In this document: positions 1 to 64,000 of the stretch, one piece after another
How the letters are laid out: every line of letters begins with the position of its first letter
How positions within the stretch are numbered: the stretch's first letter is position 1
From: Coprinellus micaceus
Lineage: Eukaryota > Basidiomycota > Agaricomycetes > Agaricales > Psathyrellaceae
Direction of reading: 5' to 3'
Assembly (NCBI GenBank): GCA_951394405.1
Contig: OX596342.1
Location: forward strand, 1,116,001 to 1,180,000
DNA length: 64,000 bases
Made by a program: the position numbers and the translations under genes
The notes under the pieces: generated by a model
Database searches by the model: none
The model's input: the letters and a program-made list of their open reading frames with translations, nothing else
What the model was told of the DNA's origin: nothing

Positions 1-40
1 TCTGGTCGTCTCTAACGTACTCTCCCCTCATCCCTCCTAG

Positions 41-1468
41 GTATTACAGCAGGCATGTTCTAGTCTTCGATCGTCACAGATCGAGTCTGACACCCATCGA
101 CTCCAGGATACCACAGACTTTGGTCGCATCGCTCCTACAAGGCTTCGAGACCACTTCAGATTTTCCTACTGTCCGGGGGCGCGAGTGCAGTGCAGGGTTC
201 ATGCTACTGGTGGGCTCGAGCACACCGTTCACACCACCGCTACACCGATACCGACCTTGACCCATACAACTCGAAACGCGGACTGCTCTGGACGCATCTC
301 GGTTGGATGATCTTTAAATCTACCCTGCGTTCAGGTTCTGCAGATGTATCAGACCTTCGGCACGACTCCCTCGTTTGCTTTCAACACCAGCACTACTTCG
401 CCCTAGCAATCATCTTTGGATATGTCCTTCCGGCAACTTTACCTGGCCTGTTATGGAACGACTGGGCCGGCGGGTTATGCTTCGCTGCCGCTCTTCGATT
501 GACGATTGCACATCACGTCAGTACGCATGCCATGCATCGTGGGCTTTCCTTCCCTCTGCTCTCTGCTTCCCCATTCACTTCCGTCACCAATTGCCTTTTT
601 TTTCATTCCCCGTCGCCTTCTTCCTACTCTCCGCCACGCTTCTAAACGCTTAAAACATTAACTGACTCAACGCCGCTTTATGAACAGAGCACATTCTGCA
701 TCAACTCGATCGCGCATTGGTTGGGGTCTTCTCCCTACGACGATGCCCTTACTCCCCGAGATCACTTCCTTTCGGCGTTGCTCACCATGGGCGAAGGTTA
801 TCATAATTTCCACCATCAGTTCCCTATGGATTACCGGAACGCTTTTCACTGGTACCAGTACGATCCGACGAAGTGGTTCATCGCGCTTTGCGATTTGATT
901 GGTTGTGCAAGCAACCTGCGCGTCTTTCCATATAACGAAGTCCAGAAGGGAATCCTGACTATGCGGCTGAAGGACTTGAAGAAGGTGCAGGATTCCATCA
1001 AATGGCCCGCAGCCCCGGCTGACCTTCCAGTCCTTTCATGGGCACAATGTAAGCTGTTTACTATACACCCAGCCCTCGATACTCACGTCGTTTGTTCACA
1101 GTTCAAGAAGAATCAATAACACGTCCACTGGTTCTGATATCAGGATTTATACACGACATATCCTTGGTCCTGGACGAACATCCGGGAGGACGATATCACT
1201 TGGCCAGCAATATCGGGAAAGACGCGACTGCGGCGTTCTTTGGCGGGGTCTACGTTCACTCCAGCGCAGCCCACAACGTGCGTCTCATCCCCTTACCCTG
1301 ATTCCCCAGAGGGTAACCTTTAGACAGCTCCTGTCGACCTTCCGAGTAGGGATTTTAGATGGCGGCATGGAGGTCGTCCCGGAGCACGCCATACCACCGT
1401 CTCAACGGTTGGTCATTACTGAAGTACCGGGCTCGCGGCAAGTAAAGCCTCAGGAAATCTACCTCTAG
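41..1468 (+). CDS. OLE1: Delta-9 acyl-CoA (stearoyl-CoA) desaturase, 5' truncated by the window edge
   Basis: Introduces the cis-9 double bond into palmitoyl- and stearoyl-CoA at the ER membrane, taking electrons through a fused cytochrome b5 domain. Exons: <41-52, 107-516, 688-1048, 1102-1277, 1328-1468; 365 residues are visible. All three histidine boxes are present: HRLWSH (112-129), HRSHH just before YTDTDLDPYN, and HNFHH after GEGY. The C-terminal cytochrome b5 domain has the haem motif HPGG and the second haem histidine in the GGVYVHSSAAHN stretch. This domain order is typical of fungal Ole1. The first exon and N-terminal membrane segments lie outside the window; bases 1-40 are the end of an intron. 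The intron 53-106 starts with GC rather than GT, which is the only way to keep the conserved ITAGYHR frame. It is followed in the same direction by the transporter gene. Confidence 0.93.
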
Positions 1469-1495
1469 ACTTGTCAAGTAAACATTGCAGGTGTA

Positions 1496-2296
1496 ATGCT
1501 GAAAACTCTACAATTCCGTTGGTGAGGTTCAGTGTGACTGGCGGTTTTCCGCCTACCGAGTTTGAGTTCCCTGGAAACGTAGCTCGCACTGTCTCTTATC
1601 TTCCGAATTCCCGGGGGCGAAAGGCCCCAGGCTTAAGGGGTATAAGAATGCGCCAGATATGGGATGTTTCAAGTTTGGGACTCGGCGTGAAGTGCCTCGG
1701 AGGCTGGCGCTAGTTGGTCGCGGAATTTGCCGAGGCGGATTTGACGTTTGGATTCCCCGGGTCTTTGGTATAGTACGAACAACTATCTTCGACTCCGAGC
1801 CTTGAGGGTAGTCTCTGGTTCGCTTCTACTTTTTCTCCTTTGCACATGGCTCCCACAAGAAGAGTCCAGCTTAGCCCCCGCGGCCTTTGGATCTGGGCTA
1901 AGGTTCTCTGAACCGAACCTCCTGCTACTGAACCTTGCAGGACCATATGGTGACTGGTGCTGGATCGATGACTGGAGACCTCAGGAATCCGCATCACATC
2001 GTCCCGAGCTCCATGTTATGCGGCGCTCAGGCGTGCATAGGTCTCTTGTGAGTACTAAGTCCAAGCATCGCTGGAATTCTGAATCTTTTCTTATTCCAAC
2101 GTCCCATATTTCCTACTTTCTTGCTTCAGAATGACCTCTTGACAGTATTGCTGGATCTGCGGCTTGGGTTCAAAACTTCAAATCACCCGTCCAGAACATC
2201 CTTGAATCCTTCTGCCTCGGGGACGGCCTCAGTTTGCGGGCGCTCAACTGGCCCTGTTCAGCGCGAGGAGCCCTCCATCACCGCACAGTGATGTGA
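1496..2296 (+). CDS. Possible small spliced gene, product not recognised
   Basis: Tentative model in the gap between the desaturase and the transporter. Exons 1496-1521, 1631-1772, 1941-2047 and 2146-2296 join in phase to 141 residues. Donors are GTGAGG, GTACGA and GTGAGT; the acceptors are all CAG. The second exon reads GYKNAPDMGCFKFGTRRE and continues without stop. The third reads MTGDLRNPHHIVPSSMLCG. Glycine-rich, mildly hydrophobic stretches suggest a small membrane-associated protein, but no family was recognised. The end of exon 2 is the weakest point, because that frame reaches a stop at 1803. Such threads can arise by chance in 900 bases, so this is a hypothesis. The stretch must also hold the transporter promoter. 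Confidence 0.25.
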
Positions 2297-2381
2297 ATGA
2301 TCTCCATGGAACAGCCTCGTAGAGCCCCCAAATGGGCGCCAGCGTCTCGATGTTGCATCAAGCCCTGGTTGGTTTCATTCT

Positions 2382-5194
2382 ATGACAATGCCCTGGTCGG
2401 CGTCAGCATCCCCAAAGAACTTCCTCAACAACAACAACAACTCTCCCAACCCCAAGACCCCCAATTCATGCGCCATTTCTGAAGCCATCAACCATGAAAT
2501 CCAGCACGTACGTTCTGCAATTGGCTCGGCCTTTGGCAAGCCCAAGACACCTACGAGTCCAGCGAAGAGTCCATTCTACCAGCCAAAGCCCGCCTCAACA
2601 ATGCACAGGCATGCAGCGATGTATGGACACCCTCTAACCCCTGGTCCAGCCCCCTCATCACCCCTTCCCCGATCCGGTGGTCCACGGACAGCTGACCCTC
2701 GTCTGTGCCAATTTCCCCCATCCCCTCGGTCGCCTATGCCATCACCAAGGCCCCCTCAGCAACAGCTTCCTAGCGGTGCAGCGAGACCGTCGACCCCGCA
2801 GGCCTACTCGATCTCTGAGCGGCGGGTCATCACTCTCGATGATCCGCCCCGGTATGAGTCCAGAAGCAGGCAGCCTCCTCGTCCGCTCAACTTGCGCGCG
2901 GGACCTCCCATCTCTGCCTCCCTTACCCCCTCAGGGTACCCCAACGAGAAGTCACCAAGCGTAAGCCCCTACTACCCTCGCCAACCCCCGCCTCGTCTCC
3001 CTCCCCGTGGTAATCATCACCAAGTCGCCCCACACACTGCCCATCCATTGGGATCGTTCCCTCGCCACGCCGATCCGTATCACCGCTCCCAACGGAGTCG
3101 CAACGACGGCAGCTTGACGGCTAAACCTGAGCCGGAGACCAAGCGGTCAGGATTCCAGTTCGAGATTGGGAGCCTCAAGTTCAATATTCCATCCCCACTC
3201 TCCGGCAAGACCGACCCCAAGTCCACTGGAACTCCACAGTCTGCGCGGCCGAGGGATACCCGCCGTTTTGGGTACTACGAGTACAAGACCCCGTTGACTT
3301 CCGAGTTCCATGATGTCAAGCTTAGCGGCGATGCCAAGTACCAAGACGGATCCAACTCTGCGGTTCTCTTCGACGATAGAGGGTACCCCATGACCCCCAA
3401 ATCGGCGCGCCCTCCTAGGGAGGTCGTCTTCCCCGTTCCCGAGTATGGTGCTGGTGGTGACCTTGAGAAGGGAACCGGCGAGAAACAGCCCAAACCAGGA
3501 TTTATGTCTGTGAAAGCGTAAGTATCGCCACGACCCACCTTCGGGATAGTGCTCATGCATCTTTTAGGTGGCGAATGCAGATCAAGTCCCTGCGCGAACG
3601 TTTTCAGCGTCCCAAAGTCCAAACTGACCGCATCCCCTCCTTTGATGGGGAAGCAGAGGGCCAGACTCTCGAGCAAATCGAAAAGAACATCCGCAAGACC
3701 ACTGTCATGTCCTGGACGACTCTCGCTGGAGCCTGGCTCATGCAGTTCACCACGTTTGGGTATATTTGGACGTGGAATGTGTTCCAAGACTACTACATGA
3801 ACGAACATGGAAAGGTGCACACGGTCAACAAGCTCGCGTGGATCGGAAGCACCCAGCTCTTCTTATGCTTTGCGTTTGGGATCGTGAGCGGAAAGCTTTT
3901 GGATGCGGGGCATTTCTACGTCGCGACGTACCTTGGGAGTTTGGTCTTTGGAATGGGTTTGTTCGTGCTGAGCTTCTTGGACCCGTCGAAGTTCGCTCCT
4001 GTAAGTTCGCACCGGACCTCCTCTCTATCCCAGCAACTGACGCGATGACTCTTCAGCTCTTCCTCGTCCAAGGCCTCGTCATGGGCTGCGGCTTGGGCCT
4101 TGTCTTCCTCCCCAGCGCCACCATCTGCATGTTCCACTTCAAAGAGCGCAAAGCCCTCATAACCGGCATTGCGATGAGCGGCTCGTGCTTTGGTGCCATG
4201 ATTTACCCCATCAGTGCGTTCTCGCATTTACCTGCTAACATGAAACCGACCTTACCTATCTTTCAATAGTGCTCGACCAACTCCTCTCCAAACCCCAAGG
4301 CTTCCAAGCGGCCGTGCGTAGCTCCTCGTACATGGTCATCGCCCTCCTCGTCATTGCCAACTGCCTCATCGCCAAGCCACCCAAGATCTGGGCACCAAAG
4401 TTCCCCCCAGTCAACCTAGTTCTCTACCTGAGGGAGAGACATTATTACCTGGCATGTATTGGGTGCGTCGTCCACTTCTACTTCATTTGACCCTGTTTTC
4501 TTATTGATGGTATGGACCCTCATCATAGCATTTTCTTCGGGACCCTGGCGCTCTGGTTCCCTCAGAACTACATCGAGGAGTACGGCGTGAAGCACAGCGT
4601 TGACCCTAATGTCTGCTTCTACTCTGTCGCCATCATTGGGGTCACAGGCTTCCTGGGCCGTATCGCAATGGGCATCGCTGCTGAACGTCTTGGAGCCTGG
4701 AACCTCCTCATCCCCGTCACCGTAGGCTCGTTCGTCATGACTTGTGCGATGACTGGAATGTACGTGCTTCCCCGGCCTGGAATTCCGGTACCTTCTAACA
4801 ATTGCACCTAGGATAACCGTCGGTTCTGTCGTTGCCGTATCACTCTTCTACGGCTTCTTCTCCGGCGCCTGGCTCTCCCTCCTCGTTACTGCTCTAGGGT
4901 CGCTCGCATTGCGCCCCGGAGAGATTGGCCACCGCGTCGGGCTAGCGATGACTGTCGGAAGTCTGGGTGCGCTCCTCAGCGTTCCTACGCATACAGGCCT
5001 GGTTGGAACGGAGTTCGTGTTCCCTAGGGCGATTGGGTTGATGGTGGTAAGTCTTGCTAGCACTCCGCCGGTTGTCTCTGGGCTTTGGCGTACTAACGGT
5101 TTTTGTTGCACAGTTCATTATGATCGTCGTCATCGCGCTGTTCGTGTACATCCGCATGCTCATTGCGCAGAAGCGCCGCTTCCAGTATGTGTAG
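2382..5194 (+). CDS. MFS transporter, monocarboxylate-transporter-like, with long proline-rich N-terminal region
   Basis: Predicted plasma-membrane or organellar transporter of the major facilitator superfamily. The closest recognisable group is the fungal monocarboxylate-porter-like proteins; the substrate cannot be told. Exons 2382-3517, 3568-4000, 4057-4213, 4270-4462, 4529-4759, 4812-5046, 5114-5194 give 821 residues. Membrane segments run from about residue 425 (SWTTLAGAWLMQFTTFGYIW) to the C-terminus, about 12 in all. The fifth exon holds WFPQNYIEEYG and FLGRIAMGIAAERLGAWN, typical of the second half of these porters. The first ~380 residues are disordered, rich in Pro, Ser and Arg, and start after an Asn run; the usual family is about 450-500 residues long. 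The DG(G/S)(W/Y)GW signature before helix 1 is not seen. The start at 2382 is the first ATG of the open frame; an internal start near 3575 is possible. Confidence 0.85.
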
Positions 5195-5565
5195 TGGGAG
5201 ATATTTATTAAATAATACGTGATCGCAGGTCGAACACATCAGGACGATTGTATCATACTGGATAATTATTTGTTTGTTGGAGAATTAAACGTTCAGTGTC
5301 AATGCATCATTCACCGTCGATTTTGGATTGCTCGTGTGAGACACAGCTCAGATTCATCGTCGTGCTCGAGCGAAGTGGAAGAAGGTACGGGGTGGCTAAC
5401 CGAGCGTAATCAAGATCCAACTACAAATATAAGTACGTCAAGTCCAAAAATGCAATGCGGTATCTATCGTGTCACCCCAGACCCGTTTCGTTCGTACATA
5501 AATGCCAATACATGATATACACCTGTCCATGCTCATCTCGATTGCGCCCTCGCCCAAGCCAGCGT
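5195..5565. other. Convergent 3' intergenic region
   Basis: Space between the transporter stop and the stop of the CAP10-family gene on the other strand. It contains an AT-rich stretch just after the transporter stop (around 5200-5222, with TTTATTAAATAATA), a plausible cleavage and polyadenylation zone. No gene seen. Confidence 0.6.
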
Positions 5566-8469
5566 CTATTCGTTTTTAGTCGCCCCATCCCTCTGACGGT
5601 ACTTCCAGTCCCACTGGGTGTCTCCTGTCTCGCTTTGGGCGTACTCATCCTCCTCCCTATACACATAATCCTGCTTCCCAACCATCACCTTCACCTTCCC
5701 ATTCCTCTCTGGCTTAGCTCCTCTCGCAACCGCATCTACAGCCACCTCCGCGTCCATTTCGACTTCTCCAATCACCACATCCCTATCCTCGCTCATGACC
5801 CTCGCATATTCAAGGAACAAGCGGAAGGTGTACGCCGTCATGTCCGCCATTCGCCAGTAATCCAAACTCCATTGGCGACCTTGTACAGCGATCTTTTCTG
5901 CGAGGTCGGGGTGAGCGTTGTTCGCTGAAGGGTCCCCGCGGAAGAAGTAGAGAGCGTCGAGAAGGTCGGAAAGGTCGTTTTGGATGGGGACGTAGTGCAC
6001 CCATGGGGCTACGCGATCGGTGTACCACTCAGGGTAGACAGTGGATTTAAAGATAAGGGAGTTGGAGGTGATGAGTCGTTTGAATCGGGATGACCAACCG
6101 TTCCCGTCAACCTAACGAATCAAAGCAGTCAGCCGGTACACTTTGGGCACGGAGGTACACATTTTACGCACGTCCATAACGTATTTGTACCGCCCTTGGG
6201 TCTTTCCATCGTGGAACTTCCTAAACTCATACACTTCCCGCAACTTGTCGCACATCCGCCCTTCACAGTTGATCGGGTCGCCCGCGAATGCGATGTCCGC
6301 CATACCAGGACCCCAAACAACTTTAGGAACATCTTGGCTCTGCTCCCCGACAGCCCAAAGATCGTTTGGGGTGCTCCTCAAGACGCGACTCTTCGAGGGC
6401 CCGCTCTTAGGGTACTCATCGACCGCACGGGGTTGAACAAAGCCAGTAGAAGCACCCGTGGCGTCCTGTTCATCATCGTTGTTGGGTCGCATCTCCACGG
6501 GAATACCCGACTCAACCTCTTCGGTGCGACCTCCCGCCCGGTTCCTGTAACGAAAGCCTGTGCGAGGGACAACGTCCTCCTTCATCTTGTTTGCCCAATC
6601 CACTAACCGGCCTCTCTGGCTGAGCCACCATAGCTTCCCGTTGGGCTGGTCGGCATTCTCAAGGGGCCTCCCAAGCCGCATCTCATCGCTCCACTCAACC
6701 TGGTCCCCCCCTCCATGCCACATACCCGTATTCCGACCTCTCCAATGCAGCCTCGAGTCTTCCTTCTCGTGGAACGGTGGATCGTCTGAGCGCGGGAAGA
6801 TCTCTGCCACCCAGTTGAAGGGAAGCGCTACCATGATGTCGTCGTGCAGTGGTGTGGGGCTGTATCCGAATTGCGGGATGAGCTCGCGGTGGGGGACGGG
6901 GCCGGTGCCATGGGAGAGGAATTGCCCGTGTGAAAGAAGGTGTGAAGGGTGTAAGCAGGGATCCGTGGACAAGCGGTGATCGTAGATGAAGGTCTTTGGA
7001 GGTGGGGAGGTCGATTGGGAGTGGGCATAGGGGGATTTGTGTTTGAGTGCAAAGATCTCCGAGAGTGGTGGGTGGTAGGGTGTGTACGGGATTGGGTCCA
7101 CCCATGCTGGGGAGAAAGGGCTGCAAGACGACCTCCAGCCATGGAGTTTGTGCTCCCGCTCTATCGCCGTATTGATATCTGGAAAGTGACCGTTAATGTC
7201 CCGAGTACGTCGAAAGGGCCACGGTGCAACTCACATCGACCGTCCTTCGCCGCCTCTAACGCTTCTTCTCTCAATTCCCAGTTGGTATGAAGGTTGGGGT
7301 TGTCGTGTGGGCTGAATACAGCTCTGAAAGGAGGAAGGTGACCCTCCACTTCCTCGAGAACCTCCATCACGAGTGTAGCGCCTTTCACGAGTTCTTGTCT
7401 GACGCGCTCATCATCGGGCAAGGTATAGTTGAGGACACCCAGAATATCCGCTTCTACATCCTTGCCCACAGTAAATGAGTCGACATGGGCCTCCCAATCG
7501 CGCTGTGTTCGCCGTAGGTCCGGGGGGCTAACTCCCCAGAATGGCGATAGGTCGCGGTGGATTTGGTTGTATTCATCCGGGAGTTGGACCGAATGGCTTT
7601 GCACGTAGGTCCACCAGACATCAAACCCTCTGGGAGGTAGCCGCCCGTATCGCTTCTGATACTCGATGTAAGCCTGTTTGAGGGTCTTGCTCGCTTTCCG
7701 TTGCTTCTCGTTCCATTGCTGTTCCGCTCTCTTGATTAGTTCGAAGATAGGATGAGAGCCTGTGGGATCAACTTCGAGAAGGCCATCGTCGCGGTAGAAG
7801 TGGGATGAAGATGACGCATGGGAGCCCGCTGCTGTAGGTGAGGACACTCGCTCTTGCGGCGGTGGGTGCAGCAGCTGAGATGAGGAGGCAGGGGAGATGA
7901 CGGGGAAGCCAAAGACGTCTTTGGCGATGATGGTCCCAGTAGGATTCTGCGCTGCAACTGTCACAGTCTGGGTGGATAGCAGAACCGAGGTTTTGGTGAC
8001 GGTCAGAATGCGGTCGTCGAACTTGAAGGCAGGTTTGTGGTCGCTAGTCACGCTGTCGTGCCTGTTTGGTGAAGACGCCACTCATTTGAGCACCAGACTT
8101 GTCAATGACCATGACGCTTGTCACTTACCCGCTTGTGTCCCATTTGTCTCCTCTTCCACCATCCGATGCTCGACCTCTCGGCTTTGGCCCAGATAACCAC
8201 TCCTGGAGAAGTCCAACGAACCAGATGGCGACCCCTAAGAGGATGACGAGGATGACCGGGCGCCTAATGTACCGCGACAGCATGAAGAAGAGGCGGTTTC
8301 GGCGTCGAGAGAGCTGTTTGGGCGAGTAGGGTGGCGAGTCATTGTAGTTGCTGTCTCGGTGATTGTGGAGAATGTGCGGTGGTGGAGAACGTTGAGATGG
8401 GAGAGCAGGACGCCGTCGGCCAAACATGGCGCTAAGCAGAGAAGATACGGTCATTGCGGCTTTTTGCAA
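5566..8469 (-). CDS. CAP10/DUF821-family glycosyltransferase (GT90), type II membrane protein
   Basis: Predicted Golgi glycosyltransferase of the CAP10 family. Fungal members include the Cryptococcus capsule protein Cap10 and xylosyltransferase Cxt1; donor and acceptor here are unknown. Transcribed order of exons: 8469-8129, 8061-7235, 7178-6172, 6111-5566, total 906 residues. A short basic cytoplasmic tail is followed by one membrane segment at residues 71-88 (PVILVILLGVAIWFVGLL), so the large domain lies in the lumen. The family region starts near residue 250 (YGRLPPRGFDVWW). Its hallmark C-terminal part is split exactly by the last intron, giving YKYVMDVDGNGWSSRF and then LITSNSLIFKS and HYVPIQNDLSDL. 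All three introns are 56-67 bases. The start is the first ATG of the open frame; a second ATG five codons on is equally possible. It converges on the transporter. Confidence 0.9.
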
Positions 8470-9949
8470 GGACGACCTGGTCCTCGCAACGCACCTCAGC
8501 GCACTCCTAGGTGGAGGTTCTGGGTAGAAGAAAAGACGTCAGCCGCCGCCCCGATTGGATAGCTTCCTTGCATACCAGAACGTGCTGCTTGATACCGGTC
8601 GATCAAGGAACGCCTCCCGACAGCCGCAACTAGTACTGCTGACGGTGAGTTTGGAATGGCAGAACACAATGGTTACTTCCCAAGACGAAGCGCCGCGGAG
8701 TCGTCGTCGAAGAGAGGATACTGCCAACAGCCCACTAGAGTCGAAGAAGAGCCTAGAAGAGCGCCCATAGCTAACCCTGGCCGCCCTGTACGCCAACCCA
8801 TAATATCGTGGTGATCGGTTATGGAATTCTGTGTCCATTCTGGGCGTTCCCAACACGCGGTAACGCCGCCTCAACTCCGTTTCGACTCCATTTCCCGTGC
8901 CTGCAAATCCTTTAGCGGGAGAAATGTTTCACTAGCTTCAAGAACCTGAATGGGCAGCTCCCCTCCTATCGATATTCTCTTCTAACGGCCCAGAAGGGAA
9001 CCCAACAACAGTGTTGAGGGTTATACGGACCCTCGTCCGAGAATTCGGTCGTTTTCTCCCTCTTGGCAGGGCATCGTGGCAAGGTCGGCGCTCAAAATTT
9101 GCTCCCTCCCGATGGACCGCGCTCAGTCTGACGTGGTGAATGGACGGTGTCTTACATCAAAGGGTGGTTCATAATCACAATTAGCGCTTCCGTTCGAGCC
9201 AACAAAGGAGGAGGTTGTCTAGTCGCTTCAGTAACGCCCACCGTCCCAACACCGTCAGAAGGCAATTCTCTGCTCCACGACCCGTGCGCGGTATCAATTC
9301 GTCCACAAAGGGACCTAGACCACGGGCGCTAATCTCGCGTCGATCGCCCTCATAGGTGATCGGAACTTCGCCTATGTTCCGGCACCATCATGATGAGCAG
9401 CCCGCAAGCCCGCTTTGAGCTCGGGATTACCTTGGATGGATTGAAGTTGGTTGACGTCTGTCACTCAGCATCGGGCACAGTTCTCGCTCGTAGTTGGGGA
9501 GTTAGGCGCCCACTGTTTGTCTGCGGATGGTCCTACGAAAGTCCAACGATGCTAACAGGATATCACCGGGTCGGGCTAATAAGAGAATGCGTAGTAGTCC
9601 CACGAAGAGCCCCATAGACCGAACGAAGAGGGTAATTAAACAGGGCGGAAAGTCGGACTAAGGAACCCAACGGCTCAGATCCCTCATGAAAAGCCTTCGT
9701 AGGTGCATGACCTCGAGAGGGCGCCTTCGGTACGCCGACTCAAATGCGACCTTGCTCCTTATTACTTCCAAACTTTCACACCCCAATAACGTCAAAGTCG
9801 ACGAAATAGATGGTCACTCCATTGTGAAATGGGAATGTTATGATAATGCCATGTAATGCTATAATACAACTTGAAATCATGAATACAGATGCGATACCGA
9901 AAACGAAATATCCAAGAAACCCCATGCTCCGACATGAGCCTCACAGGCC
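8470..9949. other. Intergenic region, no gene recognised
   Basis: About 1.5 kb between the start of the CAP10-family gene and the stop of DNA2, both on the minus strand. It should hold the CAP10-gene promoter and the DNA2 3' end. One open stretch on the plus strand (8529-8643) runs from a TAG acceptor-like site to a GTGAGT, but no partner exon was found. No repeat or transposon signature was noticed. Confidence 0.5.
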
Positions 9950-12900
9950 TCACAGTTCACCCGATACCAAATCCTGCAGAATAGGCCGCGTTTTCAACAG
10001 GCCCGCCGCCTTCCTCACATCCTTCTCTCGCTCCGTCTCCTTCACCCTTGCCTTTCCCTTCGTACTTGACGAGGATAAAGACGCCACCCTGTTCCTCGGT
10101 TCCTCCTTCTCCTTGCCCTTCTTCGACGACGGTGGCGGCAGCTTCGTTGATTCAGAAGTTTTCTTAGCCTTCTTCGCTGGCGGGGCATCTTCCTCGTCCT
10201 CCTTCAACGCGACTGCCTTGCCAATCGAGAACCACTTATCCAAGGTACCCGCCCCTCCTTTACCTTTCGTGTTCTCCTTTTCCTTGGAGTCGGTCGCGGA
10301 GGTGGGATGAGACCGTTTCAAGGAGCCACTCGAAACCGATCGGGCCTTGACGTTCGAGGTCTTGGAAGTGCTCGCACCGTTGGAAAACGATGACGGAGCG
10401 GTCTTGGACGAACTCGCAGCCTTAGACAAGCTCTCCTTTCCCTTCCCCATCTCCTTGCTGAACCACCCGCCCTTCGGCTTTGTGTTGGTGACCGAGGTGA
10501 GCTTCTCATCGACGATCATAAAGTCGTCGTCATCATCGATATCGATGACAAGCGAACGGGCAGGCCTGCTGGTGGCCTTCTTGGGTTTGCGCTCCACGAT
10601 GGACTCGCTAATGATCTCCACATCGCTGCTGTCGTCCACTCTTCGTTTCTTCACTGGTGTCGTCGCTCGCTTCTCCTTTGCAGGTTCTAACTCCTCCACA
10701 GGTCCTCGCTCCACCAGGGTCGCCTCCATCTCCTCCGTTGGCTCCTCCTCCTGAACCATGGTCATTTCCATCTCCTCCTCTACAGGTTCCTTCTCGACGA
10801 CGGTGTCCTCTTTCTCGAAGAAAGTCCCCTGAAAGTCTTCCTCGATATCAGAGCACTCTTCCTCGACATCACCCCTCGCCAATTCGTCTTTATGGACTAG
10901 GTGAGCGTTCGTAGGCAACTCGTACACCCACCCCCGCGCCTCCATAAGGTCAAAGAACTGCGCCAAAAGAGGGTCTGCTTTCAACGTCCTCCTCGACCCA
11001 AAGATGATAAGCTTGCTCCTCGCACGGGTGAACGACACGTTCATCCTTCTCCAATCTTTCACGAGTTCCCCAACCTAAGAAACAAATCCACATCAGCACC
11101 ATGGACGTCTTAGTCGAGACAAAACTGAGTTGAACACCGAACATACCCTGCCCTCGTCATTACTCCTAACCATCGAGACAATGACACACTCCTTATCCCT
11201 CCCTTGACTCTTATCCGCCGTCAATACCTCCACCTGCTCTTCCCCGTCCTCACTATCTTCCCCCGTCCTCTTATCCTCCACCCCAAGCAAACTCTTAAGG
11301 AGCTTGACCTGCTGCCTATACAGACTAATCACACCCACGTCCTTCTTCCTTACGCCCCACCTGCCCACGAGCGCTTGGACAAGCTGCACAACGAGGTCAG
11401 CCTCGACCTCGTTCTGCACCAGGTCGCCTACGCGTGAATCGTGGGCGGTGCCAGGACCGAGCGTATCGGTGTCGACGAACACCGCAGTGGTATCGGGGGA
11501 CGTGAGGCGCGATAGCCAGCACCGGTCCTTGTCCTGGACCCCAGCGCACAGCGTCGCTTTCGCACCTCTCTTCCTCCCCATTAACCTATGAGAGACGTCC
11601 AACCAAGTCTTCCCGCCACCCACGATCGCATTGGGAAGAACCAGCTTCCTCCTTGCGACCTCCTCCGAGCCACACTTGAGCCTGTCACTATAGATGAGCT
11701 TGTTCGAGAGCGTCATAATGTCCTCGTTCATCCGATACTGTTCTCGCAAATCAATGACACTATCGGGGTGAGCGTCCGAGAGCCGGCGGAAGAGCGACAC
11801 GTCGAGGCCACCACGACGGGCCTGGTGATTCTTGACCAGCGGCGGGAGTTGGAAATGATCCCCGACAAGGATAAACTTGTCCGCGAAGCGGAGGGGCCCA
11901 AGACAAGTTGGCAGGGTGATCTGCGAGGCTTCGTCGACGATGCAGTAGTCGAATCGGCGGCGGTTGAACAAGGGACTAAGGCGTACCAATCAACATTAGA
12001 AATCGGGATCAACAGAAAAGACTGGAAGAAAGAAACTCACTGGTCCACAGAAAGACACGTCGAAGCCACAACGGGCGGACCCATCCACTGCTGCTCCAGC
12101 TGCTCAACCGTCTCTGCCTTCCTCCTCGCCCCAATCGTATACTTCCTCACATCCGGATGAATCTTCTCGATATTGCCCAACCTCAGCACTCCGAAGCCCA
12201 AGCCCCTCCCACCGTCACCGTCACCGTCATCCAACTTGCGCAAGATGGTGTCGACAGCGGAATGAGTGTAGCTCGTAAGGAGCACCGTCTTTCCCTGGGC
12301 AACGAGGATCCTGATGAGGGCGGCGATGACCGTGGTCTTGCCCGTCCCAGGCATGCCAAGGACCAATGCGTAGTCTTCCGCCGAAAGGACCTTGCAGACC
12401 GCACCCTTCTGCGATTCGTTCAGGTGATCCACATACACCTTCGTCTCGCGGTCGCTGACCAGGTCTTCTAGTGAGAGCGAAGGAGCGAAGACGGGTTTCC
12501 GCAGGTCAACGACCAATTCTAACCGCTTCTTGTCCCCGTTCACATAGAACAGCTGAGCAATGTTGTTCCTCATCCTCCCCATACCACCGAAGAGCTCGTC
12601 CTTGTCGATACGGAAGACCACTTCTTCCTCATCGTCGCCGTGGGCCAGGGAGGGTGCAGCTTGGGTTCGTCCCTTGCGCATTCGGGCCCGGATCTGCTCC
12701 AAGTCCACGCGATGGTCGACCCCGAGGTGCACTTCGTCTGCACTCAGATGGGTGATATAGCCTTGGGCGAATGCTAGTAGATGAGGCTCGACAGAGAGTG
12801 TTACCGGATCGCCAAGATTAAGATGTCCGTTGAGCAAATTCTTCTTGTCCGCTTGGGAATACGTGGGAGTTGGTGACTGGGTAGACCCAACCCAACTCTT

Positions 12901-15066
12901 GGAACGAGCAAAGGTATAGTTGAACTTATACTCCTTGCCCTCCCCAACAGGCGTCGACCCCGGCGAGTTCAGTCCCACCTTCTCCTCTTCGCGATCAGCG
13001 GAAGGCTTGATCACCATCCCTGCAAAGCACCTCCCCATCCGTTCCCTCTCCTCCGCCCCGATAGTCCACAACTCCCTCCTAAACCTCACCAGGTCCCTCT
13101 CCTCCAACGACAGCAGCGTCTCCCACTTCCTAAAGAACATGCCCTGCTCTGGGGTGAGATGTCCCGTTTTCAGGTGGTACGCATCCAAAATCGACTGCGG
13201 TGCATCGAGTCCCGTCGGGGGAGCCTCGAGTGCGGGGAGCCTGCTTGAAGGCGTCGTCGAGGAGTACGCGTAGCGGTACAGCATGCACGTATCGAGCGTG
13301 TAACACTTCTTACACGCGTGCTCGCTGTCGATGGGAGGAGGAAGGAAAGGTTCAACACCCATCCCAATCTCCTCGATATCCTCATGCTCAAGCTCTTCCC
13401 GTCGCTTTTTTCTTATATCACCCTCCCGCCCGATTCGCTTGATCATGTAACCCGCCAGTTGGTTCCGGGCGACGACAAGACCGCGAATCTCGTTCCGACT
13501 CCTTGGAACACGGACGACGGTGTCGCTCTGGGTGTAATACAAAAGACCGTCGGGCACGTCCGTTCCATACCGCTCAGACGCGAGGAGAGTGTAGAGCATC
13601 GTTTGTGCGCGATGCTCCAGAGCGGCGAGCGTTCGGCCGGTCTTGATTTCGAACGGGCGTGGGCCAGAGGTCGTCTTCGTCGGGGGTTTCATGGCTGGAT
13701 TGGAGAGTGATGGTTTCCCAGAGGAAGGAGCGAGGTACTTGTTCATGATGTTGCTCGTGGACAGGATGGGAGCCATTTCAGAGATAACTGCCTCAACCAT
13801 GGCGTCGACCTTGCCCTTGAGACCATACTTGGGAGACCAGATATCTTCTTCGATTTCGTGGAGTTGAAGAATGGCGAGTAGTAGTTCTTTGTCACCCGCG
13901 CGTGCCCGGGTATCGCTCAGGACAGCTTCATTCTATGAACACAGTCAGAAAGGGTAAGCCTGAATGGAGGGAATTTCGTACCTTGGGCGAGTCCGCAATA
14001 TACCGGTCCTTGAAAATCGTCAACCCAATAGCTCGTCTTCGCAGTTCCGTACGGGCAGTTTCAACGCTAACGTTGAGCGCCAACAACATGCCCAGACCAT
14101 TCATCAACACCTGGTCTATCCGCTCATTGATCCACGCTTCCTCCCACCGCTTCTCGGATAGGCACGTCTGCATCACTTCGTGAAGCATGTTACCCCATAC
14201 CAGGGCCGGGGTAATGTCGCTGGACGCTCGAACGAGGGAAGATAAGAGGGGTTTGCGGGCACATTGAGGAGCGTTGGAGAGAGCGGTGGCGGTGAGCAGA
14301 ATGTCGGGGTGGAGGATGAGAAGGTTGGATTGGGAGGTGATTCGAATGCAGGGTTTCACTGATGAGGGAGGATGTTCGAACAGACCAATGGCGTTTACAA
14401 TATCACCTGGAGGTCTTCGTCAGTAGTGTGTAACACCAGTGGCGAGGCGGGCGTACCTGGCCTGGCATCAGTGTCATACCAATCGTTTAGGAGGTAGATA
14501 GTTCGTAAATCGTGCGCGTCTTTATGGACATGAACGTCCAGTTGCTGAAAACTTGTGAGGCCCTGGCACCAGTGAAGAGAGGGAATACACACCTTGGCCC
14601 ATTGACCGTCAAGGTCGACTTCTGATACAGAGTCAATGACACACCGGGTGTACGGATCCAATTCGTATGCAGCAGGGGAATTGACTGCTTGAGCTGGGGT
14701 AAAACGACTCGTATGGGTGGGTCTCTGTGTTGCTGGCTTCTTGGGAGATGGTTTCCGTGGACTTGGGACATAGTCATCGAGGTCCCAATCCTCGGCGCCA
14801 GCAAACAGCTCTTCCATGTCGACATCCGCCGCACTCGCCGCGGTTGCCTGTGGCGGGGTCGAGTTTGGCATCCCGCCTTTCTTGGGCGTCGTTGGGCATG
14901 GCGTCGATGTAGGCTTGTCTGCGAGATCTATAAGGGGAGAAGGTCCGCCAGAGGAGGGGGAGGAGGTGGGGGAGGAGGAAGAAGGGTGGAAGGAGGCATC
15001 GAGCCCCTGCATGAGGCCAGCCATAAAGTCGGCTTCGGCCGTACAAGCGGGAACTGCTGGTGCCAT
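9950..15066 (-). CDS. DNA2: DNA replication ATP-dependent helicase/nuclease Dna2
   Basis: Processes long Okazaki flaps and resects DNA ends; an iron-sulphur RecB-type nuclease fused to a superfamily 1 helicase. Exons in transcript order: 15066-14593, 14544-14457, 14406-13982, 13932-12041, 11975-11147, 11074-9950, giving 1610 residues. The four cluster cysteines are C236, C536, C539 and C545 (CKKCYTLDTC). The nuclease motif is D372 (GKVDAMVEA) and E424-I-K426 (PFEIKTGRT). The helicase has Walker A GMPGTGKTT near 855-863, DEAS at 974-977, GDHFQLPP, then REQYRM and the final SFTRARSKLIIFG motif. After about residue 1300 comes a 310-residue charged, Ser/Lys/Glu-rich tail not found in compact Dna2 proteins. 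The intron 14545-14592 is 48 bases and has no stop, so its retention would add 16 residues. The ATG at 15066 opens the longest frame. Confidence 0.95.
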
Positions 15067-15187
15067 GGCGGGGTGTTGGCGGTGCGCGCGAACTCCGAAT
15101 CAATCAACGACCGCGCAACAAAGTTTGGCACCGTGACCGCGTTGTTTGGTCCTCTCGTGATGTAAGCAGGTGCTTTGACACAGCGGC

Positions 15188-15192
15188 AAAAA
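15188..15192 (-). terminator. RNA polymerase III terminator of tRNA-Tyr
   Basis: Run of five T on the minus strand, three bases after the discriminator base of the tRNA, as expected for a pol III stop. Confidence 0.75.
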
Positions 15193-15195
15193 GGA

Positions 15196-15283
15196 TCCGG
15201 TGTGCCTGGCTCGAACAGGCGACCCTGAGATATGCTTGGTTCCCCATTACAGTCTCATGCTCTTCCAGCTGAGCTAACCCCGG
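15196..15283 (-). tRNA. tRNA-Tyr(GUA) with a 15-base intron
   Basis: Cloverleaf read on the minus strand. Acceptor arm CCGGGGT/ACACCGG with one G-A mismatch at pair 5:68; D arm GCTC-AGCTGGAA-GAGC; anticodon arm TGAGA/TCTCA with loop CT-GTA-A; variable loop GGGTC; T arm GCCTG-TTCGAGC-CAGGC; discriminator A. Anticodon GTA lies at 15248-15250. A 15-base intron (15232-15246) follows the purine after the anticodon, the standard place for eukaryotic nuclear tRNA introns; tRNA-Tyr genes are commonly intron-bearing. The A box (TAGCTCAGCTGG) and B box (GTTCGAGCC) are intact. It sits 130 bases upstream of the DNA2 start codon, on the same strand. Confidence 0.9.
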
Positions 15284-16258
15284 TTCATGAGTTTTCGCTT
15301 TTTGTGCGCACATAACTTCGAGGCCAATCACTCCTGCCCAACCCCCACTCAGCCCGAATATTGCAGACCGCGGAATATCCTCCTTGCGACATTTCCTGAA
15401 GCGTTCCGGAGCTCTCCAGTCCGAGCACATCAAGTGAGATGACAGCAGCGCAAGAGATCTGGGAAGTTCAAGCCCAAGGAATGACTGGAATCGGAAAGCT
15501 TCGTTTCCCTCATCGCAGCCGTTCGGCCTAACAATCCGGCACATAAATGCATCGACCGGAGGGTACCCCAATCCAAATATCACGCAGCATCGACGTCACT
15601 CCCCGTCATCCCATAATACCTACGATGGAAACTGTGAAGTTATGCCGTGGCAGAGTTGGGGATTCCATCGATTGAGGTTGTGGTAAACCCCAAAAGCTGT
15701 GAGCGAGTCGTGGTGAAACCCTCCGCCTCGCCGGCTGGTATGCAGCCTCGAATGTCTGTGATCAGCCGCCGAAGGGCCACAAGAACCCGCCTTCATGCTT
15801 GGCATGCATGCAGCGCCCTCGATAACACCCGGTCACGTCGCGTTGGTTTCATTTTCCAGAGGTGAAGGGGGAGATCGCAGCGGCAGATATAATCAAAGGA
15901 GGAACTCCCAGCGAATTGCGGACAGAAAAAAGGGCAGGTCCGTCGCATACGGTGGACAAAATCCAATCTGTGAAGGTTGCATTCACACTGCTGGTGACAG
16001 AGAGGAATTGTCGAGGGGAAAGGGTATCAGGAGGAGGGACGGCGAGACAAGGCGCCCAGAAAGGGAAGCACAGGGAATTCGCCGAGCTCGGCTAAATAAA
16101 TTGGGACTGCGTGTATAATTTGGACAATCAGCATCACTATTGTGGCTGGGCTAATCTTTCGCTCTTATGCTCTCACCTTCAACTTGAACCTCCACCACTA
16201 CCATACCCTCATATCCAACGTCTGCGACATCGACGGCGTCCACCACAACCGAGAAATC
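15284..16258. other. Intergenic region upstream of the C2H2 gene
   Basis: Nearly 1 kb between the tRNA and the C2H2 start codon. No coding evidence. The last 120 bases are pyrimidine- and CCA-rich, like fungal 5' leaders. Confidence 0.5.
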
Positions 16259-18458
16259 ATGGCTGAAGTTGCTATGCGCCCGGCTGCGGTTCTGAATACC
16301 CCTAAGCACTCGACCCCGCAACCCCCCCTCGATGTACGTGCTGCGCCTCGCTCCTTGCCGGCCTACCCCTCCTCCGGTATAATGACTCAGACCTCGTCCT
16401 GACCCTCATATCTGTTATCGTGTCACAGCAATCCGATGCTATTGCCAGCCTACTCTCTCTGTCGCTGGCGAGCGGCGGGGCACAGCCGCCCCAGCCCCCA
16501 GAGGTGAAGATTGAGCCGACGAGTCATCCTTCAATCGCAGCGGCACTAGCAGCCCACGGCCCATCCACCTCCGTCCCCCTGGCATCCGCCATTACCAATG
16601 GCGGAAGGCATCACAGGCGCCTCTCTTCGACGGGGAAGACAAGGCGACGACTCAGCGACGCTAGAGAGGCTGCCAACCGCCCTTCGTGAGTCTCGCTCTC
16701 GGCCGCCGAACTTGTCTAGAACACTCACATTGCGCCATAACTCCCCTTTTCATGACACCTTGACGCTGCCAAATCTTTCCAAATCCTTTGAATGCGACGC
16801 TTTGACTGCATTAATGCACCATCAATTATTGATGGTACTGTTGACTGCCGACTTTTAGCCCGAGCCTCTTGCAGTCCCCGGCCGCTCTTTCGCTCGCGAC
16901 CCTGTCGCTTTCCTCCTCGCCCCCATCATCGTATACCAACCAGGTCTCCACATCTTTCACCGGGGCATCCCGCACTCTCGCCCCGGCGCCTCCCAAGGGA
17001 TTTGGTATGCCGTAGTCTCCGTTCTGGATCCATCAGCGATTCCTAACCCTAAATCCTTCTAGGGGCTATATCAAACGACGCCTCCGGGATACCAGTCTCC
17101 GGCGAAGACGAGAAGAATGGTGCGATTCCCATCCCTATCTCATCCTCTAATGGCCGCACGGGCAAGAAGAGGGGTATGGATCACCGTTGCGAAAGTTGCT
17201 CGAAGGTTAGTGTATTGCCACTCCTTTAGTATGGTTTCAGAAGCTTAGTATGAATACCTAGATATACAGGCACCCTTCGTGTCTTATCAAACACCGTTGG
17301 GAACATACCCCTCACTGGCGCGAGGCATCTAAGTTCGTCTTGAGCAAACACCAGCAGGTCCAACTTTTGGAGGCAGCAGCCATCCTATCACACATGTCGC
17401 CTACCGTATCGGGTGGTCGTTCCCTGCCTGAAGACCGTTCCCTGTGGCCGTCTTTTCTCTCTGGAGGATCTCTGCCTCCCCCCGAGCCTCCCATTCCCAC
17501 GAATAGAAGCATTTCTGGCATGGATTCCGTCCATGCACCCACCGTTCACCACACGGCTGCACCCACTCCGTCTTACCCCTCGCATCACCCCGTATCCAGC
17601 TCCGTGCCCGCTAGGTCTACATCAACCGGCCCAAGGCTACACGACTACGGCGTTGGTTCTGGAGTGGTTACTCAGGTGCGACCCGGCCTGATTGGGGTGA
17701 CGACGAGTTCAGGAGGGGTCGTAGTCATCGGTGACCGTGCCAACGACACAACCAACGGCACCACCACCCAGCCCGTTCCCGTTCCAAGCGCCGGTGCTGG
17801 CGGACGGCATTACCATGACGCCTTTGGCAGCGCTGGGTCGATGGGGTCTGGCGGGTATTATCGGAGCGCAAACGGCGCGAATGCCGACAGTTGGGGGTCG
17901 CATGGGTGTGGTTCGGCAGGCTTCCATCGCAATGGTGCTAGCGTTAACAACAACGGTACCAGCGCTCCCGGAGGTTGGTCCTTGCCGAAGAGCTCTCTCC
18001 GTAGCGAGAGTGGTTATAGCCGCTCGAGGAGTCACTCGAGGACTAGGAGGACTGCTAGTGGCAGTAGCGCAAGTCCACCCAGCGACGACGAGAGCGTTGA
18101 TGTGGATGGGATGATGGACGATGTGAGGGACCGCGACGTGAATGTTGTCATCGAGGAGGAGGAAGACGAGGAAGAGGGTGACGATATGGTTCACAAGAGT
18201 GGTATCAATGTCGGCAAGCCTGCGGAGATGCGCACCCCTCGCATGGCTTATGACGACCCTGCGAACTATGGCGGCAGGTTTACGCGCATTGGCCGCCAGG
18301 GCTACCAGGCCGACGCGATGGGCCGCAACTTCAGCTTGAGAGAGGAGGACGAAGAGATGGAAGATATGGATATTGGCAGGGGCAAGAAGGGTCCTGTGAC
18401 GAAACGCGAGCAGGAGTGGGACGGGTTGGAAATGGAAATGGATATGGATATGGATTAA
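16259..18458 (+). CDS. C2H2 zinc-finger protein, putative transcription factor
   Basis: Putative nuclear DNA-binding protein; targets unknown. Exons 16259-16333, 16429-16685, 16859-17004, 17063-17205, 17262-18458 give 605 residues. One classical finger is seen: C202-x2-C205-x12-H218-x3-H222. Its sequence runs HRCESCSK, then IYRHPSCLIKHRWEH, followed by TPHWREASKFVLSKHQQVQL. To my knowledge this finger-plus-helix block recurs in basidiomycete proteins of unknown role. An intron (17206-17261) splits the finger after the second cysteine. The rest is low complexity: an SPPSSYTNQ stretch before the finger, and afterwards Gly/Ser-rich, Arg/Ser and acidic runs, ending in repeated Met-Asp. The start has a good context (aaatcATGG). 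DNA2 is on the other strand upstream, with the tRNA between. Confidence 0.85.
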
Positions 18459-19603
18459 GGAGGGAGGCCGCCTCTTCCGGCTTCCTTGAAGCACACTTCA
18501 TTCACAACTATATCTCGGGGCGGGTAACACGCGTGAGTACCCCCGCCACATACATGCCTTTCCTTACACAACTGCTTCTTTTGAGTCCTTTGGGTCCCAT
18601 CTGTTGTTCCCGGTCTGATTCTTTAACCCCTCTCATCTTCTTGGTTTACGACATGTATTACTAGGCCTTCTTCCATTTTTCCGTGTTCCTGTTTCATCAC
18701 CTGCAACCAAATTTGTTCACATCCCCTGGTCCCATCTCTGTATATCTGTATATCTAGTTTCCCAACGCGCGTTTCGACGTCGCCGTATGATGCTTGTATA
18801 TCTTAAATAGCTATAGCTCCGCGTTTTCGCGTACATATCACCGGACATCCACATGTACTAGTACCCCCATATACACATATTCTCTTCTCGAAGCGCGCTG
18901 CTATCTCTTCTGTGGACTGGCTTTCGAGTCCAGGCTGTTTTGAGGGGCCATCTCACGGCGCTGGGCTGTCCACTGTCCACAAGCGCTCCACCAGCCCGTT
19001 CACCACTGCGAAGTTTGAGCGCTTGAGCGTCTGATTCTTGGGGACAGGGGCGCTTTCTGATCGGGTATCCAAACTTGTCGATCCAATGCCTAGATTAGTG
19101 AGTTGCGTTGGGATCCGCAAGGGGTAGTGGACCAAAACGCCTTGCTCGAACTGGCACTCCGCACGAGACCCACCCAGAGTGGCCTTGGCTTTCGCGAGTG
19201 CGCCGTCCGGGGATGAAGAGATGCTTTACGACCCAGAGAAGGATTGAAAGTGTGTCGTAAAATGGGAGGCCTTCCCTAGGGTTTACGGCATCGTATGATG
19301 ACTGTGACGTCGATGCCCAGAGAAGTTGAAACGTTGACGCCCGGTGCTGGTGTGGAGAGGGAGATAGCAAAATCAGATTGTATACATTCGATGCGTTTCC
19401 GAGTTCGTTTGATATCAATACAATACAGGGTATAAGTTGAGGTCGTGTTTTACAAGTTATAAACCGTCGTCGACAGGGGAACATGGAAAATAAGTCTGAA
19501 CCTATTTCGGCATAATGTTGAAAGGCAAAGCGAGGGCGTAGAGAGAATATCATAAGTTTGGGGTTGGAACCGCAAGAATTGGTCGGGCACAATAGGCCCA
19601 CCC
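18459..19603. other. Convergent 3' intergenic region
   Basis: 1.1 kb between the stops of the C2H2 gene and the PNPOx-like gene. AT-richer than its surroundings, with short repeats of TGTATATC around 18738-18755 and a CT-rich stretch. Open frames here lack splice partners or recognisable similarity. Confidence 0.5.
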
Positions 19604-21078
19604 TCACGCCTGGAAAGTGAAGTCTGGAGATGAAGATGCGGCCGCATGGGCTGCAGCCTTCACGAGTGTGTGCGCTTCCCTGTAGAACGCCATGAACATC
19701 ACTCCGAGAAGGAATGAGACTCCATGTCCGAGGAGGCCCGCCAGGAGAAACCGTCGGAGTGCTCTGACCCACTGGTAGAAAGGCTCGCGGGTATCTCTGA
19801 ACTCGATTGGTGACACCCCAACGGCAGTTGAATTGCGGCTCTTCTTCATGACATTCGCAGTCCAGGAGGCAGAGGACTCCAATACTCCTGTCCCTTCCCC
19901 AGGCGTCTCGCGGATGTCTTCACCATGGATTCGAATAGTCGTGGTGCGTGGTGCCTTAGCGGAGCCTGCCTTGGCGAGAAATTTCGCGAAGGTGGTTAAC
20001 GAGGTAATGAAGGGTGCGATGACTTGGGACAGTATAAACCACCTGACCATATGTATGAGCCAGAACATCAGTCCCCACGGTCTTCGACTGCGGACGTCCG
20101 AGGCGGTAGGGATGTTCTCGTCGACGGGCTGCTTAGACGGTGGGTATGCGTTCAGAGCGGATTGCCGAGCCTTGCGAACGGGTTGATGGTGCCCGAGTGA
20201 CGAGGGCGATTGACGGAAAGCCACATCAAGCGAAGGGAGGCCGTCCAGGCTATATGCATTGCGATCCCTCCACCAGGAAATCAGACCGTTAGGGTGGGGC
20301 GCCACGGTGGCTTCGACAGGAGGAAGCCTGGCGGGGGAGCCACCACCCTGCGGCAGCGAAGAAGCCTGCGATGTATTTGTTGGGGAAGATTGGCCTGACG
20401 GCGGTCCCACGGGAGGTATAGAGGAGGCAAGGTCGATGGCCTCCTTTCGCGCTGCCCAGTCGAGGAGTGGGGTTCGATGTCCTACGAACGAGTAGTAGGG
20501 TACGGAGTAGCCACATGTCTGTGATTAAGGTTATCGTTTTGAGCTTTGCAGTGATAACCTCATACTCACCGTCCCACACTTATAGACATCGACAACGACG
20601 ACCGCACGAGACCCGGGTTGCCGGCTACCGACAGGCAGAAGGGCTTCGTACTCTGGGGTGCCCATCTCATGGAAGGAACCTGGAAAGGCGGTGTTTAGTC
20701 AGTGCCGAGTTGCGGATGCCTAGATCGTTGTGCTCACCTATCCCATACAGCCTCAATATTCTGGGCGGTCCTTCAAAGGCGTTGAAGAGGACTGTGACCC
20801 TCCCATTCTCTCGGATGTGGGCGATGGTCTCTGCGCCTGTGGAAGATTAATCAGCCAAATGATGGGGGTGTGGAGGAGAGAGGGTACGCACCCGACCCAC
20901 TGAGATCCTCATACCAGACTTTCGTGGGGCTCTCAACGTGGAAAGTACCAGCAACGCCTTTAGGCGAGATATTGACATGACCATCGGCGGCTAGTGGGGC
21001 GGAAGCAACCCAAAACATGTGCTGCTTCTTGATCCACTCGATAAGGGACTCGGGAATCTCTGAGTACATTTCTCCCAT
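19604..21078 (-). CDS. Pyridoxamine 5'-phosphate oxidase-like (split-barrel flavin) protein with C-terminal membrane segments
   Basis: Fungal PNPOx-like family; members are predicted to bind FMN, and the substrate of this group is not known to me. Exons in transcript order: 21078-20892, 20836-20738, 20679-20570, 20518-19604; 436 residues. Residues 1-150 match the family closely: MFWVASAPLAADGHVNISPK, then YEDLSGSGAETIAHIRENGR, FNAFEGPPRILRLYG, PGSRAVVVVDV and the CGYSVPYYSF block. The second half is unusual: a Ser/Pro-rich linker of roughly 110 residues, then a hydrophobic stretch at 281-306 and another at 389-410, so the enzyme is probably membrane-anchored. The fusion is in one uninterrupted exon, which makes a model error unlikely. 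The start ATG lies directly before the conserved first helix. Confidence 0.88.
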
Positions 21079-22518
21079 GGCGAGTGCCGGCGGTAAGGGT
21101 TATGGGGAAGTGGGGGGTATGTCTCGGGTCCGAGCAAGGCACAGGAAGAGCCGGTCGAGGAACAAGGTAGTGGTCGAGCGGTAGGCGGCGAGGGGGGAAA
21201 GTCACCAAGCCTTCGGAGGATTTGGACACGGGTATAAGAGGACCTGAAATGGCGAGTGAACGATCAGAGTGAACGTGCACTAATACAGCAATGAAAGATC
21301 AAGCCGCACAAAAGAGGATGTCATCGCTGAAAGTGGGGTGTAACCACCGCACTGGATCACCCTCCGTTTATCGTCGTATGAATGCCATCTGTCGCATGGG
21401 TAACCCTGCGTTCCGCCGGGCTTCGACGGCTGAGCTTGGCGATTGGGAATTAGGATACGACCCGATACGTTTCCAACTGGGGAGGGTGATGTAAGGCAGA
21501 AGCCGAACGAGAGAGGGTAATTCTTAGGTATCAGAGTCTGTTCATATGACATCGGAACATTGCGTGGATGTCGTGAACGAAACGCTGTTCGGTGTGTTTC
21601 GCGCCTTCTGCCGCAGGCAAGATCTTGCCTCAAAGACCGAAGTGTTACAGGAGATCGAGCCGAAATAGACTGGAATGTTCGTGCAGCATTGTAGCTTGAG
21701 AAAAATCTGAACATGTGGGCAGTGTACAGAATCACGAAAAGTAGATCTTGACTTACATGATAGCCGTCTAAGGGAAGAGATTGTGGAAGGGGGTGACCGT
21801 TTTGGATAGCTGCGGGCCAGGTGCTCGGCGACCCAAGGCAATGCGTGAATAGGAATGTCCGACTGAGAGAAGTCACAGAAGATCCCTGTCATTCCGCTTC
21901 ATTTAATCAAGTACAAGAACCGATGCATCGAGGCACGCCTCGCAGGGTTTGCTTCTGAGCGCACCGGCGGCAGGTGGCCTTAGCCGACCGCATTTCCATC
22001 GGAGAAGTCCTGAAAACAGAAACCGGGCTGAGGTGCCATGCCGCAGAGAACAGGGAGGACTCGGAGCTCAGTCGTTATGAGGAGGCAGTAGATGAAGCGC
22101 AGCGCATAGCGTTTCTGGCCTCAAGTTGTTCTGTAATAGCGACACAGAGGTCTCAAGCGCGTTGAAAGTGGTGAGGTTGAAGAAATTGCCGCAGGTGGCG
22201 GTCCTTCGTTGGAGTGTCGTGAGAAATTATTTCCTGTGCAATCAAACTCAGCAGCCACCTTGCGCTTGGACCATTTCCGTCACCTTCCTCTGCTCCATCT
22301 GTTTCACCTACGCTCAGCCAGTTCCGTTCGCCATCCGATAACTTAACGCTTATTGTAAATAACCCATATGCGTCCCCAAATGCACGCACGGCGAAGCTGA
22401 AGCACGGATTCAATCGGATTTAATTGAAGGTTGATTGTCTCTGACCCCCAACCCAACTTTCCTGGTTCAGGAAGAAGCCTCAGATGAATGCGGGCACACT
22501 CTTTTTGCCTATCACACT

Positions 22519-22985
22519 CTATGTTTTAACGAATGACAGGTAATGTCGATTTCCGCTCAAATCGACAATACCCGTGCCGATGACCTGGTGTGTATCCTCT
22601 GATACTCGGCATCCTGCCTTGTGAGCATAAAGTGTTACAGGAGTGGGTGGAATACTTACCTTGACCAGGTTCGAGTAAAGAGTTGCCTCGTGTAAGGCTA
22701 CCCCGTATTATCCAATACCCTTCAGCGCAACTGGGCATAACGGGTGCGCCAATACACAGGCAACTCGAATGGTAGCCTTCATTCCGGGTTACAGTACCCC
22801 GACTAACCTTAATGGATCCAGTAGGCAAGAATGAATTGAAAGGAACCGCCGGGTCTACTTACGGAGAGTGGTCAGGTGCTCGACCCAGTTTGCCTCCTTC
22901 AGGTTCTTCTCCTGCGCTTCCGGAAACCGGTTGAATTTGCTCAACCTATTATTCATTTCCCTGCGAGTGTCACATACTGCCGTTC
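22519..22985 (-). CDS. Possible spliced coding segment, product not recognised
   Basis: Tentative. On the minus strand an open exon (22985-22863) reads REMNNRLSKFNRFPEAQEK and then NLKEANWVEHLTTL. Most of its codons end in G or C, unlike the flanking DNA. It ends in a strong donor (GTAAGTAG) and is preceded by a branch-point-like TACTAAG about 20 bases before a CAG acceptor. A second open stretch (22776-22660) ends in another near-perfect donor (GTAAGTATT), and a third (22613-22519) follows a CAG acceptor and ends in TAG. The three join in phase. The acceptor of the middle exon (AAG) is weak and no 5' start was found. It could be a short real gene, a relic, or chance. Confidence 0.25.
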
Positions 22986-25415
22986 CTGCTTATAGACATT
23001 GTCATCTCTTAGTACACTTATGCCTCCCTGAAAGTTGCTGGCGCTACTACCATGATTTCATCTCTGGAGGCGAACGCCGATCAGAGTGGATGGCTCATGT
23101 CAGACAGAAGGCCTGCCACATTCCCTCTGGCCCCGCTGTCATTTCCACAAAACCTGAAGGTTATACCCTGGAGGTTTGACAACATTGCGTTCACATCCCC
23201 TTATTGACTACGCAACTAGAAACACAATTTCGCTTACTGCGATTGAAGGTTCGTGCGGGCCAAAAAGGTACACTTTCTGCGGCCTCGATTGGGGCTCCGC
23301 GCACAGATCCGGCGCAGCAACGAGTAAGCTCGTGCACGACAGGAGCCTGGCGATTGACCAATCGCAGGACAGAAACCCGCGACACACCGCTCGTGTTGGG
23401 TTTGCCGTCGAACTCATGCCTCTCCTCGTGTCTTGCGTTGGGCTAGCTAGGTGGTCATTACCCCACTTGCTGAAATGGTGCTAAGGTTAAGACAGTAAGA
23501 CGCCTCGCGGTCTTCACGTTCTCCACTGCTGCCCCCGTCTATACGCGCTTCATGGCCCTGTCCCCACTTCCCCGGACCCCAACTGTGCACATGGCGCTTG
23601 TCGTCATCGAAGAAATGCAGCTCACTCCGAGTCGGCCTCTTGGAAGCAGGTGCCACTGGCGGCTCTCGCCGCCCGTCTATGCCTCGCCCGGCTCGTAACA
23701 AACATTAGTATGCGGAATGGCCTGTCACCTCGTACCCTGGTCCTCTCCGGTTTCCCTGCCTATCTCGAAATTACGGAAATGGAGGCTACTCGGCCCTCTA
23801 GCGACCGCCGATATCTTTACTGACAGGCGGCCAAAGTTCGCAATAATTGGCAGTGGTAGGACAAAAGGGGGATACGGCACCCTCCTCGTTACCGTCGCCC
23901 GGAGTGGGTGCTGAAGCCTAGCCGCGTTGGGGTGTTCGCCGTGATAATGGGCGTCAGCCTGGCCCCAGATTTACTGAGCTAGTTATAGATCTAGACTAGC
24001 GCTCCCCGATGGAACCTCGTTCAATCCATGGCACATAATTGGCCGATCGGTTACCGAACGACGACAAGGACCGCCCGCTTCGTCTCGGAACAGGGCGATA
24101 TGGCGTCACTTTATTGGGCGACGCACACACATTCCACTCATTGATATCTTCGTGAGACTCCTTGTTCTTACTGAGCTCCGTTTATTGACCGACTCGGACT
24201 CACCTGCAACCTGTCGTTTACGATCCTCAGGCGACTCCTCTTTGGTTCTCCCCTAGGACGACAAGCCCTGCGATCTACTACGTTGAGGTGTGGTAGGTCC
24301 ATCTGTAGGTCGCTAACGTCCCGGTGTTCCTACCAGACATTCCCCACGAGGTTGGGAATTGTGCTGGTCCTCTTGTGTGTTCTCCGTTGCGTCGGACTCT
24401 TTCTTACTGGGGGCCTCGGGACCCCGCATGAACGTATAGCGGGTTACATATCGCGACTCCGGACTTACCTAGGTTATCAAACACGTCCCAACTTGTGCCC
24501 ACCCCCATGATACGCTCGTCTTCGTCTTTGGAAGTTCTCACAAAAGCAGGGAGAAGCATGACCATGGCTTCTTCGCCGATCGTTTACATACGTCATTATA
24601 GGCGTTAGTTTACGAGCGCCAAAAAATGACTTCTGTCCGTTTGTCTCGCCTCAGGACTTCCCAAGCTCCGTCTGCGAGCTTGTGGTCCCCCAGTGTGATT
24701 CTGTGGCTGGTACAGCCTTCGTACCTGAAAACGCCTCTCGGCATTTGCGCAGCGAGGGCGATTGGGAAATTGGCGCCAATAATCGACCAGTTGAGCTCCA
24801 GTTCGAGGCACAGCTGATCACGACCGGTGTTCATGGAAATGGTCCGTTCCTCGTTTCGACGCACTTGGGCGCCGTAGCTGGTTGTCGCCATCAATCGGCA
24901 AACGCTTTGTTACTCTCGACGACCGGCCTGTGGAGTTGGCCGCCAGGCCTTGGTTCTTGAAGAGAAAACAGAAGACACTTTAAATACATGAGCTCTTCGA
25001 GGGGATGCCGGAAAATGAAGCAGTTTTCGCGATAACTCGGTTTCGGCAGATCTACCGTGAACATTGCACATCCGTAATGGTAATGACAGGCGTTTTTTCC
25101 TCATCATTCATTTCCAAACTCGGAAACCGTTCATAGACTGTCCTCAGGCTAGCACTCCCGTCGTCGTGGTCCCTCCTCGTTCTGGGTAAGAGAGCCGGGA
25201 ATGGCCCTGTTAAATGGAAGTTCGGTCGACGCTGTGGCTCGAAACGTCGTCATGGCGAGATAATAGAGGAGGGACGGAGGAGTGGAGGGGCTTTTTATCT
25301 TGCAATCCGCGTGTCCAGATTGGGATAGGTTCCACGCATGACAATGGTCAGGTACGGCCAAGCTTTTTTTACTCGCGAACGCTTAAATCCGGCAGCTTTC
25401 TGTGGAAAAGGGGAG

Positions 25416-25420
25416 TATAA
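25416..25420 (+). promoter_or_regulatory. TATA-like element of the repeat-precursor gene
   Basis: TATAA 108 bases upstream of the ATG, inside GGGAGTATAAGAATCC. The stretch between it and the start codon is C-rich and free of ATG, which fits a short 5' leader. Confidence 0.5.
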
Positions 25421-25523
25421 GAATCCCCCCTTGCAATCGATCCCACTGCGCAGAGCCCCCACCTCAACACGGACATTTCCCTCCCCAACACCCGTCCCCT
25501 CCCCCTACCACCAACTCTCCGCC

Positions 25524-26221
25524 ATGAAATTCACCACTGCCGCTGTTGTCGCCGCTCTCTCGCTCTTTTCTGTCATTTCCGCTGCACCTGTGGGTTTCGG
25601 GCTTCTCTGCTTCTTTTGATTGTCCCCTGGAAGGAAAGAATACTGATCTATAACGCCGCTTATTTTACAGGTCGATCTTGCTGCTGTATGTGGACTACTT
25701 TCTCTTCCCCGGCTCCGTCTATTCGGGCGCTAATTAATTTCCTTCTGCAGCGCGGACCTCCCTCTTGGAAGCGCGATGAAGTTGACGCACGTGGTCCCCC
25801 CTCCTGGAAGCGCGACGAAATCGATGTTCGCGGCCCCCCCTCTTGGAAGCGCGATGAAGTAGACGCCCGTGGTCCCCCTTCGTGGAAGCGTGATGAGGTC
25901 GACGCTCGCGGGCCTCCGTCCTGGAAGCGTGAGGAAATTGATGCTCGCGGACCTCCCCCCTGGAAGCGCGACGAAGTCGACGCCCGTGGGCCTCCCTCTT
26001 GGAAGAGAGATGAGGTCGATGCTCGCGGACCCCCTTCTTGGAAGAGGGGGGGCGTCGACGCCCAGGGTTCTCCCTCCTGGAAGAGGGACGAAGTCGACGC
26101 TCGGGGACCCCCTTCATGGAAGCGCGACGAGGTTGATGCTCGTGGCCCTCCTTCTTGGAAGAGGGATGAGGTCGACACTCGCGGACCTCCTTCTTGGAAG
26201 CGGGGCCCTCCTAGCTGGTAA
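25524..26221 (+). CDS. Secreted precursor of repeated short peptides (candidate Kex2-processed repeat protein)
   Basis: Exons 25524-25589, 25671-25685 and 25751-26221, all joined in phase 0, encode 183 residues. Residues 1-20 are a clear signal peptide (Lys, then a hydrophobic core ending FSVISAAP). A 15-base microexon gives VDLAA. The last exon is eleven units of 13 residues (39 bases) with consensus RGPPSWKRDEVDA, then RGPPSWKR and a final GPPSW before the stop. Every unit carries a KR pair, the site of the Golgi protease Kex2. Cleavage after KR would free about ten peptides like DEVDARGPPSW (before trimming of KR) and a terminal GPPSW. Variants occur in unit 2 (DEIDV), 5 (EEIDA), 6 (PPPW), 8 (GGVDA), 9 (QGSPSW) and 11 (DEVDT). 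Known proteins of this plan include alpha-factor, Ustilago Rep1 and RiPP precursors such as UstA. The function is not known. Confidence 0.85.
25751..26218 (+). repeat. In-frame tandem repeat of 39 bases, 11 full units plus two partial
   Basis: Units start at 25751 and every 39 bases to 26141, followed by a 24-base and a 15-base partial unit. Amino acids are far better conserved than bases: glycine uses all four codons, serine at least five, arginine five. The repeat is coding, not a CRISPR or satellite. Confidence 0.95.
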
Positions 26222-26993
26222 ACAATCCAGTTCCCAGCCACCGCCGCCTGCGACAACCGGATGCGATATCACGGTGGCCGTACCACTCCCACCTCACGAT
26301 TTCCATCAAAACCATTTCCCACCCAACGACGCCCAAACCCCAGCAACCACCATCTCCTCCTCGACCTCCCGCAATCATGGCTCTCCGCGATGCCCTCACG
26401 CTCCTTATTGACCCGGCCTATCATTATACTCTCTCTTATACACTATCTCCAATCCCATAATGTGGTCCCCGTTTCGACACACGACTGTTCAGGATTTTTT
26501 TGCTCGACATCAACTCACACTTGTACTTGTGGCTCGTTCAATATCACACCATGCTTGCTCATACCGCACTCTTAGCTCCGTACTGGTATACCTGGACGTT
26601 AAAACCCTGAAATAGTTAGACTTTGGCCTCGTCCTCGAGAAGCATGTGTTCGTCGTGGTGCATGATGATCAAGTTGTCTGTGCCTCGGCGGGGGACGTGA
26701 TGGGCCTGATCGATGATCTCCGCCTATGCGCTCAGGAGGGCTCCACGGCGCTTCGCCCAAACCTTCGTCTGCGACCATCAAGGAGGGCATCATCATTTCC
26801 GGGGAGAACGCCGGGCGCGCAGTTGTTGTTGTGGGCAACGTTTGTGTTGCAGATACCGCTCATCGTTGACCCACACGGCGCTGGCCTCTCTCACTTTCTC
26901 TCTCATCTCCACAGCCTTCTAGGTTTTCTCAGTCTTTTCGCGGGCGCTTGAGTGTTCTCGTCCCTGGTGTGCACTCCAATCTTTCACAGGGCA
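26222..26993. other. Intergenic region
   Basis: Between the repeat-precursor stop and the bestrophin start. CCA-rich at first, then a likely promoter for the channel gene. No gene seen. Confidence 0.5.
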
Positions 26994-29435
26994 ATGGCAG
27001 CCACATCGCCCTCGGCGGCCAGCTTTACAGTATGTCGTGTCCTACATAGCTCTCCGCTACGTTAACCCTGGGCTTCACGTAGAGGAGCGACACATTCACG
27101 CACACTGGCTTTCGCGTACCTGATCCGTGAGTCCAATACCATTGCGAAATGAGCTAATCAATTCTTACCGTGATTGTACCAAAACCACTAGGTTTGCTCC
27201 CCGACGAAGGCCAGGAGCCTCCTTCCTCCATGCTGTTCTTGCAACGGCGCTCTTTCGTTGTTGGCACCTCCTCGTCTTCTTTGGTGCATGGTCGACTCTT
27301 ATCACGATCCTGAACCACCAAGGAAAGAAGATAATCATCGAGCCCACACTCTTGACTGTGCAAGTCTTTTCCCCTGCCCAGAGTCTTCCTGTTTTCAAGG
27401 AACTGAGGGATTTTTCAGGCTTGGTACAGTTCTTGGTTTTGTCATATCCTACAGGACGACGGCATCTTTTGAGAGATACAATGAGGGCAGAAGGGTAGGA
27501 GAATTTACCAAGAACTTGGCAAATTGGTCGGTCGTATTCTGATTCTGGAGTCCAGCTCTGGTCCCAGATTGTGCTATCTTCTCGCACGTTCTCCCGGCTG
27601 GTCTGGTTCCATGTGCCATGTGCGTTTGCATTTAGTTCTCTCATGTGGGGCGGCGTGGGCTTGGTAGGCTGACTTTTCACGCTGGTAGTGCCACAAGGAG
27701 AGACGGTTGCAGAGACTGACGAACTGAAAGCTCGCGCACTCGTCGAGAAGAAGTCGGTCATCAATCTCATTGAGGCCTTTGCCGTAGCGGTGAAGCATTA
27801 CCTGCGTGGAGAAGATGGGATCTACTACAAGTGAGGTTTGTTCCTGTCTCTACCTATCCCACATTCTCATCGAGTCCACAGGGATCTCTACTACCTTGTC
27901 AAATTCCTTCCTGCATACGCGCTTCCCGCTGGGATGCCGTCCCAGACCGATTTAACCAGCATCGGAATCGACCCTGGTTCTCCAGTTCAATCCACACGTG
28001 AAACAGAACCAGATGAGGAGACGGGGCTTGCAACCCTCGGACTGACTCGTACTGCCACTTCTGCGGAGAGCGGCCAGCTACACAAGCGCCCAACTGTCAA
28101 TACGTCGGGAGCACCGCACATCAAATTGCCGGATCCCGTCACTTCTCCGACCAAGTCTGTGAAAAGCGGGACGAGTGGGAGACGGCGTGCCTCGTTCAGT
28201 GTCAACATTGTCTCCCCTAGGTCGGCCACAAGCGTATTCGATGAGAAGGGGAGGACGGTTGTCCCGGCTGCTGAAGAGGCATACCTCTTCCCGGCTTCTA
28301 TGCCGCCGAAATACACCATCTTCGACTTGTTCCCGTTCTCTCTTCTGATCAGCGTCATAAGCAAGCGGGGGCATGAGGTCAAGGGGAAGAAGGCGGCGAG
28401 GATTAGGGCAAAGATGAAGCAGAAGACAGTGTCGCATAACCTTCCTCTGGAAATCTCATTGTACCTGGTAAGTAGTCACGGGTTGGCCTCGAGTCCATTA
28501 GGCTGACTCGGAATTTCTGACCCAGAGCTCTTACATTGCCAGTCTGCAGCAGAGAAAGATCACAGATGTGCCAACCACAAGTACGCTCTTCCGTTATTCG
28601 TAAACCTGAGTATGCTGATCGTCCTCCCAGATGCTCTTTTGGCATCGTTACAAGCCCTCGCAGAAAGTCTTTCTGGGTTGGAAAGGATTTTAACAACCCC
28701 GGTTCGTAGTGTTGAGCTCTTCTGTCTGTTGTGGGGCCTGATCATCGTCTAGGTGCCGTTCAGCTACTCTATCCATCTTTGGGCCGTGACGGTCATTTAC
28801 TGCTTGGCTTTGGTTCGTCGTTTCGGCTGATTCTCTGCTTCGAGATCTGCTCAAGCGTCGATCCCATAGCCCCTTCAGATCTGGAAGCCATTGGGATGGG
28901 TAACGATCCCTGCAAACGTCATTGTGGTGCGTCATATGTCTACCAAACACTCAGGCGGTCGCTAAGCGGTACGCAATAGGGCTTCGTATTCTTCGGGTTC
29001 TTGGTTGCAGGAGAGGAGATCGAAAGTAAGCGCCCGGCCGGCTACCCTTGCTTTTGTGACGACTGACTCTTCGACTAGACCCTTTCGGATACGATAAGAA
29101 TGACTTGGTATGTTCCTAATTCCAGCCTTTGTCTACTTTACGAAGCCTTTGCTCACCTCTCACGTCTCGTGCAGAACCTTGATCACTTTACGGCCAACAT
29201 TATCCGTACGTCGTCCACAGCTACGGGCTCTCACATCGATATTGACATTCCCTCCTTTCTAGGCTCTGAGCTCAACGCCATTACCTCCGCGCCTCCTCCA
29301 GACCCCGCAAAATGGGCTTTCGCGCCCGAGAATAACCTCTTGTTCTCATCGGACATCCAAGACAGGGTTACGCCTCAGGAATGGGTGGAAAGAGGAACGA
29401 GGGGCATTGGGATCGCCCTCAGCCATGGTACCTGA
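26994..29435 (+). CDS. Bestrophin-family anion channel (UPF0187/RFP-TM)
   Basis: Predicted membrane chloride or bicarbonate channel. Fifteen exons: 26994-27029, 27083-27126, 27192-27359, 27419-27494, 27556-27619, 27689-27830, 27882-28467, 28526-28580, 28631-28701, 28753-28812, 28870-28926, 28980-29025, 29079-29107, 29175-29205, 29263-29435; 545 residues. Family blocks in order: WSTLITILN, VLGFVISYRTTASFERYNEG followed by LWSQIV, then KHYLRGEDG, and at the end GFVFFGFLVAGEEIENPFGY, DLNLDHFT and SELNAITSAPPPD. The largest exon carries a Ser/Thr/Pro-rich insertion of about 120 residues between ALPAGMPSQT and PPKYTIFDLFPF. The intron 27360-27418 begins GCAAGT, a GC-AG intron, required to read TVLGTVLGF. 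The first small exon (MAATSPSAASFT) is inferred from splice phase and is the least certain. Confidence 0.87.
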
Positions 29436-29925
29436 ACGGTAGACACCCCTGGCTCTGAAATTCATCCATTTTCTTTGAGATTCTTCATTAGGTTCAGTTT
29501 CGGATAGATCCCCGCTATGATACACTCCTTTAGATACACCGTTGGCGGCTACATACATGCATGCTCGACATTTTGAACTTCGAGGTTTCTTCTATGATGG
29601 CTTTTGGGGTTTCGTTAGTTCTGCTACATGGGTTTAGGTTGTTGTTATTGGACCATCTGTTAAAATACATTGTGGTCTTCATATTCCGCGCCATACGGCT
29701 TAGGCTGGGACTCGGTCTCTCGGTAGCTCGGTGGAGGCTCGGGAGATTGATGGAGGCATTGATTGGCGCCTGTGTGCCAGCGGAGAATCATTTGGCCTGC
29801 ATGACTCAATTTGAACGTCGTGACCACTTGAGAATTTCATGAGGCTCAGTCTAGGGTTTATCTTGCGCCCCTTTCCCCGTATCAAGCCTCCACCGTGCCT
29901 GCCGCTTCAGCGAAGCTATACCGAC
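29436..29925. other. Intergenic region
   Basis: 490 bases between the bestrophin stop and the GRS1 start; presumably a terminator, then the GRS1 promoter. Nothing else seen. Confidence 0.5.
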
Positions 29926-32611
29926 ATGGCCTCAACAGTGAACAAGGTTACCCACCCGTTCGACAAGACACGTTTCGATGCGACGTTGAACAGGCGATTC
30001 TTCTATGCACCCGCGTTTGAGATCTACGGAGGTACGCAACATATCGATTTCAACATCATCCAGATCCATGGCTCATCGACCTTCTAGGCGTCGCCGGACT
30101 CTACGACTATGGTCCTCCTGGCTCTGCCCTCCAAGCTAACATCATCGACCAATGGCGGAAACACTTCATCATCGAGGAGGGCATGCTCGAGCTCGACACC
30201 ACGATTATGACGCCCGCTTCCGTTTTCGAGACCTCTGGCCACGTCGCTCGATTCGCCGACTGGATGGTGAAGGATACCAAGACCGGAGACGTGTTGCGCG
30301 CTGACCACCTTGTCAAAAATGTGCTCGAAGCCAGGCTCGCTGGCGATCGGGACGCTCGCGGCCTTGCCGCTGCTCCGCCCTCCGATGACAAGAAGAAAAA
30401 GAAGAAGGGTGCAAAGGCTGCTGCAGTCAGGCTTGCTGATGAGGTGGTGAAGGAATATGACACGATCTTGGCCCAGGTGCGCCGTCACAGTTCTCGTCGA
30501 TTAGCCCGGTCGCTGACCGAGTCATCTCCCGCTCCCTTCACATAGCTCGACAACTACGATGGCCCAGCCCTTGGTGAACTCTGCAAGAAGTACGCCATCC
30601 GAAATCCAGACACAGACAACGAAGTTGGCGAGCCTCAGCAGTTCAACCTTATGTTCCAAAGCAGCATTGGCCCTACTGGTCAACACAAGGGGTACGAAGT
30701 TTCATCCGATCACAGACGGCTAACCTCTCTTACCTCTCTCCTTCTCTCGTCACTCATAGCTATCTGCGCCCCGAGACCGCCCAGGGCCACTTCCTCAATT
30801 TCAACCGCCTTCTCGAGTACAACAACGGTCGCGTCCCTTTCGCCTCTGCCCAGATCGGTCGCTCGTTCCGTAATGAAATTTCCCCTCGCGCCGGCCTTCT
30901 GCGAGTGCGAGAGTTCACCATGGCCGAAATCGAGCACTACGTGGATCCCGAAGACAAGAGTCATCCACGCTTCAAAGAAGTCAGGGACATTTCCATCGTG
31001 CTCCTCGACCGTGACGTTCAGGAATCCGGCAGCTCGCAGACGAGATCCATGACCGTTGGCGAGGGTGTCGACAAGGGGGTTATCGCCAACGAGACGCTGG
31101 GTTACTTCGTCGCACGGATATACCTGTTCCTCATCAATATTGGTATCAACCCCCAACGCCTCCGATTCAGGCAGCATATGGGGAACGAGATGGCCCACTA
31201 CGCCACTGACTGCTGGGATGCCGAGATCCAAAACGCGACGGGTTGGACAGAGTGTGTGGGGTGCGCCGACCGTGCTGCATACGATCTATCCGTACACTCC
31301 AACAAGACTGGCACGCCCTTGGTTGTCCGTCAAGCCCTGAAAGAACCCATCGTCACTGAGAAAGAGGTCCCAGAATGGAACAAGAAGGCCCTCGGAAAGA
31401 ACTTCAAGAAGGATGCAGCTACCATTCAGCAAATCGTTGACTCTCTGGATGAACCCAGTTTGCTGAAGCTCAAAGGGGAACTCGCTCAGGGGTACGTGTA
31501 GCTGTCTCCAATCCATTCATCTCCTTGGCCTTTCCGTACCGTTGCCTCCGATCAGCGTTAATTGATTTTTCTTCACCCAGCTCGACGGTCGTGAAATCCG
31601 AGGACGGAAGGGAGTTCACATTGACGTCCGAAGTTGTTGCCATCGAACGCAAGGTGTTCAAGCAGTCGAGTGAGTTGCCCTTCTTTAGGTCTATGACCTT
31701 AACCTTCCAGCTATCTTGTCCCTATCGCTCACCGGATGTGCGTCTCCTCATCTAGTCCGGGAGTTCACCCCCAACGTCATCGAGCCTTCATTTGGTTTGG
31801 GCCGAATTCTGTACACTCTGCTCGAGCACAGCTTCTGGTCCAGAGAGCAGGATGTTGAACGTGGGGTCAGTTAACCACATCGAACTTCCGTTCTGTGGCC
31901 TGTTACTTAATCTTCGTGCCGTCCTCATTAGGTTCTCTCGTTGCCTCCGGTCGTCGCCCCTACCAAGGTTTTGATTGTGCCATTGAGCGCTCGTGAAGAG
32001 TTTGATCCTCTTGTGCAGGAGATCTGTGAGTTCATTAAGCAAATTCAAGAGTTGTGATCACCACTAATTCCTGATCCTCGCCTGCCGTTTTCTTCGTTCT
32101 TCTATTGCCCCTGGTAGCTTCCAAGTTGCGCAAAGCTGGGGTGTTTTCTCGGGTCGACGATTCCAACACTTCCATCGGCAAGCGATATGCGCGGAACGAC
32201 GAGCTTGGTACTCCTTTCGGTTTGACTATCGATTTTGCTTGTACGTTATACACCCTCCCCATCTATCATCCCTTTACACGGTGTGTTTTGTTGGGCAACG
32301 CGCTAACACACCTCCAAAACCAGCCATACAGAACCGGACCATCACCCTTCGGTAAGTCCCGACTTTGAAAGCTCTCCGTCGCTGGACTGGGGTGGTTTCG
32401 TTATCCTTCCGGTCCTTCGGTTTGCTTTGATGTCTGTCGTGCTGGTTTTTCTCATCCATCCTCCAGGGAACGCGATACCACGGATCAACGTATTGGCTCC
32501 ATCGACGAGGTCATTGCGACGGTCACGGACCTGGTTTTCGGCGCCATCGACTGGGACGATGCTTGCCAGCGCCTTCCTGCCTACGATGGCGTGCAGGCTG
32601 TTGCCGAGTGA
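29926..32611 (+). CDS. GRS1: Glycyl-tRNA synthetase
   Basis: Charges tRNA-Gly with glycine in the cytosol and, in fungi, usually also in mitochondria. Class IIa enzyme of the eukaryotic alpha-dimer type. Exons 29926-30031, 30088-30476, 30546-30691, 30760-31491, 31581-31669, 31756-31865, 31932-32025, 32118-32240, 32324-32351, 32467-32611; 653 residues. Motif 1 region [16 protein letters not shown]; motif 2 [17 protein letters not shown] with Arg251 and Glu253; motif 3 [11 protein letters not shown] with Arg504. The anticodon-binding domain follows ([14 protein letters not shown] to LVFGAIDWD). A lysine-rich insertion ([14 protein letters not shown]) lies near residue 155, as in other eukaryotic enzymes. 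The start is set by the conserved [21 protein letters not shown]-terminus. No long mitochondrial presequence is seen from this ATG; an upstream alternative start was not found. Confidence 0.95.
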
Positions 32612-35600
32612 AGGAAGGACCCCTTCCGTCTGTCTTCTCCTTCTTTCTTCGTCCGATGCCTATTCATTGTGATATCGAAGGGGTATCACATAGAAGTGAA
32701 GAAAATGTGAGTGACGAGTACTCCTTATGTGCGGGATCCGCGTTGTGTACTAACAAGCTCTCCATGCTTTTGTCCTCTCACACAGGTCGAATATGTGAAC
32801 AATCGTAACTTATACCGCCAAGTGAAAAGGAAATGCACCCCATTTTTTGCGTCCGCCTTGCTCCCTACTCTTCGCGAGGAGCGCTGTCTGCCCGGTAGTG
32901 AGAACATTACCTCAACTCCGAGCGAAGGCGTTCGCAGTGTGAAAGTCGAAAACCCTTTTAACTTTCGATGCCGTCATCCAAGGTAAGATTGGTATGGGTG
33001 TTGAGGCTGACCGTGATGACATCCAGGCGCTCTGCTGCAATTTCGGGGAAAGGTGGCAGAAGAGAAACGAACGTCTGTCGAAAAGGAAGGTAGCTGTTGG
33101 TAATTTAGGATTCCATGGGCATGTTCGTAGGACGCTTGAGCAAGCCTTGTCTACGTTATGTGGCATGATATCCTTGCGGCTCCCAGCATGCATATCGGGC
33201 GTGAGTGTCAACCTTCGTTTCTCGAAGATCCTGTGTGGAGACTGCGTCATCGATCCACGGTCTAACGCGAATGGGAATTAAACTTTCTTCGAGCTCAAGA
33301 ACCCTTTGCTATTTCGAATGAAGAACGATGCACGGTGTTCAAGCAGCCAATTCGGTGAAGAGCACAAGAAGCTGACCGTGGGCGCCGCCATGCCCATTGC
33401 ATATGTCTGTCTGTTCTTCTTCAATTGACTCTACTAAATGAACGGCGGAAAGGCGGCAACTCGTGGTCAAGTCCCAACTAGCACGGGACCTATGGCGAAC
33501 TGGCCAACTACCCAGTTTTTACACTTACTTGCGCCGTCAACTTCTGCAGCACAAGTCGAGAAGCGCGACCCAACTCTGATTTGCGTTTCAGGCGGGAAGT
33601 TTGATTAACCAGTGCCCCTTCGATAAGCTATGTTTTTGAATAGCAAGTCAAGGTATGTTTTCCATGCCGTACCTTGCGCGGGGGAGAAAGGGAAAAGAAC
33701 TGGCCCTGTGGTCTGGTCGGATTAGGGAAGGCGCTATCTAACAGCGGTCAGCTGCTGCTTCCAGTGTTTTAACTTGGTTTTAGCTTGCGTGCGGCGTGCG
33801 CGTGCGGGGCATCACTGTCGCATTGAGGGCCCTTGCAGGTGATGTCGTGCGATAAGTCATCACCATTTCTGCATTTCGGTGTTCCAGGTAGGAAGGAGGG
33901 TGTGGCTGGGCCGGGCTGGGTGATAAGGACCCATGGCGAGTACGGTGGGGCACTGCGAAAATAGGCACGGCCGATACTTATGCAGCCCGAGGTCTTGGTG
34001 CCCTGGAACCTGATCGGGCGGGTGATTCGAAGACTGGCACATCCATCCGGCGTTGTTTTGACAGGCGATACACGGTCAATAGGTATGTCTATTCCGTGTC
34101 TATCTATCGGTGTGGGGTATGTATTGTCATTTACTTATCATATACCAACCCCACCGGGCAGTGGTTACCCGTGACTCCTACCGACTCGAGGAACTAGCGC
34201 TTATCGTGGAGCTGAGGCCATTGGCGGATGGGACGGGTGATTATTGCAACTCGTCCGACGTGCGGCGAGACAGTGATGATCATTGCGATAGTCATGATAC
34301 TTCCGATATGCATTACTTATCTTTCTAGATGGTGCGAGGTACAGAAATTTGAGGCCATGAGTGGATATGTCATGTGGCCATGTCCAAGCGGTAAGTCTGA
34401 TGGATAGCCGTGGATGCGACTGTGCTTCCAACGCCGCAACAGGACCAGGAATACGGTGGGTCCTGAGTATCCCGTTACTCGTGTTTGTCTTACTTCTTGT
34501 GACGGACGCCGCTCGTGTGCAGGTTCTCGGGTTATGTGCAGGCGTTCTACACTAGGGAACATACCGGGTGCTAGCTGAACTCTATACTTCCAGCCACAAG
34601 GCTTTCGAAGTCGACGAAACACTAGAGGAACGTGTACTTCCTGTTATCTATCGAGTTCTTTCACTTTTCCAAATACTGGGAAGCTTGTGGGTTATCGGTG
34701 TGCGGGCGTACCTGACGGCGGGTCTGCCGACAAGCAAGACCCCAAATATGTCCTGTCCAGCATCGGTCCGCTGCAGCCTACTGTCCTTTTCTTGCCTGAC
34801 GACCGCAGACACTCCCTCGCTCCGACCCTTGGCGAAACGTCTATCACTTGTCTAACCACTATTCGCTCAATTGAATGCTTAATCCATGATTGACGCGTGA
34901 CGCCTATGTATGTTTTAGTACGATCCCTGATGCCTACCACGGCAAATGAATTTGTGCACCCCGAGACAAACCTGCGGTTCCCTCGAGCCTAAGTAGGCCT
35001 TCATACCAACACTCTCAACCCCCTTGGAGGTTTCCCCACATCTACATTAACGCTCGCAAATAGACTAGCGTTCCCCCATTCGCCCTCTCGTTGAATAGCA
35101 AACTGCGGGTCAAATAAATCTCATTAATGTCCACAGGTCGGGTCGGGGTACGCCTCTGTATGTTCTCATGGTCCCCATGAAACGATTGCGCCCTCAGCGG
35201 TTATGAATTTACAGCGCTCATATTTCGACAAATGCCTCTTGGCGGTGACGTCGCGCACGAAATAGACGCGCGCCCCCATCACCAAAAGAAGACAGCACGT
35301 TGACATTCGAATGGTCATGCCTGGACTGGGCACTCCACTTATTCCTGAAATTCAACACACAATTGCGCAAGCCCGAAGTAAGTTCTAACAAGTCCCAAAA
35401 GGATAGAGTTCATTTTTTTGGGCCCTCTGGAATGGATCCCGGGGGTGTACCTTCCAGAAAGCGCGAAAAACACGTTTATTTTTGAATTGGACCGGCATAG
35501 CGAACACATCTATCATGCCCGCGCCTCCCCTCTCCTCGCCGAGCGACGGGGTACATGTCGTCAGCTAGGCAGGCGGTCGAGGTCATACCCTGGTCATATG

Positions 35601-37617
35601 GACTAATATATGTGTGTAGGCAGGCTTACATACCTCGGACGTTAGGCCAAGGCGTGGTTGATTGTATTGTCCGGCGGGAAGGGGAGGAGGTCACCTGGGC
35701 TGTGCACCAGTTTGCAGGGATGACCCTGAGATGATTTCGAGCTTAGGGGATATTATTTCATCGGACAAGCTCATCGGACGAACACAAGGGATCTGGAGCC
35801 CTCGAGATGCTGCATGTATATGGTAGTTTCACCACCGAGGCAGACGAGAACCACCGACAGCGGGAGTGTCAATCAGACATTTCGCTTCACTCGTGGGTCA
35901 AGTGGGTTGCGAGGAAGCATTACATACAGGATGGTAGGGAAACACATCACCAGTGACCAATCTTCCGAAGTGACTACTGTTTACACGGGTCAGAGGCTTG
36001 AGTATTTCGAGGATTAGAGCTCCCCATTTGAATTTGTGAAGCTTTTAGAACACCAGAAGACCCTTCGTCTGGCCGGATCCAAGCATCGTGTGCGGACCCT
36101 GGTCCATAATTCGTCACTGCGTGTATTCCAGCTGTACTCTAACACCTTCACTTCATTCACAGCGTTTGAGCTAGCGCACACGACACAGTTTTTACCCCAC
36201 ATTCCCGAGCCTGCTGTCCTCGCTTAATGCAATTTACCCCACACTATTGTAACTGCGATGCGTGTATTGGTCGCTTAGATCAAGTTCATGTTCCCATTGA
36301 TCAGCACTGTACGTTATGGTGGAGGCTTGTGACCGTCCATGTTGTGCGGGGGTGGGGAACTCGAGAGGAACGACAATCCGGTGCGATCGAGACCTGTTTC
36401 GTACTGTGGCTTGGCCGCCGATTCATGGTCGCCATGTCGAAGGCCATTTTATTTCACTGCGGGGTCGTCGCATGTAAGAACTACCACGCGCAGTCTGTAG
36501 GTAACGAGAATGGCCTGGAATCAACTGGTCTACAGCCTCGATAGTGGAGCTGCAGAAGAAAGCGGCGATACCAGGGCTGTGGTCAGACTTGAGAGTTGTA
36601 AACGCCGTCAACTGTATTTACTCTTCTCCCGTTGGAAGATGTAGACGCCGACATATATGAGAATACGAGGAAGGACTCCATAGTTGAATTCGACAGTTGT
36701 CCATATCGACGAGAGAGCGTGGTGGGGTGCTTTGCTAGTGCGTCCGGTGGGAATGCTCGCGAGTGCTCATTGGCCTGCACCTGACATGAGAGCAACTGTA
36801 CGTCGCGCTGGTACTCCGGACTGCTACGAGGTAAATCATTGGTTATAGCGCCAGATGGTGGCCAATACAGCAGGCGCAGAACAACGAGGATTCTCCATCT
36901 CCCCGACTTGCTTAGGTTCCTGCTGCGAAGTCGATAAAATAAGGAAATAAAGTTGGTAGGTAGATCATCCCAAGAGTAAGAAGCCCCGGAATGACCTGGA
37001 GAATCGTCGTAATGTTCTCTCGGAAACGGGAGTAAAGTGCGAATCCTCCGAATGCGGGGTAACGCAGCAGCTGTGGCGAGGCACGCTGGGACTGGTAGCA
37101 GAGCAACGCGCAGCCTAGGTATATTCCAGAATTAATCCGTGGACGCCAGGGGGAAATTCCGGCGAATACTAGGGGGTCCAGCGGTCTCAGAGGTATACCC
37201 ATGCCCAGAGGCAGAGCCTGAGAGTGCGATAGTGAGCCATGCGTACTTACGCGAGGACGCTCACTCGTGGTACGAGCAGAGTAACTGATCGTGTTTCACA
37301 GATGGTAGCCTGAGAGTGCCGGGTCCGGAAAGTCTGACCAGCGGTTATGTTATTCCAGTAGTGGAAAAATACGGCCGAGCAGTGAGCAAGGAGCGGACAT
37401 TGCCCCAGTCGCACCAGAATAGACACGTGTTGGCAAGTCAGATGATGGAAATCGGTCAAGTGAGCGGCGAGCGCCCAAGACGCTTCCCGCCAGCTTACTG
37501 GAATTGCCTGGCGGCCCTCATCACTGCGCTGCAACGGGAGTGGCGTAAAGCATCGGATCTATGCCAACAAGCACAGAAGAGTGACTGGAAGATGACCCGG
37601 TGGATGGCAGAAGACCA

Positions 37618-37638
37618 CTCTCTTTCTTTCTTTCTTTG
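37618..37638 (+). repeat. TTTC microsatellite
   Basis: Five or so copies of a TTTC tetranucleotide in otherwise unremarkable intergenic DNA. Confidence 0.8.
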
Positions 37639-38403
37639 AGATGCTTGAAAGCAGGATGAACGCGATGATCGAACCCTCGTGCCCGGATTGCTGCACCGAC
37701 CAGAGGGATATTACTCAAAGGCCAAAGACGTTCCAGCGAAAGGTGATTGGACGAGGATGGTTAAATTGTGTCTAAAAGGTGACGATTAGAGGGATACCGT
37801 TTCTTTGTACGTACGAGAAGGAGGGAGGCGTGTTTGTTGAGTGTAATGATATCTGCCAGTGGTGAGTCAAGAGACAAGAAAGCAGTATACAAGGAGAGAC
37901 CATCGATGAGGCCAAAGAGGCAGTAGCAAGGACAAGATGCAAGAGCCAGTGATAATTCTATGAAAGCGTCCGAGAATCTGGATGCAGGGATGAAGTACCC
38001 CAAAATTGAGTTGGCTGAGGGATGAGTGAGAAACGAGACGAAGGAGCCATTACTGGTCTCTCGAGCCAAATGGGAAGGAGGCCGTGAACACAATCCGGGA
38101 AGGACCGCCGGAAGCATCACCGATGGGGATAACCTGATCGAGATCCCCTCTTTGTGCGTGCTCTCGAGGGCGACCAGGCCAAACGTCTCGTAAAATCCTG
38201 GCAAGGCTTTGCGAAAGCTTGTTTGACGTTGGGAAAGCCCTCGAGCTCTCGTAAGGCGCGGAAAGCGCGTCTGGACGGGCAGCGAGGGCAGCTGTGGGAC
38301 GGGCTTGCATGATCTTTGAATAATCTCGCACTAGTGATGCCAGATCGCATCTCGAGATCCACTTTTGGTCACGCGTGCCAACTAGTGTGTCCATGCCATT
38401 TGG

Positions 38404-38410
38404 TATAAAT
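38404..38410 (+). promoter_or_regulatory. TATA box of the 91-residue gene
   Basis: TATAAAT 106 bases upstream of the ATG, followed by a C/T-rich leader free of other ATG codons. Confidence 0.6.
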
Positions 38411-38509
38411 CCATCCGCCTGAACGCCACCCTTTCCATCCCCATCCCCGTCGTCTCCTCCGCTCAGTACTCATACTTCCGTCGCTCCAGCCTCACCACTA
38501 TCAACTGCA

Positions 38510-38896
38510 ATGGCCTCCCGAGCACCCTCCCACCTCGTCTCCCTCCCCAGCCTCTCCTCATCGCTCCATGCACTCCCACACGCAACCAGCATGAGCAATG
38601 TCAGCCTGCATCCAAGCATGTATGCTAACCGGGCAGCGGAGAGTGAAGCCAAGGTGTGTAGCTTTCTGCTTCTGCATGCCACCATCTGCTGACGACTATC
38701 TCCAGCTCCAGCAAGCATTGAACAAGCAAGCTGCCAGCCTCGGCTCACAGCAACCATCGAGCCCCGTCGTTCCTGGGTACACGGTCTCCCCTCAGCAACC
38801 ACAAGACGCGATGCGCAAAGTGAGTCGGCATGCCCTTCCCGACCTCGTCAGTCACTGACAAACCTGCCCCCTCCCCAGAAAAAGTTCACCATGTGA
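38510..38896 (+). CDS. Small protein of 91 residues, function unknown
   Basis: Three exons, 38510-38653, 38706-38819 and 38879-38896, all phase 0, with good donors (GTGTGT, GTGAGT) and CAG acceptors. The ATG has a strong context (ctgcaATGG), and a TATAAAT box lies 106 bases upstream, so the gene looks expressed. The product is soluble and Ser/Ala/Pro-rich. A predicted short helix LQQALNKQAASLGSQ is followed by PSSPVVPGYTVSPQQPQDAM and a basic end RKKKFTM. There is no signal peptide or membrane segment. I do not recognise the family. Its promoter and clean gene structure, alone in a 14-kb gene-poor stretch, are the main arguments that it is real. Confidence 0.65.
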
Positions 38897-41800
38897 ATAA
38901 CCAATCCACAACCTATCCAAAAATCCTCCACATGTCTTCGCATCCATCATCCGGTCGACGGCGCTGGCCTCCATTCGGGTTTAACAGTTATTCGCTTTTT
39001 CTTCCGGGTTATCTGGTTCTGGGTTACCCTTGGGTGAGGCTCCTATGAGTCCGCTGCATTCCCCTCTCGCTTTCACTGGTCTCATCTGGCATATCATATC
39101 TCCACGCTATCTTGCTTTCGTTACTCATGCATGCATATTTCTCTACCTCTGCTTCTCTCCTCATTGACTATAGATTTTGGGCATCTGGCATTTTAACCGT
39201 ACACTTTACCTCCTCCACATCGTCTTTTCGGGGCTGCTGGTCATAATCGTGTTTCATCGTAGCATTAGAGCATCCTTTCTTCCTCCATCCACTGTATATG
39301 TATCCACGCTGTTATCTATATCAACCTGCTCTGTCTTGCTTTTATTTCATGCTTGAGTGGAGCCTAATTCGACGTCCTTTTCTTCGATCTGCGTTGTGCC
39401 ATAACCTGTCAAGCCACCCGACTTTCGTTAAGGTGATCGAATTCGAAGTACTACTCGCTGTGCAACAGAGGATCTGCGGGGCTCCGACTTGGAATGGAGC
39501 GACATTCTACCCTCTTGTCGGGCCCTCCATTGACCATCGATATCAGTGAGAGTCAGACTTGTGTTGCTGTGGCATTACTTTGTGGCATATGCATCCCTTG
39601 TCTCCTATCATTGCAAATGCACGCTGCGAACCCTTCCTTATCCACCAGTCAGAGACTCAACACATGCACGCCCTGCATAGCATCCGGAACTTTGGGGAAT
39701 CTTGTGCCCGGAGGCGAGCGGGGAGGCGGCCCCGCCTGACCACCTCCCAGACTAAAGAGCACACTACCACCCGACCATTCTCCAGAGTCTCCTCTCGTGA
39801 ATTTCGCGACCGGCAACCGGGGCTGCGTCGGGACCATTTCGGTATGCGTGTGCGCGTGCAGACATGGTGTGCTGCACCAAGCAACCAATTTTTTAGCTTT
39901 CGTCGTTGGTGAGAAAGTTGTGCTGTTCCGTCTGTGCGCACATGCAATCGGCTCACGACATTCGTCTCCACATCTCAGGGCTGCCGATATTTTGCGGTCC
40001 GTTTGTGGGCGCTTACTGATGCGGTTCCTCACCCTAACCCAAATTGGGTCCCGCTCCTCGCAAACTTCCATCACCGCCTCCATGTACCATTCTTCTCATT
40101 GACGCGCCACCGTCGCTGTTTTCAAGAAGGTGAAACGCTCGGTTGTCGATCTCTTGGAAGTATTTGCACCAAATTTGCACATGAATCAGAACACCACCGT
40201 ATCCTGAGAGACCCTCTTGATTTCATGACCCGCGCTCCGCCACGTGCGTCGTCACCGATCAAAGCAGAGGGAGGTTGCCTGATCGGGCGAAGCGGAAGAA
40301 TAATCTGAGGCGAGGTGGGGAGGGCACCGGGCACGCGGCTTGGCATATGCTACCATCGTTGCGTCCATCGTCAACTACAACCACGACCAAGCCACCATGC
40401 GCTCCTCCAATTTGCATCAAGAATAGATGGGTTATGGATGCACGATCGTCGATTCCCTGAGGGGACATCTGTTCGCATCTGTTTCCCGGTGGTCGTCGGG
40501 GAAACACAGGGGAAATTTTCTTCGCGTCCTCGACGCGGTGTTGGGTTGGGGGCGATCCCAAGTTAATTGACGTGGGTACGGCCATGACGATATCGTGCTG
40601 CTGCTGGTTGGGAGTTGCCCTATGGAGTTTGACACTTGCTTGGGCTATTCGCATGCTACATCTTTCCGTCTCAGGAAATTAGTTGGTTGGTCTGCGGTAA
40701 GATGTCCAGAACCTCTATTCATAGGGCGGCACGTTGGCAGGAAGGTAGTTCCAAGGAGGAAGGTGGATGTATGCGGTGAGTACGACGCCTATGTCATCGC
40801 TAGGCGCTCGCTAATGCTGTTACCTTCTGCAGGGTCGTCGTCGTGGATCAGAGGCCGTTCGCTATAGATAAGAGCCACGATCGCAGACTACACGTAGACT
40901 CAACAGTTTTCGACGGACGATTCGCAAACTTTCGAACCCGGAACTTGCTGGCCATGACGCCAGTGGCGACAGGCTTGTGGTGTGGGCAGGCGTAGGATGT
41001 GACTCCTGCTACTAATTTGCAATGCGAGGCTGATTCAGGCTCTTCCCTGGGCACGGCGAGAATCGCGGAGGAATGGTCTCGAAGAACCAGAGTTAAATCA
41101 CCATTCAGCAAGTATCATTCTTTTGTCCTCCATGTATCCGTTATGACTCGGGGACGGGATTCCGCTATGCACGCAGGTCAGGGCTTGACCGGACGGGTGT
41201 GTGTTGACTCAGGGTTGACTTCATGAAGGGTGCGTTATCTACAGGTTCTCTCTTTCTATTCCGCGTATACTGAAGCTATTCCGGACCGTCCCGCCTGGGT
41301 CCTGCTGTCCTTCGACAGCACAGATGATCTGCTACCACCGTGTCATTACCGGTCGCAATGACGCGCTTCGGATAAAACTGAATTGTTCAAGGACTTATCA
41401 ACACAAGAGTCAGAGACCACAAGCTCAACCTTTACTTTGGGTCCGATTGACTCGTTCAGGCAAAGAACGCCCGCAGCCCGAGTGAGATGCGATAGGAGCT
41501 ATTTGGGAATCATGGGACCTCACGACGGCGAATGGCTGCTGAGCCAAATTCCAAAACCCGACCTTCCTTGTTGGGCGAGAAACGTTGCATTTTGCTTCCC
41601 CTCCGTCTTCCATCTACATCGCTGTTCTAATCGTTCGCTGAGTTATCAGGAGGGTGACCCCGCCGCTCGTGGTACTACATACCATTCTGGCTGGCGTTCT
41701 GCTCTTCCTGCCAACGTTCGCGGGTCAGAGGTCACGTAAGTCTTGAATTTATCATGATGAGGAGGCGTTCGAAGCTAATGGCGTGTTTCTGCAGGTCGGT

Positions 41801-44800
41801 TGTGTCGTATGGCTGCGCGGCGTCGTGTTTCTGAGCGCGTTTCGTAAGTATGGGTCCATGTAAGCTCAGTGAAGAGAAGTGTGTGAAACCGCATCTGGTG
41901 TGTCGTATTACTTTTACGATTTGGCTCAATGAACTTCCAACATATCACAGTCCTCTTCACAGATAGCCTTCAACCTCCACCTTTCCGAACCTAGAAACTC
42001 TATTGTATATCAATAGGCTTCACGTCTTCCCTGGGACGGCATCATGGCTTGACTATGGCGCGAACATCAGCCGAGTAATCCCATGGCGCTTCGCAACTCC
42101 TCGCCCCGGCATTTCGTATTCCATCTGGCTATTTCTACCCACAACGTACATGACGTTCTCTCCAGTTGGATGGCCATCTCTGTTGACTCTCAGAGTCTCA
42201 AGGGCTGTCGACGGTCTCACGAGACACAGCACTGATTGGCCAAGCAACCACCGGGCTTTCTTCGAGTGACGGGGCCTTTGGCGACGAGCAAAGCGATTCT
42301 CGAGGCTCACAGCTGTCGGCCTATCGCTCAGCACATTGTCTCGGCGTCTGGCCAACCACCCAACGGCCGATATGTTCTCTCATGCAAGGCTATCGGCGTC
42401 AATGCTAATTATCCTGGAATAATCTCGGATTTCCTCGTTGGTTTGTGGAGGCTTGATGGTTATCGTGAGCATGGCATGAACAACTACCACGTCGAAGAAG
42501 ATCTCTCGTTGAGGCCGCTTCCACGACTATCGTTGTCATATCCTCCGTCGTCTCGTGGCAAGACACAGGGATAGTGACACTTCCACCGAATTCCGACTTT
42601 CCGAAATTCCCAACGAAACGCCCGTCGGCCCTGTGGTAAAATGAAATTTCGTAGAGAAGGAGGGAAGAAGACCTGCAAGCGCGATAGTTGCCTTTGTGGG
42701 AAGGGTTCTAATGAGTGCGTTGGTTAGTGTGGTGTTACGCACCAGATATTCGCGATGTTTTGCCATTTATGAGCGAGTCTGCTCATAGGCCGCACATGCG
42801 AATGGCACGCTATTCCCAGCACTTGCCCGGCACTCATGATCAACGCCGAGACGTTTCGACTAAACGGGCTCTATCTCACTCGACATCGCTCGCAAAGCAA
42901 CTCTGTTTCGGTACTCGACTGCCTCAGTCCTCGGTTTTCCTGGTGTGTTCTGTGCTGTGCTACCCCATTCATACCACATCCGGGTGTAGTTAGGAAGCCG
43001 CAGGTAGAAGGGCTTCCCAAGGAACTATAACACCCGCATTGCGGAGCAGCGAGAAGCAAGGGAGACCTGGGGCGACGACAATGGGGTCGGGGCTCCTGAT
43101 CATATTTTTCCATGCCCGCCGCTGCTTGGCCCTGGAGCGGAACCCGGCTACCTCGAGCAAGCGCCGGGAGCACGGGGAGTAGCCGGTCGTTAGTCGCTGG
43201 TCTCGCTAGAGATTTCGGACTTCTACATTTTCCTATGGTGCACAGCGACCTCAGGCGCTTCAGAAGGGACCGTGATCTGTGTGCTACGGTGGAGGGGCGT
43301 GCTCGGAGCCGGGATCCGTCGCTACACGGTCCTCCTTTGCTGTGATCCATCCTATTCATAGAGATCTTCTTGCCGACTACGACCCTTGCCTCTCTCGGAA
43401 GGCTTCGGGCAGTCGACTGTCGTAATGCCACAAAACCAGCAATTCAACAGCCATCGCGGCAAGGTCGAACGTTCAGATTAGATGGGAGCTGTAGGTCAAG
43501 TTACCTTGGTGTTGGGCGGGCACTTCCCATCTTGGTGAGTGCGCGAATTCTTGGGTGGAGGCGAAGTTGATACTCATGTTTGATAGGAATAGCAGCGAGT
43601 CCGCCGAGTCCCAGAGGCTAAGAAACCGCCGTGGCTGTGGGGCCAATCACTACGATTGGAGGAAGACGGGTGGTGTGAGAGGGTGTGGGTACAGCACTTC
43701 GTGTGTTGCTGCACCGCGTTCTTTCTATTCTTTCCGTGGCCAGTGCTTCCGTCTAGACGGTAGGGGTCTGTATTTCAAGTGAGCGAATGGAAGACTGATA
43801 TGTGGAGGTAGTTGATTTGCTTGTTTCGTGGACGTTCTTTGTCTGCGTCCCAGTGTACGTCCACACTGGACCCGAAGCTACTCCGAAGACGGATACGTTA
43901 ACCACTGTGGACAGACATGGGATAGACGCAAGTATTATTGCTTGCACCTCATGTCCTCCAAGGGAGCCTTCAGTGTGCAGGTATGACACTTCATTCGAGC
44001 GGGATTTTTCAATGCTTGGCGAATTGCTGGTAAGTAATGACGTGACAATATTCATTTCGCTTAGGCGCGCGTGGTAACGGTGTGGACCTGATTCATATTC
44101 GTTCCATCATCACCTGTGCTAATCGAAAGTGTAGGTCACCTATGAAGGGCCTTGAGTTAATGTCAGAGAAGCGGTGTTCCTTATCCAAGCCTATCTGCAC
44201 CCGATTTCTTTTCGCGTCGTCTGTCCTGCATGTTCCTGGCAGAAGAGCTTAATCGTTTTCCATCGCGGCCATTCAGAAGACAGAAACGTGTATGCGACCC
44301 TCCGACGAGTGAGACGCTTCGTATCACCAAGTCTTATCATATCGGATGTCTGTATGGTCAAGCGCCATGCTTAAAGTATGTTTATTCTTCCGAGTGTCTC
44401 TGAGGTCCGCCGAAGCTAACGGACTTCCGTGTCTCGTTAGGCGCCGGTTTTCGTTCATCGATATGAGGAATGTTGCTTTCTCGCGAGGGCGAGAAGCGCC
44501 CAGAATGTGGAACTCCGCTACCAGAACTCGATGCTACCTAGCGGAGAAGACACAGTTTCCGAGCTGGGCGCCAATCTCCTTCTGAGGAGAAAGAAATGGC
44601 TCGGTGTTGCCTCACGCGCGGTGCGTGTCCTATTCCTGGAACCTAAACACGCTGCCACAGTTCGTAGTCGGACTTTGTATTTGGCCATTTCCGGAGCGTT
44701 CGATGACCACACCAAGCTTTTGTATCAGCATCTTCAGGAGCCTATCTGACGATCGTGCACGCCGGTGGCGTAACGCATGCAAGCTCGACCTACAAGGGTT

Positions 44801-46837
44801 GTGCAGTGCGGACCTTGTGTTCATTTCCTGACTCCACCGTTTGTATGCGCGGAAGCTAACTTTACATGGCTGTGCTTATTTGAACAGAGGTGCCTGCGAT
44901 GGGCAGGATAAGAGAGAAAGAACCCCTCCTGGACCTTGCGATAGGCCTGCGATCCTAGAGTTTTCCTTGCCTTCAAATGAATTGATGGCGATCCAATTCA
45001 AAGGATGAAGAAAGGGCAGGAGGTTATGCGCTGACCGTTGATCAACTTCGCTGCATTGTGGGGGTGTTTCTGTGGCAAGGCATTGATTGCTAGCTGAGCC
45101 AGCTGGCGTTTCTTGCTCCGGTAAGGGATTCAAAGGCACGATTACAAGCTGATTTACGATTTAGACACCGGGGTATCACACTGACTCCAATTGCTATGGT
45201 ACTTCCAGCGCCTATTCAGGAAGTACCCTCAATTCTGTGATGTTAGGGCGGGCTTTCCTCTTGTCCTCGAGGCGTGAAACAAAGGATTCTTGACTCAAGT
45301 GGCAACTCCGCGAGCGCTCCTCGCGGGTATCCCCGCACTTCTGCTGCGGTCAGTCAGGCGCCAGCTGTGGCTGGGCCCTGAACGCCGTCGGTCACCTGGG
45401 ACGGCCATGAACCTCGTGGCTCACGACCACGTCAATACTTGCGTCGCCGGTCTATTCTGGGTACATAGTCGAAATGGCCGGGTCCCCGAGTCTCTTCGAC
45501 CTCCACAGGGCCCAGTGGAACACTTCTGTGTTGGCCGGGGCACTAGCTAGGCGCTTTGAAAGGGTCAAAGAAACGCGGATTCAGCGCTGTGAAATTTAGG
45601 ATCCCCGCGCAGGTATGGCCACCACGGTCAAACTCTAGGGGCGAGAAGCGGGGGCGTGCAAGCGGATGTGACTATGGTACAAGATCCGAAATTAAGCTCA
45701 ATCAGGTTGCCTTTCTCTTTGTCTTGACTACGCGGACGGCGTAAAAGCACTGGTGAAGTGGTGAGCATCCTGTTAGCTTGTATCATGCTGTAATCTCCGA
45801 CGTAACCGTACGCTACCCTCGATTTTCCTTTCGCCTTGTGGGACCCTCGGTAATTCCACGGTAGGATCTACTTTATTCACCGCTCTCGCCAAATGAATGG
45901 AACTGACCCAGCCAGCTTCTCGGCATGGACCCTTGTTTTACCTTTCGTAGAATGTGAAGGTAGCCAAGCGCGTGCTATGAGAATCGAAAATGTGACCGTT
46001 CACCACTTCACCGCTCCATGGATTCAAAGAAGGTTAGGAACTATGCTGTTCAAAGCCTGGGTCCGGTTCCGTGGGGAGATTATAGTCTTATATGTGGCAT
46101 GTCCTTTTAGAATGGAGACCCTTGCATTTTGGACCCCATATCTTTGTCACAGAACCGATACTCCAGGAACCTTTCTTCCTCAGCATGCGATGATCCTCAC
46201 TACTTGAAGCAGAAAGGAGAGAGACGTTCTGTGGCCTGGGGTGGCCAATAGGATAGGTCCCGTTGGATGGAACCCTACATGCCCCTTACAGGCACAACAC
46301 AGCTCGACTTACGAGCGTCGCGAGAACTCGACGCAAGACCGGCCCGAGAAGGAAAGTCGGGTGAGAGGGCGCTTAGTTGCTCCACGCTTTCGCGCGCTCA
46401 CATTTAGGGCGTGGAGGGTCCAAGAGTGAGTTAAGAGCCACAGGAACTACATACTCAAGATTTAGAGTAGAGATCGGACTGGCTGCCATTGAGGGACTGG
46501 GACTTTCATGACCTCCACGCCTTGCAGGTTGCAGGTGGTGAGTGAAGTAGTGACGTCAAAAATCACCGTGTGTCTTCACCTTCAAGGCTACTAAACCTGC
46601 TATGGCAGCCACACGGTTCCCAGAGCCCCTCTAACATGATCACGCTCACATGCACCCCGAGATGAACACGTCTACGACTTTAGGAAGTAGAAGGGCTGCT
46701 TTGGATGGGCGCTTCGCCGAATCAGTCCGGACTTATGCACGCAAACAAGGACAAACTCGATGCCCGCACTATCTAATCTTATCACACTCTCCCTTCCTTC
46801 CACGTCCATCATCTCCTGCTCATCTACTAGTAACGCT
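38897..46837. other. Gene-poor region of 7.9 kb
   Basis: No recognisable gene or transposon apart from the tentative segment at 41650-41966. Single open frames up to about 190 codons exist on both strands but show no domain, no consistent codon bias and no plausible splicing. No long direct or inverted repeats were noticed by eye. Confidence 0.45.
41650..41966 (+). CDS. Possible 3' end of an unrecognised spliced gene
   Basis: Tentative. Three open pieces, 41650-41735, 41795-41843 and 41951-41966, join in phase and end in TAG. The donors are strong (GTAAGTCTT at 41736, GTAAGTATG at 41844), the acceptors CAG, and a TCTAATC branch-like site lies before the first acceptor. The product is a hydrophobic segment (VVLHTILAGVLLFLPTFAG) followed by a very basic tail, which would fit the end of a membrane protein. 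No upstream exon was found, so this may be a relic or chance. Confidence 0.2.
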
Positions 46838-47683
46838 ATGGGCAAAAAGCAACGTGCAGCGGTGGTAGCAGCGCCCGCGCCAGGTCCTGAAGAGGCCGAG
46901 TCCTCAACTGCCCCAGCCACCGAACCCCGGCCTCCGGTGGATGTCATCTACTGTGGAGGTAGGTGTTTTCAGGCGGCATCCTTCTATTCGAAAATGCCCA
47001 ATGAATGACATGAAGTCATATAGTGTGCGATTGGCCCCTGGAATACTGCGAATTTGGGTCGACCTTCACGCGGTGCAAGGAATGGTTGAAGGCGGAGCAC
47101 TCTGAACTGTTCGACAAGTACTATTCGGAAGGTTCGTTTCCTGGTTATGATCGTGCTTGGAAGAACGTTTGACTCAACTGCTCGTTTTTCTCCTCAGATG
47201 CCCTCGCCGCTAAGTTGGGTACGATTAGCTTGGAAGCTCAGATCAAGCTGGAGAAGGATACCGCGAAGAAGGAAGCGAAGGCAGAGGCAAAAGCAGAGGC
47301 GGAGTTGAAGAAGAAGATGGAGTCTCAGGTGCGCATGAGCTCATACCTATGTGCATTCCTCATGCCCATTCCCATCCTCGTCCATCCAGATCATTATCAA
47401 GCGCGTCGAACGTACGAAGCGCAAACATGTCACAGTGATCAGCGGTCTCGACAAGTTCGGTATCGATCTGAAGAAGGCGGCGAAACAATTCGCGTCGAAA
47501 TTCGCAACAGGCGCTTCGGTATCCAAAGTCACCGCAGGAGCGACGGATGATGAGATTGTTGTGCAAGGAGACGTGTGCTACGAAGTCTTGGAGATGATCG
47601 AGGATGGGGTGGGCGTTCTGAAGGGTGTACCTGCAGACAATGTGGAGATTGTCGAAGACAAGAAGAAGAAGGGCGGAAATTAG
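46838..47683 (+). CDS. TMA22: Density-regulated protein homologue (DENR/Tma22), translation factor
   Basis: Works with MCT-1/Tma20 in 40S subunit recycling and re-initiation after the stop codon. Exons 46838-46958, 47024-47131, 47198-47328, 47390-47683; 217 residues. The N-terminal cysteine-bearing motif is VIYCGVCDWPLEYCEFGS, with C39, C42, C49 and C58. It is followed by the conserved CKEWLKAEH. A charged coiled-coil-like stretch rich in Lys/Ala/Glu joins it to the C-terminal SUI1/eIF1-like domain (residues about 121-205; RTKRKHVTVISGLDKFGIDL, KFATGASV, GDVCYEVLEMI). Length fits the family (about 200 residues). The start chosen is the ATG before GKKQRAA; an in-frame ATG further upstream would add a hydrophobic stretch at 46760 that the family lacks. 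Confidence 0.93.
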
Positions 47684-49637
47684 GCGATAGGGACTGTCTA
47701 AAATCACAACATGTACAGCAATGCACCCTATCGTTCTACAAATTCTGGGCTGGGAGCAGAAGAAAACAGTGGGAGGCTCCATGTCCGAACTGAGGGCGAC
47801 CGGGTATGACACGGGGGTAGGCCGACTCGTGAAGGCAACTACGAAGGCTATAGGGTAAGGGGATGGGTTGGACCCGTAGGATAGGGTGATGGTCTGTGGA
47901 AGGGAGCGCCTCGCAGCTTCGTATTCTGGTCAGCAACGAGCATCTCGAGGGCCTCGACCCGCGTCGTCTAAAGGTGTATACGGTGCCCAAACGCGATAGA
48001 CGTTAACCCCAAGCCTGAGTCGTACTAGAATGAGGTGAGCGACAAACACACGGAGATGTGGATGCGGCTGTATGGCGCACCTGTAGTTGACAATCAAGTG
48101 ACCATCTGTTCCGCAAGCCTGGGGATCTCATTAGCGCCTACGCTAGCTGAGCAATCGCGACGTCTCTACCTTGAATAGGTTTGCAACGGTATCATCAGGT
48201 GCAGGAGAGAACGAGAGATTGATATAGGTAAACTGTGACGATATCAGGTGAGCCTGACAACTGGAGAGACAACGCGACGCACCAGAGGTTCCCCGGCCTG
48301 CCACCCCAACTCCTTGCGCAAGAACTGAATCACAGCTTGGAATCGATTCGAAGATGTGATCTTGTAGAAGTTCTGCTTCATAATGGGAGCATTTCCAACT
48401 GCTTTGAACCGAACGACAACTACTCGCCTGTCTCGTGAGTTGGTGTCTCCCAAATAGTCGTGTCGTCACACACCTTTGGATGGATCCTTCTTCTTGTAGC
48501 TGTCGAGAGCCTTCAGGGCGTCTTCAAACTGTTCAGACCGTTCAGGTCTAATGAGGCCCCCAGCCGAAGGCCGTGCAGTGACTTCGGGTGCCGCTATTAC
48601 GCTGCTCATCTTGACAAGGCCATGAACATTGAGGATAACACAGGATCCACATAGCCTATCGCCCCCTATGAGTAGGCTCACGTGCACCTGGACCGGACAG
48701 TTGCTGACTCATGGGCGCTTGTGTCCACCGCCGTCCCCCATATTGCCCCTAGCTCCCGGTTGGGGGCACTACGAGCACCCAAGCTCCTGCACGAAGCGGA
48801 ATATGCACGTATAGTGCCTGATGCACGGTGCAAAAATATCAGCGCTGGCATTACAAGTGGATCCAGACTGCGCGGTAACAGCCAAGCGACTTGCAAGCGA
48901 CCGGCTACGTCAACTGCGCACTGGCAAGGTATTGCCCAAGACTTGCCGCCAGGAACATGTCCCATACGTTGTGGCTGGTGGGGGGAGCTATGCAGGCGCC
49001 AGCTTTTCGAATCGAAGGTCGGCAACGATTCGAATTAAAGCGGTGCGGATGCACTGGGGTTCAAAGTACGCCAGTGCTCTTCTCCCGCCGAGGTCAAACG
49101 CGACCAGCCTTCCAAATCGCTTGATATAAATCTCTAGGGTACACCAGAGTAGTAATTGTGATTGCTAGAGCGCATCTAGCATACCTACGATCGCTCATCA
49201 CACGTGGGGGGCGCGGACACACCCAACCTTCAACTTGAAACCACCAGAGATACCCGCTGCGTCGCGGTGAGCGCTTTGATGTGACTATTCTATAGACATC
49301 CCTTCCCTCAGACTCGCCACCCAGAGGAGCTGGGCGTCCCTTTCAAGGAATCGAGCTCAGGGCGATGCCGAGGGGGTAGATCAACCGCGACACTGGGGAA
49401 GAGTACAGGCTGATAAGATAAAATGCGTCAGAAGATCATTTCATCAGCTTCGGCATCCACAGGCACACAGCCATCGACGATTCATAAAGGCTGGGTGGGC
49501 GCGACAGAGCGTGTACTCAGGAGCTGGTCTCTACGTTCACCCGAGCTGGTCTCAATACCTCTCTCGACGATCCTAACGCAAATACCGACGCGCCCTTCCC
49601 GGTAGCCTCGCACCCTGCACCAATCTATCCAACAATC
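47684..49637. other. Intergenic region
   Basis: 2 kb between TMA22 and the secreted-protein gene. No coding evidence on either strand. Confidence 0.45.
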
Positions 49638-50248
49638 ATGTATACACGGTCCACCCTCTGGCAGCTACTCCTCTTCTTCCTAGTCTTTGCTTCATCTCTG
49701 CAGTCTCTTGATGCAGCGGTAATTAGGGCGCGGCCGCGCCAACGCGCTCCTGCCACGAAAGGTGCAAAGACTTCAGGCCGTTCCCCCTCTCCGCCAGGGG
49801 GCCTCGGCGCTCCCGCTCCCCGCCCAGAGGTTTTCCTCCCAGGACAGTTTGTCGGCATTCGAGTCAAGAGTTACGAAAGAGGATCCGTAAGTAGCTCTGT
49901 AGGCCCTTCTAACCTAGACGTTGACGCCGTCCACCCTTATAGAAAGTTGACACTATCCACCCAGGCGTGGTTGTGGGTGGTCCCATTGGGAACAGGGAGT
50001 ACCAGGTAGCGATGATATCGAATCGCTTACCCGGTAACCCACCACAAAAGCCCGTTTCTACCTACAAGCCGGGTATGGAAGGGAATATCTCTCTTTCCCC
50101 GATAGTCGTGGGCTGGAGCAGCATGAAGGTTTGGAAGCACAAGAATTCAGGGTCGAACGAGCCCGCACCCCCACTGGGGCAGGAGATGCTGAAGAAGCTG
50201 CTGCATGATATGGGTAAGAATCTCCGCAAGCCTCGCTGGAACCTTTGA
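49638..50248 (+). CDS. Small secreted protein, family not recognised
   Basis: Two exons, 49638-49886 and 49943-50248, phase 0, encode 184 residues. The N-terminus is a clear signal peptide (basic start, LWQLLLFFLVFASSL core, cleavage near LDA). A Pro/Arg-rich linker follows, then a compact domain: PGQFVGIRVKSYE, HPGVVVGGPIGNREYQVAMI, GMEGNISLSPIVVGWSSMKV, and a helical end with QEMLKKLLHDMGKNLRK. There is no cysteine in the mature part, unusual for fungal effectors. The PGVVVGGP..Y.VAMIS pattern looks like a conserved small beta domain, but I cannot name it. The donor is GTAAGT and the acceptor TATAG. It is a likely extracellular or wall protein. Confidence 0.7.
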
Positions 50249-52442
50249 ATAACCTATGTCGAACCTTTCAGCCCTGGCTAATAACAGATAGGCACGGGGT
50301 AAATGTTGAGAATCGATCATATGACTGGGGATATCTCGAAGCTTATAAGAGCTAGATGGCTCAATCTTCCAGAGCGATAAGTCGATAATTTGGTGAGAAC
50401 ATCTCAAAGAAACCAGTGTGTCCATATTGGCATCTCGGCGCTCACATGCCAAAAATGTTTGGACTAATTACGCTGAGTAAGGCTTGCTAGATGTATTCGT
50501 TCCCAATCAACGAAGTGGCGCGCTTGATTCCTCTCCACCATGTCGCACAGCGTCCTCTTTCAAGCTCTTCCCGGCGGTCTTGTCAATTCCCCCCGCTCTA
50601 CTATCTATTCACTCCGGCGACAAGCGTGTCGACCCTTCCTCTGCTTGGGCTCAACAAACTTGTCTTGGGAGTACAACAACTCGTCATCCTAAATTAGCTT
50701 TAGCCGTCTGTAAGGGAAGGATCGACCCCAAAATCCTGGCTATATTTTCCATCCTGCGTGTGGAGTGTCAGGCGATGCAGCATCTTTCGAAGTCTGCGAT
50801 AATTCTGCTCCTGGTTCTCACTGCGGCGGTTCCCTGTACGGAAAGGACTGTTCTCTGGCCCAGCCCATATCATCGGTTCTACAAACCCAAAGAAAAGGCG
50901 AAACCCACTCTCGCTCCTCAGGACGCATATTCTCGTCGTCCCTGGCAGGGGGGAACGTGTAGCTTGGCCACTGTTTGCGAAGACTATGATTTAGGCAAAC
51001 AGCGTCCTGACTATTCTTGCCGGTCTGAAGGGTGACAGTTACCGGTCCGCATGCCTCAATCTACAACCCTACTAACCGCTAACAGATAGGGGTGCTTGGT
51101 TGGCTATGCACGTCCCGATCCTGAGGCGAGCCCTCTACTAAATTTCAAAGAAAGATGTCGGGCCGTGGAAGAGCTTCCAGTCGGTTGCTGCCAGTCCGAT
51201 GTATGGGTACCCTCCGTCTTCACCCTCTCGGATTTCAGACTCTGCAGTCCGTTAGTCGGGCAGCTGTACCGATAGACTTCTGCGAGAAATCCCACGGCGA
51301 AAGGCGCCTTAGAGTCGAAGCCCTTCTCCCGCGATGGTGAAATATCCCAGACTCGCCCGTTTTCACGCCTATCTACACACAGCTACCGAGGCTGCATACT
51401 TCAAGGCTGCCAAGTACTTTTCAGGAAGTGTAGGCCCAAGCAAGCCAACAAGATTGTTCCTGCCGGCACTGACGATACCACGGAAGAATTCGCGGATTTA
51501 GTCGAAAGACTAGGGTGGAGGTGACCTCACTATCGGTACCAACATTGGCCTGATCACCGCAACGAGCTTTCCGGATTCATGGTTCAGTCAGGTCAGTTTC
51601 AATTCTCGATCTCTGCTGCTCGACATGAGCTGACCTCTCTTCCGGCTTCAAAAGGTCACGTTGGTAGGTGGGAACATGCTTCTTGGTCGTGGCGGGTCAG
51701 GGATACCATACTTGGCCAATTCCTTCCTATCTCTAGCCATCCAGCCCCCCTGCGTGCGAGTAAGGGGTGGGCATCCCTAGGACCACCTTCCGTCCGTACC
51801 ACCTGTATACTCAACACGGGATAACCACGGATATGCGTATGTCCATGCCCATAGGACGGTCGCAAGACCATAGCTGGAGCCTCCAAGGTCTCTCTTGGTC
51901 ACGGAGGATCCGAGTCGGTGTCGTTTGTCCAGCATGAGATTCCCTAGGGACCCTTTCGGTATGTCGTTTGCTTTCTGAGGAAACACATGCTTTTCCACCC
52001 ATATAATGACGTCGGGCTGGTACCATTTGCGAAAGGAGAGTGCGATTATTAGCCTCGTTACTCGACCTAGGAGTAGGCATTGCCCCTTGTATAGCTGTAT
52101 TTCCCTGACTTTCGCCTTGGTCCAATAAGGGTCAGTTGGAAATCATACCGCATAGGCTTTCCGGTCGTATTCTCCTCCCTTCTGTTCCTCTAAATTCGTT
52201 TCCATGACGTAGGTAACCCTCAATTGTCGTTTGAAACACGAGCCGTACACGATTCGCAGTCGCTCTAGTGATAACAATACCTGCCTGTGGGAAAGCTGCT
52301 TCACGGTTGTCGCGTTTCGGCTTGACTTGCCATGATGTAACTTGAAGTTGAAAGCAACCACATCCTCCACTCCTACTCTCTCCCTTCATTCTCTCTCTTT
52401 CCTTCTTTTATTCTTACATAAGTCATTCTCTAATATACGGCA
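50249..52442. other. Intergenic region with one possible secreted-protein gene
   Basis: Holds the candidate at 50775 and, at its right end, the promoter of the NYN-domain gene: the last 60 bases are strongly pyrimidine-rich, typical of fungal 5' leaders. Nothing else was recognised. Confidence 0.45.
50775..51035 (+). CDS. Possible second small secreted protein, exon structure unresolved
   Basis: An ATG at 50775 opens a frame that starts with a good signal peptide (basic residue, then SAIILLLVLTAAVPC). It continues as a hydrophilic, cysteine-bearing sequence (GGTCSLATVCEDYD) and stops at 51033. A perfect branch-point sequence TACTAAC at 51070-51076 stands before AG acceptors at 51085 and 51089, so a second exon probably follows. 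An open, cysteine-rich frame of 61 codons runs from 51090 to 51275, but no good donor in the matching phase was found. It lies 0.5 kb after another secreted-protein gene in the same direction. The two sequences do not look alike beyond the signal peptide. Confidence 0.3.
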   Translation: MQHLSKSAIILLLVLTAAVPCTERTVLWPSPYHRFYKPKEKAKPTLAPQDAYSRRPWQGGTCSLATVCEDYDLGKQRPDYSCRSEG

Positions 52443-55400
52443 ATGCCCAGCGATACCGCTTCAACAAGCTCTCGACTGACAATTCCAATATCCCCCACCT
52501 TTTCGACCGATACAACGAGCAGTGCACCACACTCGGAGGCAACAACAGACGAGACACCAGATCTAGGTGCCTTCACCCAAATCCTGTGGGCGTGGAACAA
52601 CTTACAACCGGCACCACGAGCGCCAGTCCCTCAGTTTCACCCACCACCATCGTCTCAATCCTTACACACCGTTAATGACCACTCCTCAGTTTCGTCCTTC
52701 ACCCATCCTGGCTTGAGCGAAGCGTCTGGAACGGAAAGCATCGCCCTAGGGGAGCCACCAGAAACCGTATGGAATCAACAACAACTCCAATCTTACTTCA
52801 ATCTCAACAGTATCACGCCCTCAACCCGTGTTCATGAACTTGACGAGAACGAATACGACATCAGCATTGCCAACGACTATCCCGACCAAGGATACGAAGA
52901 AACGGAAGAACTACCACCACCTTCCCCCTTTTCAAACGGCTCTCAGACAGTAGAAATCTACGACGCGACGTCAGATTTCGAAATCCCAGAAACTGTATCC
53001 CTGCACGACGCAGCAGGTCAGTCTCCAACTCGAAGACCGATGGTCGTACCAGTTATGGGTCCATCTCCCAGTCGACGGGGAGGGAGTGGCGGGATGTCGT
53101 CTGGAAGTGAACTAGAGGGAAACGCCGTGTCGACCTCCCGTGGCGAGTTGCAGCTCCATGGACCCCATTTCTCAACCAATTCCTTTGGGCGCACCAGCTT
53201 GGGGCGTCAGGTAGCACCTCTTCGCGACCGCAGCTCTCCAGAGGGAATTCCGGTCCATATTACACCACGCCAAGCCGATTTCCCGATCCACGACCATTCT
53301 TCTGTCCATTCACAATCCACCGCACGCACCACAGGAACTAGAACTCAGAAACCGGCGTGGTCGCGAACTCAACTTAACCGGGTTCCTGAGTCTCCTCAGG
53401 ATGCTCTCGTGGACGATACCTCTTCCCTATCCTCACACCCCACTCAAGAGGATTCGGAGGACGCTGTCCAGTCTCTATTGGACAAGGCCAGAGTGGCGAG
53501 ATCTGTAATCAACGACAACTCTTCCATGGACATTTCTGTCGACACTTCAGACGAGCATTCCACTGGAACAAGAAATTACGGCCCTTCAACTTCCCATTCT
53601 ATACCATACTATCATCGCGAACTTGATCCCGCACCCCGAGCAACACCACCTCGACCCATCCAGACCCGCGGCTTCTCGCCTCAGGTAGAGCCCCCGTCAC
53701 CACTCCCAACACCTGAAGATTCAGAGGTTTTCATGTACTCGCCTCGCCAACGTCACCTAAAGGTGGAGAGTGTGGATGAGGATCAATCTCGTACACCCAC
53801 CCGCCCGCCAGCTCGGACCCATGGCCACATTCTACCGCAGCAGATGGAAGACTCCAGCCGTTACCTGGAGCAGGGCGTAGCACACCCGTACCCGCATCCT
53901 TTGAAAGGACGCCACGGGTTGCCTATCACAGCTGACCCTTCGGAACGACGCGACGATCCACCACGCATGGTCGATGGCTTTGGTGAGCCCTCGGGGGGTG
54001 ACCTTGATGGCGACCAGCCTTCTCTCGGATTGCTAGACGAAGCCTTAAGTTTCATAGCGGCTGAGAGAGCGAGATACGAGGCCCTCAGAGCCAGCGGCGC
54101 ACATCAGGGCGACGGTGGGTTCACCCCACTTGAGTGGCAGCATGTTGTCGGTAAGCATCACATTCCCTTTCTACCTAGGGCACCATCCCCAGCGGTACCG
54201 CCCTCTCTGATCCGCGGTCCCTTTCTCCCCTTGTTCAGTCGAGTGACGTTTTTGGCCTCCAGACACATCCAATACAAAGCGTAAACGACGGAAGAAGACA
54301 ATAGCCACAGCCAAAACTCAGGACAATTTCCCTTCGCAAGTATCTCGCACTCCGTCGGCAGTGTCAAACACACGACCCCTTCTTCTTGCTGCGAACCCCG
54401 ATAACGCTTTTCTCGAATCTGACCACGACACAGTCGAAGCTACGACCACTAACATATTGCACGGGACGAACGACAAACGAATTATGATATTAACGAGGCC
54501 GAGACCTCCTGTAACACCACCCTCCGCCCCTAGCACGCTAGAAGAACCCATAAGATTAACTGGGAAGAAGGGGAAGCGGGTTGGGCGCAAGGAGCGCGAA
54601 CGAGAGAAAGCGAAGAGAGATGGTGAACGGGCAGCCCTTGAAGCAGCCGGACCCGAGCGGTCAACTCGGGGAGATAGGGGGGACGATTGGGAACTTGACG
54701 GTGGTAAGGATGAGGGGGACGACGAGGTCGATGGGGAGGATGAAGATGGAGAGGAGGACGGAGCTGAAGGGGACGCCGGGTTTTCCTCATCGGGAGCCTC
54801 GGTGACTAACATCCACACTATTCGTGCATCGGCAGGATCTCGGGCCTACATCCACGAAGCAGGTCCAGGCAAAGGGTTTTATAAATCTACGCCAGCGACC
54901 CCGAGGGCAATTTCACCCACCAAGGCCGATCTCGACCGTCAAGGTCACGGCGACCTAGTTAGAGGCGGTGAGCAAGACATGGACGAACCCTTGGTCATCA
55001 TTCCGCCGGTGAAGGTCGGACGTAGTCGCAAGAAATCCAGAAAGCGCCCAAAGACACTGGAGCACGCCAAATCATACCCGAACCTTCGCCATGACGCAAT
55101 CCCCGATCCAGAGGAGCAAGGGAGGGCTCCGCAGGCTCTCCCTTTGCTAGACCAAAACAAGCGAAGTCGGCTTATGGACCTTGCTAGTCGGTTGGAGGCC
55201 ATCTTCCCTGAACAGAACACGGACCTCAAAGAGGTCATTCAACGCCTCGAAGGCGTTACTCGAAGGAAAGTGAACTTGGCGAGGACAGGTTCGATCGGAA
55301 GTGGGAAAGGGAGGTCGAGACATTCTCGCAACGGGAGTTTGGAAGGGCATGTCCCTCAGGACATCTCTGCAGGTGTTCAAGGGCAAGACCCGATTGAGCT

Positions 55401-56930
55401 AGAGGTTGTCGGTCAAACCCCCGTCGCTTTCGACGGTACTGTACCTTTGATTCACGTTTTCATCGACCAGTAAGTAACCCCATCCCCGCGTTGAAAGTCG
55501 TCTCTAATTGATTGCCGTTAGCTCAAATATCCTGATTGGCCTGCTCAACTTCCTGAAACGGTCACCCCCGCCTAGGGGAATAGTAGCCGACTATTTGGCA
55601 TCCCGACTCGTTCAAACGGCCAATTCAACACAGGGCAAAGCTTCATCCTCGACCCCCATTGCTATACCTCATTCAAAGAACCGAGCCAGCGGCCCCCTCA
55701 TCGAAGAGTCCCCGGCGGATAGCGGCTTTGAGTACCCCATTCCTTTGCCCTCATTTGCGACCGCAAAAGCCAAGGATACTTCATTGTCGAAATCCCTCCC
55801 GATAGAGTCAGCCCTTGACGCACACATGTCGAAGAAAGGTCCTCGGAACCGTGTTCCTCACGCTGCGGTCTCAGATGCCTCGGAACCTGACCGCGAGGAG
55901 GGGGAGGAGGGTGGTAATTCGTCTCATGTGGAGAAGAAGGCAGCTAGATTTCCTAGACATATTTGGCATGCGGCGCTGGTTCTTGTCTTGGAGAGAGGGA
56001 GAGCAATTTCGCGTGAGCCCATCTATTACCCCTATTCTTAAATGGTTTTTGAAAGGAACTGAACATCCCCTCTTCAATCGTGATAGGTCGGGTCGTGGTT
56101 ACGTCAAGTCCATTGTACCAGCCGATGGAGAACATTCAGACCCTAGGATACGAAGTGCGGGTTTATATGCGTGTTCCTAACTTAGGTGGGTACTGGAACC
56201 CGTCTACTCAAATCCGAACGCGGCCTAAACTTGTCATCCGCGTGGAACCTGACGTTCTAACCCCCCATTGATAGGTGATGGAATGGACCAAGAGCGCAAG
56301 AAAGCAAGATACAGTGCCTCGAGATCTATTTACAACGCGAAAGGGTCGCCCACCAAGAAGACTCACATGCGCCACGTCTCTGGAAGCACGAGCGCCGAAA
56401 GCGGATCTGGCGGATTGAATTTGCAGGCCCATACCGCCGGTTTGGCTGCTCATAACGCTGCCACAAACTACGCCGCCATAACCAAGGTCAAGTACCGTGA
56501 GCAGGGTGTTGACGAATTGCTGCAATTGAAGTTGCACCAGGCGATCGCAGATGTAGATGTTGTTCCATCAGGTTCAACGATTGTTTTGGCCACCGGAGAT
56601 GGGAACGTGGGGCAATTCAACGAGGACGGTTTCTTAGGTGTGCTCCTCCCTCATTTCTGCCCGGGACCTCTGGCTAACTGAAGGATTGCAGGACCTGTGC
56701 GAACTGCTTTGAAGCGCGGGTGGAAAGTCGAACTGTACGCGTGGGAGGATGGACTAAGTAAGCCCATTTCCCTATGTATGGCTGGCGTTTCTGACGACTC
56801 CCCTGTGACTCAAGGCCGTGCCTGGAGGCGAGAATTTGGAGAGAACAGCGAGTGGGGTAAGAAAGGCGTATTCCGTATCATCCCCTTGGAACAATTTGCA
56901 ACTAGTCTCGTAGAGGCTGCGGGATGGTAG
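52443..56930 (+). CDS. NYN-domain (PIN-like) protein, putative ribonuclease
   Basis: The C-terminal third is a NYN domain, a PIN-like fold of metal-dependent RNases related to LabA and MARF1; the target is unknown. Exons 52443-54150, 54263-55469, 55522-56012, 56087-56185, 56275-56637, 56692-56757, 56815-56930; 1349 residues. Acidic active-site candidates are D971 in VFIDHSNILIGLL, D1248 in REQGVDELLQ and D1277 in LATGDGNVGQF. The final strand and helix are VRTALKRGWKVELYAWEDGL and SRAWRREF. An insertion of about 120 disordered residues (roughly 987-1110) separates the first strand-helix from the next (ISRRVVVTSSPLYQP). Residues 1-960 are disordered, Ser/Pro/Asp-rich, with a basic stretch KRKRRKK after the first intron and another (GRSRKKSRKRPK), so the protein is possibly nuclear. 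Confidence 0.85.
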
Positions 56931-59600
56931 TGTATCAATATGCGCGCAAAATGACAATTTTCTCCGACCTCCTTCCACCCCATTGACATTCAGCTCCTCG
57001 AGGGTCAATCCAGAATGCTTCATACTCGCCTCCAATGTGTCACCTTTCAGCGCCGGATTTACCATCAAAATGAAGTTCGAACGCGGACCTTTGTCTCCGC
57101 GCTATGCTCATGAAGATCAATTCATAGCTAAGAGTTTCCGTGGCCGCCCAGTGGTTGTATCCAGGTCTGCCCGGAAGGGCTGATATTTCTACATGAGGCG
57201 CTTGATTGACATCCCAGCGCCTAATTTGACGCGTGGGCAGGTTGAGCCGGACGACTCTCGTTAGTAAACCGAAGTCGTACGTACAGCAAATATTTGGCTT
57301 CGTAACCCTCCTTCCTGCGGCTCATGTGACACATACCGAGGGAGGAAATGCCTGTGAGTCTCTGAATACGATCGGGCTGAACTGTTGGGCCCCAACCCAC
57401 TGGCATTTCTGCTCGCTACATCTGCAAAAAATGGGTTCTGTCCCAAATTGATACTCCAACTTTCTTCGCGAGATGGTTTAGCAAACGGGGCCTAACCTTT
57501 GGTCCCTCGTGCACACGCTCCACCCCGTTAGCACTTTTCTAGGTCCCCCTCTCATCAAGGATCCTGCAATCGAAAAGACTGGGGGCTTATTGCGCACAGG
57601 CCACGGCGACTCAAGGGGGGAGGTGGGTTGGCTGTTGACAAGGTAACAAGGGTTGTGATATGTTACTCAAAGTCCGACTACGCTTGAAATGACACAATGC
57701 ATCGGACCCGTCGTAGCGTAATCGGGCTCCAAGGGGGATTTCTTGCGCTGACGCAGAAGCGGGTTTATGATTGGCTGTAGTATCGGTTATTGTTTCCTGT
57801 ATACCGTTGGTCTTCCGACAGCTGATCGTCCAGTCGACCCGAATTCTGGGGCCATAGGCTGCCATAGGACGCACATAGAAACCCAAACGGACTTGTCGTG
57901 AAGGGCAATGGATAAATGAACAGAGGGGACCGTGCGGTCCAGCTTATCACTCAGAACCGAATCGGATTCAAAATTTCTCTCCTCCCCAATATGTGGAGTC
58001 GAACGCCAGTCCAGATAAACAGCCTGAAGCCCGCTCCGTGCGATTGACGCCGGGGAGGAGGACCCCGGAACTTCTATATCACCCCTCGCCAATGATTCCT
58101 CCGCGATATTCTCACCGAATTGAACTTGCGAAGACGCGTCCTCGAAGCTCCTCTCTCGCTAAACACCCCTTGATTGCGAGGAAATAGACGTCACGATGAG
58201 ATCATCGCGACAGAGATATGATGCTGTGCTTTGTTTTCTTCCGTTCGGTTTTCAATATATTTTCGCCGACAATCGGCCCCAGCTGCGAGTGGTTCGTTGC
58301 TTATACTTGAGAGGGAGGAGATGTCTTTTCCTCCGTCATAATGTGGCTGCAATGGTTTTAGTATACCCTTTCCAAGTTACCTGACTTGGGGTTCAGCAAT
58401 AGCATTTGAGCGAACTCGTTCGTGGGAGAATCCGGGGGATTCTGCGCCCCGGGCGCTTATCGTGCGAGGCTCATTCCAGTCGTTTTATGGCCTCTTTCTA
58501 TACCCACGCAAAAACCCCACCGATAAACATAGCTTTCTTGGCGCTGTCTTTTAAGCATCAATATGAAAATATGGGAAACTGAGCATCCCGAGAGAGGACA
58601 GTGGATGGCGCTTGAACGGAAATTGTGTGCACGAAGACGAAGGGAAGGTTGGTGCATCTCTCATCTATAGCCTCACTTCTGGTTTTACACATGCCCAATT
58701 GACCCACCATGCCTGGCGGAAGAAGATATCATAGACCTGAGTGGCTGCTTGACCCCTGTGATCTCTCTCGCAGCCAATCCGAGACTGGCTATAGCGCCTA
58801 GTTTGATTGCCGCTTGTAGGTCAACTGAACGCCAATAGGGCTGAAATGCTGAAGCGGAAAGCCTACGAGGCCTGCGACGACTCGAAATATATCAGGGATG
58901 GATGTCAAGTGGCATGTACTACCGTGGTGGAATTCAGTCGCGTAACGAGTCCTTCCTAGGCTCTGGCACGTATCGGGTGACTTCGGGTCTGTGAGCGCGT
59001 AACCGGGTATTGGGTATGTATGGAACAAGATCGACTCCGAAAACTAGCAGAAAGCGAGAGAAAGTGCGAGAGTGAGGTCAAGAAGGGGAAGTAATGTATC
59101 TAGGTAGGGAAAACATGAATGCGTGTGTACAGTCGAGCGATGTAACTACGTGTATGTAGGGATTGTTCGAGAATGGGTCGTTAGTTTGAATGAAACGGGA
59201 GCAAGGCAAACAAATCTACAAAGGAGTCCGGAAGGAAACCGACAGAGAGCAAATGAAGGAAGGGTGAAAGGTCATCGAGGTGTTCAAAAGAAAGCGTGAG
59301 TTCGAGTGGAAGCGTCAAACAGCAAAGCGCGGGTGTGCATGTGCTGGAAAGCGTATGTACGGTCGTGGTATACCTACGTGCGTGACCTTTATAAGTACTT
59401 TCAAGTTGGGTCTCTTGAATGAATAAAAGAAGAAGAGGATGTGATATAAAAGAAAGCGAGTGAAGTGTCCGATAAAATCCCGAATGACGAGCGACGAGTG
59501 TGAACAGTGACTTTGGGATGACAAGTGACCGGCGTCATGAAAAGCAGAGGGAGGGACAAACGTTAAGGCAGACAGAGAGGGGAATATGGAGGAAGATTGA
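56931..59600. other. Convergent intergenic region of 2.7 kb
   Basis: Between the stops of the NYN gene and the polysaccharide synthase gene. No gene recognised. From about 59040 the plus strand becomes purine-rich (GAAAG/GAGAG runs), the start of a compositional zone that extends through the introns of the next gene. Confidence 0.45.
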
Positions 59601-62600
59601 TCAATATGAGAACACCATGAGCCACGGGTTGAGAACGATCTATTCCCAAAAGGTAAGAGTTAGTCGCAGCTTGGCGTCAGGGATATGAGAGACGTACCGG
59701 ATAGAGAATATGGCATCCGCACGTCATACTATTAGAAGCGTAGGAGGAAAGAAAGTTGTCAGCTCCAACAATCAACAGAAGAATAACGGTGAAGGGGAGT
59801 CAAAGCGAACGGGGACCACGGTGGGTTCCATAGCAGATGGAAGCGCCCAGGCGATGACGGCGATCATATGCAAGCGCCTAAAATAGCCGACACCACACAT
59901 CCCCACGGTGGCACCGAACGAAGATGGGGTGAAGGTTCCAAGCGCCCGCCCTCCCTCATTTAAACACCAGAAGCGAGGGAGGGGGAACGAAGGCAAGGAA
60001 TAGAGGGAGATCAATTCGTCTTCCGTTCGGATGGGAAATGCAGAAAAGAACAAACAGGACAGTGAAGAAGAAGGAAATTTACTCACGCCAATGGCAAGAT
60101 AACCGCCCATCCCTCGCCCGTAACCCTCCACTCAAACGGCACAAGCCTCGTCGAAAGAACGATCATGCCCGCAATGATGGCAAATGAGAGCAGCAGGGGG
60201 AACCAGAACCTGTGTGGGTTTCGAGTTGTTAGTTAGTCTCGTGTCCCGAGTCGCCACAAAGCGCGGTCAAGAATGAATAAAAATGAAGAGAAGGAAAGGA
60301 AGAGATAGGCTGAAAGATACACCCGAGATGAAGGGAATGATAGGAACGTAGCTGTGAACGTAAGAAGGGGCGGAGAGGAGAAGGCCAGGAGGATAACGAG
60401 AGGATGTAGGTAAGACGACGGATAAGACAATCAGAATTGAAGAGAAGCCCAGTGCGCTTGTGCCCTCAGCAACCCACTCTCCAATGCTACCATCGCGACT
60501 GCGTCCCATGAAGGCCGGGTGGGTAATACGAGGCAGGTGAAGCGATTGAAGAGGTGGATGGGTGTATAGTGCGCGGTGGGCAAGTGTATGCGTCGTGAAA
60601 TGAAGCAGTGCGACGAGACGGAACAGAGAAGCCAAGTACGGAAGCGTGAAATTAAGTTAAAGGTCGACGCATTCGCGTGGATGGCGCTTCTCTGCCTCGA
60701 AGCGGAGGAGCGAGGTTGCATATACACCCATCCCATATCCACCTCGTAAAACAAAAAAGGAACGTGCGAACCAACGAAAGAATACAGAGAAATCGACAGG
60801 GACACGCACCTCCTCGCAATCTTCGGAATTTCTTTAAAGAAATTACTCCTCTCCACCTCCTTCTTCGTCGCAGCCCACTGCATGTTGTACGAGAAGAGGT
60901 GCGCGAGGATGGCCTGCGTGAGGGGGATCGCGAGGCCGCCAAAGAAGAAGAAGCTGTTGCCGTCGTTATTGTTTATTGTTTCGCCGTCGTGATTCATTTC
61001 ATCGTAGGACCCAGTTAATTGCCGTCGCGTAGCGGTGGGTGACATGGGCAGGCGAGGAGTACGAGGCGAGGCAGACGCGAGGCACAGTGTGAGACGAGGC
61101 AAGGCGAAGTGACGTGAAGGAAGCGTAACGGAGGGCGACACGCGTTTGAGAACACGTCAATTAGAAGCAACCGTAGTCGCGTCACCCGTCCAAGCGCCAA
61201 ATAATGAATACGCCGTCGTGTCGATAACGAAATTCACCGAGGGTCGCAGATCGCAGGGTACGTCCCATCGATCGATCAAACCACGTAGGTTACGTGCACC
61301 GTCGAAAGACAGCGAGAGAAGCGCCAGAGGTACGGTTGGTTGGTTGGCCGGTGGGGGATCCGCGCATGGTAAGAGCGCGGTGATGATGATGATGCGTGTC
61401 GGAGGGGGGGAAGGAACGGAGAGAGAGAGAGAACAAGGACAAGGTTCGAGAGGTCAATCAGCGATAAATCCCTCACACAAAGAGCCATAGGAGGAGGGTA
61501 CGTACAAGAACGGAATCCACATCAGGTTCTCCCACAGCCCGCCGAGCTAATAGAGACAGTGGTTAGTATCACTCTTATTATCAGCGAGGAGCGTTGGCGA
61601 ATCAAAATGAAGTCCAGAGCCTCGCATGAATGAATCCAGCGAGGCCATAGAGGGAATGAGGAGGGCGGGAGGTGATGGGGTGTCCTGCGAGACAGCGAGC
61701 GAGACACGAGAAGCATGATCGCAGAAACGCGAAGACGTAGAGGTGAGCGGGGTCCTCCTCATCCCTTAGATCTCCTCGGAAATGCACGTCGTGCATGCCC
61801 GATACTCGCTCCGGTGCCCCGACCTTCGGCTCCGCACACCCTTCTCACTATCCGCTATCACCCCTGCCATCCCTTTACGTCTCAACCGAACTTGTCTCTC
61901 CAACAGCACTGCCAAAACGGAGGGAGAAAGACATGAGCGAGGACTCACCAGACTCCTCCTCCCAAGCCTATACTCCAACAACGTATACCCGATGGTCCCA
62001 CTCCCCCAAAACACGACAGTCGTAGCCAGCCAGATCTCGAACGCGTGCATGAAGTAACCGTCGACCTGGAACTGGAAGCCGAGAAGGACGTAGTTGATGA
62101 CGCCGATGGTGATGGAACCTGCGATCCCGTAGTACGAGAACATGTCTGGAAGCGAGGTTACCAAGAGACGTATAGGATAGATAGTATGGAGAGGGGTATA
62201 AGAAAGAGAACGTGGACGTACAGCTCAACATTGAAATCTTGTAATGCAACGGTGCATTCGACCAGAGGAACTTGTGGGTTTGCGACGAAATGGGGCCTTT
62301 GCGCCACCACTCGATGACGGGATTGAAGAGCAGTCTGTGCGGGGCACGGACGAGTGCGTGAGCGCCACAAAGACAGAGAAATGTCCAGAGAGAGAGAAAA
62401 GACGCACTCATTACACCCATACGCGTACTTCTGCCACCTATTCAACTCATCATCCGCGCTCAAACTCACACCTTCCTTGAACGCTCCCTCAGAATAAGTA
62501 GCCCAGCGTATAAGGTACCCCCGCAACATCAACCTCAACGCCATATCGAAATCCTCACTGACGTTGCTCTCGCTCCAGATCTTGACTTTCCCGTCCGCAG

Positions 62601-64000
62601 GGTCGACAAAGGCCGCGTCTTGGATGGCGCGCCACCGGAGGAAGGCGTTGTGGCCCATGAAGGGAGCGACTTCGCCGTTCGCGCAGGCTACGAGGCGGGG
62701 GGAGTCGGAGGAGCGAGGGAGGGAGGGAGGGAGTGAGTAGAGTGGTAAGAAGGAGAAGGAATGAAACGAACGCACAAATCGAGATACACCGATTAATCCT
62801 CCTTGTAAAGTACGCAATCCCATTCTCAAAGTAATGCCCAACGACCTTCAGAACGTCCGACTCGTGCTGCAAAATCGCGACCCGCGGGTCCTCCGCCATC
62901 TCCCTCGCAGCATCGCGGAGGCAGTCTTCCGGGACGATGGTATCCGAGTCGACTATGAGCACGATCTGTCGGTGTCGTCGGTTCGTTAGCTCTCGTCGCC
63001 TCTCTCCCTTCTTTACCCCATCCCCGAATAAATATAAAAAAGTGGGAGCCATGGACAAAGGTAGAAAAGTAGAGGAGGTAGAGGAAGAAAAGAAAACGCA
63101 CCTCCCCAACCCGACACCCCCTCCCATTCGCCGCCCACGGGCGCACCTTCCGCTCACTCACATCCTCCTCCCACACCTCCTCAATCGCCATACTCAGCGC
63201 GCGCTCTTCAAGGTCGGCGTCGCCCCAATGTGCTAGCCCGGTGGGGTTGTTACCTTTTTTGCTTTTGCGTCAGTACACCACTCTTTGGCTGGGTTGAATA
63301 GGGACTGGAGGGAGAGAGGGAGAGGGAAAAGGGGAAGATAAACGCACCTATAGGCGTCGCCGTCCCCGCACTCTGCGCATTCCCAATGAACGCACTACTC
63401 CTCGGCGTCCCAGGAAGATGGCCCCTCCCCCCCGCACCCCAAATCACACTCTCGTCCCCGTCCCGATTCTGGTACTGGATCCCGTACTGCGTCCCATTCC
63501 CATTCCCACTCCCATTTCCGTTCCCGTTCCCATTTACGTTTCCAGTCCCATTTACATTACCATTTACGTTTACGTTTCCATTCAACCCATTCCCATTCCC
63601 ATTTGCATTGACGTTCCCACCGCCCTCGTTGGAGTGCGCGTGCGACAACGACTGAGACGTCCGGTGGTGCGAGTCGTCCGCGGACATGAGCTGGTCGAGG
63701 TGTTTCTCCATCTTGAGGCTCAGGGCGAGGCCTGTTCGCGGAGTATCGTCAGCTCGGATCGTTCGTAGCGCGGAGAGTGTGGAATGGAGATGTAGGAAGG
63801 AGAAGGAGGAGATATGGAGGGTGAATTAGGGGAAGAGAAAGGGAGGTACGCACCGTAATTCATATTACTAGCCTTCTTGAACCGCCCCGCGCGCCGGAAG
63901 CCTCCAGGCGCGGAGTCGTGCCGCGGGCGCGCGACCCAGCCGATGTTGTGGTTCGCGTAGAAGGCGAGGCGGGCGTCGCGGTCGGGTGGGGGGAGCAGCT
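59601..64000 (-). CDS. CpsA-type family 2 glycosyltransferase (cell-wall polysaccharide synthase), 5' end outside the window
   Basis: Processive GT2 membrane enzyme related to Aspergillus CpsA; its polymer is not settled. Exons in transcript order: 64000-63854 (partial), 63731-63348, 63232-63147, 62965-62776, 62687-62408, 62334-62222, 62145-61949, 61546-61506, 60953-60810, 60209-60087, 59728-59698, 59639-59601; 590 residues visible. Catalytic blocks: IVLIVDSDTIVPEDC (DxD), ILQHESDV, GHNAFLRW, SEDFDMALRL (acid-base ED) and ELNRWQKYAYGC where QxxRW normally lies. Membrane segments follow (YGIAGSITIGVINYVLLG, FFFFFGGLAIPL, a segment in exon 60209-60087). The C-terminus IVLNPWLMVFSY matches the family end. 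The substrate loop carries an Asn-Gly repeat. Several introns are very long (358, 402, 552 and 600 bases) against 50-70 elsewhere. The reading frame closes across all junctions. Confidence 0.9.
63475..63625 (-). repeat. Asn-Gly/Asn-Val low-complexity coding repeat
   Basis: Imperfect repeats of a six-base unit (GGAAAT/GGGAAT on the coding strand) encode roughly 45 residues of alternating Asn with Gly or Val inside the polysaccharide synthase. The tract lies between MEKHLDQLMSADD and the YQNRDGDESVIWG stretch, ahead of the catalytic DxD. Confidence 0.85.

Follow-up and report, generated by a model that had tools for sequence, protein, structure and literature searches.

As judged from its sequence, a gene in a 64,000-nucleotide stretch of the Coprinellus micaceus genome (hereafter, the window) encodes a predicted Kex2-processed repeat protein (KEP), a member of an already known class. 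The array of GPPSW peptides in this precursor appears to be old and to be maintained by selection on the peptide. The precursor is probably processed up to a linear GPPSW pentapeptide, with release of an 11-residue form also possible; we infer here its cleavages, mature form, secretion and role. Two putative marks distinguish the gene, namely a conserved Arg where its relatives have a Ste13 signature and the presence of sister genes with related cores in the same genome. The case is an unusually clear one: a single pentapeptide is repeated 13 times, apparently under selection, without a UstYa match on the contig and with a paralogue of related core. This makes the function of the peptide and a possible common receptor directly testable, with the synthetic pentapeptide and by gene deletion.

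Gene model and repeat array

The gene model spans positions 25524-26221 of the window on the forward strand and has three exons, with introns that begin with GT and end with AG. The predicted precursor has 183 residues, none of them Tyr or Cys, and no Pfam match at an E value of 0.1. The features of the gene are as follows (window positions and strand):

25416..25421, +, TATA-box-like TATAAG, 108 nt 5′ of the ATG
25524..25589, +, exon 1, signal peptide MKFTTAAVVAALSLFSVISAAP, with a hydrophobic core
25590..25670, +, intron 1, GTGGGT...TTACAG, phase 0; in the model of the paralogue KEP2 (see below), a phase-0 intron likewise follows AAP at this place
25671..25685, +, exon 2 (tentative), 15 nt, VDLAA; the frame is kept with or without it
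25686..25750, +, intron 2, GTATGT...CTGCAG
25751..26221, +, exon 3, including the stop codon, with the repeat array (tandem repeat of period 39 at 25751-26202)
25751..25774, +, first partial unit, RGPPSWKR
25775..26203, +, eleven full 13-residue units, with the consensus DEVDAR-GPPSW-KR from their comparison
26204..26218, +, last partial unit, GPPSW between Lys-Arg and the stop codon, without a spacer

An N-terminal signal peptide, as is expected of a KEP, was recognized by inspection and by hydropathy, with a top 9-residue Kyte-Doolittle mean of 2.6 among the eight starts sampled. Signal peptide cleavage sites follow the -3/-1 rule, by which cleavage is probable after residue 20, between SA and AP. 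The N-terminus that follows the signal peptide is provisional, because the 15-nt exon stays in frame whether it is used or skipped and because the donor of intron 1 is GTGGGT.

After the signal peptide, the protein continues with VDLAA-R-GPPSW-KR, the eleven 13-residue units and a bare GPPSW before the stop codon. The consensus is matched exactly by seven of the eleven full units. There are 13 cores with the pattern G[PS]P[SP]W, 11 of which are exactly GPPSW, and all 13 Lys-Arg-bounded fragments end in P[SP]W. Arg stands directly before the core in 12 of the 13 copies (11 times as a single residue and once within Lys-Arg) and Gln in the remaining one. The eighth full unit, GGVDAQGSPSWKR, is divergent and lacks the Arg before the core. 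The first spacer (VDLAAR) deviates from the consensus, and the last copy, KR-GPPSW-stop, which has no spacer, likely marks the core. DEVD, the textbook caspase-3 motif, occurs in 8 of the 11 spacers (window 25775-26182), which is probably a coincidence.

The initial annotation had given the same coordinates, a signal-peptide-like start, eleven 13-residue and two partial units, and Lys-Arg boundaries, and all of these were found as described. Its array stands, but its count of about twelve peptides does not, as there are 13 cores. The Kex2-processed repeat architecture that it proposed is supported by the signal peptide and the 13 Lys-Arg-bounded fragments, whereas its view that such a precursor would be unusual in a basidiomycete conflicts with precursors of this type already described in PMC6339444 and PMC9769878. 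By the definition in PMC6339444, cleavage of a KEP at KR or RR gives four or more fragments, at least three of which are similar, and these make up at least 15% of the protein. The window gene yields 13 fragments, and the 13 cores alone account for 36% of the protein, with fragment similarity scored by our own script rather than by the published FIMO pipeline.

Among the open frames of the window, only the GPPSW array has at least three similar KR- or RR-bounded fragments (10 of 12 fragments similar), and the same scan gave no match when the window was resampled with a first-order Markov model, in two sets of 20. The eleven full units have a mean DNA identity of 76% (59-90%). In frame, their differences (55 pairs of 11 units) correspond to a pS of 0.73 and a pN of 0.083, for a pN/pS of 0.11. 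Deviations from the majority fall at third codon positions in 60 of 73 cases, an excess for which the binomial p of 1e-17 assumes independent deviations, which these are not. In the shifted sense frames, pN/pS is 4.1 and 2.0. In antisense, the ratios are 2.1, 3.8 and 0.16; the low value arises because the silent positions of that frame fall on those of the gene. The ratio is 0.075 for the core with its KR and 0.148 for the spacer, or 0.056 and 0.083 without the eighth unit. Furthermore, unit similarity does not drop with distance along the array; therefore, the copies appear to be old and not recently copied from one another. Both chance and recent tandem duplication are ruled out as the origin of the array by the range of identities, the dominance of silent differences and the lack of a distance gradient.

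Proposed processing and mature product

In the proposed mechanism, the precursor would go into the secretory pathway, where Kex2 would cleave C-terminal to each Lys-Arg. Once a Kex1-type carboxypeptidase had trimmed the Lys-Arg, the products would comprise eleven 11-mers, of which seven read DEVDARGPPSW, together with an N-terminal peptide and a single free GPPSW. Further cleavage, C-terminal to the single Arg before the core, would convert most of the released peptides into an identical linear pentapeptide, GPPSW; the enzyme would be Kex2, which accepts some monobasic sites, or a different protease. This peptide would be secreted without UstYa-type cyclisation and would act extracellularly, either as a mycelial signal or towards other organisms.

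The Kex2 and Kex1-type proteases that accompany a KEP are represented in the genome by P-proprotein loci and S10 matches, respectively. There are two P-proprotein (P-domain) loci of kexin type, with neighbouring frames in which subtilisin-type and membrane or acidic-tail stretches can be seen by eye, and 28 S10 carboxypeptidase matches, without a specific Kex1 assignment. One DPPIV-type gene is also present. In the window gene, the Ste13 XA/XP signature follows the Kex2 site in none of the eleven full units, or at 1 of 12 sites if the last GPPSW is included on account of its GP. Xaa-Pro-Pro resists DPPIV-type enzymes, which would shield GPPSW from Ste13.

The simplest reading would be that GPPSW is the product and that the Arg is a monobasic site, because Arg precedes 12 of 13 cores, the first spacer is different and the last copy is spacerless. 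KEP products cut after a single Arg are reported upon expression in Pichia (PMC9769878). The Arg would be unneeded if the spacer were retained, as would happen if Lys-Arg cuts were the only ones and the acidic 11-mer DEVDARGPPSW (with minor variants) were the mature product, with GPPSW as its common tail; the different first spacer and the bare last copy also count against this rival. Nevertheless, the 11-mer stays a live rival, because the spacer is conserved too, nearly as much as the core (pN/pS as given above). In addition, the eighth unit, which has no Arg, counts against a monobasic cut to GPPSW, and Coprinopsis is reported to release the long DDDPEGPPAPSW alongside GPPAPSW (PMC9769878). 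We regard the 11-mer as a tenable, though not a probable, mature product, which may coexist with GPPSW.

Another reading concerns the fate of the peptides rather than their length. Rep1 of Ustilago maydis is described as a KEP without a Ste13 signature, as is the case for the GPPSW precursor, and its peptides are reported to attach to hyphae (PMC6339444) and to form amyloid-like fibrils (PMC9769878), a likeness drawn from description and not from sequence. The released peptides could, in the same manner, coat the hyphae as surface or wall peptides instead of serving as a soluble signal. This appears improbable, as a Pro-rich core of five residues with one Trp is, in our judgement, not amyloid-looking, and the Coprinopsis analogues occurred in culture supernatant (PMC9769878).

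Sister genes in the genome

The assembly has 50.3 Mb in 17 contigs, with the window on contig C9. Outside the window, three places were found to resemble the GPPSW gene to different degrees:

C2:1082942-1083495, -, KEP2 (L018), found by a spaced W-K-R pattern and by protein search
C10 near 1677465, -, KEP3 candidate (L077), with an E value of 0.094 with KEP2 as the query
C2 near 3493578, -, a weaker fourth case (L001), a secreted-looking frame in which a signal-like stretch precedes LDARGSPAWK, PDWRR and SPGPPVWK, with a tail behind them that contains Thr/Pro and Cys

KEP2 was matched by the window protein with an E value of 7.2e-17, and the reverse searches gave 3.4e-12 and 1.1e-8, all of them values that internal repeats inflate. 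Its model has 162 residues, a signal peptide and a 65-nt phase-0 intron that follows AAP and precedes V, as in the window gene. This common intron place and the junction between AAP and V further support KEP2 as a paralogue. It has 12 cores of the form [GA]SP[SA]W (GSPSW, GSPAW or ASPSW), which are bounded by KR or RR, and it ends with GSPAW before the stop codon. The XA dipeptide of the Ste13 signature is present at 5 of 11 sites, and the pN/pS of the cores is 0.32.

The KEP3 candidate was not retrieved by the protein search with the window gene as the query. Its model reads MYFPLAQILLISLSVLTSLVASAPTPSPEA-QQNRPSW-RR...DAAPEP-QQNRPSW-KR-NADEVIARAW, with an uncertain 3′ exon, and thus has two QQNRPSW cores, with the Ste13 signature at 3 of 3 sites. 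Its XA/XP runs are consistent with Ste13 trimming and are reminiscent of QMRPPSW and QYKAPSW, both already published. The QQNRPSW precursor is perhaps a third gene of the GPPSW-type plan, for which common descent is only putative. The candidate ends in NADEVIARAW, a tail reminiscent of the DEVDAR spacer in the window gene. In the models of the two other KEP genes, TATAAG occurs 116 and 165 nt 5′ of the ATG. The fourth case could be a relative that has decayed or become fused.

These places stand out from a larger set. A first pattern search of the genome gave 15 places (2 in controls), 11 of which are in the array and 4 elsewhere (L001-L004), with L001 the only one of interest. A second search gave 86 places (44 in controls), of which 11 are in the array, 30 were scanned for KEP frames and 45 were left untranslated. 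Besides the window gene, KEP2 and the KEP3 candidate, the scan picked out L024 (L025 is the same repeat) and L058, which by eye are repeats of other kinds and were dropped. The protein search with the window gene as the query also gave two overlapping C10 matches around 2048.4 kb (E values of 5.4e-7 and 1.4e-4, each with 11 TAG stops inside) and matches on C5 (0.0029, L058) and C12 (0.997); as far as scanned, none of these had a KEP-like open frame, and all were dropped. In viral contigs, a collection that says little on fungi, the protein search gave 1 pattern-matching stretch, which was not confirmed, and the DNA pattern gave 0; in prokaryotic contigs, which say equally little on fungi, the protein search gave 25 pattern-matching stretches, none confirmed.

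A broader and rather doubtful proposal is that the -P[SA]W precursors (GPPSW, GSPSW/GSPAW and QQNRPSW) may be distinct channels of one linear mushroom signalling system with a novel receptor, in which the window gene would have swapped Ste13 trimming for a monobasic Arg cut. If true, a small -P[SA]W family within one genome would constitute one peptide signalling system.

Published relatives, other precursor systems and surroundings

Basidiomycete KEPs with the alpha-pheromone plan are reported in surveys of 2019 (PMC6339444) and 2020 (PMC7329392). Those of PMC6339444 share with the window gene the signal peptide, the repeated cores and the Kex2 sites, and differ from it in that its 11 full units have no Ste13 signature. 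According to PMC9769878, Ste13 motifs and cores with a C-terminal Trp are common among basidiomycete KEPs. The -PSW ending has published analogues, because GPPAPSW and DDDPEGPPAPSW were both detected in Coprinopsis culture supernatant, and QMRPPSW and QYKAPSW were detected for a Coprinopsis KEP expressed in Pichia (PMC9769878). In the collection of papers searched, the string GPPSW occurred in two, both unrelated by title, and related strings led to GPPAPSW (PMC9769878) and to two papers unrelated by title; it is possible that the GPPSW family was already listed in the KEP surveys.

The closest comparisons are with Coprinopsis cinerea. KEP 447393, compared by its published peptides and not by alignment of the full precursor, is like the window gene a secreted KEP with GPP-containing products that end in PSW, in acidic-extended and short forms (PMC9769878). 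Its peptides come from a non-repetitive C-terminus, whereas the window gene has 13 GPPSW copies and an Arg between spacer and core. KEP 490115, the source of QMRPPSW and QYKAPSW in Pichia, also has -PSW-ending cores but, unlike the window gene, combines XA/XP dipeptides of the Ste13 type with RR sites (PMC9769878); by eye, it is closer to the KEP3 candidate than to the window gene. As regards function, PMC9769878 describes no detectable phenotype for six Coprinopsis kep knockouts, no antibacterial activity for the synthetic KEP peptides tested, and no specific function for any mushroom KEP peptide examined.

The alpha-factor-like plan of the precursor would also suit an alpha-type sexual pheromone with a Ste2-like receptor. 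This is extremely unlikely: a STE2 profile search found no match in the genome, a weak point as 14 control genomes gave none either, and the window gene lacks, in its full units, the Ste13 signature by which alpha-pheromone-type KEPs are known. The usual mating pheromones of basidiomycetes are lipopeptides with a C-terminal CaaX, and the 25 STE3-type matches in the genome, on C8 (933-970 kb), C13 and C3, fit that system. The cluster at C8:933840-969957 probably corresponds to the mating-type B locus. Of 35 Cu-oxidase matches in the genome, one laccase exon is most similar to PDB 9gly, followed by 1hfu and 1a65 of Coprinopsis, which together with the STE3 cluster points to an agaricomycete, perhaps of the Agaricales. 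A CaaX a-type pheromone is itself ruled out for the window gene, as the precursor ends in GPPSW and has no Cys.

UstA-type dikaritin precursors share with the window gene a signal peptide and Kex2-bounded repeats, and a UstYa profile finds six matches in the genome. Tyr in the core serves the oxidative cyclisation of dikaritins. A dikaritin-type RiPP, with cores oxidatively cyclised by UstYa-family enzymes prior to release, is nevertheless very unlikely and is disfavoured by the positions of the UstYa matches and by the missing Tyr. These matches lie on C4 and C6, and none is on C9 or on C2 or C10, which bear the other precursors; neither a nearby UstYa (DUF3328) match nor a core Tyr was found, and Cys is missing from the precursor as well. 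Accompanying UstYa genes are reported at an average of 3.09 genes away (Umemura 2020, PMC7329392). The initial annotation had noted neither a UstYa-like neighbour nor a seven-helix receptor nearby; the former was borne out by these profile matches, and the latter agrees with the lack of a STE3 match on C9. Profile searches of the genome were run exon by exon, with the best candidates scored; a missing UstYa match is thus no proof of absence, and a distant enzyme that modifies the GPPSW precursor is conceivable. Separately, the six UstYa matches form three pairs, each within 5 kb, at C4:1058044-1060340, C6:3055882-3060325 and C6:174781-175557, which are candidate dikaritin-like clusters, and the loci around the UstYa matches include one weak KEP-like ring, L049 (3 of 5 fragments similar).

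In the window itself, 10 of the 29 frames scanned had a Pfam match at the cut-offs used, and most frames near the GPPSW gene had none; unannotated neighbours thus remain. The Pfam matches include the following (window positions):

5.6 kb, GT90 piece
10-14.4 kb, DNA2-type nuclease-helicase pieces
30.6 kb, class II tRNA synthetase piece
47.3 kb, SUI1
62-63 kb, family 2 glycosyltransferase
63.3 kb, TrAA12-like match, sub-threshold

Near the end of the window, a short tandem repeat of TCCCAT-like units occupies positions 63491-63609.
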